From the NCBI GenBank assembly GCA_026692905.1, contig JAPLNL010000017.1, forward strand, positions 1-44,759: a DNA stretch of 44,759 nt, written 5' to 3'. A model generated the notes under the pieces. The model was not told the DNA's origin. It searched no databases and worked only from the letters and a program-made list of their open reading frames with translations. The position numbers and the translations under genes were made by a program. This DNA comes from Planctomycetota bacterium (GTDB lineage: Bacteria > Planctomycetota > Planctomycetia > Pirellulales > Pirellulaceae). Positions 1-44,759 of this stretch are shown one piece after another. Numbering within the stretch: position 1 is the first letter of the stretch; each line of letters starts with the position of its first letter.

Positions 1-293
1 GTTGCCTCTTGGGTGAGAGTTGCCTCTTGGGTGACAATGGCGGCAGCATGTTGTGTGACGTCAACGGGCAATCGCTTCGGCTTTGATTTTTTGGGCAAGG
101 CTGCTTTCGGCACTTCGCTGCTTACCTGATCTGAGTCTGGAGTAACCACTTCCAGCAGACTCGCCGCGTGCTTGCGATCATCGGAGTCGTGGATTTGTAG
201 CGAGTCGATCAGCGAGGCTGCTTCCGCAAGATCAGCTTGGTGGATTTGGTTTTTGGGCGCAGAAATAGCGATCGTGGGCTCTTTTGAGCTCAT
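1..293 (-). CDS. Hypothetical protein, N-terminal part only (runs off left edge)
   Basis: An open frame on the minus strand begins with ATG at 291-293 and stays open for 97 codons to the window edge. A Shine-Dalgarno-like GAGG lies six bases before the ATG, which supports the start. The visible protein begins MSSKEPTIAISAPKNQ and is hydrophilic, with many Ala, Ser, Asp and Lys residues and a basic stretch (KKSKPKRLP) near residue 70; there is no signal peptide or membrane segment. The last visible codons form an 18-bp tandem repeat (1-18 and 19-36) that encodes two TQEA-containing units, so the protein may continue as a low-complexity or repeat region. I do not recognise the family. It could be the disordered head of a larger protein whose domain lies outside the window. 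Confidence 0.6.
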   Translation of the reverse strand, partial: MSSKEPTIAISAPKNQIHQADLAEAASLIDSLQIHDSDDRKHAASLLEVVTPDSDQVSSEVPKAALPKKSKPKRLPVDVTQHAAAIVTQEATLTQEA

Positions 294-706
294 GTGTTCC
301 TCAATCAAGATACAAAGGGTCGAATACCTAAAATTCCATGGCCTGCACTGTGCTCGGACTGTGCAGAAACTCGGGAAAGTGTGGCTCGATTCAACCTTTG
401 TCGTCGGACCCCCGTTTGGGTATCCCTGATAGCATTGAGAGTAAGAACCGTGCTTTCCCAGCTCTTCTATCCCAAGATACTAACAAAAGCCCTGGATTTC
501 AGAAGGGGCAAAATGGAAAGAATGACTTTTGGCCGAGAGCCACGGTTTGCAAAAAGGACTAAAGTTAGGCCTGAAAAACACTTGATTTGCCACCCATAGG
601 TTGAGCATAATTTAGAAAGTCAATCTAGCTCAGTTGGCTCAAAGGGCTTTTGTTGGCCTTAGCGGAACGGCAAGGTTGCTTCCAGTCCAATAGCGAAGTG
701 CGGAAA
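294..706. other. Intergenic region, no gene recognised
   Basis: About 410 bases between the divergent minus-strand gene at the left edge and the small plus-strand gene at 707. Short open frames exist here, but they have no recognisable motif and no convincing ribosome binding site. The region should hold the promoters of both flanking units. I could not pick a confident promoter by eye. Confidence 0.4.
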
Positions 707-925
707 ATGCAAAACCACGAAGTGGATGATTCGTTCAAGGCCTTCTCCAGTGATCTCGTTGAAATTGGTTGCGTCTCCCCCAAAAATTTGAGATACGATG
801 ATGGGAAAAAAAGACTTCCATCGGTTGATCCAGCAGAAGGCACGGTGATTTGGATTGCGAAAGATAGCGAGTCGAAGCCGGAACAGTATCTGGAAGAATG
901 CAATACGCATCAAAACGGAGAATGA
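707..925 (+). CDS. Small acidic protein ending in Gly-Glu, possible Pup/UBact-like modifier
   Basis: A 72-codon frame from ATG 707 to TGA 923-925, placed directly before the Pup-ligase-family gene. TTG codons at 650 and 653 are alternative starts; the one at 653 has AAAGGG six bases upstream and would give a 90-residue protein. The product begins MQNHEVDDSF, is rich in Asp, Glu and Lys, has no signal peptide, and ends YLEECNTHQNGE. Pup and UBact are small, mostly disordered proteins of about 50-70 residues that are ligated through a C-terminal Glu preceded by Gly. Here size, terminal Gly-Glu, a helix-prone acidic segment just before it and the neighbouring ligase-family gene fit that pattern. 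The rest of the sequence does not clearly align with Pup, and TVIWIA in the middle is more hydrophobic than expected. It could instead be an unrelated small gene, or an upstream piece of the ligase frame separated by a frameshift. Confidence 0.45.
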   Translation: MQNHEVDDSFKAFSSDLVEIGCVSPKNLRYDDGKKRLPSVDPAEGTVIWIAKDSESKPEQYLEECNTHQNGE

Positions 926-2606
926 CCGCCCAATCCTTTCTCGATTGATGGGACTTGAAACTGAGTACGCGATCCGATGCCGACAGAACGCGACCATTTC
1001 GGGAGCAGTTCTCGATTTCGATCGGCTTGCTACCAGCCTCGGATACAAGACTCCGATCGCACCTAGTTTTCGAAACCCTTACAGACTCTTCATTGCGAAC
1101 GGCGGCTGCATATCGCTTGAAACGGGTGCGTCTCCAAGCTTGAAGAATGCGATGCTGGAGTCGGCGACACCGGAGTGCAACAGCCCTCGCGAGTTGCTGT
1201 GTTATCAGATGGCCATGGAAAAGCTCTTGTCCGAAGTGGTCAGCAGCACCTTTGTCGAACAAGATGCGCATCTTCTGAAGGGAAGCGCCGACGCACATGG
1301 ACACACTTACGGCCAACATGAGTCGTATGAAATGAGCATCGCCAAAGGACCACATTTGATTGGCTGGCGGCTTGGATTGTTGTTGATGTTACCTGCCGTC
1401 ATGTCTTACCGCGTCCTAGCGGCAATCTGGTTTCTTGTTATTTGGTTTCTAAGCCAAGCGTTTGCCTTGCTATTCAAATCCGCTCGCTTCTTTCACAAAC
1501 GCGTTCCCGAACTAGACAACGCAGCGAGCTCATCCTTCAAACCGAAGAGTAGCCGACTGAGTCTGATGCACCCTGGCTGGGTTCGGCTATGTGCATACGG
1601 ATTACGGGTCTTGCATTTGCCGATCGCGCTGCTTTTGTGGTGCAATATCGTGTGCTTTGCCCTGAGATCACAGCGCAAGCATCTTTCCGCATTCTTCGCT
1701 TCGCGGTGCATCATCGATGGCGCTGGTTATTTGGATAAAGAGAATCGATTTTGGGTCAGCGCTCGGGCGTCGACCATCAACTGTGGCGTCGGCTTCGGTA
1801 GCTACGGTCGTTCCAGTCCATTGTTTCGATGCGATTCCTGGCTTCGAGGTTTGTGCGTTGGACCTTTTTGGACATTAGGAAACTACTTCAGTCTCTTTTC
1901 GGATCGGCAACGCGTTGAATTGGCTATCGGCGACTCGGGAATGTGCGAACAGTCACAGTACGTACGTATCGGGTCGACAGCCCTAGTTTTGGACTTGGTA
2001 GAGAAGATGACGCCGAAGGTGCCGCAACTAAAAAAACCAATCGATGCAATCGGACGTTTTGCACGCGACTGGATGTTGCTGGCCAGCGCCGCGGATCGAT
2101 CTGGACGCCAGTGGACTTCGATGGATATCCAACATGCCTATGCGGCCGCGGTACGTCAAATGTTGCAAACCAAGTCAAACGTGCCTATCGAAGCATGGAA
2201 GATTCTCGATCAATGGCAATCGACCCTAAACCAACTGCAACCAACCGACGACGAAGCCAACTTACCTCGGACAATGCTCGGGCGCATCGATTGGTTAAGC
2301 AAACTCTGGTTGTTACATCAAACCAACGCCGGTGCAACGTGGCAAGCCCGAAAAAAGATCGATCTACGATACCATGAGTTGTCCGGAAGCGGTTACCATC
2401 GCCGCCTGAATGAAACCCTCGAGCTGGCACCCATTCTAGAGCCGTTCGACGTATCGCGAGCCAAGCGAACGCCACCCGTGGGATCACCAGCTACCCAACG
2501 TAGCTATTTGATTCGAGAATTTTCTGAGCCGGAATGCAATCTTCACGTAGACTGGACTCACGCGGAGTTTATCTTCGAGGGCAAAAAACGCAGAATCCTA
2601 TTTTGA
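855..2606 (+). CDS. Pup ligase / depupylase (PafA/Dop) family protein with hydrophobic insertion
   Basis: This family uses ATP to attach Pup to lysines (PafA) or to deamidate and remove it (Dop). Family hallmarks, numbered from TTG 855: MGLETEYAI at 32-40 (nucleotide/metal-binding Glu residues), NGGCISLETG at 82-91 followed by SATPEC at 103-108, KGSADAHGHTYGQHESY at 142-158, IDGAG at 287-291, and IGDSGMCEQSQYVRIGST at 358-375, with LVLDLVE at 378-383. Between the HESY motif and IDGAG lies an insertion of about 110 residues containing hydrophobic stretches at roughly 168-208 and 245-270, which suggests membrane association; canonical PafA and Dop are soluble. The residue aligned by eye with the catalytic Asp is Glu89. 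The start is uncertain: TTG 855 overlaps the small upstream gene, ATG 948 would begin exactly at MGLETEY and lose the conserved Arg before it, and no good ribosome binding site precedes either. No proteasome or ARC/Mpa ATPase gene is in the window. Confidence 0.85.
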   Translation: MRKIASRSRNSIWKNAIRIKTENDRPILSRLMGLETEYAIRCRQNATISGAVLDFDRLATSLGYKTPIAPSFRNPYRLFIANGGCISLETGASPSLKNAMLESATPECNSPRELLCYQMAMEKLLSEVVSSTFVEQDAHLLKGSADAHGHTYGQHESYEMSIAKGPHLIGWRLGLLLMLPAVMSYRVLAAIWFLVIWFLSQAFALLFKSARFFHKRVPELDNAASSSFKPKSSRLSLMHPGWVRLCAYGLRVLHLPIALLLWCNIVCFALRSQRKHLSAFFASRCIIDGAGYLDKENRFWVSARASTINCGVGFGSYGRSSPLFRCDSWLRGLCVGPFWTLGNYFSLFSDRQRVELAIGDSGMCEQSQYVRIGSTALVLDLVEKMTPKVPQLKKPIDAIGRFARDWMLLASAADRSGRQWTSMDIQHAYAAAVRQMLQTKSNVPIEAWKILDQWQSTLNQLQPTDDEANLPRTMLGRIDWLSKLWLLHQTNAGATWQARKKIDLRYHELSGSGYHRRLNETLELAPILEPFDVSRAKRTPPVGSPATQRSYLIREFSEPECNLHVDWTHAEFIFEGKKRRILF

Positions 2607-2619
2607 AGTTTGGCTGCAT

Positions 2620-2782
2620 AGAGGAAGTTTGCCCAACGAATTCGTTACTAGGGAGGGTGAGGCCACCGCTGTAAACATCTTTGCAAAGTCAATTTGATTG
2701 AAAACCTTAGGGAGGGCGAGGCTCCTGCCGAGCCAACGGTCCAAAGGTTCGGCAGGAGCCTCACCCTCCCGAGCAATGAATT
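2620..2782. repeat. Truncated nested-palindrome repeat element
   Basis: Contains an outer arm (GGGAGGGTGAGGCCACCGCT at 2651-2670, then a CATCTTTGCAAAGTCAA spacer) and the inner 61-bp palindrome at 2710-2770, whose arms read GAGGCTCCTGCCGAGCC and its complement. Compared with the complete copy at 29501-29695 it lies in the opposite orientation and stops at about 2782, inside the spacer that should lead to the second outer arm. At that point the sequence changes to a PQQ-type coding frame. Confidence 0.8.
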
Positions 2783-3433
2783 TGGCGGCGCGATCGCGAT
2801 GAGGATACTTCTTGGAGTTCGCCAATTATCATTGATTATGAAGGTCAACAACAAGTCATTGTGTGCGGTACCAATCGTGTTCGTGGGTACGCTTTGACAA
2901 TTGGCGAAGTCCAATGGGAATGCGGTGGCCTCTCGTCCAATATTGTCGCGACCCCAGTATTTGCCGACGATATCTTGTACGTCGGCAGCAGCTATGAAAA
3001 GAAGATGTTGATGGCGATTGATTTGAGAGGAGCGAAAGGAGACTTGACTGGGTCGGAGCGAGTCCTTTGGTCAAGAACACGCGGGACACCTTATGTCCCC
3101 TCACTGCTTCTCTACGACGACTCCCTCTATTTTCTGACCCATTATCAAAATGTACTCACGCGCGTGCATGGTCCGACGGGCAAGGATTCGCCGGGCGCAG
3201 TTCGGTTGGGTTCCTTGGGGAATATTTATGCTTCGCCCGTCGGCGCTAACGGTTTTGTCTATGTGACGGACTTGGCGGGAACCACCGAGGTCATAACGCA
3301 CGCAGACATTCCTCGAACCGTTGCCGTCAACCGCCTCAACGAACCGGTCAACGCCTCGCTGGCGATCGTCGGGGGTGAACTCTTCATTCGAGGCGAAAAG
3401 AATCTCTATTGCGTTTCGCACGACAGGAAGTGA
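2783..3433 (+). pseudogene. 5'-truncated PQQ-like beta-propeller protein
   Basis: The frame is open from 2780 to the stop at 3431-3433. From the repeat boundary it reads WRRDRDEDTSWSSPII, which matches the mid-protein motif of planctomycete PQQ/BamB-like propellers; the intact paralogue at 12034-13395 has RDEKSNWSSPF at the equivalent place, about residue 230 of 453. Only the C-terminal half survives: the signal peptide and first blades are missing, and the cut coincides with the edge of the palindromic repeat. Internal starts such as GTG 2861 could still give a 190-residue product (CGTNRVRGYAL onward), but without a leader it would not be exported. The stop is immediately followed by the ATG of rdgB, and the AGGAAG at the gene's end serves as the rdgB ribosome binding site, so transcription through the remnant may still matter. 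I infer loss of the 5' half by a repeat-associated deletion. Confidence 0.75.
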
Positions 3434-4108
3434 ATGGACTCTGCGACGAACGGTCGAAGTGTGTTAAACTGTTCGATTATGCAAGACCCAATTTCGATTC
3501 CAACAAGAATCAAAAAACTGTACCTAGGCACAAACAATCGCAAGAAGATTGTCGAACTCGTAAATTTACTCGAGCCACGCGGATTTGAAATCAAAGTACC
3601 GGCTGACTTTCCTGATATGTTTGATGTCGACGAAACCGGCAAGACGTTTCTTGAAAACGCAAGACTCAAAGCCATCTCTCAAGCTTGTCATCGAGGCTTG
3701 TGGGCGATCGGTGAGGATAGCGGCCTCTGCGTACCGGCCCTAGGCGGTCGGCCTGGAATTTATTCAGCAAGATTCTCGGGACCAGCAGCCAATGACCAAT
3801 CGAACAACGACTTACTCTTAAAAGAAATGGCATCGCTACCGTTTGACAAACGACAAGCATACTACGTGTCCACGATCGTTTTGGCTGATCCGGAAGGCAA
3901 AATTCATATCGAAACACAAGGGGAATGCTGGGGCCGAATTCTGTTAGAACAACGAGGTATCGGCGGCTTCGGATACGATCCATTGTTTGAGATCGCGGAA
4001 TATCATCAAACGTTTGCCGAGATGGGGCTTGCCGTCAAACGTGCCATCAGCCATCGCGCCCGGGCATTGCGAGCCTTTCTCCATCGTCTCGACGAAATGA
4101 ACGTTTGA
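3434..4108 (+). CDS. rdgB: XTP/dITP diphosphatase (RdgB/HAM1 family)
   Basis: Hydrolyses non-canonical purine nucleoside triphosphates (ITP, dITP, XTP) to monophosphate and pyrophosphate in the cytoplasm, keeping them out of DNA and RNA. Family signatures in order: the substrate loop LGTNNRKK near residues 31-38, ETGKTFLENARLKA, the catalytic/metal segment GEDSGLCVPALGGRPGIYSA, GGFGYDPLF, and the C-terminal SHRARAL. Length of 224 residues is slightly above the usual about 200 because of an N-terminal extension. ATG 3434 is preferred because AGGAAG lies just upstream; ATG 3479 (MQDPIS) is the alternative and would match the usual length better. The stop overlaps or abuts the start of the TauE/SafE gene, so the two are probably co-translated. 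Confidence 0.93.
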   Translation: MDSATNGRSVLNCSIMQDPISIPTRIKKLYLGTNNRKKIVELVNLLEPRGFEIKVPADFPDMFDVDETGKTFLENARLKAISQACHRGLWAIGEDSGLCVPALGGRPGIYSARFSGPAANDQSNNDLLLKEMASLPFDKRQAYYVSTIVLADPEGKIHIETQGECWGRILLEQRGIGGFGYDPLFEIAEYHQTFAEMGLAVKRAISHRARALRAFLHRLDEMNV

Positions 4109-4110
4109 GC

Positions 4111-4854
4111 ATGGCGCCAAACAGCTACTTCGATTGGCTCCTATTGGCCATCGCAGCGTTCGGCATCGGGATCACCAAGAGTGGCTTTTCGGGCGTCAGT
4201 ATGGTACATGTCTATCTCTTCGCAACGGTCTTCGGAGCAAAGAACTCGACCGGCATTGTCTTGCCAATGCTGATCGCAGGCGATGTTTTTGCGATGTTCG
4301 TCTATGGCAAACGTGCCAACTGGGGTTATGTGCGACGCATGATGCCGCCGACGTTGGTCGGAGTCGTCATGGGATGGCTCTTGATGTTCTGGCTCCCCGA
4401 GCAACACTACCGTCCATTGATCGGCACGATCATTCTCGGACTGACGCTGCTGCAGATCGTTCGTTTGTGGAAGGAGGATTGGCTGGCAGATGTTCCACAC
4501 GCCGCTTGGTTTGCGTGGAGCATGGGGATTTTAGTCGGACTCACAACAATGCTGGCCAACGCAGCAGGACCTATTTTTGGCTTGTACTTGCTAGCCATAG
4601 GGTTGCCCAAGCTAGAGTTTGTTGGGACGGCAGCTTGGTTTTTTCTGATGCTCAATGTGATCAAGATCCCCTTCAGCTGGAGCTTGGGTTTGATACGGCT
4701 GGACACTCTAACGCTGAACGCAATGCTCATTCCGTTGATTGCGTTGGGGCTCTGGATCGGAACCCTGGTGGTGCGACGAATCCCGCAGCGGCTCTTTGAC
4801 AGTATTATCTTAATCCTGACCGGCTTGGCTTCGATCCGCATGCTGTTTTGGTGA
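4111..4854 (+). CDS. TauE/SafE-family membrane permease
   Basis: A membrane protein of about 247 residues with roughly eight hydrophobic helices, in the family that includes sulfite, sulfoacetate and other small organic-anion exporters. The family's N-terminal pattern is visible in AFGIGITKSGFSGVSMV, and the second half repeats it in LVGLTTMLANAAGPIFGLYLLAI, where the conserved NAAGP segment is typical. The C-terminal WIGTLVVRRIPQRLFD matches the usual hairpin before the last helix. ATG 4111 lies three bases after the rdgB stop; TTG 4105 would overlap it. The coupling suggests one operon with rdgB, but the functional link is unknown. The substrate cannot be read from sequence. Confidence 0.88.
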   Translation: MAPNSYFDWLLLAIAAFGIGITKSGFSGVSMVHVYLFATVFGAKNSTGIVLPMLIAGDVFAMFVYGKRANWGYVRRMMPPTLVGVVMGWLLMFWLPEQHYRPLIGTIILGLTLLQIVRLWKEDWLADVPHAAWFAWSMGILVGLTTMLANAAGPIFGLYLLAIGLPKLEFVGTAAWFFLMLNVIKIPFSWSLGLIRLDTLTLNAMLIPLIALGLWIGTLVVRRIPQRLFDSIILILTGLASIRMLFW

Positions 4855-4891
4855 GGAGCAACATTAAGCCCGCAATCGCATTCTAATCATC

Positions 4892-4930
4892 TGCGATAGA
4901 ATCGCGAATGCGATGGGATTTTTTAGCCTG
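4892..4930 (+). repeat. Partial copy of the TGCGATTGAATCGCGAAT hairpin repeat
   Basis: Reads TGCGATAGAATCGCGAATGC and continues to TTTTTTAGCCTG. It matches the left part of the longer repeats at 10631-10705 and 37767-37840 but lacks their GGGGTAAAGTTCGC palindromic half. It lies just downstream of the TauE/SafE gene. Confidence 0.7.
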
Positions 4931-5042
4931 ATCTCGCGCCTTAGCGCTATTTCCGCGAGAAACGGACTGCGTTTGTTCAGTCCCGTCCGCGTATCCGTCT
5001 CGTCCACTTACTCGTTCGGGACAATGGTCCCAAACTACGACC

Positions 5043-5303
5043 TTATCGCGAAAGAACGAGTTGCAGCACGCCGACCAAACCGAACAGCGAAAAACCAGCG
5101 AAGGCGATTGCTAGCCAAGACAGGAATCTTCCTGGGTATTGAATTCCAGAGTTGTCCGCCAATTGAAGGACAATTTCTTCGGCTTGTGGCAACGAGAGTC
5201 CCAGCTCATCCCGGTATAAGCATACCGCCTCAGACCAATGGCCCTGCTGGATCAGATGTGTTGCAAGTGAATCGATGTTGGACATGATTGAAATTGGATT
5301 CAT
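5043..5303 (-). CDS. Small single-pass membrane protein with L7/L12-like motif
   Basis: An 86-residue protein from ATG 5303 (GTG 5309 and ATG 5285 are alternatives; none has a strong ribosome binding site). The middle reads EAVCLYRDELGLSLPQAEEI, which resembles the helix-turn of the ribosomal protein L7/L12 C-terminal domain (pattern EAIKLxRExTGLGLKEAKxxV). After a short linker the last 25 residues (FLSWLAIAFAGFSLFGLVGV) form one membrane helix. Similar small proteins with an L7/L12-like motif and a helix are, as I recall, seen in planctomycetes, with no established role. It stands alone between the TauE/SafE gene and the LptD-like gene and on the opposite strand to both. Confidence 0.65.
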   Translation of the reverse strand: MNPISIMSNIDSLATHLIQQGHWSEAVCLYRDELGLSLPQAEEIVLQLADNSGIQYPGRFLSWLAIAFAGFSLFGLVGVLQLVLSR

Positions 5304-5552
5304 CGCCACAGCAGTCTGGGAGGATTAGGAGTTTTGGCGATGCTGGGAGTTGTGCGGAAGAGAATTTGAAAATTTTTCCTGGTCTCACTCATTCGGCAGA
5401 TCGGATTTGCAGACTTTAGCCAAACCTTCGTCTTGAGGTAAATTTTTTTGATTCCTATACTCCGGCCGGAGCCTTAGGCACCCAAAAGAGGGTTTTCGAA
5501 GATGACTGCCCGAAAAGAACCACCTATTTAACCCACGGAGAGCGATTCGGTA

Positions 5553-8500
5553 GTGGAACGGAGTCCCCCGACCGATTCAAACCAAAAGGTTCAAGATCTG
5601 CCGCCGTGGCAGCCTTTGAGCCGAATGGCCGTTCGAAAGTTTGCTCACGCAATCGTGAGCATGTGGGGTGCCGCGCTTTTACTTGTCATACCGCATCTCA
5701 TTGCTCTCGCCCCCTCGAATGTTCATGGGAATTTTGATACTGAGATTGGGGTCCCTCTTTCCGACCCGAAATTTGCGATCGACATTTTTTCCCACCAAGC
5801 GACGAAGCAGCAGCAGGGCGTGTACGACATCTACACTTTCACTGGCGGCTGCCGAGTCTACCAAGGGTCGTTTTCTGCAACTTGCGACAAGGCTCACATT
5901 TGGGTGGATCGAACGCAAACGGAATCTTCGACGGAACAGCAGCCCAAGAAAGTCATCCTTCAAACGATTGGCAATTGTGTTGTGCGCTGGTCCGAGGAAC
6001 AACGCATCGAAGACCAAGAGTGGATGGGACGATTATTTAGCAACCTTGATCTTGGATTCCACGTCGACGTTTGGGAACAAACCAATGGGCAGGTACCTGA
6101 CTTGAATTGGTCCAGTGGCGGCTCGGTTCGAAATGCGGTCGCTTGGTCCAACAATGATTCAACGCGTACGCAACTTGCAAACCAGAATGAGATACTACCT
6201 CGTCCAGGCGTTCAATCGACTCCACGTGGCGGAGTGGAGGTACCCAACGGTGCGATGGCGCCAAGTATGCAAATAGGCAATACACAGCTCGGCGGCACCG
6301 TGATCGACGCGGGTGCGCCTAAGCTGTTCGAATCCATTCAGCCTGCGCCGGCCAAGATGGAAGAAGTGCAATCCTTTCAACTACCAGGCCAAGTGGATTT
6401 TGGGCCAGCACCTGTGGCCGGCCCGGTCGCATTTGCGGACCCTACCGCAGTTCGAAGCTCGCCGCGAATTGGCGCTCGAACGTTTGATTTTGGAGGTCGA
6501 GGTGGCACGAATCCCGAGTTGACCACCATGAATCGCCCAGACCGAGGAGATTCAGTGATCACGCTCCGAGGTGGCATAAGGCTCATGTTTGGTGGCGCAG
6601 CAGTCCAGACCGGTTCGGGCCCGATGGATCAGGGAACCGTACTTATCGAAGCTGACAACGCTGTCATCTGGACCGCCGACGCAACCCGCTTAAACTCGAA
6701 AAAGATCGATGATTTGCCGGTCGAGATCTACATCGAAGGAAACGTCGTCTTCCAACAGGGGCAACGCAAAATCTATGCTGAACGCATGTACTACAACGTG
6801 CAAGCGGAGTACGGCATGATCCTCGGCGCTGAGGTCCTGACACCTGCTCCGCAATACGAAGGGATCGTTCGACTCAAGGCGGATGTGATTCAACAGCGTT
6901 CTCGCGAGAATTTTATGGCCTACTCTGCCGCCCTGACGAGCAGCAGACTCGGAGTTCCTCGCTATTGGTTGCAATCCGATCGAATCGAACTGAGCGATCG
7001 AAGCAACGAGCCCAAGCAAAACCTGTTCGGCTTGCCATTTGTCGGACGGACCCCAGATCAAACCGGTATGCAGGCCAAAGCAAGAAACAACTTTGTCTAC
7101 ATTGAGGGTTTTCCTGTCCTGTATTGGCCTTTCATGAACTCCAACGTCGACACCTCGAACTTCTATGTGAGTGGGCTGAAGTACAAAAATGATCGGATCT
7201 TTGGCAATCAGGTCATGGTGGATTTCGACTTATATCAGCTACTTGGACTGCAAGGCATCGACGGTACGCGATGGACGGCATCCACCGACTATTTGAGCGA
7301 ACGCGGTTTCGCATTGGGAACCAACTTTAACTACAACGTTCCCAACCTGCTGCTTGGTCCCGCAAATGGCTATCTCGATGCTTGGGGGCTCAAGGACACA
7401 GGCCTCGACTTCATCGGTGCAGACCGCTCGGGCCTCAAACCAGAAAAAGATACCCGTGGTCGACTTCTTCTCAAGCACAAACAGCGTCTGTCCACCGATA
7501 CGGAATTGTGGGCGGAAGTTGGATTGATCAGCGACCGCAATTTCATGGAGCAATACTTTGAGCAGGAGTGGGACACCCAAAAAGACAACTCCACAGCGCT
7601 TCGTTTCCGACAATACTACGACCAACAGATGATTGATATCTGGGGACAAGCCAGAGTCAATAACTTCTACACAGAGACCCAATGGCTGCCTAGACTTGAC
7701 CACTATTGGTTGGGTCAATCCATCGGCGACATGTTTACCTACTACACGCATTCGGACATCGGATACGCGAAACAGCAAGTGGCCTCCACACCGACAACAG
7801 CACAGGAAGCGGCCAAGTTTCAGCTTCAGCCCTGGGAAGTCAACGCATCAGGCCTGCATGCGGTGACACGCCACGAGCTTAATTTTCCGATCGACACCGG
7901 GTACTATAAATTTGTCCCCTTTCTCTCTGGCGAAGCGGGCCAGTGGGGGCAGGACGTTACTGGAAACGACATCACGCGATTGACCGGACAAGCTGGCTTG
8001 AAATCGTCGCTACCGATGTGGCGAACGTTTCCCGAGGTTCAAAGCAGCGTTCTCAATCTCAACGGTATGGCGCACAAAATTTCCTTCGAAAGCGAATTTT
8101 TGTATGCGGATACCACACGCGACCTCAATCAGTTTCCTCTTTACAACCCAATCGATGACAACTCGCAGGAGCACTTTCGACGACGACTTGTCTTCAATAC
8201 CTTTGGCGGCGTTTTACCGGACCAGTTCGATGCAACGAAATTAGCGGCCCGCCAAGCCATGCAACGGTACGTTTCGGCTGCCAGCTCCGAAGTCGTTACC
8301 AACCAAATGCAATCGCGATTCGGAGTTCACCAAAGATTGCAAACGAAGCGTGGGGTTGCGGGAAGAGAACGCATTGCGGATGTGATCGAGTTTGATGTCG
8401 ATGCGATCTACTTTGGAAACCCAGATCGCGACAACTTCGGCCAAAGCTTGGGTGGAATCAACTACGACTTCCGCTATCACATTGGAGACCGAGTTACCTT

Positions 8501-8909
8501 GATCAGCGATGGATACTACGATCTCTTCCAGTCTGGACTGAAAGCAACCACCATCGGTTCTGTTTTGTCCCGACCGGGCCGCGGTGACGTTTATTTTGGA
8601 CTTACAAGTCTTAAAGGTCCCATCGACTCTTTGCTCCTTACGACGTCCTTCAACTATCGTTTGAACGAAAAGTGGGCAGCGGTCGGAGGGACATCCGTGG
8701 ATCTTGGGAAGACAGGAAACATCGGCCAATCTCTGGGCGTAACGCGGATCGGCGAGTCGTTCCTCATTCGCGTGGGTTCAACCGTGGACAGCGGTCGAAA
8801 CAATGTCGCGTTCAACTTCAGCATCGAACCGCGATTCTTCCCAAAGCAAGGACTCGGCGTAGTCGGCGGCCAATCGATTCCACCAGCCGGACTCTACGGG
8901 TTAGAGTAA
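5553..8909 (+). CDS. LptD-like outer-membrane LPS-assembly / OstA-family protein
   Basis: A 1118-residue protein, clearly longer than the about 780 residues of enterobacterial LptD. Seen in order: a leader helix at about 31-53 (the true start may be ATG 5625, residue 25, which would make a normal signal peptide); a first OstA-like beta segment at about 90-180 (GVYDIYTFTGGCRVYQG, DKAHIWVD); a low-complexity Pro/Gly/Asn linker at about 190-330; a second OstA-like segment at about 335-450 (LIEADNAVIWTAD, IYIEGNVVFQQGQRKIYAER); and a C-terminal region from about 500 rich in alternating aromatic strands, as in the LptD barrel (VYIEGFPVLYWPFM, SGLKYKND). In the family, LptD inserts lipopolysaccharide into the outer leaflet with LptE. 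No lptE, lptA or lptB lies nearby. The start is GTG 5553, with GGAGAG about 12 bases upstream. Confidence 0.8.
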   Translation: MERSPPTDSNQKVQDLPPWQPLSRMAVRKFAHAIVSMWGAALLLVIPHLIALAPSNVHGNFDTEIGVPLSDPKFAIDIFSHQATKQQQGVYDIYTFTGGCRVYQGSFSATCDKAHIWVDRTQTESSTEQQPKKVILQTIGNCVVRWSEEQRIEDQEWMGRLFSNLDLGFHVDVWEQTNGQVPDLNWSSGGSVRNAVAWSNNDSTRTQLANQNEILPRPGVQSTPRGGVEVPNGAMAPSMQIGNTQLGGTVIDAGAPKLFESIQPAPAKMEEVQSFQLPGQVDFGPAPVAGPVAFADPTAVRSSPRIGARTFDFGGRGGTNPELTTMNRPDRGDSVITLRGGIRLMFGGAAVQTGSGPMDQGTVLIEADNAVIWTADATRLNSKKIDDLPVEIYIEGNVVFQQGQRKIYAERMYYNVQAEYGMILGAEVLTPAPQYEGIVRLKADVIQQRSRENFMAYSAALTSSRLGVPRYWLQSDRIELSDRSNEPKQNLFGLPFVGRTPDQTGMQAKARNNFVYIEGFPVLYWPFMNSNVDTSNFYVSGLKYKNDRIFGNQVMVDFDLYQLLGLQGIDGTRWTASTDYLSERGFALGTNFNYNVPNLLLGPANGYLDAWGLKDTGLDFIGADRSGLKPEKDTRGRLLLKHKQRLSTDTELWAEVGLISDRNFMEQYFEQEWDTQKDNSTALRFRQYYDQQMIDIWGQARVNNFYTETQWLPRLDHYWLGQSIGDMFTYYTHSDIGYAKQQVASTPTTAQEAAKFQLQPWEVNASGLHAVTRHELNFPIDTGYYKFVPFLSGEAGQWGQDVTGNDITRLTGQAGLKSSLPMWRTFPEVQSSVLNLNGMAHKISFESEFLYADTTRDLNQFPLYNPIDDNSQEHFRRRLVFNTFGGVLPDQFDATKLAARQAMQRYVSAASSEVVTNQMQSRFGVHQRLQTKRGVAGRERIADVIEFDVDAIYFGNPDRDNFGQSLGGINYDFRYHIGDRVTLISDGYYDLFQSGLKATTIGSVLSRPGRGDVYFGLTSLKGPIDSLLLTTSFNYRLNEKWAAVGGTSVDLGKTGNIGQSLGVTRIGESFLIRVGSTVDSGRNNVAFNFSIEPRFFPKQGLGVVGGQSIPPAGLYGLE

Positions 8910-8916
8910 AACGAAT

Positions 8917-8962
8917 GAGTGTCGAACGATTGTCTCAGCCGAGTGTCGAACGATTGTCTCAA
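8917..8962 (+). repeat. Tandem duplication of about 24 bp
   Basis: GAGTGTCGAACGATTGTCTC occurs twice in direct succession (first copy beginning at about 8918, second at about 8941), right after the LptD-like gene. The third partial match (AATCGTTTC) follows the second copy. It has no coding potential of note. Confidence 0.75.
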
Positions 8963-9033
8963 TCGTTTCTAATGGGTTGGCCGAAGTCGATCTCTCAAGG
9001 AAAACGGTGCTTGCGTCCAACACGTGACTTGCT

Positions 9034-10338
9034 CTACTTCCCGTACTTCCAATGTCGGTCAGCGAAATTCATGAACTGCTGCCAGTCGAAGGATAAAATG
9101 TCGTGCGCTCCGGTTCGATTGTGATAGCCAATGCGGTCACCAACGCTGATGTCGGCTGCCGGCGGCGTTTCAGACGGTAAGCCTGCATATCCCAGCAATT
9201 TGTAGACGGTTGACGCGTACCAACCGCCCAAAAACTCTCCTTTCGGATCCGCCCACAAATCCTTGGTCGCACTCGCGATATACACCGGGCGAGGTGCGAT
9301 ACAAGCGACAATCGTATGTTGGTCAAATGGCATCGCCACTTCATTCTGATTGTAGTCTTTGAACTTGGGACAAAACCAATGCGGAAAAGAGGTGTTGATT
9401 CGAGCAACCGTTTCACCAAAATTGCGACGTTCCAAGGCTGCACCGCCGCACCCTGAATTGTTTACGAATACAAGGGAGAAACGAGGGTCGGTGGCCCCTG
9501 CCCAAAGCGATGTTTTGCCTAAGCGGGAATGGCCAATGACCGCCACGCGGTCGGCATCGACGCTAGGTTGTTGGATCAACACATCCATCAGTCGGGACAA
9601 TCCCCAAGCCCAACCGGCAATGCTGCCCCAGCGATCGCGATGTTCGGCAGATGCGACATGATTTGGGAACAACGAGTGGACACCATTCTTAAAGCCGTCA
9701 TCGAAATCAGGATCCAAGTCTCCATAGTAAGCGGTCGCAACTGCAAAACCGCGTTCGGTAATCTCCGCGATCGGCCATCTTCGGTCTTGCGATCCACGGC
9801 CCATTTCGCTGGCCCGATTCTCGGTCACGCCTATTTTGGCGTCATTGCCGACCCAGCCTTTAGGGATTCGCAACTCGGGTGCCGAATCAACGGTATGGTT
9901 TCCTTGGAAGTTCAACCCAAGGAAAGTTCCTTTCGGCTTGCCCGATCTGTTTGGCGTAAAGAAAGCCAAGTCGACATCGATCGAAGCCGCTTGGGTCTTG
10001 ATGTGGACAACAAACTGCTGACGTTTGGTCTTGTTCTCATTCATGAGACCTTCTTCGACGAGCTCCCATTGAACATCCGCTTTTTCGGAAGGAGCGAATC
10101 CATATTCGTGCTCCGCGATCAATTTCATCCAACGAGTCCGCTGCTCAGGCCAATCCTTTGCGTCGGTGATGAGGCTGCCGTCGGCTCGCGCGAGCGGGTC
10201 GGGGAGCGGGCTCATAACCACAAGCGATTCGTCTTCGTTCGCCTTAGGTACTTGGCTCATCGCGATACCCTGGATACTGGAGAGGATGGACAATGAACAA
10301 ACAACGATAGCGATTTTTTTGAATTTAAGGAATGGCAT
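9034..10338 (-). CDS. Secreted CE15-like (glucuronoyl esterase / acetylxylan esterase-type) hydrolase
   Basis: An alpha/beta-hydrolase of 434 residues with a hydrophobic signal peptide (about residues 7-28). The nucleophile sits in VIGHSRLGKTSLW (Ser271), the G-x-S-R-x-G-K elbow typical of carbohydrate esterase family 15. The region NNSGCGGAALERR (293-305) follows, and the C-terminal RTGAHDILSFDW supplies the likely catalytic His412. Family members cleave the ester between lignin alcohols and glucuronic acid side chains of xylan; marine bacterial relatives are broader. In this protein the position after the nucleophile strand reads NNSG rather than the common ESG, so the acidic residue may be supplied elsewhere. 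It stands alone, between the LptD-like gene (convergent) and a repeat-rich region. Confidence 0.82.
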   Translation of the reverse strand: MPFLKFKKIAIVVCSLSILSSIQGIAMSQVPKANEDESLVVMSPLPDPLARADGSLITDAKDWPEQRTRWMKLIAEHEYGFAPSEKADVQWELVEEGLMNENKTKRQQFVVHIKTQAASIDVDLAFFTPNRSGKPKGTFLGLNFQGNHTVDSAPELRIPKGWVGNDAKIGVTENRASEMGRGSQDRRWPIAEITERGFAVATAYYGDLDPDFDDGFKNGVHSLFPNHVASAEHRDRWGSIAGWAWGLSRLMDVLIQQPSVDADRVAVIGHSRLGKTSLWAGATDPRFSLVFVNNSGCGGAALERRNFGETVARINTSFPHWFCPKFKDYNQNEVAMPFDQHTIVACIAPRPVYIASATKDLWADPKGEFLGGWYASTVYKLLGYAGLPSETPPAADISVGDRIGYHNRTGAHDILSFDWQQFMNFADRHWKYGK

Positions 10339-10390
10339 GGAAGTATCATGTCGAGAGGTAGGAAAAGTCTCTAGTCGATCAAGGCTGGTG

Positions 10391-10440
10391 TACCGGCTTC
10401 AGCCGGCAAATTGCCAAAGTATCGGCTTCAGCCGATACCG
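10391..10440. repeat. Two adjacent short hairpins (CGGCTTCAGCCG)
   Basis: ACCGGCTTCAGCCGGC and TATCGGCTTCAGCCGATA are two perfect or nearly perfect hairpins with the same TTCA-centred core, about 14 bases apart. They lie upstream of the esterase gene, on its 5' side. They resemble other dispersed palindromes in this window. Confidence 0.75.
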
Positions 10441-10630
10441 TCTGTTAAGAGTATAAGCTTTCCCCAGCAACTCTCTCAACATATCTCGTAGAATCCATTC
10501 GCCGCGATCTTTGACAAGTTCCACGCAATGAGAAAACCTGGGCTAGGGGGCACTCACTGGAATGATCGCCGTTATCTGCCTCGAAGTGATTCCCGTTGGA
10601 GGCAGCCGCAGGTGAATCGAGTGAGCCTTT

Positions 10631-10705
10631 TGCGATTCAATCGCGAATGCGAAGGGGTTTTTTAGCCTGGGGTAAAGTTCGCAACGCGAACGAAACCCCA
10701 GGTAG
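10631..10705 (+). repeat. Hairpin repeat TGCGATTCAATCGCGAAT...CCTGGGGTAAAG
   Basis: Two parts: GCGATTCAATCGCG, then CCTGGGGTAAAGTTCGC and CGAACGAAACCCCAGG, which pair around a GCAACGCGAA centre. A near-identical copy is at 37767-37840 and the left part recurs at 4892-4930. All copies lie between genes and share orientation. Confidence 0.82.
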
Positions 10706-10989
10706 TACGCCCTGATTGATTGAGAGCTCTGAAGGAGCGCCATTGGCTTTGAATCATTCCTCGTTCAATTGCAATGTTGATCATCAGGCCTAGTAGCTTT
10801 GGCGGCAATGCCATCGCGCTGCGACTCCCAGAGAATTTGTTCGATGCCGACCACGGATTTCATCCGTGGCTGTAAAATGACACTGCTCCGCACTTAAGGC
10901 TGCTGCAATAGCTTTGCCTCGTGGGTTACTAAGACTCTTGCGTAGGTGGCTTCTCGCTCACGCGTTCGATCATGAAAGCAAAAGGATAA

Positions 10990-11880
10990 ATGGTGTCGCC
11001 AGGTTTATTGAAAATACTTCGAGATGTGTTTGCTCCCCTAGCCTCTAGTAGGACCTTGCTGCAAGTTTCCAGTATCGCGTTGTCGGCAGGCCTCTATAGC
11101 TTCCTGCCTGTCTGGAAGGAGAATTCATCCCTGCGCGATTTTGGAGACATCCCATCCCAGATTCACGCGGCCATGTCGCTGACGCTTGGGTGGCTTCTCG
11201 TTTTTCGGACCAACTCGGCTTATGCGCGATGGTGGGAGGCTCGAACACTGTGGGGGAGTCTGGTCAATGCCTCTCGCAATCTTGCGGTCAAGCTCACGTG
11301 TCTCGTCAAGCTGACAGATCAGGACGCTGAGTTCTTGCAATCGAGGATCGGGGAGTTTCCGAAGGCCTTGATGAGCCACTTGCGATGCGCTCCGACCCAG
11401 CAACTGGATCCTCGCGCGGATGGCGGTTCTGCCAACGATGACCACCGGCCAGCTCTAATCGTTCAGCAGCTCTACGGTTGGGTGGGCTGTCAAAAAGTCG
11501 ATGGTCGACTCGACGGGGATGTGATGCGAGTGATCGATGTGGAGCTAGCGAAATTGCTTGAGGTGTGCGGCGCTTGTGAGCGTATTGCAAGAACACCGAT
11601 TGTTCGGTCCTACCGGTTTTTTGCTCGCCAATGTATTTTGCTTTTTTTGCTGACGTTGCCTTGGGGGATTGTGTCTGACTTTGGTTGGTGGACGATTCCC
11701 TTGACGACGATCACTGCCTATTTCATGATTGGTATGGAGATTGTGGCAGAGCATGTCGAAGAGCCTTTCGGCCATGATGAAGATGATCTGGATCTCGAAG
11801 GACTATGCAAAACGATCGAAATGTCGATTGGCGAAATTTTTGCTCGAGACAAGCTGTCGCTGCCTGCAAGTAGAAAGTAA
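10990..11880 (+). CDS. Bestrophin-family anion channel-like membrane protein
   Basis: A 296-residue protein of the bestrophin/RFP-TM (UPF0187) family. Its most diagnostic segment is VFRTNSAYARWWEARTLWG, followed by NASRNLA; further family motifs are CERIARTPIVRSYRFF before the third membrane region and the C-terminal HVEEPFGHDEDDLDLEGLC, which matches the acidic EEPFGxDxDDL motif. Hydrophobic segments lie at about 20-42, 60-72, 215-235 and 238-255. Bacterial members form pentameric ion channels of varying selectivity, so the ion is not predictable here. ATG 10990 has AAGGA five bases upstream. The gene is alone and convergent with the PQQ-type gene that follows. Confidence 0.9.
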   Translation: MVSPGLLKILRDVFAPLASSRTLLQVSSIALSAGLYSFLPVWKENSSLRDFGDIPSQIHAAMSLTLGWLLVFRTNSAYARWWEARTLWGSLVNASRNLAVKLTCLVKLTDQDAEFLQSRIGEFPKALMSHLRCAPTQQLDPRADGGSANDDHRPALIVQQLYGWVGCQKVDGRLDGDVMRVIDVELAKLLEVCGACERIARTPIVRSYRFFARQCILLFLLTLPWGIVSDFGWWTIPLTTITAYFMIGMEIVAEHVEEPFGHDEDDLDLEGLCKTIEMSIGEIFARDKLSLPASRK

Positions 11881-12033
11881 GCAACTCTAGATAAGTCTTT
11901 GGTGAAAATGAACCAATTAGCCGAGCGGCGTTTGCCTTGTCATTACCCACATCTTTTCTATTTTGCTCCCCTCGCGCCTTTTAGGCCTTTTAGCGCTATC
12001 CACGGTTTTTAGCGCATCGCCTATTTCAACGGA

Positions 12034-13395
12034 TCACTTATTTCGAATGCAATACAAACGCTGGTCTGCGCGAATCAAAAGTCGGTCGCCGGCGATGGAT
12101 GGCGTCGACATGCACAGCTCCCCGTCCGCAAGCGTATTGGTATGCAAAATCTCCAACGCTTCGCTGTTGCGAATGACAGAGCAGACTCCATCCTCATTCA
12201 AACAGAAAATCTTTCCGTCGTAGGACCAAGGCGACGCCGTAAAGGCGGTTCCCCGTTTCAGCTTTTGGCGTTCAAAATTAGGCACGCCCGTCAAAGCATT
12301 GAAACTGCTAACAACACCTAAATCGTATAAGACAAACAATCGACCATCGCTAACTAGGGTGCTTGGGTTGTAAGGAGCGATCTTCTTATTCGACCAAACA
12401 ATGGAGTCGTTGCTGCTTTGCTCCTCTGCCAGACTGATGTCTCCTCTGGCCCCAGGCTTGATCGCGTACAAGGCTTTGGTTGGATCCATGACGTAACCAG
12501 AGCTTACGTACAGCAATCCATTGGCAACATAAGGTGTTGCGATGGTGATGCTCGACATACCCTTGAGGGACCACAAAAGTTCACCCTCGATATCGTAACT
12601 ACGAATGGCTCGCGTACCTGCGGTTACCATTTCGGTACCCTTCTCGTGCGACCAGACAAACGGAGAAGACCAATTGCTTTTCTCATCTCGCTCTATCGTC
12701 CAAAGCGTTTCGCCTGTTTTCTTGTCGATCGCAACCAGAGTGGACTTCTCATCGTTATCGTTTTGATAAAAGAGCCTATCCTTGTAAAGCACCGGAGAAG
12801 AGGCGGTACCCCAGCCGTTTCGAGTGGGATGAGTTGGCAACTCATGACTCCAAATCAAATTGCCACTCAAATCAAGGCAATAGATCCCAACGTTGCCAAA
12901 CGTCACGTAGACATGCTCTCCGTCCGTTACCGGCGTCTCGGACGCATAACTATTTTTTAGGTGAATCGGTGACGTTGGTGTTCCTGTTCGCAGTGTCTTC
13001 TCCCATCGCTGCGATCCGCTGTTCAAGTCCAAGCAGATCACCTTCCACTCGTGACTGGTCTTGGGGATATCGAGTCGATCGCCGCCAAAATAAAGGCCTT
13101 TTTTCAATGGCTCAGTCGTTCCCGAGTTGACCACTGTAGATAGAAAAATACGATCACCCCAAACGACAGGTGATCCCCAGCCTCGTCCGGGCAAGTCCTT
13201 TTTCCATTCGACGTTTTCTGTCTCCGACCAACGATCAGGCAAGCCTTTGTTCTGCGATACGCCTGTCGAGTCAGCTCCTCGGAATTGTGGCCAGTTCTTC
13301 TCGTTTGGCTGATCCGCGCGAGAAGGTGAAGACAACGAGCTCAGAACGAAAAGGACGAACCCTCCAATTCGAGCCTTGAATACTATATTGAACAT
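12034..13395 (-). CDS. Secreted PQQ-like beta-propeller protein
   Basis: A 453-residue protein with a signal peptide (about residues 8-27, ending before ADQPNEKNW). The mature start NWPQFRGADSTGVSQNKGLP is the classic opening of planctomycete PQQ/BamB-like propellers. Blades carry repeated GxxY/W-x-LD-x2-TG motifs, for example VICLDLNSGSQRWEKTL, LVAIDKKTGETLWTIE and LYAIKPGARGD. Such proteins have no known catalytic site; they may be exported scaffolds or sugar/alcohol-dehydrogenase relatives. The gene lies downstream of the DUF1501 gene on the same strand, 226 bases away with a hairpin repeat between. The truncated remnant at 2783-3433 is a paralogue. Confidence 0.88.
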   Translation of the reverse strand: MFNIVFKARIGGFVLFVLSSLSSPSRADQPNEKNWPQFRGADSTGVSQNKGLPDRWSETENVEWKKDLPGRGWGSPVVWGDRIFLSTVVNSGTTEPLKKGLYFGGDRLDIPKTSHEWKVICLDLNSGSQRWEKTLRTGTPTSPIHLKNSYASETPVTDGEHVYVTFGNVGIYCLDLSGNLIWSHELPTHPTRNGWGTASSPVLYKDRLFYQNDNDEKSTLVAIDKKTGETLWTIERDEKSNWSSPFVWSHEKGTEMVTAGTRAIRSYDIEGELLWSLKGMSSITIATPYVANGLLYVSSGYVMDPTKALYAIKPGARGDISLAEEQSSNDSIVWSNKKIAPYNPSTLVSDGRLFVLYDLGVVSSFNALTGVPNFERQKLKRGTAFTASPWSYDGKIFCLNEDGVCSVIRNSEALEILHTNTLADGELCMSTPSIAGDRLLIRADQRLYCIRNK

Positions 13396-13432
13396 CGGAT
13401 ACCTTGATCGGGCCTTAGATTACATCTGTCGA

Positions 13433-13461
13433 CTTGCCCCCACCATCCGCAGCTTTGGCGT
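13433..13461 (+). repeat. Short dispersed repeat CTTGCCCCCACCATCCGCAG
   Basis: CTTGCCCCCACC-TCCGCAGCTTTGG occurs here and at 42422-42450 with a single mismatch, each followed about 30 bases later by a hairpin (13487-13544 and 42475-42527). In both cases it sits just upstream of the start of a minus-strand secreted propeller gene. Confidence 0.7.
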
Positions 13462-13486
13462 ACTAGTGGTGCGATTCTAAGTTAAC

Positions 13487-13544
13487 GTGGGATAGGCTTC
13501 CAGCCTGTCGATACTGCGGTTGACAGGCTGGAAGCCGATCCCAC
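13487..13544. repeat. Long hairpin (CAGGCTGGAAGCC family)
   Basis: GTGGGATAGGCTTCCAGCCT pairs with AGGCTGGAAGCCGATCCCAC across a 17-base loop, giving a stem of about 20 bp with one mismatch. Half copies (GGCTGGAAGCCAATCCCAC and GACAGGCTGGAAGCCTATGCC) occur at about 15276-15294 and 22735-22755. It lies between the DUF1501 and PQQ genes and could act as a terminator-like or mRNA-stabilising structure. Confidence 0.78.
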
Positions 13545-13621
13545 ATCCTCAGACTTAAGTCAATGGGAACAAAAGTTGCGAAGCCTGCGGATTTAATGCA
13601 TCTAGACTTTATTCCCGAAAC

Positions 13622-15088
13622 CTATGCAAACAACTCGGTCACCGCTTGAGCTTTGACGAGCTCTCTCGGTTGATTGAGGTGATTGTAGACGATCGTCTCA
13701 GGATCGATTCCGAACGAATGATAGATCGAGGCCAAAAGTTGGGCCGGATGCAACGGCGAGTCGACTGGAGCACTTGCGGTTTTGTCGCTCTTTCCGTGGA
13801 CATAGCCACGCTTTGTTCCAGCGCCTGCTACTACCGCAGTGTAACAATAAGGCCAGTGATCGCGGCCGTCGTCGGTGTTTCCGTTGCCGCTGGTGCTGAC
13901 GCCGCGTTCTGGTGAACGGCCGAATTCGCCGACCGCTACCACCAACGTGTCTTCAAGCATCCCACGCTGATCCAAGTCCTCGATAAGCGTACTCAAACCG
14001 GCGTCCAACATCGGTGCAGACTGATTCTTCATACGCTTGGACAAGTCAACGTGATGATCCCACGAGTGATTGTCGCTATTGGCAACCTTGGGCCAAATCA
14101 CTTCGACGACCCGTGTTCCGGCTTCGACAAGTCTTCGAGCCAACAAGCAACTCTGGCCGAATGCATTGCGACCGTAGGCGTCGCGAAGCACTTCAGCCTC
14201 TTGACTCAAGTCGAACGCTTCACGCGCCTTTCCTGAAACAACCAACGATAAGGCCTGCGAGAAATACTCGTCAAGCTGCTGATTCTCAACAGCCGCGTTG
14301 ATCACTGGCATCTGAGCATTGATCAGGTCTCTTAAGGCCGCTCTCCGTTGTAAACGAACTGCAAACACCTCAGGTCTCAACTGCAGGTCGCTGACGTTGA
14401 TGCGATCCATTTTGTTCATGTCCAAATCGTCACCGTCAGGAAACAGCGTATACGGATCGTAGGCTTTGCCCAAGAATCCAGCGTAGCCACCTTTGCCCAC
14501 CACATTCGACTCTTGAAGCGGTCTCGGCAATGTCACAAACGGCAGCATCGGCTCGTCTGCTGGCCGAAGCCGAACGATGTTGGAGCCAAAATTCGGGAAG
14601 TCCTTTGGTGTCGGTGGTTCCAGCTGGCCCGATGGACTTACCTTGTCCGTCGTGTATCCGGTCATCATTTGGTAGATGGCAGCAGTGTGGTTGAACAAGC
14701 CGTTGGGAGTGTAGCTCATCGAACGAATCATGGTGAATCGATCGTTGATGGTGCTCAATCTTGGCAAGTTCTCAGTAAACTGAATCCCAGGAATTTTGGT
14801 GGAGATATTGCTGAAAACGCTTTTGACTTTGTCAGGCACATTTTCCTTTGGATCCCAAAGATCCAAATGGCTAGGTCCGCCTTGCAGGTAGACCATAATC
14901 ATCCGTTTGGCTTTGTTCCAACCAGAAGCCTTGCCACCTTCGCTGGCCTGGACCGACTGCAGTTTGAGAAGATTCGCCAAACTTAAGCCGAGCATGCCGG
15001 ACGCTCCGACTCGCAACACATCGCGCCGTGAGACGTTGAGATGCTGATCACAAAGGTCTTTGCCTGCACTGCCGATCAATCGAAACAT
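13622..15088 (-). CDS. DUF1501 (sulfatase-like) twin-arginine exported protein
   Basis: A 488-residue DUF1501 protein. The N-terminus has the twin-arginine signal [20 protein letters not shown] at about 20-39. Family motifs visible are [17 protein letters not shown], the [18 protein letters not shown] segment, and the C-terminal [13 protein letters not shown] followed by [16 protein letters not shown], the usual GEFGRTPxxN...GRDHW pattern. DUF1501 belongs to the alkaline-phosphatase/sulfatase-like fold group; no activity is established. In planctomycetes it is regularly encoded beside DUF1549/DUF1553 cytochrome proteins, as here: the partner ends 205 bases upstream on the same strand. ATG 15086-15088 has AAGGA about ten bases upstream. 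Confidence 0.93.
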
Positions 15089-15169
15089 GCTAGTCGTTCC
15101 TTTTCGTTAATAGTTGGCGATCGATCCGCGACCGAATCGAAGGTATTAGTTAGTGTAGTATTGTTACTC

Positions 15170-15230
15170 GGGAGGGTGAGGCTCCTGCCGAACCTCTACG
15201 TCACAAGCTCGGCAGGAGCCTCGCTCTCCC
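15170..15230. repeat. Solo inner palindrome of the nested repeat family
   Basis: GGGAGGGTGAGGCTCCTGCC pairs with GGCAGGAGCCTCGCTCTCCC across a short loop. Unlike the copies at 2620, 22475 and 29501 it has no recognisable outer arm. It lies in the 205-base gap between the DUF1549/DUF1553 gene and the DUF1501 gene and may shape the shared transcript. Confidence 0.85.
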
Positions 15231-15293
15231 GAAGATTTTTGAGAGCTAGCATTGCAGAGATGTTGAATGCAGTAGGCTGGAAGCCAATCCCAC

Positions 15294-18200
15294 TTAGTGG
15301 TTGAACAAAAACGCTGGGCTGTTGATCAATGCCCAAGCGATATCTTCGGCGGCTGTCAGACGTGCTTGTTGCCGCTGAGTTTCACTTTCCTTAACATCGT
15401 TTCTTAATCGTACCAGACGGTTATCGTCCACGAGTGGTACGGACAATCGTTCAATCCGTTTCTTTAATGTAACAACTTGTTCGTCTTCAGGCAGCGGCTT
15501 GTTTTCTTTGTTCAAAACCTCTCTGAGCTTTTTGAGCTCCGCCGAGGAAACCTTGAAGTAGTTTAACGCATCCTTGGTCACAAGTTCTGTCCAAGCTGCC
15601 TTTGGAACCTGGGATACCACATGGAGCGATTCGGTCAAACCGAGGGTCAGTTCTCCTTCGCGGTTTCCAACGCTTAATCGGAATCGACCAAGGCGATGGT
15701 CAGCCGCGTCATGAAACTGATGAATTCGCCACTGAATGATTTCGCCTGGCTGCAGTTTAACCGGCGCCTCAGTCGCAAAGACAGCCCAGTGCTCAGTTCC
15801 CTCGGCTCCGTTGATGGCCCAGCCACCTTGATCGTTAGGCTTGTTATCGATGACGGCGGCAGCCGAGAAACCGGGTTGGTCAAAGTCGGTTAGCCCCTTT
15901 ACAAGCTTGATTTTTCGCATCTCCTTGGGCTTGTCCGCCAGCCCAACAAAGACCTCCAATTCCGTAATGACGAAGTTGCCGTTACCAGAAAGCCCAGGTC
16001 CGGGAGTCTTAAACTCCGTACCTGTTAACGCTTCAAGACGAACGGTATTGAATTCCGACGCATCGGCTGGGGTATCAATGGTGTACTGCGACTTATCGGC
16101 TGAACCGCGAGCGATGATGGAGCGATCGCTCTGAGGAACCAATGCCGCCTTGTTGGACGAGTCCGTCTTGTTGGGCATGAGTGTTTGCCAAACGGTTGCA
16201 TTCTTTCCCTTGTTCAAGAACTCTTCTAGTTTGTCTGGAAGAACCGCTTCAAAGCCATCGATGGCAGCTTTGGCCGCGACCGTTCGTTCGACTCGGCTCT
16301 TTTCGGCCGCATCCCGTTCCGGTTGAATTGCTTCGATGCGAGCGGTTAGTTTCGCCTGTGTCTCTGCGCGCTCAGCATCCTGTTGCATCTGTCGCTTGGG
16401 CTTCTCCTCCAACCACCATGTCTCGCGATCAGCAAGTGTCTTGGCGAGCTTTTCATGGTCGCTTGCGATCAAGCTGGTCACTGTCGTTGCAGCGGCAATT
16501 TCACCTGGCGCAGCAGGTCGGCTCAACACTCGCAAAAACAGCTCGTTGATCAACTCCGGATCGTTCGGAAACTGCTTCACCAATTGTCCAATCGAATTGG
16601 CGGTATCGGAAATGGCAGAGCCTAGTGTCGGACCACTTACCAACGCCATAACCGAGCCAAGCCGCAATTCGCTAGAACGCTCGCACTCGCAAGCGCTTTC
16701 GCGAGGAGGTCTACCGAGATTCGTCAAGAACCCGTCGGGCAGCCCTGATTCCGCGTCGGACAGCGAAGCCGCCCTCGCGCCAGGAGTCATCCCCGGAAGC
16801 TTGGACATCGAACCTGTCACTTGGTGAATGGCATCGTACAAAACTTCAGCAGGCAATCTGCGAGGCATCGCATGGGAGTAATTCCGATCATCATCGGTAT
16901 TCCACTTATTCGAATCCATCGAGAGCTGATAGATTCGTGAGCGGCAAATGGTTCGGACCAAATGCCTAACATCAAAATTATGACTAACAAAGTCTTTTTC
17001 CAAGAACTCGACAAGCTCAGGAATGCTAGCAGGGTTACCCGCACGGATATCGTCGATCGGCTCGATCAGCCCCTTTCCAAGCAGGTATCCCCACATGCGA
17101 TTGACATAGCTGCGAGCGAAGTAAGGATTGGTCGGGCTGGTCAACCATGCGCCAAATTGCTTTCTTCGCGAAGCGTTCTCCTCGACGGTGAAGTCGGCTT
17201 TGAAGGGGAACTTCGGCGCAACGACTTGTTGTGTTTTCTGATGCTTCATTTCGCCGGCTCCGCTATCCGAAACCTCTTCGAACAGAGGCTTGGCTCCGTC
17301 GACTGCGGTACCGCCAATGGTCTTGTCTCCGGACTCTTTGTCCTTCTTCAACGCAACCTGTGAAAAGTATGCTGCTGTCTCATAATACTGGTCTTGAGTC
17401 CAGCGTTCGAACGGATGGTCATGGCACTTATTACAATTGAATCGCACGCCCAAGAACAAATGCGTCGTGTTCTCGAGAGTGTCCTCCGGGGTGCGAAGTA
17501 TCTTGTAATAGGATGCAGCAGGGTTTTCCCGGTTCGATCCCGAAGCGGTAACGATTTCATGGACGAATTTGTCATATGGCTTGTTGGTGGCAACGCTTTC
17601 ACGGATCCATTCGCGGAACTTCGTAGCGCCCTCTTTGCCCAAGAACTTGGAGTTCACCTGCAACAAGTCAGACCACTTGCTCGTCCAGTGATCCACGAAC
17701 GCATCGCTGGCAATCAATTGTTCGATCAGTTTTTCTCGTTTTTCTTGAGTTGGCGTTGTGTCTGCAAGAAACGCACGAACTTGTTCTGTCGTTGGTGGAA
17801 GCCCCGAGAGATCCAACGTTACTCTTCTCAAAAAGTCCGCGTCATTGCAGAGTTCCGACGGCTTGATTTTCATGCGATCCCATTTGGCGGCCACAAACGA
17901 ATCGATTGGATTCTCCGAAGCGGATGGCTTCCAATCAAAACCTGCGCGATCTCCCATAACCGTCAACGTGGTGGCCGAGTATGCACCTTCGTAGCGAGCC
18001 AAAATCGGTGCTTCCCCGCGGCGAATCGCCTGGATGCGGCCCCCTTCGATCACACTTGCCACTTCGCCATTGCCGGTTTCGATGTGCGCTTCGCGTGTCA
18101 CATCCCGAGTACGGCCATCTGGATACGTTGCCACGACTCGCAACTGCTGAACAGCCCCCGGCATAGGAGCGATCGGATTCAACGGCGAGAGTTCGATGCG

Positions 18201-20429
18201 AGCAACTTTGGTGCTCGCGATATCAACTTTTGCTCCCTCGGCAATCCATTGACGAATGACGAGCGCTTGACTGTCACCGGCTTCAAATAGTTTCCCCCCA
18301 ACGTGTGCCACTAGTCCCAGTGGCTTTGCCATCATAAGACTATCGGTTGGGGACGACGGATTGATGCGTCGACCGGCAAGATCATCAGCCAAGGCACGTA
18401 CGTCGTATATTGGGTCATATCCGCGTAGCGACAATTTGAAGCCCCCTTTGCCGGCTTGGGCGCCGTGACATGTTCCTGAATTGCAGCCTACCCTGGAAAG
18501 AACAGGATTCACATCCCGAATGAAATCCATCGGCTTCTTTGGATCCATGGCGACTGTAACGGGGAGCGACTTCTTGTGTGCTCCGAGCTGGATTTCGATC
18601 GTTGTATTTCCATTTCCTAGAGGCTGCACCCAGCCACGCTTCGAGAGCCAAACATTCGCTGAGGATGATGTAAGCGAAGCGATTCGGGTGGCATCGCGCA
18701 CTTCACCGTTATCGAGAGTTGCCGACACCGTGATTTGAGCCGAAGCGTTCCACGAATCGAAATCGAGTGTGGCGGGTTGAACGTCGATTGCTGTCACTCG
18801 CGAAACGAGAAAACCATCGACTTCTTTGAGGAATTCGCTCGAGGTAAGTTCGTTGGTATGAGCGGTCGCGATTTCAGCAAGTCGATTGGCTCGAAGCGTG
18901 GCCAGCAAACTTGGATCGGCAGGGACCGTTGTCGAGCTCGGTGTTGCGTCCACCTCGAAAACGGGCTGGCTCGTCAAACAGTTCCAAAGTCGCAAGCGAC
19001 CGTCCGATCCACCAGCAACAAGTCTCGCATTTGAGTCCAATGCGATCGAATAAATCGCGCCGGTAGGTATCTCCCAAGTTGCGACGACCTTCGGTTGAGC
19101 AGTCACGTAGTCCGCTAGTTTCTTCTTTTCGTCAGGCTTGAGCGAGGCAACACGTTTCGCCTGAATGGCTTTGATTTCGGCAGGGAGCTCGGCGTCGACG
19201 TCGTACGACCAGACTTTGATTGAGCTCTTGTTGTCCAGTGTTGAAGCCGCAGCCAAATAACGACCATCGGGGCTGATGGCGACACCAAAAATCCGCCCAG
19301 GCAAAGTTTCGAGCTGACGAATCAAATTGGCATCGTCGCCAATCACTCGAGCCGTTTGACGAAACACACGATAGATCTTGGGAACGCCATCCGAACCACC
19401 CACTAAGATTTCGTTGCGAGTGGGATGCTTGGCTAACGCTTGAACGCCACCACGCAATGCCCCAGGCGTAATCGAGGTGATGTTGTCGATAAAGCGTTCG
19501 GCTTCTAAATCGATGAGCTTCACAGTCATATCGCGACTCGCGGAAATCAAGTGCTTGCCATCCGGCGTGAACACCGTTGCGCGCGGCCAGTCCTCGTGTG
19601 ATCGCTGGTAGAGCTTTTGCTCCCCTTCGAGATTGACAACTCTTACCGTATTGTCAGCCATCCCAAACGAGATAAGCGAAGAATCAGGGGACCAATTCAC
19701 TCCAAAGAGCGTATCGCTTCCGAATGGGTAGCTGCGTTCTAAGCTATTGGTTTCGGTGTTCCATATTTGCAATTCACCGCCAACGGCCTGTTCACCGGAA
19801 GCAACAGCCAGCCATTTGCCATCCGGTGAGTACGCGACCGATTCCACACGGGGGCTCATTCCGACAAGTCGTTTTTGCAGTTGCCCGTTGTCCGAACTGA
19901 AAAGAAGCGTTTCATGAAAGCCAGAAACCGCGATTTGTTTCCCATCCGGTGAAAAGTCCAAGCTGCTTATGGTTGGCGCTCTTGCATAGACAGGTGGCTG
20001 AGTCACGGAATACCTTGGGCCGATGGCTTTCGAATCGTTGATTGCACCCGCATCCACCCATCGCCGAATGATGTCGATTTCGACATCGCTCAGCGGCTTT
20101 CCCTTTTTCGGCATAGACGCTTTGCCGTCCACTGGGACGATCTCTTGGATCAAATGACTCTCGCCAGATTTACCAGCAACAATCGCTTTCGATCCCGACT
20201 CGCCAGCGCTCATCATGCTTTCGAAATCAGTCATCATGTAATTGCCAAGCTTTTTGGCGTCTTGATGGCAACCGAAACAATTAGCCCGAAGAATGGGTTG
20301 CACATCTCGAGCGAAGCTGGGTACGTTAGGCTTCGCTGCCTCCTGCGCAAAAGCCACGACCGCGGTTTGTACCGTTGTTGAGGCGAGCAGTAGCAATGGT
20401 AATAAGGAGAGACGCAAGCCGAGCGGCAT
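15294..20429 (-). CDS. Giant secreted cytochrome-like / WD40 / DUF1549-DUF1553 protein
   Basis: From ATG 20427-20429 the protein has 1711 residues; GTG 20546 would add 39 residues before an evident signal peptide (MPLGLRLSLLPLLLL), so the ATG is preferred. Domains in order: a planctomycete cytochrome C-type domain with CFGCH at about 51-55; a WD40 propeller at about 140-500 with repeats of the FSPDGKQIAVSG type; a first Ig-like segment at about 550-640; a second haem-like site, CNSGTCH (CX4CH spacing), at about 645-655; a BIG2-type segment at about 720-800; DUF1549 at about 830-1030 with CNKCHDHPFERW at about 995-1005; DUF1553 from about 1090 (NPYFARSYVNRMWGYLLGKG); a charged coiled stretch; and a discoidin-like part near the end. 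In planctomycetes these proteins pair with DUF1501 partners, as here; a role in polysaccharide breakdown has been proposed but not shown. Confidence 0.92.
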   Translation of the reverse strand: MPLGLRLSLLPLLLLASTTVQTAVVAFAQEAAKPNVPSFARDVQPILRANCFGCHQDAKKLGNYMMTDFESMMSAGESGSKAIVAGKSGESHLIQEIVPVDGKASMPKKGKPLSDVEIDIIRRWVDAGAINDSKAIGPRYSVTQPPVYARAPTISSLDFSPDGKQIAVSGFHETLLFSSDNGQLQKRLVGMSPRVESVAYSPDGKWLAVASGEQAVGGELQIWNTETNSLERSYPFGSDTLFGVNWSPDSSLISFGMADNTVRVVNLEGEQKLYQRSHEDWPRATVFTPDGKHLISASRDMTVKLIDLEAERFIDNITSITPGALRGGVQALAKHPTRNEILVGGSDGVPKIYRVFRQTARVIGDDANLIRQLETLPGRIFGVAISPDGRYLAAASTLDNKSSIKVWSYDVDAELPAEIKAIQAKRVASLKPDEKKKLADYVTAQPKVVATWEIPTGAIYSIALDSNARLVAGGSDGRLRLWNCLTSQPVFEVDATPSSTTVPADPSLLATLRANRLAEIATAHTNELTSSEFLKEVDGFLVSRVTAIDVQPATLDFDSWNASAQITVSATLDNGEVRDATRIASLTSSSANVWLSKRGWVQPLGNGNTTIEIQLGAHKKSLPVTVAMDPKKPMDFIRDVNPVLSRVGCNSGTCHGAQAGKGGFKLSLRGYDPIYDVRALADDLAGRRINPSSPTDSLMMAKPLGLVAHVGGKLFEAGDSQALVIRQWIAEGAKVDIASTKVARIELSPLNPIAPMPGAVQQLRVVATYPDGRTRDVTREAHIETGNGEVASVIEGGRIQAIRRGEAPILARYEGAYSATTLTVMGDRAGFDWKPSASENPIDSFVAAKWDRMKIKPSELCNDADFLRRVTLDLSGLPPTTEQVRAFLADTTPTQEKREKLIEQLIASDAFVDHWTSKWSDLLQVNSKFLGKEGATKFREWIRESVATNKPYDKFVHEIVTASGSNRENPAASYYKILRTPEDTLENTTHLFLGVRFNCNKCHDHPFERWTQDQYYETAAYFSQVALKKDKESGDKTIGGTAVDGAKPLFEEVSDSGAGEMKHQKTQQVVAPKFPFKADFTVEENASRRKQFGAWLTSPTNPYFARSYVNRMWGYLLGKGLIEPIDDIRAGNPASIPELVEFLEKDFVSHNFDVRHLVRTICRSRIYQLSMDSNKWNTDDDRNYSHAMPRRLPAEVLYDAIHQVTGSMSKLPGMTPGARAASLSDAESGLPDGFLTNLGRPPRESACECERSSELRLGSVMALVSGPTLGSAISDTANSIGQLVKQFPNDPELINELFLRVLSRPAAPGEIAAATTVTSLIASDHEKLAKTLADRETWWLEEKPKRQMQQDAERAETQAKLTARIEAIQPERDAAEKSRVERTVAAKAAIDGFEAVLPDKLEEFLNKGKNATVWQTLMPNKTDSSNKAALVPQSDRSIIARGSADKSQYTIDTPADASEFNTVRLEALTGTEFKTPGPGLSGNGNFVITELEVFVGLADKPKEMRKIKLVKGLTDFDQPGFSAAAVIDNKPNDQGGWAINGAEGTEHWAVFATEAPVKLQPGEIIQWRIHQFHDAADHRLGRFRLSVGNREGELTLGLTESLHVVSQVPKAAWTELVTKDALNYFKVSSAELKKLREVLNKENKPLPEDEQVVTLKKRIERLSVPLVDDNRLVRLRNDVKESETQRQQARLTAAEDIAWALINSPAFLFNH

Positions 20430-21091
20430 AGTTTCCAGGTCCTTAGATTCGGGAGTCACTGGCGTCAGGTCACGGTTCGGAGAACCGCTTTTACCCTGAA
20501 ACCAAATCGGTGACGGCAATATGCAAGACGTACCACTGAGCCGCACTAAGGATCAAGATACGTTGTCGTTGATGGTGGGGACGAGCCCAGCTGCTGCCAA
20601 ACTCGCTCATTAAGAATAGCTGGTTCAACCTCCTGCGTCAATAAAGGCGGAAAACCTAGCCGTAATAAAACGAGTGGCAGCATGGAAACTACCCTGGCAC
20701 GACGTGAAAGCTAGTTATTTGGATAGTGGATTCACTAGCTTGCGCGTCGTGCTAGGTGTGTGGATTCACTAGCTTGCGCGTCGTGCTAGGTGTGTGGATT
20801 CACTAGCTTGCGCTTCGTGCTAGGTGTGTGGATTCACTAGCTTGCGCGTCGTGCTAGGTGGCGAGTGGCAGGAAAAAACATACCGCGAACCGTATCTGGA
20901 TTCGTGAGAATTCTGCTGGTTCTGATTTCTTACGAATTCAGCTACGGTAGTTTCAACGATTGCGTAGTGAATTTGGTGTGATTCTGAACCAACAGCCCAA
21001 TTTGGACTCTGAAATCCAGGTGTTCGGGCTATTCTATGGTTCTGATTCGAACCGGTGCCAATTCGTCCTCTAAATCCGCTCAATACTGTCC
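20430..21091. other. Intergenic region between divergent genes
   Basis: About 660 bases between the DUF1549/DUF1553 gene (minus) and the DAHP synthase gene (plus). It holds the 34-bp tandem array at 20727-20860 and a diverged inverted copy of its core at about 20697-20715. Closer to the DAHP synthase gene the motif TGGTTCTGATT occurs at 20917 and 21037, with an inverted variant at 20979-20991. Both promoters should lie here. No convincing small gene was found. Confidence 0.5.
20727..20860 (+). repeat. Four tandem 34-bp repeats
   Basis: Units begin at 20727, 20761, 20795 and 20829, each starting TGGATTCACTAGCTTGCGCG and ending GTCGTGCTAGGTGTG. The third unit differs by one base (CTTCGTGC) and the last lacks the final bases. 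Each unit contains CTAGC and GCTAG arms around TTGCGCGTCGT, so every unit can form a weak hairpin. Confidence 0.93.
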
Positions 21092-22444
21092 ATGCCGCAA
21101 CCTTGGTCGCCAACCTCTTGGAAGTCCTTTCCCGTTTCTCAGCAACCGGTCTACCCAGATTCGAAAGCTCTTTCTCATGTGCTGAATCAGATCAGTATCA
21201 TGCCACCCTTGGTAACCAGCTGGGAAGTCGATCACTTGCACGAAGGGATTGCTGCTGCACAGCGCGGTGAAGCTTGGTTGTTGCAAGGTGGTGATTGCGC
21301 CGAGACCTTTGACCAATGCCAAACGGAACCGATCGCGAGCAAACTGAAGCTGCTACTGCAAATGAGCTTGGCCATCGTGTTCGGCTCGCGCAAGCGGATC
21401 CTGCGTGTCGGTCGAATGGCAGGACAATATGCTAAACCGCGTTCGAGCGACAACGAAACGCAAAACGGAGTCACGCTACCATGCTATCGAGGTGATTTGG
21501 TCAATCAGTTTGAATTCACCGAGCAGGCAAGGCGGGCAAACCCAGAGTTGCTGTTGCGAGGTTACGAACGATCGGCACTAACCCTCAACTTCGTGCGAGC
21601 GCTCAGCGAAGGTGGATTCGCTGATCTGCACCACCCAGAAAATTGGAATTTGTTATTTGTCGATGAAGCGAAAGGTGAAGTCGCACTTCGGTATCGCGAG
21701 TTGGTCAAATCGCTCGGCAACGCAATTCGTTTTGTGGAAACGATCCTGCCCGATCGGCAGTCCGATCTGAAACGAGTGGACTTCTTCACGTCCCACGAGG
21801 CGCTGCATCTCGATTACGAAACTGCGTTGACCCGACAAAGTGTACGAGGAATCGGCTACTACAACCTTGGCACGCATTTGCCCTGGATAGGCGAACGAAC
21901 GCGGGCGATTCAAGGTGCTCACGTGGAATACTTCCGCGGCATTCGAAATCCAGTTGCAGTCAAAGTCGGACCATCGATGCAAACCGATGAGTTGATCGAA
22001 TTGACCAAACGGTTGAATCCCGACAACAAGCCAGGACGCTTGACTTTGATCCACCGCATGGGCCGAAGCAAAGTTGAGTCTGCTTTGCCACCGATGATCG
22101 AAGCGATTCGAAAAGCCGATCGCACCGTATTGTGGGTGTGCGATCCGATGCATGGAAATACCGTGTCGACAGCGCATGGACGCAAAACCCGACGCTTCGA
22201 CGACATCGTCGATGAGCTTCGATTGTCCTTTGCGATCCACCGAGCTTGCGGCTCGATGTTGGGTGGCGCTCATTTGGAACTCACGGGCGAAAATGTGACC
22301 GAGTGCGTCGGAGGCTCACGTGGCCTGACCGAATCCGATTTGGAGTCCGCCTACCAAACACAGCTTGATCCAAGACTGAACTACGAACAAGCGTTAGAGA
22401 TAGCATTCGAAATTTCCAATCAATTGTCAGCCCAGCGAAGTTAG
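21092..22444 (+). CDS. aroG: Class II 3-deoxy-7-phosphoheptulonate (DAHP) synthase
   Basis: Condenses phosphoenolpyruvate with erythrose 4-phosphate in the first step of the shikimate pathway. The 450-residue length and motifs are those of the plant/mycobacterial class II enzyme: WLLQGGDCAETFDQC near residue 70, RVGRMAGQYAKPRS near 110, HLPWIGERTRAIQGAHVEYF near 265, VAVKVGPSM, WVCDPMHGNTVSTAHGRKTR near 348, and GGAHLELTGENVTECVGGS near 390. The metal- and substrate-binding Cys, His and Glu of these motifs are all present. ATG 21092 fits the usual N-terminus (SWKSFPVSQQPVYPD). No other aromatic-pathway gene is nearby. Three TGGTTCTGATT-like motifs lie in the upstream 180 bases; whether they regulate the gene is unknown. 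Confidence 0.95.
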   Translation: MPQPWSPTSWKSFPVSQQPVYPDSKALSHVLNQISIMPPLVTSWEVDHLHEGIAAAQRGEAWLLQGGDCAETFDQCQTEPIASKLKLLLQMSLAIVFGSRKRILRVGRMAGQYAKPRSSDNETQNGVTLPCYRGDLVNQFEFTEQARRANPELLLRGYERSALTLNFVRALSEGGFADLHHPENWNLLFVDEAKGEVALRYRELVKSLGNAIRFVETILPDRQSDLKRVDFFTSHEALHLDYETALTRQSVRGIGYYNLGTHLPWIGERTRAIQGAHVEYFRGIRNPVAVKVGPSMQTDELIELTKRLNPDNKPGRLTLIHRMGRSKVESALPPMIEAIRKADRTVLWVCDPMHGNTVSTAHGRKTRRFDDIVDELRLSFAIHRACGSMLGGAHLELTGENVTECVGGSRGLTESDLESAYQTQLDPRLNYEQALEIAFEISNQLSAQRS

Positions 22445-22474
22445 GTGATCTGCAGACTGCAATCTAAAGCGCTT

Positions 22475-22701
22475 CGGAGGGCGAGGCTGCTGCTGTAAAT
22501 ATCTTCGCAAAGTCAATTCCATTGAAAACCAATGGGAGGGCGAGGCTCCTGCCGAGCCAACGGTGCAAAGGTTCGGCAGGAGCCTCACCCTCCCGAGTAA
22601 TGAATGACTTAGGTAAACTCGTTGGAAACATGTTTAGAGCGATGGGGCGAGGCTCCTGCCGAGCCAGCGACGACACGGTTCGGCAGGAGCCTCACCCTCC
22701 C
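22475..22701. repeat. Compound nested-palindrome element with two inner hairpins
   Basis: Starts with a diverged outer arm (GGAGGGCGAGGCTGCTGCTG), then the first inner palindrome at 22534-22594, then the spacer with CTTAGGTAAACTCGTTGGAA and AACATGTTTAGAGCGATGGG. Where the second outer arm should follow, a second inner palindrome begins (22644-22701). It therefore looks like a copy in which one arm was replaced by another hairpin unit. It fills most of the gap between the DAHP synthase gene and recQ. Confidence 0.83.
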
Positions 22702-22885
22702 GAGTAATCTTTTGCTTGTGTGAAGTCGAATCGGACAGGCTGGAAGCCTATGCCAATGGTACCGCTAATAAGTTCAAAACGCCCCTAAGCAAGGAAAAAC
22801 GCCCACTTGCGACGACCCGACGTTCCATGGAAAATGCTGTCTGTCTCATTTTCAAAAACCTTGCGGCGAGAGGACTGCACATTTT

Positions 22886-25819
22886 ATGGCCGCTCTTGGG
22901 CAAATTGATTTGCATGCCGCCTTGAATCGCTTTGGCCTTGAGGATTTTCGCAAAGGCCAAGAGGAAGTCATTAGCCACATTATCGCTGGCCATGATTGTT
23001 TGTGCGTTATGCCGACCGGCGGCGGCAAGAGCCTTTGCTACCAACTGCCTAGCTTGGTGCGGCCAGGGTTGACGATCGTGGTTTCGCCACTGATCGCTTT
23101 GATGAAAGACCAAGTCGACGCGCTTTCGAATCGCGGCATCTCCGCTACGTTGATCAATAGTACCTTGACAACCGCAGAACAAAATCAGCGGCTTGAGCAT
23201 GTTGCTGGCGGACATTACTCGATGGTCTATGTTGCACCTGAACGATTGCGCAACTCTCGGTTCCTGGACGCAATTCGGACCACTCCCATTCAACTGCTGG
23301 CAGTGGACGAAGCGCATTGCATTAGCGAATGGGGACACGACTTTCGGCCTGACTACCAGCGCCTCGGCCGTTTTCGCGAGGCGTTAGGTGGCGTTCAGAC
23401 CGTGGCACTGACAGCCACCGCGACGCCCAAAGTACGACAGGATATCGTCGACTCATTAAAGCTTCGCGTCGCCAAACATTTCATCACAGGCTTTGCGCGA
23501 GACAATCTCTATCTTGGTTCGATGCTCTGCATGGGCGATCGAGAAAAAGACAAGCAGTTGCTCGATTTCATCAAGGACCAAGTCGGCGCTGGAATCATTT
23601 ACGCTGCGACACGCAAACGCTGCGAAGCACTCGTCGACCAGATCGGCAAGGAGTTAAAGATCAGCGTGGGCGCCTACCACGCTGGTCTTCTACCTGAGCA
23701 ACGCAAACTCATCCAAGAGCAATTCATGGGTGGCCAGCTCAAGGTCATTATTGCCACCAATGCGTTTGGTATGGGGATCGACAAGTCCGATCTGCGATAT
23801 GTGGTTCACTACAACACGCCGGGGACATTGGAGGCCTACTATCAAGAAGCAGGTCGAGCGGGCCGCGATAGCTTGCCCTCCCAGTGTGTCTTGCTTTATA
23901 GTCCCCAAGATCGCTACATCCAAGAGTTCTTTATTGAGAACGCGAACCCGCCTCGTGAGCTCCTGGAGTCGGTTTATGAATTGCTCGTCAAGCGTCCGGA
24001 AGACCCAATCGAGTTAACAGCCGAAGAGATTCGCGAGCTAACCAATGCTCCAGCGACCACGGAAGCGATCAACTCGTGCTTGCAGATTCTCGGCAGAACC
24101 AGCGTGATGGAACGGCTCGAAATGTCAGGTGGACTAGCCATGTTTCGAATCGATAGCAAGCTGCCGACGCTGCTCGATTTGCTTCCGAAAGCCGCCAACG
24201 TCCAACGCACTGTGTTGCGAGCGGTAGAAAAGGCCATTGGTGACCGGCGAGAAGAAGCGGTCTACATCCACCCTCGATGGCTGATGCAACAATTGCAGAT
24301 GGATCGCGATGCACTCAATCGTACCCTTCGAGAGCTTTGCAAGCTGGATAGCTTTGAGTATGTGCCTCCGTTTCGGGGACGAGCCATTCATTTTCGTCGA
24401 CGCGATGTGCCCTTTAGCGAGCTGAAGATCGATCATGAGACACTCGCGGCAAGAAAAAAATCCGACTACGAAAAACTAGACAGAATGGTCTCCTACGCGC
24501 AAAGTCGATCTTGTAGACAGAAGACCATTCTTGAGTATTTTGGTGACGCATCGGCTTCCAATTGTGGAATCTGCGATCGATGTCAGGGCAAGATAGGGTG
24601 GCCGAATATGCCCAAGGTCACGGGCTTGCCTGAACCCAGTGCAAAAGAAAAGAAGTCGAAAGCAAAATCGCCAAGAGCTTTGCCAACAGAAAGTATGCCC
24701 GTAGTAAACGGAGCTGTCGGCGCAGTTGCTTTAGAAAACTCTGCGGCCCAGACAAAAGCCAATCCCAGCGTTGAGCCTTCTGCTACCAAATTGCCGCCGT
24801 CAGTTCTTCCTGCATCGACTTTGGTGGCATCGACTTCAGCTTCATCGAAGGAAAGCAAGCCTGCGGTCAAAAAAAGAAACGATTCCGAAGAGGACGAACT
24901 CCCTACATCGCTGTTACCGAGCGAGACCAAACCGGCCTACGATTTGATTGTCACCATTCTCAAAGCGGTTGAGCGAACGCATGGTTACTTGAGTAAGACG
25001 CTTCTGTCGCAGCACCTGTCTGGTGTGGAGAGCAAAGCGGTACAAGGTTTGCGTTTGCAAAGACTGCCTGAGTTTGGAATCCTCAAGTCGTGGAAGAAGT
25101 CGCATGCTTCTGGTTTTTTGGATCAGATGCTGGATGTTGAATTGCTTTGCATTTCAGAGCTGCGCGTTGGTAAAGTAACCGTCAGTATTTCGGACCAGGG
25201 GCGGGCGCTTGTTGCCGGAACCGTTGAGATGCCGGCCAAGATCATGCTCTATGTGCATCAGTGCCTTTTGGCGGCTGAGAAATCGAATGGGATTGCTATA
25301 ACAACTCCGTCTAAACCCCAAGACTGGAGCGACCCAATCGAGACGTCGGTTACCGTGAAGACTAGCCCCAAATTAGAGCGGCTGCAAACACAACCAATCT
25401 CCACTGCGGTACCAATCTCCTCTGTGGGAAAAGAGCAGCCTCTCACGACGAGCGACGAGCCTGTCCGACCTATAGCTCAATTGCCGCGTGCAACGGTCAG
25501 CGATGCAAGTGCTGGTCGGGACGTGACTGCGCCGATGATCGAGGATTGGCGGTGGACCGTTCGGCTCGTGGAGCATGGCTATCGGCTTGGCGAGTGCGCA
25601 TTGATACGCAGCAAGACGCCGGACTCGATTCTCGAAGACTTGACCAAGGCCTTGCAAGATGGCAAGCGCTTTACGATCGAACAGTTGTTCGATCGCAGAA
25701 CTCAAATCGCCGTGAAGGAGCTTCGCGAGCATGGTGATCCGCAGGCCACACCACCATCGATTTTTCAATCGTATCCGTCACTATGGCGCTTCATCCAGCG
25801 TTGGCTTGAACTTGGTTGA
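22886..25819 (+). CDS. recQ: RecQ-family ATP-dependent DNA helicase with long C-terminal extension
   Basis: A 3'-5' DNA helicase of 977 residues, against about 610 in E. coli. Helicase motifs: the RecQ-specific FGLEDFRKGQEEVI (16-29), Walker A MPTGGGKSLCYQ (42-53), DEAH at 141-144 followed by CISEWGHDFRPDY, the ALTATAT motif, and in the second RecA domain IIATNAFGMGIDKSDLRYVVHY and QEAGRAGRD. The zinc cluster is present at about 540-567 (CRQKTILEYFGD...NCGICDRC). A Ser/Pro/Lys/Ala-rich linker (about 572-680) separates it from a winged-helix-like segment at about 680-790, where the RQC domain normally follows the zinc cluster directly. After another linker, residues 890-977 form a last helical segment (EDWRWTVRLVEHGYRLGECA) resembling helicase-associated HTH domains. 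I see no HRDC domain. Confidence 0.93.
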   Translation: MAALGQIDLHAALNRFGLEDFRKGQEEVISHIIAGHDCLCVMPTGGGKSLCYQLPSLVRPGLTIVVSPLIALMKDQVDALSNRGISATLINSTLTTAEQNQRLEHVAGGHYSMVYVAPERLRNSRFLDAIRTTPIQLLAVDEAHCISEWGHDFRPDYQRLGRFREALGGVQTVALTATATPKVRQDIVDSLKLRVAKHFITGFARDNLYLGSMLCMGDREKDKQLLDFIKDQVGAGIIYAATRKRCEALVDQIGKELKISVGAYHAGLLPEQRKLIQEQFMGGQLKVIIATNAFGMGIDKSDLRYVVHYNTPGTLEAYYQEAGRAGRDSLPSQCVLLYSPQDRYIQEFFIENANPPRELLESVYELLVKRPEDPIELTAEEIRELTNAPATTEAINSCLQILGRTSVMERLEMSGGLAMFRIDSKLPTLLDLLPKAANVQRTVLRAVEKAIGDRREEAVYIHPRWLMQQLQMDRDALNRTLRELCKLDSFEYVPPFRGRAIHFRRRDVPFSELKIDHETLAARKKSDYEKLDRMVSYAQSRSCRQKTILEYFGDASASNCGICDRCQGKIGWPNMPKVTGLPEPSAKEKKSKAKSPRALPTESMPVVNGAVGAVALENSAAQTKANPSVEPSATKLPPSVLPASTLVASTSASSKESKPAVKKRNDSEEDELPTSLLPSETKPAYDLIVTILKAVERTHGYLSKTLLSQHLSGVESKAVQGLRLQRLPEFGILKSWKKSHASGFLDQMLDVELLCISELRVGKVTVSISDQGRALVAGTVEMPAKIMLYVHQCLLAAEKSNGIAITTPSKPQDWSDPIETSVTVKTSPKLERLQTQPISTAVPISSVGKEQPLTTSDEPVRPIAQLPRATVSDASAGRDVTAPMIEDWRWTVRLVEHGYRLGECALIRSKTPDSILEDLTKALQDGKRFTIEQLFDRRTQIAVKELREHGDPQATPPSIFQSYPSLWRFIQRWLELG

Positions 25820-25954
25820 GTCTGGGGCCGCAAGGCCGAGAACCGGGTGGGCTACCAATCGGCTAAAACGTGAGAATCGGTGCCGTGCTCAATGTTACCG
25901 TCGGGTTGCAACCCAATCGCAAAACCGGCGTGACTTGAACCATCTTGTTATTCA

Positions 25955-26692
25955 CTATCGTTTGTCTGAGTTCCGCTTGAGCTCTCGAAGTTCGGCTCTC
26001 AAACGCTCGTTCTCTTCTTTCAGTTTCGCGACAAGATCCGGTCGATCGGCTCTATGATGTTCCGAGTTTTCGTGCATCTCGGCTGCCAATCGCAGTTTGG
26101 CCGCATGCACGTCTCGCTCGATGTCTGCGGCCTTCTCCATTAGATTGTGAGCCATATCATGCTCCTCGGCCAATTTGAGATGTTCGGCGGCAACTCGTAG
26201 ATGATGCAAACGTTGACCGACCCTTTCGAGCTTTTCTATTTGTGCTCGGAATTCAGGGCGATGTTCGCCTCTCTCAGCGTGTTGAGCCTGGATTTTATTG
26301 AGGGCTCGTTCGATCTCGGCGATTTCTTCGCGAACTTTCATTAACTCCGACTCAGGGGCGCGCTCGTCTCGCATAATTCGCGCTTTGTTTAGCAAATCCT
26401 GTTGGCGGTCCTTGAGAATCAATCTTTCTTTGTCGATGCCAAAACCAACTTGCTTTTCTGGCCTGCCTTTGGATTTCGCTTCGAGTCGCTCAGCCATTTC
26501 CAGCAGTTTTGTGGATTCTTTTTCGATCTCGTGGGCTTGATCCTTGTTTCCTTGCTCGGCCAAGTGCGCAGCTTTGGATCGCATCACTTTTGCCCGCTCT
26601 CGTAACTCGTCCACATCAGAAGCAAAGAGTGCTCCGCCGCTAACGCAAAGCACGAGTCCAAAAATCACTTTCGAATATGCTGTTACATTCAT
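25955..26692 (-). CDS. Secreted coiled-coil protein, function unknown
   Basis: A 245-residue protein with a signal peptide (about residues 1-24, ending ALFASDV). The rest is almost wholly charged and heptad-like, for example AHEIEKESTKLLEMAERLEA, EEIAEIERALNKIQAQ and the C-terminal KLKEENERLRAELRELKR, so long coiled coils are expected. There are no cysteines in the mature part and no catalytic motif. Periplasmic coiled-coil proteins of this kind are common in planctomycetes but undescribed. The gene is convergent with recQ, 135 bases away, and is the downstream neighbour of the DUF-type secreted gene at 26959-27756. Confidence 0.75.
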   Translation of the reverse strand: MNVTAYSKVIFGLVLCVSGGALFASDVDELRERAKVMRSKAAHLAEQGNKDQAHEIEKESTKLLEMAERLEAKSKGRPEKQVGFGIDKERLILKDRQQDLLNKARIMRDERAPESELMKVREEIAEIERALNKIQAQHAERGEHRPEFRAQIEKLERVGQRLHHLRVAAEHLKLAEEHDMAHNLMEKAADIERDVHAAKLRLAAEMHENSEHHRADRPDLVAKLKEENERLRAELRELKRNSDKR

Positions 26693-26958
26693 TTGATTGT
26701 CTCTCTGTTCGATTTCTAGGTGGGATGGAAGCAGCGAGCTGTTGGACTAAGTAGTCGATGCGCCCGCTGCATTACTTTTGGGGTTGCGCGCTCGACCTAA
26801 AGGACATTGTAACGTTTCAAACAACGCTTGTGAAAAAGTTTGGGTACGTCACCGCCATGGATGGGCGAGTTTGGACTTTGAGGCCAGTTCTCCCCGAGCG
26901 CAACCCACCTCGCACTGGGAAACATGCTGAAGCAGAATGTTGGCCTGCGGAGCAAAAA

Positions 26959-27756
26959 TTACTTGTCTTCTTGCGCGAACTTCGAGTCATCGATTTTCGC
27001 TTCGTTGATGACAGGCTTGAAAGTAATAGTAGTGTAAGTAGTGAATACTGGCGTTTTGAGGATATTTTTGCTAACCGCATCCGATATTTTTGACGGATCG
27101 ACAACTGTCTCAGTGTCGATTTTGCGAATTAGTCCTTCGCCATCGATCCAGAGCGAGATCTTTGTATCGCCGAACTTTGCCTTGCCTTTGATCTTCCAGC
27201 ATTTTACTTTATCGACTTCTTCTTGCCCATCGACTTCTGGTTTGAGTAAGTCGGTGGTCATCATACCCCATGCTGATCCATCTTTATCGATCTGCAGTAG
27301 CGGAATTATGGCAGTTGCTGCTCCACCCGAGATACCGGTCGCGCTGGCCAAGGGTGTATCGAGCTTCTGACCTGTTTGTCTTTTACTATTGAGCGTCCAG
27401 AAGGAATCAAAGGACTTGCTATCCGATGACCAAATCGCGAACAGTTGATCTGGCTTGGCACCTGGAGTGGCGCTATGCCGAAACTGCCAACGAAATCGAC
27501 CGCCCCGTTCGAACGCTGTTCTAAACGGCATCTCATTCTTGATCTGCCGACCTTGGATACTAAATTCTTGCGTCAACAATCCATTATCGCAGTACGTCCG
27601 TATGCTTTTGTAAAGGCTGGTGGACGCGGCCAAACGATCTTGGGCAGTGAGCTCCGTTCTGGCCGAAGTAGAATTAGCATTCGGCTTTTGCGCATTAGAG
27701 GTTGCGCCGAACGCACAGAACGTTATCCCCAAAAATATTCGTAATTTCGTAAACAT
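26959..27756 (-). CDS. Secreted protein, possibly LolA/DUF2092-like
   Basis: From ATG 27754-27756 (AGGA eight bases upstream; ATG 27765 and TTG 27774 are upstream alternatives) the protein has 265 residues, with a signal peptide ending near SNAQ. The mature part starts with a helix (ELTAQDRLAASTSLYKSIR), then beta-rich sequence with RTAFERGGRFRWQFRHS, the paired VKCWKIKGKAKFGDTKISLW and IDGEGLIRKIDTETVVD, and a C-terminal FTTYTTITFKPVIN. The pattern, in which a conversion step K-CWKIKG is followed by ISLWID-GLIRKI, is that of LolA/DUF2092-type half-barrels that bind lipids or lipoproteins. This is a fold-level guess. Its partner genes are not nearby. Confidence 0.7.
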   Translation of the reverse strand: MFTKLRIFLGITFCAFGATSNAQKPNANSTSARTELTAQDRLAASTSLYKSIRTYCDNGLLTQEFSIQGRQIKNEMPFRTAFERGGRFRWQFRHSATPGAKPDQLFAIWSSDSKSFDSFWTLNSKRQTGQKLDTPLASATGISGGAATAIIPLLQIDKDGSAWGMMTTDLLKPEVDGQEEVDKVKCWKIKGKAKFGDTKISLWIDGEGLIRKIDTETVVDPSKISDAVSKNILKTPVFTTYTTITFKPVINEAKIDDSKFAQEDK

Positions 27757-29478
<1,722 letters not shown>

Positions 29479-29500
29479 AACTCTCAACCCATTCATTCCT

Positions 29501-29695
29501 CGGGGAGGGTGAGGCCACCGCTGTAAACATGTTTCCAACAAGTTTACCTAAGCAATTCATTGCTCGGGAGGGTGAGGCTCCTGCCGAACCTTTGAACCTT
29601 TGGACCGTTGGCTCGGCAGGAGCCTCGCCCTCCCTAAGGTTTTCAATAGAATTGACTTTGCAAAGATGTTTACAGCGGTGGCCTCGCTCTCCCCG
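29501..29695. repeat. Complete nested-palindrome repeat element (195 bp)
   Basis: The outer ends are inverted repeats: CGGGGAGGGTGAGGCCACCG and the complement of CGGTGGCCTCGCTCTCCCCG, extended by CTGTAAACAT. Inside lie two different spacers (one with TTTACCTAAGCAATTCATTG, one with ATTGACTTTGCAAAGATG) and the inner palindrome at 29566-29634, whose loop contains a small duplication (CCTTTGAACCTTTGG). Size and terminal inverted repeats recall a MITE or REPIN-like element; no transposase is present. I did not find a clear target-site duplication by eye. Confidence 0.85.
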
Positions 29696-29838
29696 AGACA
29701 GTAGAAATTGCCTAACGCGGACCATGCGTATTTCCGGACTCCTCTTCATATACGGCTCCGGGATAATCGATCTACAAGCTATCGGATGCGCATTTGGAAG
29801 ATACGCTAGCAAAGGGTCACAACGCAAAGTTGACGCAG

Positions 29839-31071
29839 ATGGCAAGGTCAGGGACAGGCATAAGGGTCAGAGACGCAAAGGACCGAGTTTTTCGGTTTCT
29901 GTTCGCGTTTTGGCTTGTGTCGTGTTTCACCGCACCAAGGGTCGCGTTCGCTCAATCCTCCGAGTTGGCTAGCGAAACGCAATCTCAATCTCGGGGCATG
30001 TTCCTCGTCAGCTCTTCCCTACCTTATTCGATCCCAGCCCCGTTCGAGGCCGAAACGGCGTCGCTGTCTGCGAAGCAGATTGGTCAGATTGCGGCTGAAC
30101 GATGCGGGCCAGCAAACTTGGTTACGGCGGATTCCAAATCGCGGTCGGCCCAGGCTCTCTTGCTTTGCAATGGGAGTGAGTCCACAGTTGAGGTAATGCG
30201 ATTGTTTCAATCGGCGGTTGCCTATCGATTGAAGCAAACGGCATCCAGCAACGCGATGAAGTTGCACTACGGCATTGCAGCATGTTTGTCGGCGGAGTGG
30301 ATGATGATCGAGACAATGGACTTGCTCGGGCAACAAGAAAAAGCGCAAGCGGCATTGGTCGAAAAGGGGATACCGATTCCTGACCCTTTGCTTGGTCATC
30401 GGCTCAAGATTCAACTGGATGACAAGCGACTTGAGAATCAATCCAAAATCGCTTTGCTTCGAACTCAGCTAGCAGCACTAGTCGGTACTGAAAACGCTTG
30501 TCGTCATGCTCCTATTGAGCCCAAAGAAATTGTCCCAAGTGATCAGGAAGTTTGTGAGCATATTCAACAAGCGTTGCGATGTCGCTGTGATATCCAAACG
30601 TTGCATCGACTAAGAAAACGGGTCAATGCGGAAACGCTCACCGTTTGGGATGGAATCGGGGCGATGCTGAGCGGAGTGCCAGCTTTGCCCCAGCCCAAGC
30701 CATTCTGGTCCAAATGGTTGCGGACCAAGCGTAGCCAAGCTGAGATTCAATGCGCGGTGGCTGCCCGATTGTCGTGGCTGGACGGTTTGATTGCCGAGCG
30801 GTCAAAGCAGGTTGCGATGGAGGTTGAAACTGCATTTGAGAAAAAGAAAACAGCGGCACTGCGTTGGGTAAAGTCGGGAGAGCAGATCGCAAACTGGGAA
30901 ATGCGAATCGAGCAACTGGAGAAGCTGAGCGAAGTGCAAGGGAATCTAGCGAGCCAGTACGAAGCCAAATTAAACCGTCTGCAGGCCGAGGGGCAGAGAA
31001 TCGAACTTTGGGCCGAATGGCACCTTGCAGATGAAGATTTGCAGTTGAGCATTGGCTGCGATTCGCAGTAA
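29839..31071 (+). CDS. Exported TolC-like (outer-membrane efflux protein-like) protein
   Basis: From ATG 29839 the protein has 410 residues; TTG 29794 would add 15. A signal peptide follows a charged stretch (FRFLFAFWLVSCFTAPRVAFA). Long helices dominate, with segments like DLLGQQEKAQAALVEKGIPI, RLENQSKIALLRTQLAALVG and EKLSEVQGNLASQYEAKLNR, the kind of helical repeat found in TolC-family proteins. Typical TolC beta-barrel segments are not obvious, so it may be a helical relative or a degenerate homologue. No membrane-fusion protein or inner-membrane pump gene is adjacent. The sequence before and at the start contains a short duplication (AAGGGTCA...ACGCAAAG at about 29813 and 29863), which makes the start uncertain. 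Confidence 0.55.
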   Translation: MARSGTGIRVRDAKDRVFRFLFAFWLVSCFTAPRVAFAQSSELASETQSQSRGMFLVSSSLPYSIPAPFEAETASLSAKQIGQIAAERCGPANLVTADSKSRSAQALLLCNGSESTVEVMRLFQSAVAYRLKQTASSNAMKLHYGIAACLSAEWMMIETMDLLGQQEKAQAALVEKGIPIPDPLLGHRLKIQLDDKRLENQSKIALLRTQLAALVGTENACRHAPIEPKEIVPSDQEVCEHIQQALRCRCDIQTLHRLRKRVNAETLTVWDGIGAMLSGVPALPQPKPFWSKWLRTKRSQAEIQCAVAARLSWLDGLIAERSKQVAMEVETAFEKKKTAALRWVKSGEQIANWEMRIEQLEKLSEVQGNLASQYEAKLNRLQAEGQRIELWAEWHLADEDLQLSIGCDSQ

Positions 31072-31221
31072 TCGTGGTGATGTGCGGCGACGACTCGCAA
31101 AAATACCGCGTTTTCTTGGGTATGAGCGATGCCAGATTGCGAATATATTGTTCATTCGCCTATTTGAGCCTGCTGGAGTTTCGCAGGCTGTTCGGAACTG
31201 AATTTGAGAGTTTTTCGCTGA

Positions 31222-33060
31222 ATGCCGCAGATCACGATCCAAGAATTGACCATCGGCTATCGAGGTCCTAGCTTACTTTCCGAAGTCTCATGTAGAATCG
31301 AACCAGGCGAAAAAATCGGGTTGCTCGGTCGTAACGGTTGTGGAAAAACCACGTTCATGCGATTGATTTCTGGCCAGGAGCGGGCTCAATCCGGGACCAT
31401 TGAAATGAGCGAAGGGACTCGAGTCGCAGTTCTTCCTCAAGACGTGCCGCTCGATATTCTCGGTACGGTCGAAGAAGTCGTGGCCCGTGGTCTGCCCGAC
31501 GAAATGAATGAAATCGAAAACCATTGGCAACGGGATACGTTCGTCGAACGCGTCTTGACGCAAATGGAACTCAACGGAAGCGTCGAGTTTCAAAGCCTGT
31601 CCACCGGTATGAAACGCCGTGTCTTGCTCGCGCAGGCCATCGTGAGCAAGCCTGAAGTTCTACTGCTCGACGAGCCCACGAATCACTTGGACATCGATGC
31701 AATTACATGGCTAGAGGGGTTTCTCAGCTCGCTACCAAGTACGCTGTTGTTCGTAACTCACGATCGCGCTTTTTTGACTCGACTCGCCAAACGCATCCTG
31801 GAAATCGATCGAGGGCAGCTTTTCGATTGGTCCTGTGACTACCCCACGTTCCTCAAACGCAAAGAACTGGCACTGCATGCGGAAGAAAAACAGCAAGCTC
31901 TTTTTGACAAGAAACTAGCCCAAGAAGAAGTGTGGATTCGAACAGGAGTCAAGGCGCGTCGAACTCGAAACGAAGGCCGCGTACGAGCTCTTGAAAAGAT
32001 GCGATCCGAACGTGCTCAACGTCGTACGACCGAGGGCAATGTCAAGATGCAAATCGATGCTGGCGAACGAAGCGGTATGTTGGTTTGCAGCCTCACCGGC
32101 GCATCTTTTGGTTATGGCGATAAGGTCATCATTCCACCGCTCGACTTGACTATTATGCGAGGCGACAAAGTCGGTATCATCGGTCGTAACGGAGCTGGCA
32201 AGTCGACTCTGCTGAAAGGGCTGCTCGGAAAGTTGGCTCCGCTGCAGGGAACCGTGCGACAGGGGACAAAGCTGGAGGTAGCTTACTTCGATCAAACTCG
32301 CGAAGTGCTCGATCTCGACAAGACGGCCGAGGAAAATGTCGGCCAAGGCAAGAGCATGATCACCGTCAACGGAAAATCGAAACACATCATCGGTTACCTC
32401 CAAGACTTTCTGTTTACACCCGAACAAGCTCGATCTCAGATCCGGTTTTTCTCAGGCGGTCAACGAAACAGACTCCTCCTGGCGAAGTTGTTCGCGCGAC
32501 CGGCGAACATGCTGGTAATGGACGAACCGACGAACGATTTGGACACCGAGTCGCTGGAGCTGTTGGAGGAGCGACTGGTCGATTACGAAGGAACCGTCTT
32601 GGTCGTATCTCACGATCGCTCGTTCTTGGATAACGTGGTGACCAGTACGATTGTCTTCGAAGAGGAGGGAGTCAAAGAATATGTCGGAGGTTATGACGAT
32701 TGGCTTCGTCAGAGGCAGTCCGGCAAAAAGATAGCCGCCCAAGCAGACGCGAGCAAAAAGGCCAATACCTCGAACGCTTCTGCTAAATCCAATTCATCGC
32801 CATCCCAACTTCCTGCCGAAGTTGCTGCATCGGGCAAAAAGATGAGCTTCAAGGAGAAGCAGGAACGAGATAAACTCCCGATTCAAATCGAGCAGTACGA
32901 AGCAGAGCAGCGGTCGATTCATGCGAAGATGGCCGAACCTGAGTATTTCAAGAAGGCTCAGGCTCAAATTGTGAAAGACCAGCGTCGTTTGACGGAGTTG
33001 GATGACCTACTGGTCCAATCGTATGCAAGACTGGAAGAGTACTTGACTCGCGAAGCGTAG
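31222..33060 (+). CDS. uup: ABC-F family ATPase (Uup-like)
   Basis: A soluble protein of 612 residues with two ABC ATPase domains and no membrane segment. First domain: Walker A GRNGCGKTT at 36-44, signature LSTGMKRR, Walker B LLLDEPTNHLD. A charged linker (about 215-285) joins it to the second domain: Walker A GRNGAGKST, signature FSGGQRNRLLLAK, Walker B VMDEPTNDLD. A C-terminal coiled-coil-like tail with KMSFKEKQERDKLP and ELDDLLVQSYARLEEYL matches the DNA-binding C-terminal domain of Uup. ABC-F proteins act on ribosomes; Uup is linked to transposon excision and ribosome-related functions. The first signature is LSTGM rather than LSGGQ, as in several Uup proteins. ATG 31222; convergent with the permease gene, 36 bases away. 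Confidence 0.93.
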   Translation: MPQITIQELTIGYRGPSLLSEVSCRIEPGEKIGLLGRNGCGKTTFMRLISGQERAQSGTIEMSEGTRVAVLPQDVPLDILGTVEEVVARGLPDEMNEIENHWQRDTFVERVLTQMELNGSVEFQSLSTGMKRRVLLAQAIVSKPEVLLLDEPTNHLDIDAITWLEGFLSSLPSTLLFVTHDRAFLTRLAKRILEIDRGQLFDWSCDYPTFLKRKELALHAEEKQQALFDKKLAQEEVWIRTGVKARRTRNEGRVRALEKMRSERAQRRTTEGNVKMQIDAGERSGMLVCSLTGASFGYGDKVIIPPLDLTIMRGDKVGIIGRNGAGKSTLLKGLLGKLAPLQGTVRQGTKLEVAYFDQTREVLDLDKTAEENVGQGKSMITVNGKSKHIIGYLQDFLFTPEQARSQIRFFSGGQRNRLLLAKLFARPANMLVMDEPTNDLDTESLELLEERLVDYEGTVLVVSHDRSFLDNVVTSTIVFEEEGVKEYVGGYDDWLRQRQSGKKIAAQADASKKANTSNASAKSNSSPSQLPAEVAASGKKMSFKEKQERDKLPIQIEQYEAEQRSIHAKMAEPEYFKKAQAQIVKDQRRLTELDDLLVQSYARLEEYLTREA

Positions 33061-33096
33061 AGCGATTTTCGAAATTGCAACTGTGCCGAACTGTTT

Positions 33097-34446
33097 TCAA
33101 CTCAGGTAACGCTTGCGCACTCCATTGACGCCATAGATCAGCAAGCCAACTGCAAAGGTTCCTGCACAGAGATAGAACGAATTGCGTTCGCGTTCCAAGG
33201 AACCAGCTACCAACAACAGCAGCACGGCAACTCCCACGTAGATGGCCGCTGCGAGATGCTCGTACCATTTGATCGGACTTTGCTCCGCCATGAATCGGCG
33301 AGCAATCCAAACGCTGGAAACAGCCAACGCCCCGCATGCAGTTAAAGTCAAACCTAGGTAAGTCACGATATCTTTGATTTGAGAAATCCAGACAACAATG
33401 ATGCTCAAGACCGCTTGCACCATGATTGCCGTCCTTGGAACTTGATCGGACATGCGAAAGAACTTGGGCAGATTGCCATCTTCCGCCATCTGTGCATAAA
33501 CCATGGGGCCAATCGCCATCATCGCCAGAATGCTTGTTGCGGCGGAGAGGACAATCGCAGTCCGAATCATAAAAGCCAGCCAGTCGCCACCGATGTTTTG
33601 GGCGACTGGTGCCACATAACTTTCGCCCGAGGCTGCGATTTGCTCTGCACTCATGCCATAGAGAAACACATAGTTCAGCAAGAGATAAATGATCACAACC
33701 AAGATGCTTGCAAGCAACATCGATCGGCTTACCAGTTTCCTCGTATTCCCTGTCGAAGTGCTTGGCCCTTCGATTTCGCCAGCTAGGTAGATACTCGCAT
33801 TAAAGCCGGTGTAAGCGAGGGAGATGTAAAACAGGGACGCGACCATCTGGAGCAGCGTGGTTGGATCGAGCAATCGGGCCGCGAGAGTTGGCAATTCGTC
33901 AACAGGCACTGAGGCATCGACAAGCAATCCGGTGTAAGTCCCCCGCATGACAAAAGGGAGGCCAACTAACAGGAAGACCGCAAAGCAAATGAGCTTCACG
34001 GCGACCACCCCATTGTTGAACCAAGCACCTAGCCTAATATGACAGCCATGCAAAATGGCCGCAAAAGCTATGCTTGCCGTGGCGATGACCTTGACGGAAT
34101 TCGTCGTCGCTTCCGTGCCGGTAAGAAACTTCCCAATCAATAGAGCCGGCACGGCAATTGGGGCCGTGAAGCCCGCGATGATCGAAATCCAACCTGCGAC
34201 AAATCCGATGGCTGGGTGAACGCATCGCGTCAAGTAAGAATACTCACCGCCTGAAACCGGCAATCGATTTGCAATCGCACCATAAGCGATCGCACCACAA
34301 ATCGCATGTAAGCCGCCGACCAGCCAAACGATCAGGACAAGACGAGCATCCTTGAGAGAAACGAGGGACCAATACCCTCCAACATACAACCCACCACCGA
34401 TCATATTTCCCACGACCAAGCAGACGAGGGAGAAAAGACCAATCAA
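33097..34446 (-). CDS. APC-superfamily amino-acid permease
   Basis: About 12 hydrophobic helices in 449 or more residues. The first helix carries GNMIGGGLYVGGYWSL, the glycine-rich motif of amino-acid/polyamine/organocation transporters; later segments such as RLPVSGGEYSYLTR and AYTGFNASIYLAGEIEGPS are also typical. The start is unclear. TTG 34446 begins inside the first helix with no ribosome binding site. The same frame is open to 34575 and encodes a plausible hydrophilic head (TSNSHEAGKPGLSKAPLIG); AGGAGA at 34504-34509 lies about seven bases before an in-frame ATC (34495-34497), but no ATG, GTG or TTG is there. CTG codons occur at 34525 and 34537. Substrate unknown. Confidence 0.85.
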   Translation of the reverse strand: MIGLFSLVCLVVGNMIGGGLYVGGYWSLVSLKDARLVLIVWLVGGLHAICGAIAYGAIANRLPVSGGEYSYLTRCVHPAIGFVAGWISIIAGFTAPIAVPALLIGKFLTGTEATTNSVKVIATASIAFAAILHGCHIRLGAWFNNGVVAVKLICFAVFLLVGLPFVMRGTYTGLLVDASVPVDELPTLAARLLDPTTLLQMVASLFYISLAYTGFNASIYLAGEIEGPSTSTGNTRKLVSRSMLLASILVVIIYLLLNYVFLYGMSAEQIAASGESYVAPVAQNIGGDWLAFMIRTAIVLSAATSILAMMAIGPMVYAQMAEDGNLPKFFRMSDQVPRTAIMVQAVLSIIVVWISQIKDIVTYLGLTLTACGALAVSSVWIARRFMAEQSPIKWYEHLAAAIYVGVAVLLLLVAGSLERERNSFYLCAGTFAVGLLIYGVNGVRKRYLS

Positions 34447-34603
34447 CGGTGCTTTTGAAAGCCCTGGTTTCCCGGCTTCATGTGAGTTGGAAGTGATAGT
34501 GACTCTCCTGGTGAAAACATTGCGCAGCTTGGCCGGCAGTCTCGAATGCCGCTCGTCACATTCTAATCGCCGTTAGCGGTCTGGTGTTCTGTTGGCTTTT
34601 GGA

Positions 34604-34706
34604 AACCAAATGCTTGGCGTGCTACACGGCGGAGCGAGCGATGACCTTTTAGCACACCAAGCATGTTGCGAACATTGGGCTCAAGGCCCACGTTCGCTGC
34701 TGTGCG
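34604..34706. repeat. Hairpin repeat (AACATGCTTGGTGTGCTAA family)
   Basis: ATGCTTGGCGTGCTA at the left pairs with TAGCACACCAAGCAT, followed by TTGCGAACATTGGGCTCAAG and GGCCCACGTTCGC, itself able to fold. The reverse complement of this right part recurs at 39358-39412. It lies between the APC permease and RNase HI genes. Confidence 0.8.
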
Positions 34707-34716
34707 TGAGCCTGTA

Positions 34717-35475
34717 TTACACTTTGCGCTTGGCTTCGTCGACCATGTACATTGTGTTGCAGCCTGGGCAGCTTAGATACCAGGCATAATAGTATGTCTG
34801 CCCTGGTTTATGCGCTTTGGGTTTCGTCGGCTTCTTGATGATCGGGGTTCCGCATTTACGACAAGGTTCCCCGGCCTCTTTGTGCGTTATATTGCTGGCA
34901 GCCGCCGCGCTGGCAGCGTCCTTATGCACGAGCGATGCTGCCATGGTGGGAATGGTCCCGCCGCTAGCTTGGACCTCTCGAATGTACCCTTCGTCGGGCT
35001 GCGTGTCATACGATTGCGCAGCAGCCACTGCGAGCACATCACAGCGCTCATTTTCTGGAACGCCAGCATGCCCCTTTACCCACTTGAACCGCACCTTATG
35101 TTTCGAATAGATCACAAGGAATCGTTCCCAGAGGTCTGCGTTCTTAGCCTTTTCGGACTTGGTCCGGTACCAATTGTTTTTGCTCCACTTCTGAACCGAA
35201 CCCCGTTCCACCGATTCAACAACGTACTTCGAATCGCTATACAGTGTGACAAGACACGGTTTCGTTAACGCTTCTAAGCCAACGATGACCCCCATCAACT
35301 CCATGCGATTGTTGGTAGTGCGTCGAAAGCCACCCGACAGTTCCTTGCGGTGCTTGCCAGCCAATAATACGACGCCATATCCACCTGGCCCTGGGTTGGG
35401 TTCCGCAGCTCCATCGGTGTAGATGATGACATGGCTCATGGCCTGAGGGTCGGTGGTGGTTTTTTCTTCTGTCAT
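34717..35475 (-). CDS. rnhA: Ribonuclease HI with C-terminal zinc-ribbon-like extension
   Basis: Cleaves the RNA strand of RNA:DNA hybrids. The N-terminal 150 residues hold the complete catalytic set: YTDGAAEPNPGPGG (Asp21), NNRMELMGVIVGLEAL (Glu59), YSDSKYVV (Asp81) and GHAGVPENERCDVLA (Asp146), plus the WKSKNNWYRTKS-type basic protrusion (QKWSKNNWYRT). Standard RNase HI ends near residue 155; here about 95 residues follow, an Ala-rich linker and then CRKCGT and CPGCNT (Cys205, 208, 236, 239), a four-cysteine metal-binding pattern. The extension contains YYYAWYLSCPGC, as in zinc ribbons that bind nucleic acid. ATG 35473-35475; ATG at codon 13 is an alternative. Neighbours on the same strand are the permease (downstream) and M61 peptidase (upstream, 81 bases). 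Confidence 0.94.
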   Translation of the reverse strand: MTEEKTTTDPQAMSHVIIYTDGAAEPNPGPGGYGVVLLAGKHRKELSGGFRRTTNNRMELMGVIVGLEALTKPCLVTLYSDSKYVVESVERGSVQKWSKNNWYRTKSEKAKNADLWERFLVIYSKHKVRFKWVKGHAGVPENERCDVLAVAAAQSYDTQPDEGYIREVQASGGTIPTMAASLVHKDAASAAAASNITHKEAGEPCRKCGTPIIKKPTKPKAHKPGQTYYYAWYLSCPGCNTMYMVDEAKRKV

Positions 35476-35556
35476 AAGACTTAGAATTAGTACACTTTGT
35501 ATCCAAGTGTAGCAACGGCAAATCGGTTACCGGTTGGCGAACAAACGAAAGCCAAA

Positions 35557-37512
35557 TCACTTGGCCGTTTCCTCACTCGCCTTCGCTGGTTCCGTGGGCT
35601 TTGCTGGCTCCGTGGGCTTTTCCGTTTCGGGTTTGGGTTCGGGCAAATTCAGCCAGTTTCTCCATCGCCTTTCTTGAGCTTCCGATGGCTTGGCCACTCG
35701 CGCGATCTTCCAACTCGTTTCTGGCTCGGGAGCTAACTTCAGCGACAGTTCGACGATCTTTCCTCGTCGGGCGACCAAGCACTTGCAGACATCGTTGGGA
35801 CGATACGAATTGAGCCGCTCGGTCCATGTTTCCGCGGCGATTCGGTAGCCGTCGAAGCTGATGAACTCGTCACCCGCATTGAAGCCTGCCAAGCTGGCTG
35901 GCGAGTCGCGAGTGACTTTGTCCACCATCGCTTTGCCCTGAACCGCCTGCAGATCCAACCCGACGAAAACATTGCCGAACACGGGCTTGTCCGCCGGTGC
36001 GTCTTTGTCTGGCTCACGCGTTTTCCATTCCAGTCCGTACCAATCTAGCATCCTGGAAAAATCCATCTCTTGGGTTGTCTCCAGGCTCTGCTTCAACCAA
36101 GCATCATAAGATTTACCCGTGATCTGCGTCACGATGTTGCTGAAGTCCTCGTTGGTGTAACCTGTATCGCGGTGGGATTGCCACAGCTGACGCATGACGT
36201 CGTCCAAGGACTTGGTTCCATCCGTCGCTGATCGTATTTCCACATCGAGCAGCGCACCTATCAAAGCTCCCTTAAGGTAGTAATTGATTCGGCTGTTGTT
36301 GGCGTTTTCGTCAGGACGATAAAATTTGATCCAGGCATCGAAGCTGCTGTCGGCTAAGCTTTGAGTTAAACGGCCTGGCGCGTTTTGGACCGCTGCAATG
36401 TTCTTTCCAAGTTTGTCCAAATACTCTTTGGGTTTGCAGAGGCCGCTTCTAGCGACAAACAACTCGTCGTAGTAACTCGTGATGCCTTCGGCGACCCAAA
36501 GCTCTCGGAAATACTGTTCGTTGTTGTAGTCATATTGCTTTAAGACTTTCGGGCGCAAGCGTCGCACGTTCCATGCATGAAAGAACTCATGCGATACCAA
36601 GCCAAGCCAGTCCGCATATTTAGTACGTTGACGTTGAGCCCATCGACCTGTCATGAGAACGCAACTGTTGTCGTGTTCAAGTCCGCCACCTGTTTCTGTG
36701 GCCAAGTTCAAGAACCAATATTCTTTGTAGGGCGTTTCTCTCCAAAACGCTTGCTCGACCTCAACGATTTTGGCAACATCTTTGGCTGCCGTCGCTGTGT
36801 CCCAAAAAGATTCGCCGCCGAGCGTGGCCAAATGGTGTTTGGCTCCGCCGACTTCAAAGGTTTGAATATCGATGGCTCCCATCAAAATCGGACTGTCTAC
36901 CAACTCATCGTAGTTGGCGGCTCTTCGCGTCCACAAATCGCGAGCATCACTTACGGCAAGGCTCGTCGCAACCTTTGGCCAATTCGGCAAGGCATCGATG
37001 CGGACAACGTGGGGGTGATGGAGCATATCCGACCGAGTTAGAAACGTTGCCGCACCCGTTAAGAAAGCGAAGTCGCGTTCGACCCAGTTGGTGCGAACGC
37101 TCATCTCATGGCAGTACAACGTATAGCGCACGGAAACTTCGTCAGCCCCCGCCGTTTCGACCAGCCAATGGTTTTTGTCTTTCTTCTTCAAAACGAGCGC
37201 GGCGTTGGTCTTGCCGTTCACCGCCGCAACGTTTTCAACTTGGCGTGCGTATTCCCGAACGAGATAGCTACCCGGAGTCCAAACCGGCATCATGAATTCA
37301 ATTTCTGCTTTGCCATCGGAGGGAACCGAGACTTCGATATCGACGCGATGCGTTTCGGCTTGTCGAAACGAGAGTCGGTATTGCACCGTCGAAAGTTCTT
37401 TTTCAGCCGCCACAGCTAACGCTCCACTGGAGAATTCCATTCCAACGATCCAAACCAAGACTCCAAGACCAATTGCAATTCGCGAAAGCATTGTACAGCG
37501 ATCCAAATTCAT
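35557..37512 (-). CDS. M61-family metallopeptidase with PDZ domain
   Basis: A secreted or periplasmic aminopeptidase-like protein of 651 residues. A signal peptide covers about residues 9-36. The N-terminal beta domain contains VWTPGSYLVREYARQVENV, the usual M61 opening. The zinc site is HEFFHAWN (308-315), with the third ligand in LWVAEGITSYY (Glu342). The family also has the GGGLEHDNS segment, present at 275-283. A PDZ-like domain follows at about 515-610 (SPASLAGFNAGDEFISFDG). The tail is a Pro/Glu/Lys/Thr repeat (KPTEPAKPTEPAK), probably disordered. Known M61 members prefer Gly or Ala at the N-terminus. ATG 37510-37512; ATG at codon 8 would also fit. Confidence 0.92.
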   Translation of the reverse strand: MNLDRCTMLSRIAIGLGVLVWIVGMEFSSGALAVAAEKELSTVQYRLSFRQAETHRVDIEVSVPSDGKAEIEFMMPVWTPGSYLVREYARQVENVAAVNGKTNAALVLKKKDKNHWLVETAGADEVSVRYTLYCHEMSVRTNWVERDFAFLTGAATFLTRSDMLHHPHVVRIDALPNWPKVATSLAVSDARDLWTRRAANYDELVDSPILMGAIDIQTFEVGGAKHHLATLGGESFWDTATAAKDVAKIVEVEQAFWRETPYKEYWFLNLATETGGGLEHDNSCVLMTGRWAQRQRTKYADWLGLVSHEFFHAWNVRRLRPKVLKQYDYNNEQYFRELWVAEGITSYYDELFVARSGLCKPKEYLDKLGKNIAAVQNAPGRLTQSLADSSFDAWIKFYRPDENANNSRINYYLKGALIGALLDVEIRSATDGTKSLDDVMRQLWQSHRDTGYTNEDFSNIVTQITGKSYDAWLKQSLETTQEMDFSRMLDWYGLEWKTREPDKDAPADKPVFGNVFVGLDLQAVQGKAMVDKVTRDSPASLAGFNAGDEFISFDGYRIAAETWTERLNSYRPNDVCKCLVARRGKIVELSLKLAPEPETSWKIARVAKPSEAQERRWRNWLNLPEPKPETEKPTEPAKPTEPAKASEETAK

Positions 37513-37922
37513 TCAAGAGCGGGGGGGAAGTTGTGAGCGAGAGGACTTTACCACCCCATTCTAATTCGAGAAATAATTATCGCTACTTGCCAGTGGCTCT
37601 GCTGAGAACTTCATAGCGATCACTTGTTGCGCAACTCGGGCCCGAAAGCCAAAAAAACGCAAAAAAGGCCGGTTTTTCTCTTTCCTCTGACCAAGAGTCG
37701 AATGCAACACATCGGTTTCTTCATTCGCCTGTACCATGTCGTCACACCGAAACCGTACTGATCTTCTGCGATTGAATCGCGAATACGATGGGATTTTTCA
37801 GCCTGGGGTAAAGTTCGCAAAGCGAACGAAACCCCAGGTAGGATGCTCCGCAAACTGCGATTTCTTTTTTCGAATTCTTTCGTTCTTTTCGGCTCCCCCC
37901 AAACCATGTATTGACCGGGGGA
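37513..37922. other. Intergenic region between M61 and sulfatase genes
   Basis: About 410 bases on the 5' side of the M61 gene and 3' side of the sulfatase gene. It contains the hairpin repeat 37767-37840 and, at 37865-37894, a short sequence CGAATTCTTTCGTTCTTTTC whose complement recurs near 42317-42346. Open frames here run through repeats and appear spurious. Confidence 0.5.
37767..37840 (+). repeat. Hairpin repeat, second full copy
   Basis: TGCGATTGAATCGCGAATAC, then GCCTGGGGTAAAGTTCGCAA and GCGAACGAAACCCCAGGTA. Near-identical to 10631-10705, in the same orientation. Confidence 0.84.
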
Positions 37923-39281
37923 TTATTTTGCGTCTGCCCTTAGTTGAGCAAATCGTTCTCTCATTTGCTCAAGCACGTTTGCGTTCTTTGCGTCCGCCAC
38001 AACGTCGTTCTCTTCCAGCGGATCTGCTTTCAGGTCGAATAGTTGCTCCTGGTTAAAATCGGGCCAGAACATGTATTTCCAGTCTTTCCGGACCAGCGCT
38101 TCCGATGCAGGAATGAAATCCGTGTTTCGAATTGTGGCGTGTTCGTAAAAGTACTCGCTGCGCCATTGGACAGGTTTATCGCTCGTGTACAGAGAGGCAA
38201 TATCCCGGCCTTGCATTTTGGATGGAGCCGCGATTTTGGTCGCTGCTAGTATGGTCGGTGCGAGATCCGCATTTAGGGTAAACTCATCATTTGTTTCGCC
38301 TGCTCTGGCCTTGGGCATGCGTGGGTCGTGAACGATCAGCGGCACGCGGATGCTCTCCTGATGCGGATACCATTTGTCGGCAAGTCCATGCTCGGCATGG
38401 AAGTAACCGTTGTCTGTAGTAAAGATGACGAGGGTGCTCTCGTAGAGTCCTTGAGCCTTGAGTTCAGCGATGACTTTACCGCATGTTGCATCCACTTCGG
38501 ACGCGAGTCGATAGTAGTTTTTCATGTATTCCTGATAACGTTCCGGGGTATCGAATCGCCAGTGCCATCGATTTCGTCCTTCATTTTTTTCGTTCGCAAG
38601 AAACGGCGGAAGTCGCTTGAAGTACTCGTCGGAGGCCGTCTTCGGGACCGGTACATGGACATCTTGGTAGAGCGACATGCTTTTCGGCTGTGGCAGATAT
38701 TGCTTTGGGTTTCCGTCTTCGGCGTGCGTCGCAAAAAATGCCAACGTTAAGCAGAACGGTTTGTCCGTTGGCCTTGACCGAAGGAACTCCATCGCGTCCC
38801 TTTCGTTTTTCTCCGTGACATGAATCTCGGTTTCATCTTTTTGTTTGATCCAGTGCGTTCCGGAATACGATCTACCAAAATCGAAGTTCTCGTTGGGGAA
38901 CTTTCCATTGTGCCACTTGCCAACATGTCCCACAAAATAGCCATTGGCCCGGAGTAGCCCTGGATAGGTCTCAGACCAAGGGGTTTTGAAGACATCAAAC
39001 GCTTTGTTTCCGTGTCGCGACATCCACTGGCCGGTCAATAGCGTGGCCCGACTGACCCCGCATATCGATGTGGTAACGCAGTTGTGTGTAAAGCGAACCC
39101 CTTCCTTGGCCATTTGGTCAAGGTTTGGCGTTTTCACCACCGGGTTACCGGCACAACCAAGGGTATCGTGTCGCCAGTCATCCGCAAACAGAACCACGAC
39201 GTTCATAGGTTTGGGTTCCGATCCCAACGCATCGCAAGCGAAAACGAAGAGGAATAAAAAAAGAAGTGCTTGAAGTTTCAT
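37923..39281 (-). CDS. Secreted sulfatase (S1 family)
   Basis: A 452-residue type I sulfatase with a signal peptide ([15 protein letters not shown]). Metal-binding [15 protein letters not shown] (Asp34, Asp35) is near the N-terminus, and [19 protein letters not shown] carries the later Asp-Asn and Lys/His residues. The formylglycine signature reads [14 protein letters not shown]: the modified residue is Cys74, but position +2 is Val instead of the Pro of the standard C-x-P-x-R. This variant is seen in some planctomycete sulfatase subfamilies as I recall; it could alter recognition by the maturation enzyme. S1 sulfatases desulfate polysaccharides; the substrate cannot be named here. No polysaccharide-degradation genes are adjacent. 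Confidence 0.92.
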
Positions 39282-39329
39282 ACTGAGGTGCGTTTGCTGG
39301 ATGCCTGAACGGAAGGACGGAACGCTTTC

Positions 39330-39656
39330 GTGAAATTGTACTTGATTGAAGACCTGAGTGCAGCGAACTTGGGCCTTGAGCCCAGCGTTCGCAACATGCT
39401 TGGTGCGCTAATACACGATCAATGCGCCAAGCCGATTAGAACGCCAAGCACTTGCGACGTCAGCGGGACAAGCCCGAATGGCGACCTTGATAGCTCGATC
39501 GGTCCTCGCGCTCATCGACGTTTGCGAGAGAACAAAAGTTACAAGGATTTGCTGCTGCTTTCGGAATGCAACCGAGGAGGCAGAGTACCCGGAGCGGTGA
39601 CCACCGAGTTGGAGGAGGTGATCGACCACCTTCGTTCGTTGGGTGACGAAAGCTAG
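39330..39656 (+). other. Doubtful 108-codon reading frame starting inside a repeat
   Basis: The first third reads through the hairpin repeat at 39358-39440 and is repeat-derived. The second part, from about 39495, has a more protein-like composition (RAHRRLRENKSYKDLLLLSE, then ELEEVIDHLRSLG) and may be the tail of a lost gene. No ribosome binding site, domain or neighbour supports expression. I list it so that the stretch is not overlooked. Confidence 0.2.
39358..39440 (+). repeat. Hairpin repeat (AACATGCTTGGTGTGCTAA family), second copy
   Basis: GCAGCGAACTTGGGCCTTGA and GCCCAGCGTTCGCAACATGC, then TTGGTGCGCTAA, match the complement of 34650-34706 with few differences. The inverted partner here (ATGCGCCAAGC) follows about 20 bases later, as in the first copy. 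Confidence 0.8.
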
Positions 39657-39724
39657 AGCCGAAACCTGTAAGCTCAGCTGCGTAGTGGGAGCATGTGCGA
39701 GAGACTCTGATCCCAACGCTGCAA

Positions 39725-39820
39725 GCATCTTTGCAAAGCCAAGACCAGTCAAGAGTTTCGGGAGGGCGAGGCTCCTGCCGAGCCAGCGGCGCAAAGGTTC
39801 GGCAGGAGCCTCACCCTCTC
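39725..39820. repeat. Partial nested-palindrome element
   Basis: The inner palindrome is at 39760-39820 (GAGGCTCCTGCCGAGCC with its complement). To its left GCATCTTTGCAAAGCCAAGA keeps part of one spacer of the complete element, but neither outer arm is present. Confidence 0.82.
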
Positions 39821-39845
39821 AAGAAGCAAATTGGTTGGGCATTTC

Positions 39846-39910
39846 GTTTAACAATCAGCCGTAGGCGTACTACCAATCGAACTGAGTACGCCTTCGGCTG
39901 ACTGTTAAAC
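39846..39910. repeat. Long hairpin (GTACGCCTTCGGCTGACTG family)
   Basis: GTTTAACAATCAGCCGTAGG and CGTACT pair with AGTACGCCTTCGGCTGACTG and TTAAAC across a 13-base loop; the stem is about 26 bp with two or three mismatches. The right half recurs at 42658-42688. It is the last repeat before the enolase-superfamily gene. Confidence 0.82.
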
Positions 39911-40013
39911 GACGGTTTGGGAAAACGATAATAATTGCAACCTTCGTCCCGGCCCTTGTAGTTCCAAGTACAATTCAAACAACTTTTCACGTTTCATCCG
40001 TTGGAATCAAGTA

Positions 40014-41117
40014 ATGAAGATTGTTCGAATATTCGCGCATCGTGTCGAGTTGCCTTTGCATGAGGGAACTTACAAGTGGTCGGGCGGCAAATCGGTCTCA
40101 GTTTTTGACAGTACGATTGTCGGAGTCGAGACGGATACCGGCCTCGTCGGATATGGCGAAGTCTGTCCGCTAGGACCGTTTTACTTGCCTGCCTACGCCG
40201 AAGGTGTTCGCGTTGGACTACGAGAGCTTGGCCCACATTTGATCGGTTTTGACCCGTGTGAGCTCGCGAAGCTGAACCATCGCATGGACGCAGCGTTAAA
40301 AGGCCACCCCTACGTGAAATCGGGAATCGATATCGCGTGTTGGGATATTCTCGGCCAAGTTTCAGGGCTGCCTGTTTGTGTTCTGATGGGTGGTCGATTT
40401 GGTGAAAGCGTCCGGCTATACCGAGCGATCTCGCAGGAGTCAGCGGAGACCATGGCGAGAAAAGTAGCTGGCTATCGTGCAGAGGGCTACACGAGGTTTC
40501 AATTGAAAGTAGGCGGCGATCCGGATACCGATATCGAACGAATCCATGCAGTGCGCGCCATGCTCTCTCCGAACGAGCGATTGGTTGCGGATGCGAACAC
40601 GGGTTGGACACAGCACGAAGCCATGCGTGTCGTGCGGGCAGTGAAAAACGTCGACGTCTATATTGAGCAGCCTTGCCTTACCTACGAAGAATGTCTGGCT
40701 GTCCGTCGTCACACGGATCATCCGTTTGTTCTCGATGAGAACATCGATAGCTTGGAGATGCTGTTGCGCTGCAAAGCGGATTTAGCCATGGACGTCGTAA
40801 ACTTAAAGATCAGTAAGCTAGGTGGTTTGACCAAGACCAAACAAGCCCGTGATCTTTGCGTTTCTATGGGAATTGCAATGACACTCGAAGACAGTTGGGG
40901 TGGCGATATCACCACCGCAGCCATCGCCCATTTGGCCCATAGCACTCCGGAAGAGTACCGCTTTACCAGTACGGACTTCAATAGTTACGTGACAGTTAGT
41001 ACTGCGACAGGCGCTCCGCAACGCGACCACGGCTTCATGAGAGCAAGTGATTTGCCGGGACTTGGAATCACACCGCGATTCGAAGTACTAGGCCCTCGCG
41101 TCGTCGATGTTCACTAA
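40014..41117 (+). CDS. Enolase-superfamily enzyme (mandelate racemase / muconate lactonizing type), hydroxyproline dehydratase/epimerase-like
   Basis: A 367-residue TIM-barrel enzyme. The N-terminal capping part reads [20 protein letters not shown], which resembles cis-3-hydroxy-L-proline dehydratases and 4-hydroxyproline betaine epimerases. Two lysines on opposite faces of the active site can be placed: Lys165 in [13 protein letters not shown] and Lys265 in [11 protein letters not shown]. Metal ligands are Asp193 (VADANTGW), Glu218 (YIEQP) and Asp241 (VLDENI). The barrel closes with [19 protein letters not shown]. These enzymes abstract a proton next to a carboxylate; the two-lysine arrangement fits dehydration or epimerisation of proline derivatives. 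Which reaction occurs here is inference. No proline-betaine catabolic genes are in the window. ATG 40014. Confidence 0.87.
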
Positions 41118-41162
41118 GCATACTCGGGGGCTTGACTCGTGTCTTCTCGCGATAGGGGCGAA

Positions 41163-42290
41163 TCATGGCTCTGATCGCCGTGCACTTTTGCGCAAGACTC
41201 TAATCTTGTGGGCTTCGCTGTCGCCGATGTAGACGGAATCGTCCGAATCTACAAAGATGCCATGAAGTCTCGCAAGATTGCATTGCAATGGGTCGCCGTC
41301 CGGGCCATCACCAGGTTTGCCCGTGCCTGCGATGAGTTCTAGGTTCCCGGTTTTGGCATTGATCCTGCGAACGCTATGGCTTTCCGTGTCAGCTAGCCAG
41401 ACATTACCTTGACTATCGATCGCGATCCCCTTGGGCCCCTTTAGGGTTGCGTCCTTTGCGGGGCCACCATTGCCGTCGAATCCGCTTTTACCAGTTCCTG
41501 CCATGTGGAAAATGCGATTGGACTTTAAGTCCATTCGGAACACCTGATTCCCTTCGCGAGTTGCTAACCATAAACAGCCTGGGCTATCGAAATCGATGGA
41601 TCGGGGGCCATTGAGCGGCGTTCCGAAAATAGCGGAGCCGTCTGGAGTCGCACCCGCTTTCCCCGTTCCCGCGAAGGTCGAAATGCGATGGGTAGTCCTG
41701 TCGACGGCTCGAATGACGTGGTTGCCGATATCGCACACGTAAAGCTGCCCATCGGGTCCGAATTGAATGCTGTGCGGTTTGTTCAATTGCGCTTTGTTCG
41801 CGGAATCGCCATCGCCGGAATATCCCATCGTGCCCGTCCCGACGAAGGTAGAGATGAGGTCCGTCTTTGTATCGACTTTACGAACGACATGGTTCATCAT
41901 GTCGACAACGTAAAAGTTTCCTGTTTTATCGAAACGAATTTCGTGCGGCAAATTGAAAGTGGCATTTAACGCAGGTCCCCCGTCACCTGAGTAACCTTTG
42001 GTTCCGTTGCCAGCCATCGTCTCGATTTTGCCATCTTGCCGAATGCGCCGAATGCGTTGCCCAGAGTATTCACAAAACCAGATGCAGTCGTCAGGTCCAC
42101 GAACGACTCCGAATGGATTGTCAAGCTGAGCCTCAAGCGCTGGGCCACCATCGCCGCTGAATCCTGCTGTGCCGGTTCCAGCGATCGTTTGGATCGTCCA
42201 GTCGTTGAGTTGGGCGTTCGCAAAGAGCGAAAGTCCGAACAGAAACGCGATGGAGGTCGTGAAGTTGAGTGGATGGATTGCGTATTGCAT
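41163..42290 (-). CDS. Secreted NHL-repeat beta-propeller protein
   Basis: A 375-residue protein with a signal peptide (TTSIAFLFGLSLFANAQ). It contains about five to six repeats pairing IAGTGTAGFSGDGGPA-type turns with LxxPxGIAxDxxGNVWLAD-type NHL blades: IQTIAGTGTAGFSGDGG, METMAGNGTKGYSGDGG (with IETMAGN), STFVGTGTMGYSGDGD, STFAGTGKAGATPDG, HMAGTGKSGFDGNGG and ELIAGTGKPGDGPDG. Such propellers are exported and probably bind ligands or partners; no enzymatic residue is evident. It is the downstream neighbour, on the same strand, of the beta-CASP gene, 414 bases away with several repeats between. Confidence 0.9.
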   Translation of the reverse strand: MQYAIHPLNFTTSIAFLFGLSLFANAQLNDWTIQTIAGTGTAGFSGDGGPALEAQLDNPFGVVRGPDDCIWFCEYSGQRIRRIRQDGKIETMAGNGTKGYSGDGGPALNATFNLPHEIRFDKTGNFYVVDMMNHVVRKVDTKTDLISTFVGTGTMGYSGDGDSANKAQLNKPHSIQFGPDGQLYVCDIGNHVIRAVDRTTHRISTFAGTGKAGATPDGSAIFGTPLNGPRSIDFDSPGCLWLATREGNQVFRMDLKSNRIFHMAGTGKSGFDGNGGPAKDATLKGPKGIAIDSQGNVWLADTESHSVRRINAKTGNLELIAGTGKPGDGPDGDPLQCNLARLHGIFVDSDDSVYIGDSEAHKIRVLRKSARRSEP

Positions 42291-42474
42291 TTGGGGTTGT
42301 TGTTGGGTTTGGATTTGCCGAAAAGAACGAAAGAAGTCGAAAAAATGGTCTTGGTGTCGTCATGGGTCGGCATAGTGTATGTCATTTGTAAACACGGTGA
42401 AGCATTTCAGGACGGCTGGGGCTTGCCCCCACCGTCCGCAGCTTTGGAGTTCTAGATTCACGTCACCCGATCGC

Positions 42475-42527
42475 ACAACTCCGGCTTCGTCGCACCGCCC
42501 TTGGCAGTGCGACGAAGCCAGAGTTGT
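42475..42527. repeat. Hairpin with 21-bp stem
   Basis: ACAACTCCGGCTTCGTCGCA pairs with TGCGACGAAGCCAGAGTTGT across an about 13-base loop, with one mismatch. It follows the CTTGCCCCCACC repeat by 24 bases, as the 13487-13544 hairpin follows the other copy, but the two hairpins are unrelated in sequence. Confidence 0.8.
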
Positions 42528-42640
42528 CATTTCATCATGCGGCCCCCTTAGAGCACCAGAGCGGTGTCCGGACGGGACAAGCCCGAACCGGACAAAACGA
42601 CCTATATCCAAAGTCCGTATCCGCAAAATTGACTTGCCAC

Positions 42641-42688
42641 CGTTAGCGTACGGTCAATTGAGTACGCCTTCGGCTGACTGTTAAACGA
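42641..42688 (+). repeat. GTACGCCTTCGGCTGACTG repeat, second copy
   Basis: CGTTAGCGTACGGTCAATTG then AGTACGCCTTCGGCTGACTG TTAAACGA. The right half is identical to 39885-39912; the left half is shortened compared with the copy at 39846. Confidence 0.78.
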
Positions 42689-42703
42689 ATAAACAAACCG
42701 ACT

Positions 42704-44083
42704 TTACGTTACGTTGTAGTCAAGACTCTTGAGTTTTTCTGCTAGGGCTGCTTTTGCGTTGGCTTCGCCGTGTACTAGCCTGATTTCTTTTGGCTTATTG
42801 GGGATCTCTTGTACAAAGCGGAGAAGATCGCTTTGGTCCGCGTGGGCGGAATAACCATGAAGCGTGTACGTCTTGGCTTTGACTTCGAATTCTTGATGGT
42901 CGATCCAAACTTTGCCTTTTCCCCCCTCGCATTTTTGGATCTCTCGACCGAGCGTACCGGTCCCCTGAAAACCGACGAAGACAACGTCGGTATTTTCGCG
43001 ACCGAGGAAGGCTTTCAAATAGTCGACGACTCTACCTCCTGTGCACATGCCACTACCGGCAATCACAATGGCGGGCTTGCCGGACTTTAATAGATAGTTG
43101 ATCGTTTGATGATGTTCAGCGCCGCGATCGATTTCGACTAAGTTCTTGAAGACGAGGGGTAATTTGTCGATCGTCAAAACCTCATGGGCTTCTTCGTCCC
43201 AAAACTCTCGCATCTGCTCGTAGATGTCGGTCAGTTTGAGTGCCAACGGCGAATCGATGATCACATCGATTTGCTTAAGCAAGGTACACTGAGTTTTGTG
43301 CCCGATCTCTTCCATGATCAAATTCATTTCGTATAGCAACTCCTGTGTACGGCCTAAGCTGAAGGCTGGAATGATCGTGACGCCTTTATTCTGCATCGTC
43401 TCACACAAAATGGATTCAAGCCGATGCAGACGCGTCTCGCGTCCCTCGTGAATGCGATCGCCGTAGGTACTTTCGAGCACGAGCACATCCGCACGTTCCG
43501 GGCTGATTGGGTCGTTCAAGATCGGAGTGCAACGCGATCCTAAGTCCCCGCTAAAAACATAGCGTTCATCGCCACATTGGGTCTCGACATACGAGGAGCC
43601 AAGAATGTGGCCAGCTTGTTGGAACCGGAACTCCAACTGCTTGCTACTTGCGTCAGGAGCTTCACCGTGCGATTTCCCAGTCTGCAAATTGGTCCACTTG
43701 CCATAGGGAATCGGCCTAATGAGTCGCTTCAATTCATCCATAAACTCCTTGATAACGCGTCGATTGCGGGTGATCCCAAGTCGCATCGCGTCCTCCATCA
43801 TGATTGGCAGCAACTTAGCTGTCGGCTTGGTGCAATAAATGGGTTTGTTGAAGCCAGCGTCAAAGAGATAGGGTATGCGACCGATATGATCGATGTGGAC
43901 GTGAGTCAAAATCAACGCTTGTACGTCGCTGATAGGGAAGTCGATTTCCATCCCGCTGCGACCGCGAGCATCTTGGCCTTGGAACATGCCGCAGTCAATC
44001 AAAACCGATCTCGAATCGGCGTAGTGCAACTCGTGGCAAGAGCCGGTGACACCAGTATGGCCGCCGTGGTGAGTTATTTTCAT
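42704..44083 (-). CDS. Metallo-beta-lactamase / beta-CASP family RNase-type hydrolase
   Basis: A cytoplasmic protein of 459 residues. The MBL zinc motif HVHIDH is at 61-66; QAGHILGSS and VFSGDLGSRCTP supply the third His and bridging Asp. The beta-CASP part contains VLESTYGDR, IPAFSLGRTQELLYEMN, IIDSPLALKLTDIY and AGSGMCTGGRVVDYLK, and the last catalytic His is in TYTLHGYSAHADQSDL. This is the CPSF73/RNase J-like group with an RMMBL C-terminus, which acts on RNA as endo- or 5'-3' exonuclease. Canonical length for the bacterial and archaeal short form is about 450 residues, so it is intact. ATG 44081-44083. It lies between the lipoprotein gene (upstream, 235 bases) and the NHL gene. Confidence 0.93.
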   Translation of the reverse strand: MKITHHGGHTGVTGSCHELHYADSRSVLIDCGMFQGQDARGRSGMEIDFPISDVQALILTHVHIDHIGRIPYLFDAGFNKPIYCTKPTAKLLPIMMEDAMRLGITRNRRVIKEFMDELKRLIRPIPYGKWTNLQTGKSHGEAPDASSKQLEFRFQQAGHILGSSYVETQCGDERYVFSGDLGSRCTPILNDPISPERADVLVLESTYGDRIHEGRETRLHRLESILCETMQNKGVTIIPAFSLGRTQELLYEMNLIMEEIGHKTQCTLLKQIDVIIDSPLALKLTDIYEQMREFWDEEAHEVLTIDKLPLVFKNLVEIDRGAEHHQTINYLLKSGKPAIVIAGSGMCTGGRVVDYLKAFLGRENTDVVFVGFQGTGTLGREIQKCEGGKGKVWIDHQEFEVKAKTYTLHGYSAHADQSDLLRFVQEIPNKPKEIRLVHGEANAKAALAEKLKSLDYNVT

Positions 44084-44171
44084 TCGATTGGAGTCCAGCG
44101 AAGGAGAGAGGAGTGCCCATGCAGCAGCGAACGCGTGCGATGGAAGATGGCAAAATCGGAGACTCTAGTTT

Positions 44172-44194
44172 ACTCAACACCGTCGAAGTTGAGT
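44172..44194. terminator. Weak hairpin after the lipoprotein gene
   Basis: ACTCAAC and GTTGAGT form a 7-bp stem with a 9-base loop. It lies about 125 bases after the minus-strand lipoprotein stop and upstream of the beta-CASP start. No U-tract follows on either strand, so a terminator role is only a possibility. Confidence 0.25.
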
Positions 44195-44318
44195 GTTCAA
44201 TTTGCTGAAACGTAAGACCTAGAGTTAGGCAGAAAAATCGAACGCAGAAAAGTTTCCTCGAAGGACGATTGAATAGACTCGGCTTTGGTGTCGAGTTCTG
44301 GCTCTGTGTTTCGGCAAT

Positions 44319-44759
44319 CTATTTGGGTTCAAGGTTGATATCGAAGTGGTTCTTGCCTTCTGCGATCGTGTATTTCAAACCACTTGTGGTAGTCTCACGA
44401 TAGCGAGCGGGAAAGAGTATCTTGGATTTCCCGGACGCTCTGCCTTGTTCGAAGCGATCTTCTGCAGACACGCTCGCTGTGTCCCCTTCACCTCCTGGCG
44501 GTGCAATCATTACGCTGTAACTGCCGACGGGCATTTTACCATCATTCCATGACTTCACTTCGAAGTTGCCTTCTGCATCAGTGATCCCGTAAGCCAGAAA
44601 TCCAGCCTCCATTTGCATGAACGAGACCGCATAACCTGCAGGAAGTTGTTTGCCATCCAAAGTTAATTTCCCAGTAACTTTGCCCGTTGGGCCGTACGAA
44701 TCGCCTCCACAACCGACGAACGCTGTAAAGAACATCAAGACTAGGAAGCTTTGAATAAA
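44319..44759 (-). CDS. Lipoprotein with carboxypeptidase-regulatory-like fold (start beyond right edge)
   Basis: A frame of 139 or more residues. The internal ATG at about 44735 lies within the hydrophobic leader; the frame is still open to the window edge and reads FIQSFLVL before MFFTAFVGCGG, so the true start lies outside. FVGC is a plausible lipobox for attachment to a membrane. The mature part GKVTGKLTLDGKQLPAGYAV and GITDAEGNFEVKSWNDGKMP is the typical transthyretin-like/carboxypeptidase regulatory repeat found in many small planctomycete lipoproteins, usually encoded near DUF1559-type pilin-like proteins. No function is established. The stop is at 44319-44321. Confidence 0.85.
   Translation of the reverse strand, partial: FIQSFLVLMFFTAFVGCGGDSYGPTGKVTGKLTLDGKQLPAGYAVSFMQMEAGFLAYGITDAEGNFEVKSWNDGKMPVGSYSVMIAPPGGEGDTASVSAEDRFEQGRASGKSKILFPARYRETTTSGLKYTIAEGKNHFDINLEPK

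Follow-up and report, generated by a model that had tools for sequence, protein, structure and literature searches.

A Gly-Glu-ending modifier and a PafA/Dop-family ligase with a predicted membrane insertion: a probable pupylation-like system in Pirellulaceae, with overlapping genes in one clade

Introduction

Most of what is known of pupylation concerns its role as a degradation signal. A related system of Gram-negative bacteria, UBact, was reportedly introduced by Lehmann et al. in 2017. The closest described relative of the locus considered here comes from planctomycetes and Plesiocystis, in which Iyer, Burroughs and Aravind (2008; PMC2588565) found a Pup gene next to that of a Pup ligase carrying a transmembrane insert. 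In their description the insertion follows core strand 4 and has four segments, no linkage to a proteasome is given, and PafA is placed in a glutamate-ligating superfamily; the family chemistry established for Pup and PafA is the ATP-dependent joining of a terminal Glu to lysine. The authors propose regulatory membrane-associated tagging for Rhodopirellula and Plesiocystis (PMC2588565). A single-copy planctomycete homologue serves as an outgroup in PMC7947786, and PMC2837639 discusses the 2008 result only, as far as the accessible parts of these two papers go. A limited literature search over partial texts found no other work on this planctomycete system.

The present locus lies in the window, i.e. 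the whole 44,759-nt stretch of contig JAPLNL010000017.1 that was analysed (contig 17 of a Pirellulaceae genome of 5.96 Mb, 96% complete, in which its PF03136 gene is the only one found). It shares with the system of 2008 (PMC2588565) a short GE-ending protein beside a PafA homologue, an insertion after strand 4 and the lack of proteasome linkage. It differs in that hydropathy gives two long hydrophobic stretches instead of four transmembrane segments, and in that no neighbour is common to 13 wide loci, whereas a linked membrane-protein gene was described in 2008. A long two-frame overlap, unlinked tags and Glu in place of the catalytic Asp are not mentioned in the main-text parts of that paper that we could consult. 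With the actinobacterial Pup-PafA-Dop-proteasome system the locus has in common a PF03136 enzyme and a small modifier that ends in G[E/Q] and falls in the same size range; unlike that system, the window's genome has neither a second PF03136 gene nor a detected proteasome gene, the ligase carries a hydrophobic insertion and Glu for the catalytic Asp, and the tag is unmatched to Pup. The Gram-negative host and the pairing of a small modifier with a PF03136 enzyme are shared with UBact, which has a GQ-type tail and proteasome genes; in contrast, the window has a GE tag, one PF03136 gene and no detected proteasome gene. The kind of system, a modifier with a membrane ligase, has thus been described since 2008.

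Materials and Methods

PF03136 was searched in 241 Pirellulaceae genomes, and further sequence was then retrieved. The ligase start motif was located by pattern in 114 of the 117 loci examined (L092, L093 and L120 gave none). A frame was counted as adjacent if it had at least 40 residues, ended in GE or GQ and had its stop between 500 bases before and 60 bases after the ligase motif. Loci L031, L034 and L035, whose contigs are shared with L020, L010 and L027, and the wide loci L121-L135 were removed before the counts; L118 and L119 duplicate L032 and L033 and are kept inside the 114 ligase rows and outside the 112 distinct loci. The upstream DNA of L004 is too short, and the tag of L045 lies at a contig edge.

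Modifier starts were assigned with preference for ATG, the search stopping at 95 codons. The 51 modifiers of the alignment were selected for a GE or GQ end. The profile applied to the 33 genomes without an adjacent frame was built from linked modifiers and contains none of these 33 loci. The ligase tree comprises 109 ligases, with L012 and L072 left out. The register of the catalytic acid was taken from the PafA alignment, and a Dop-loop was defined as 40-65 residues ahead of strand 2.

Results and Discussion

The modifier gene

The features of the locus are collected in Table 1.

Table 1. Features of the modifier-ligase locus (window coordinates).
Feature	Position	Strand	Evidence
Pup-like modifier gene, 72 aa, ATG start, C-terminus ...YLEECNTHQNGE	707..925	+	homologues, profile A1
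Gly-Glu codons, predicted conjugation end	917..922	+	G71, E72 invariant in alignment
PafA/Dop-family ligase with hydrophobic insertion, 583 aa, predicted TTG start	855..2606	+	PF03136, TTG conservation, PDB matches
GhExE motif (GLETE, residues 33-37)	951..965	+	G, E, E invariant in 44/44
Glu89 at the position of the PafA/Dop catalytic Asp	1119..1121	+	E in 43/44, D in 1/44
Hydrophobic insertion, residues 172-210 and 243-273, predicted membrane anchor	1368..1673	+	hydropathy
Dual-coding overlap, 71 nt: modifier tail (frame 0) and ligase N-terminal extension (frame +1)	855..925	+	third-position and frame identity

The first-pass annotation, made from the window alone, had proposed a modifier gene at 650-925 with an acidic product of 72 (up to 92) residues ending in Gly-Glu. 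The stop-to-stop frame spans 629-925 (98 residues; 91 if read from TTG650). Only the shorter form stands: the conserved start is the ATG at 707-709, with MQNHE or MQNQE at the matching ATG of L010 and L020, and TTG650 was rejected as a start since it is not conserved among relatives. An ATG is found 50-95 codons ahead of the end in 68 of 72 non-redundant homologues. The product is indeed acidic (15 Asp and Glu vs 8 Lys and Arg in the 72-residue form) and the Gly-Glu terminus is confirmed, as the frame ends ...NTHQNGE before TGA and GE closes all 72 non-redundant homologues.

In the alignment of 51 modifiers, every one of which ends in GE, one Asp is nearly invariant in addition to the terminal pair; the C-terminal part is conserved and most of the remainder is variable. 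With 72 residues the product falls within the 50-90 residues and G[EQ] end by which Pup is recognized. A scan of its own genome with profile A1, which includes this gene, returned the modifier with E 2.7e-13. The dN/dS comparison suggested by the first-pass annotation gave no clean signal: of six close pairs compared outside the overlap, five have ratios of 0.49-1.43 and the sixth has 0.12, and the tail alone is well conserved. These ratios count against a pupylation-like reading. The 51 modifiers found no Pup match in Pfam, NCBIfam or PDB sequences, where stray single matches only were obtained. The missing match is likewise counted against the pupylation-like reading; the negative result in Pfam and NCBIfam is weak because three UBact-like control tags were missed too. 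The tag is short and overlooked by the family libraries tried, and it is findable through alignment and its invariant GE.

The ligase

The ligase matches PF03136 with E 1.8e-66 and 225 bits (cut-off 25) over profile positions 1-440 of 441. A profile of 44 ligases matches Dop (E 3.5e-68) and PafA (E 2e-50) in the PDB, in several stretches across much of the domain. The NCBIfam PafA model TIGR03686 scores 134.5 bits against a cut-off of 551.3, which counts against a pupylation-like system; the Dop model TIGR03688 scores lower (111.7) and is also far under its cut-off. In the strand-4 motif the Glu is invariant and is followed by Asn in 33 and Ser in 11 of the 44 ligases (HES, residues 155-157, in the window).

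The catalytic Asp (D64 of PafA, D94 of Dop) has Glu as its counterpart in 43 of the 44 ligases; this is still an acid, and the replacement is counted against the pupylation-like reading. Dop D94 is mentioned in PMC8599861. The spacing between GhExE and the acid is 54-72 residues (median 59; 98 of the 114 loci measured), compared with ~50 in PafA and ~88 in Dop, and is therefore too short for a full Dop-loop. Both hydrophobic stretches lie C-terminal to strand 4 and exceed 1.4 in 19-residue hydropathy. An AlphaFold2 model of the ligase built from 6 sequences has a mean pLDDT of 35, too low to show a fold, and this is counted against the pupylation-like reading as well.

Across the phylum PF03136 occurs in 38 of 392 genomes, the window's genome included. 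In other planctomycete classes (L156-L184) many PF03136 matches break between profile positions ~360 and 368, which suggests an insertion at a different place.

The two-frame overlap

The modifier had been annotated as lying directly before a PafA/Dop-family gene, with its TGA (923-925) overlapping an ATG (922-924). The family assignment holds and the ATG is present, but it opens merely 8 codons and was rejected as the ligase start; ATG948 was rejected as well, not being ATG in many relatives. Most likely, to judge from its conservation, ligase translation begins within the modifier gene at TTG855, the first start after the stop that interrupts the ligase frame at 846-848. All 23 non-redundant loci that represent the clade have a TTG at the -71 offset, vs 4 of 42 loci of other genera, and it is the sole ATG/GTG/TTG start in L012, L019, L023, L025 and L029. 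It arises from a modifier codon for Ile or Val, without exception ATT or GTT, although these make up 35% of Ile and 31% of Val codons, respectively. The naive product puts the chance of this invariance at 1e-11, too small a value because the sequences are related.

At unchanged amino acids, the third positions in the overlap agree at 64.6% (22 loci; L012, with a broken ligase frame, was left out). The same measure averages 41.6% over 334 windows of the ligase core, with a maximum of 49.7%, and the corresponding 23 codons give 46.6% in 42 loci of other genera. The mean amino acid identity is 0.411 in the ligase frame, with stops in 0 of 23 loci, 0.397 in the modifier frame and 0.311 in the third frame, which is interrupted by stops in 16 of 23. 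The values for other genera are 0.212 for the ligase-type frame (stops in 9 of 42), 0.377 for the modifier frame and 0.237 for the third frame. Random synonymous recoding reaches at most 0.239 in the ligase frame and 0.225 in the third; this null is lenient because the real third frame exceeds its maximum, so that other genera and the third frame are the fairer references. Both frames of the overlap are, by these comparisons, constrained, and the modifier tail and the predicted ligase N-terminus lie on common DNA. The alternative raised by the first-pass annotation itself, a conserved fused frame that is the ligase's own N-terminus, is half true: the DNA of the tail does encode the ligase N-terminus, but in another frame, with both frames constrained.

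A frameshift fusion of modifier and ligase was entertained because five loci of the clade have no ATG, GTG or TTG past the modifier stop. It is disfavoured, as the -71 TTG never changes within the clade and the junction stop may be TGA, TAG or TAA.

All 29 loci that have the overlap group together as one clade of the ligase tree, with support of 0.999 on one side and 1.0 on the other. The ligase start therefore seems to have been shifted into the modifier gene on a single occasion, by which the enzyme acquired a basic extension at its N-terminus (MRKIASRSRNSIWKNAIRIKTEND; 7 Lys/Arg and 2 Asp/Glu). Outside this clade a candidate ligase start lies within 15 nt of the modifier stop in 38 of 47 loci (hand count). 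The 71-nt out-of-frame overlap, with the ligase starting inside the modifier gene at a conserved TTG in the clade of 29 loci, is apparently new; among the titles and abstract openings covered by a limited literature search, no paper joined pupylation with overlapping genes.

Distribution and co-inheritance

Of the 114 ligase rows from Pirellulaceae, 79 have an adjacent frame ending in GE or GQ (77 when the 112 distinct loci are counted), and in all 79 the end is GE. Among the other frames of at least 40 residues in the same loci, 42 of 6714 have such an end (0.6% per frame). At 33 loci, one per genome, the adjacent frame is absent from 1500 bases upstream (435 in L072). In 31 of these 33 genomes the modifier profile finds a match elsewhere, on another contig or far away, the misses being G210 and G238; the weakest match has E 0.007 and four stand at 0.001 or worse. 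All 14 unlinked modifiers that were read out end in GE followed by a stop. The unlinked state comprises 32 loci in one clade of the ligase tree (support 0.995), which makes the unlinking look like a single event.

Over the 241 Pirellulaceae genomes the modifier is present in 111 of 120 with a ligase vs 1 of 121 without (tables compared by hand); G212 has a modifier without a ligase. The modifier profile has no match in nine ligase genomes (G079, G191, G205, G206, G210, G214, G219, G223 and G238), which counts against the pupylation-like reading; the PF03136 loci of G079 and G219 are solely of the other type described below. Two ligases of the window type are accompanied by two modifiers in G032, G193, G194 and G235, and in G235 one pair is linked and the other unlinked. 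Short frames upstream of planctomycete ligases had been put forward as the check on the first-pass annotation; within Pirellulaceae the frame is conserved, in position and GE terminus too, and is inherited together with the ligase, and the interpretation as a modifier is supported.

Two ligase-modifier pairs also occur in a genome that is 77% complete (G003:C104 and G003:C861; L009 and L113); the second resembles the pair of G120 (L115) and perhaps belongs to a mis-binned contig.

Proteasome genes and a second type of locus

The 20S beta model TIGR03690 had no match at E 0.001 in any of 27 genomes of the window's genus. PF00227 was absent from 10 of the 11 genus genomes searched, the window's among them, and the match in the remaining one (G016) was under the cut-off. 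Elsewhere in the family a PF00227 protein over the cut-off was found in 12 of 19 genomes searched, HslV and other kinds being counted together, and independence of a proteasome is therefore argued for the genus only. The Mpa model matched AAA proteins in 60 of 60 genomes, none above the cut-off.

A distinct type of locus, in which two PF03136 matches accompany a tag that ends in RRNxSGQ like that of UBact proper, occurs in five genomes of the family (L121 in G035, L122 in G121, L123 in G116, L124 in G119 and L126 in G219). In G035 and G121 its neighbours are a AAA protein resembling Mpa and a Prok-JAB match that stays below the Pfam cut-off. Three of the RRNxSGQ tags had no match in Pfam or NCBIfam. 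The label 'Pup/UBact-like' originally given to the window's modifier fits in the functional sense, but the UBact-like tags of the family are separate and the window's tag is not among them. A possible tag ending in RRCLSGE was seen at L127 (G079).

Surroundings of the pair

Just past the ligase, at 2710-2770, lies an inverted repeat of 25 nt with arms 92% complementary and an 11-nt loop. Its core, GAGGCTCCTGCCGAGCC, has 191 copies in the genome (107 + 84) and 0 when read backwards; it is a REP-like dispersed element. Farther downstream (2861-4854) follow a weak PQQ/BamB-like match, a Ham1/RdgB pyrophosphatase and a TauE/SafE exporter, genes with no evident link to the pair. The lack of any neighbour shared by all 13 wide ligase loci is another point against the pupylation-like reading.

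Interpretation

Very probably, the two genes encode a membrane-anchored pupylation-like system that works without a proteasome at least in the window's genus. From the GE end, the lack of a second enzyme, the hydrophobic insertion and the absence of a detected proteasome we infer a membrane-associated regulatory tagging. The small modifier, probably disordered, would arrive with its Glu end already in place, so that no deamidase would be needed. The ligase, held by the hydrophobic insertion at the cytoplasmic face of the membrane, would use ATP to phosphorylate the side-chain carboxylate of the terminal Glu, and the activated tag would be joined to lysines of membrane or membrane-near proteins, where it may act in regulation or sorting. 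A start of ligase translation within the modifier gene, as predicted for the Pirellula clade, would tie the two together in expression and evolution.

It is possible, though improbable, that the enzyme is a carboxylate-amine ligase for peptides or small molecules, like the GCS2 relatives, which elongates or cyclises the small protein into a peptide product. PafA belongs to the glutamate-ligating superfamily (PMC2588565), the modifier is mostly variable with a conserved C-terminal part, as in a leader/core pair, and the usual catalytic Asp is replaced by Glu; however, the sole fixed element is the terminal GE, as in Pup, the ligase profile matches Dop and PafA across much of the enzyme, and no common neighbour gene was found at 13 wide ligase loci or 14 unlinked modifier loci. 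An enzyme that, like Dop, removes the tag or deamidates it, with the true ligase missing, would agree with the better PDB score of Dop (3.5e-68 vs 2e-50 for PafA), yet we hold it to be highly improbable: the window's genome has a single PF03136 gene without a full Dop-loop, deamidation is unnecessary for a tag that already ends in Glu, and in NCBIfam it is the PafA model that outscores the Dop model.

The short frame might also be a mere upstream leader peptide or coupling cistron for translation of the ligase, for which the frequent candidate starts near the modifier stop outside the overlap clade would speak. In the 32-locus clade, however, the frame lies far from the ligase, where a leader would be useless, yet only two genomes have lost it and its tail is of the same kind; the explanation is extremely improbable. 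As for the overlap, the third positions may be conserved by an RNA or regulatory element instead of by dual coding, and the unused third frame does rise above the recoding null (0.311 vs at most 0.225). Such an element is very improbable, since the ligase frame is free of stops in all 23 loci where the third is interrupted in 16, it is conserved like the modifier frame, and in five loci the TTG is the only start available.

The pupylation-like system might further represent a second, proteasome-free branch of bacterial protein tagging that acts at the membrane of planctomycetes and relies on Glu in the active site; in the Pirellula clade the ligase would have gained a new basic N-terminus overprinted on the tag tail, both evolving as one piece of DNA. 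To this wider proposal we give an even chance. The overlap offers a clear case of single origin in which the N-terminus of an enzyme is overprinted on the functional tail of its partner, and the invariant GE of the tag is a direct target for mass spectrometry. A membrane version with a single ligase, in a genus where no proteasome can be detected, would reveal the role of this chemistry apart from degradation.
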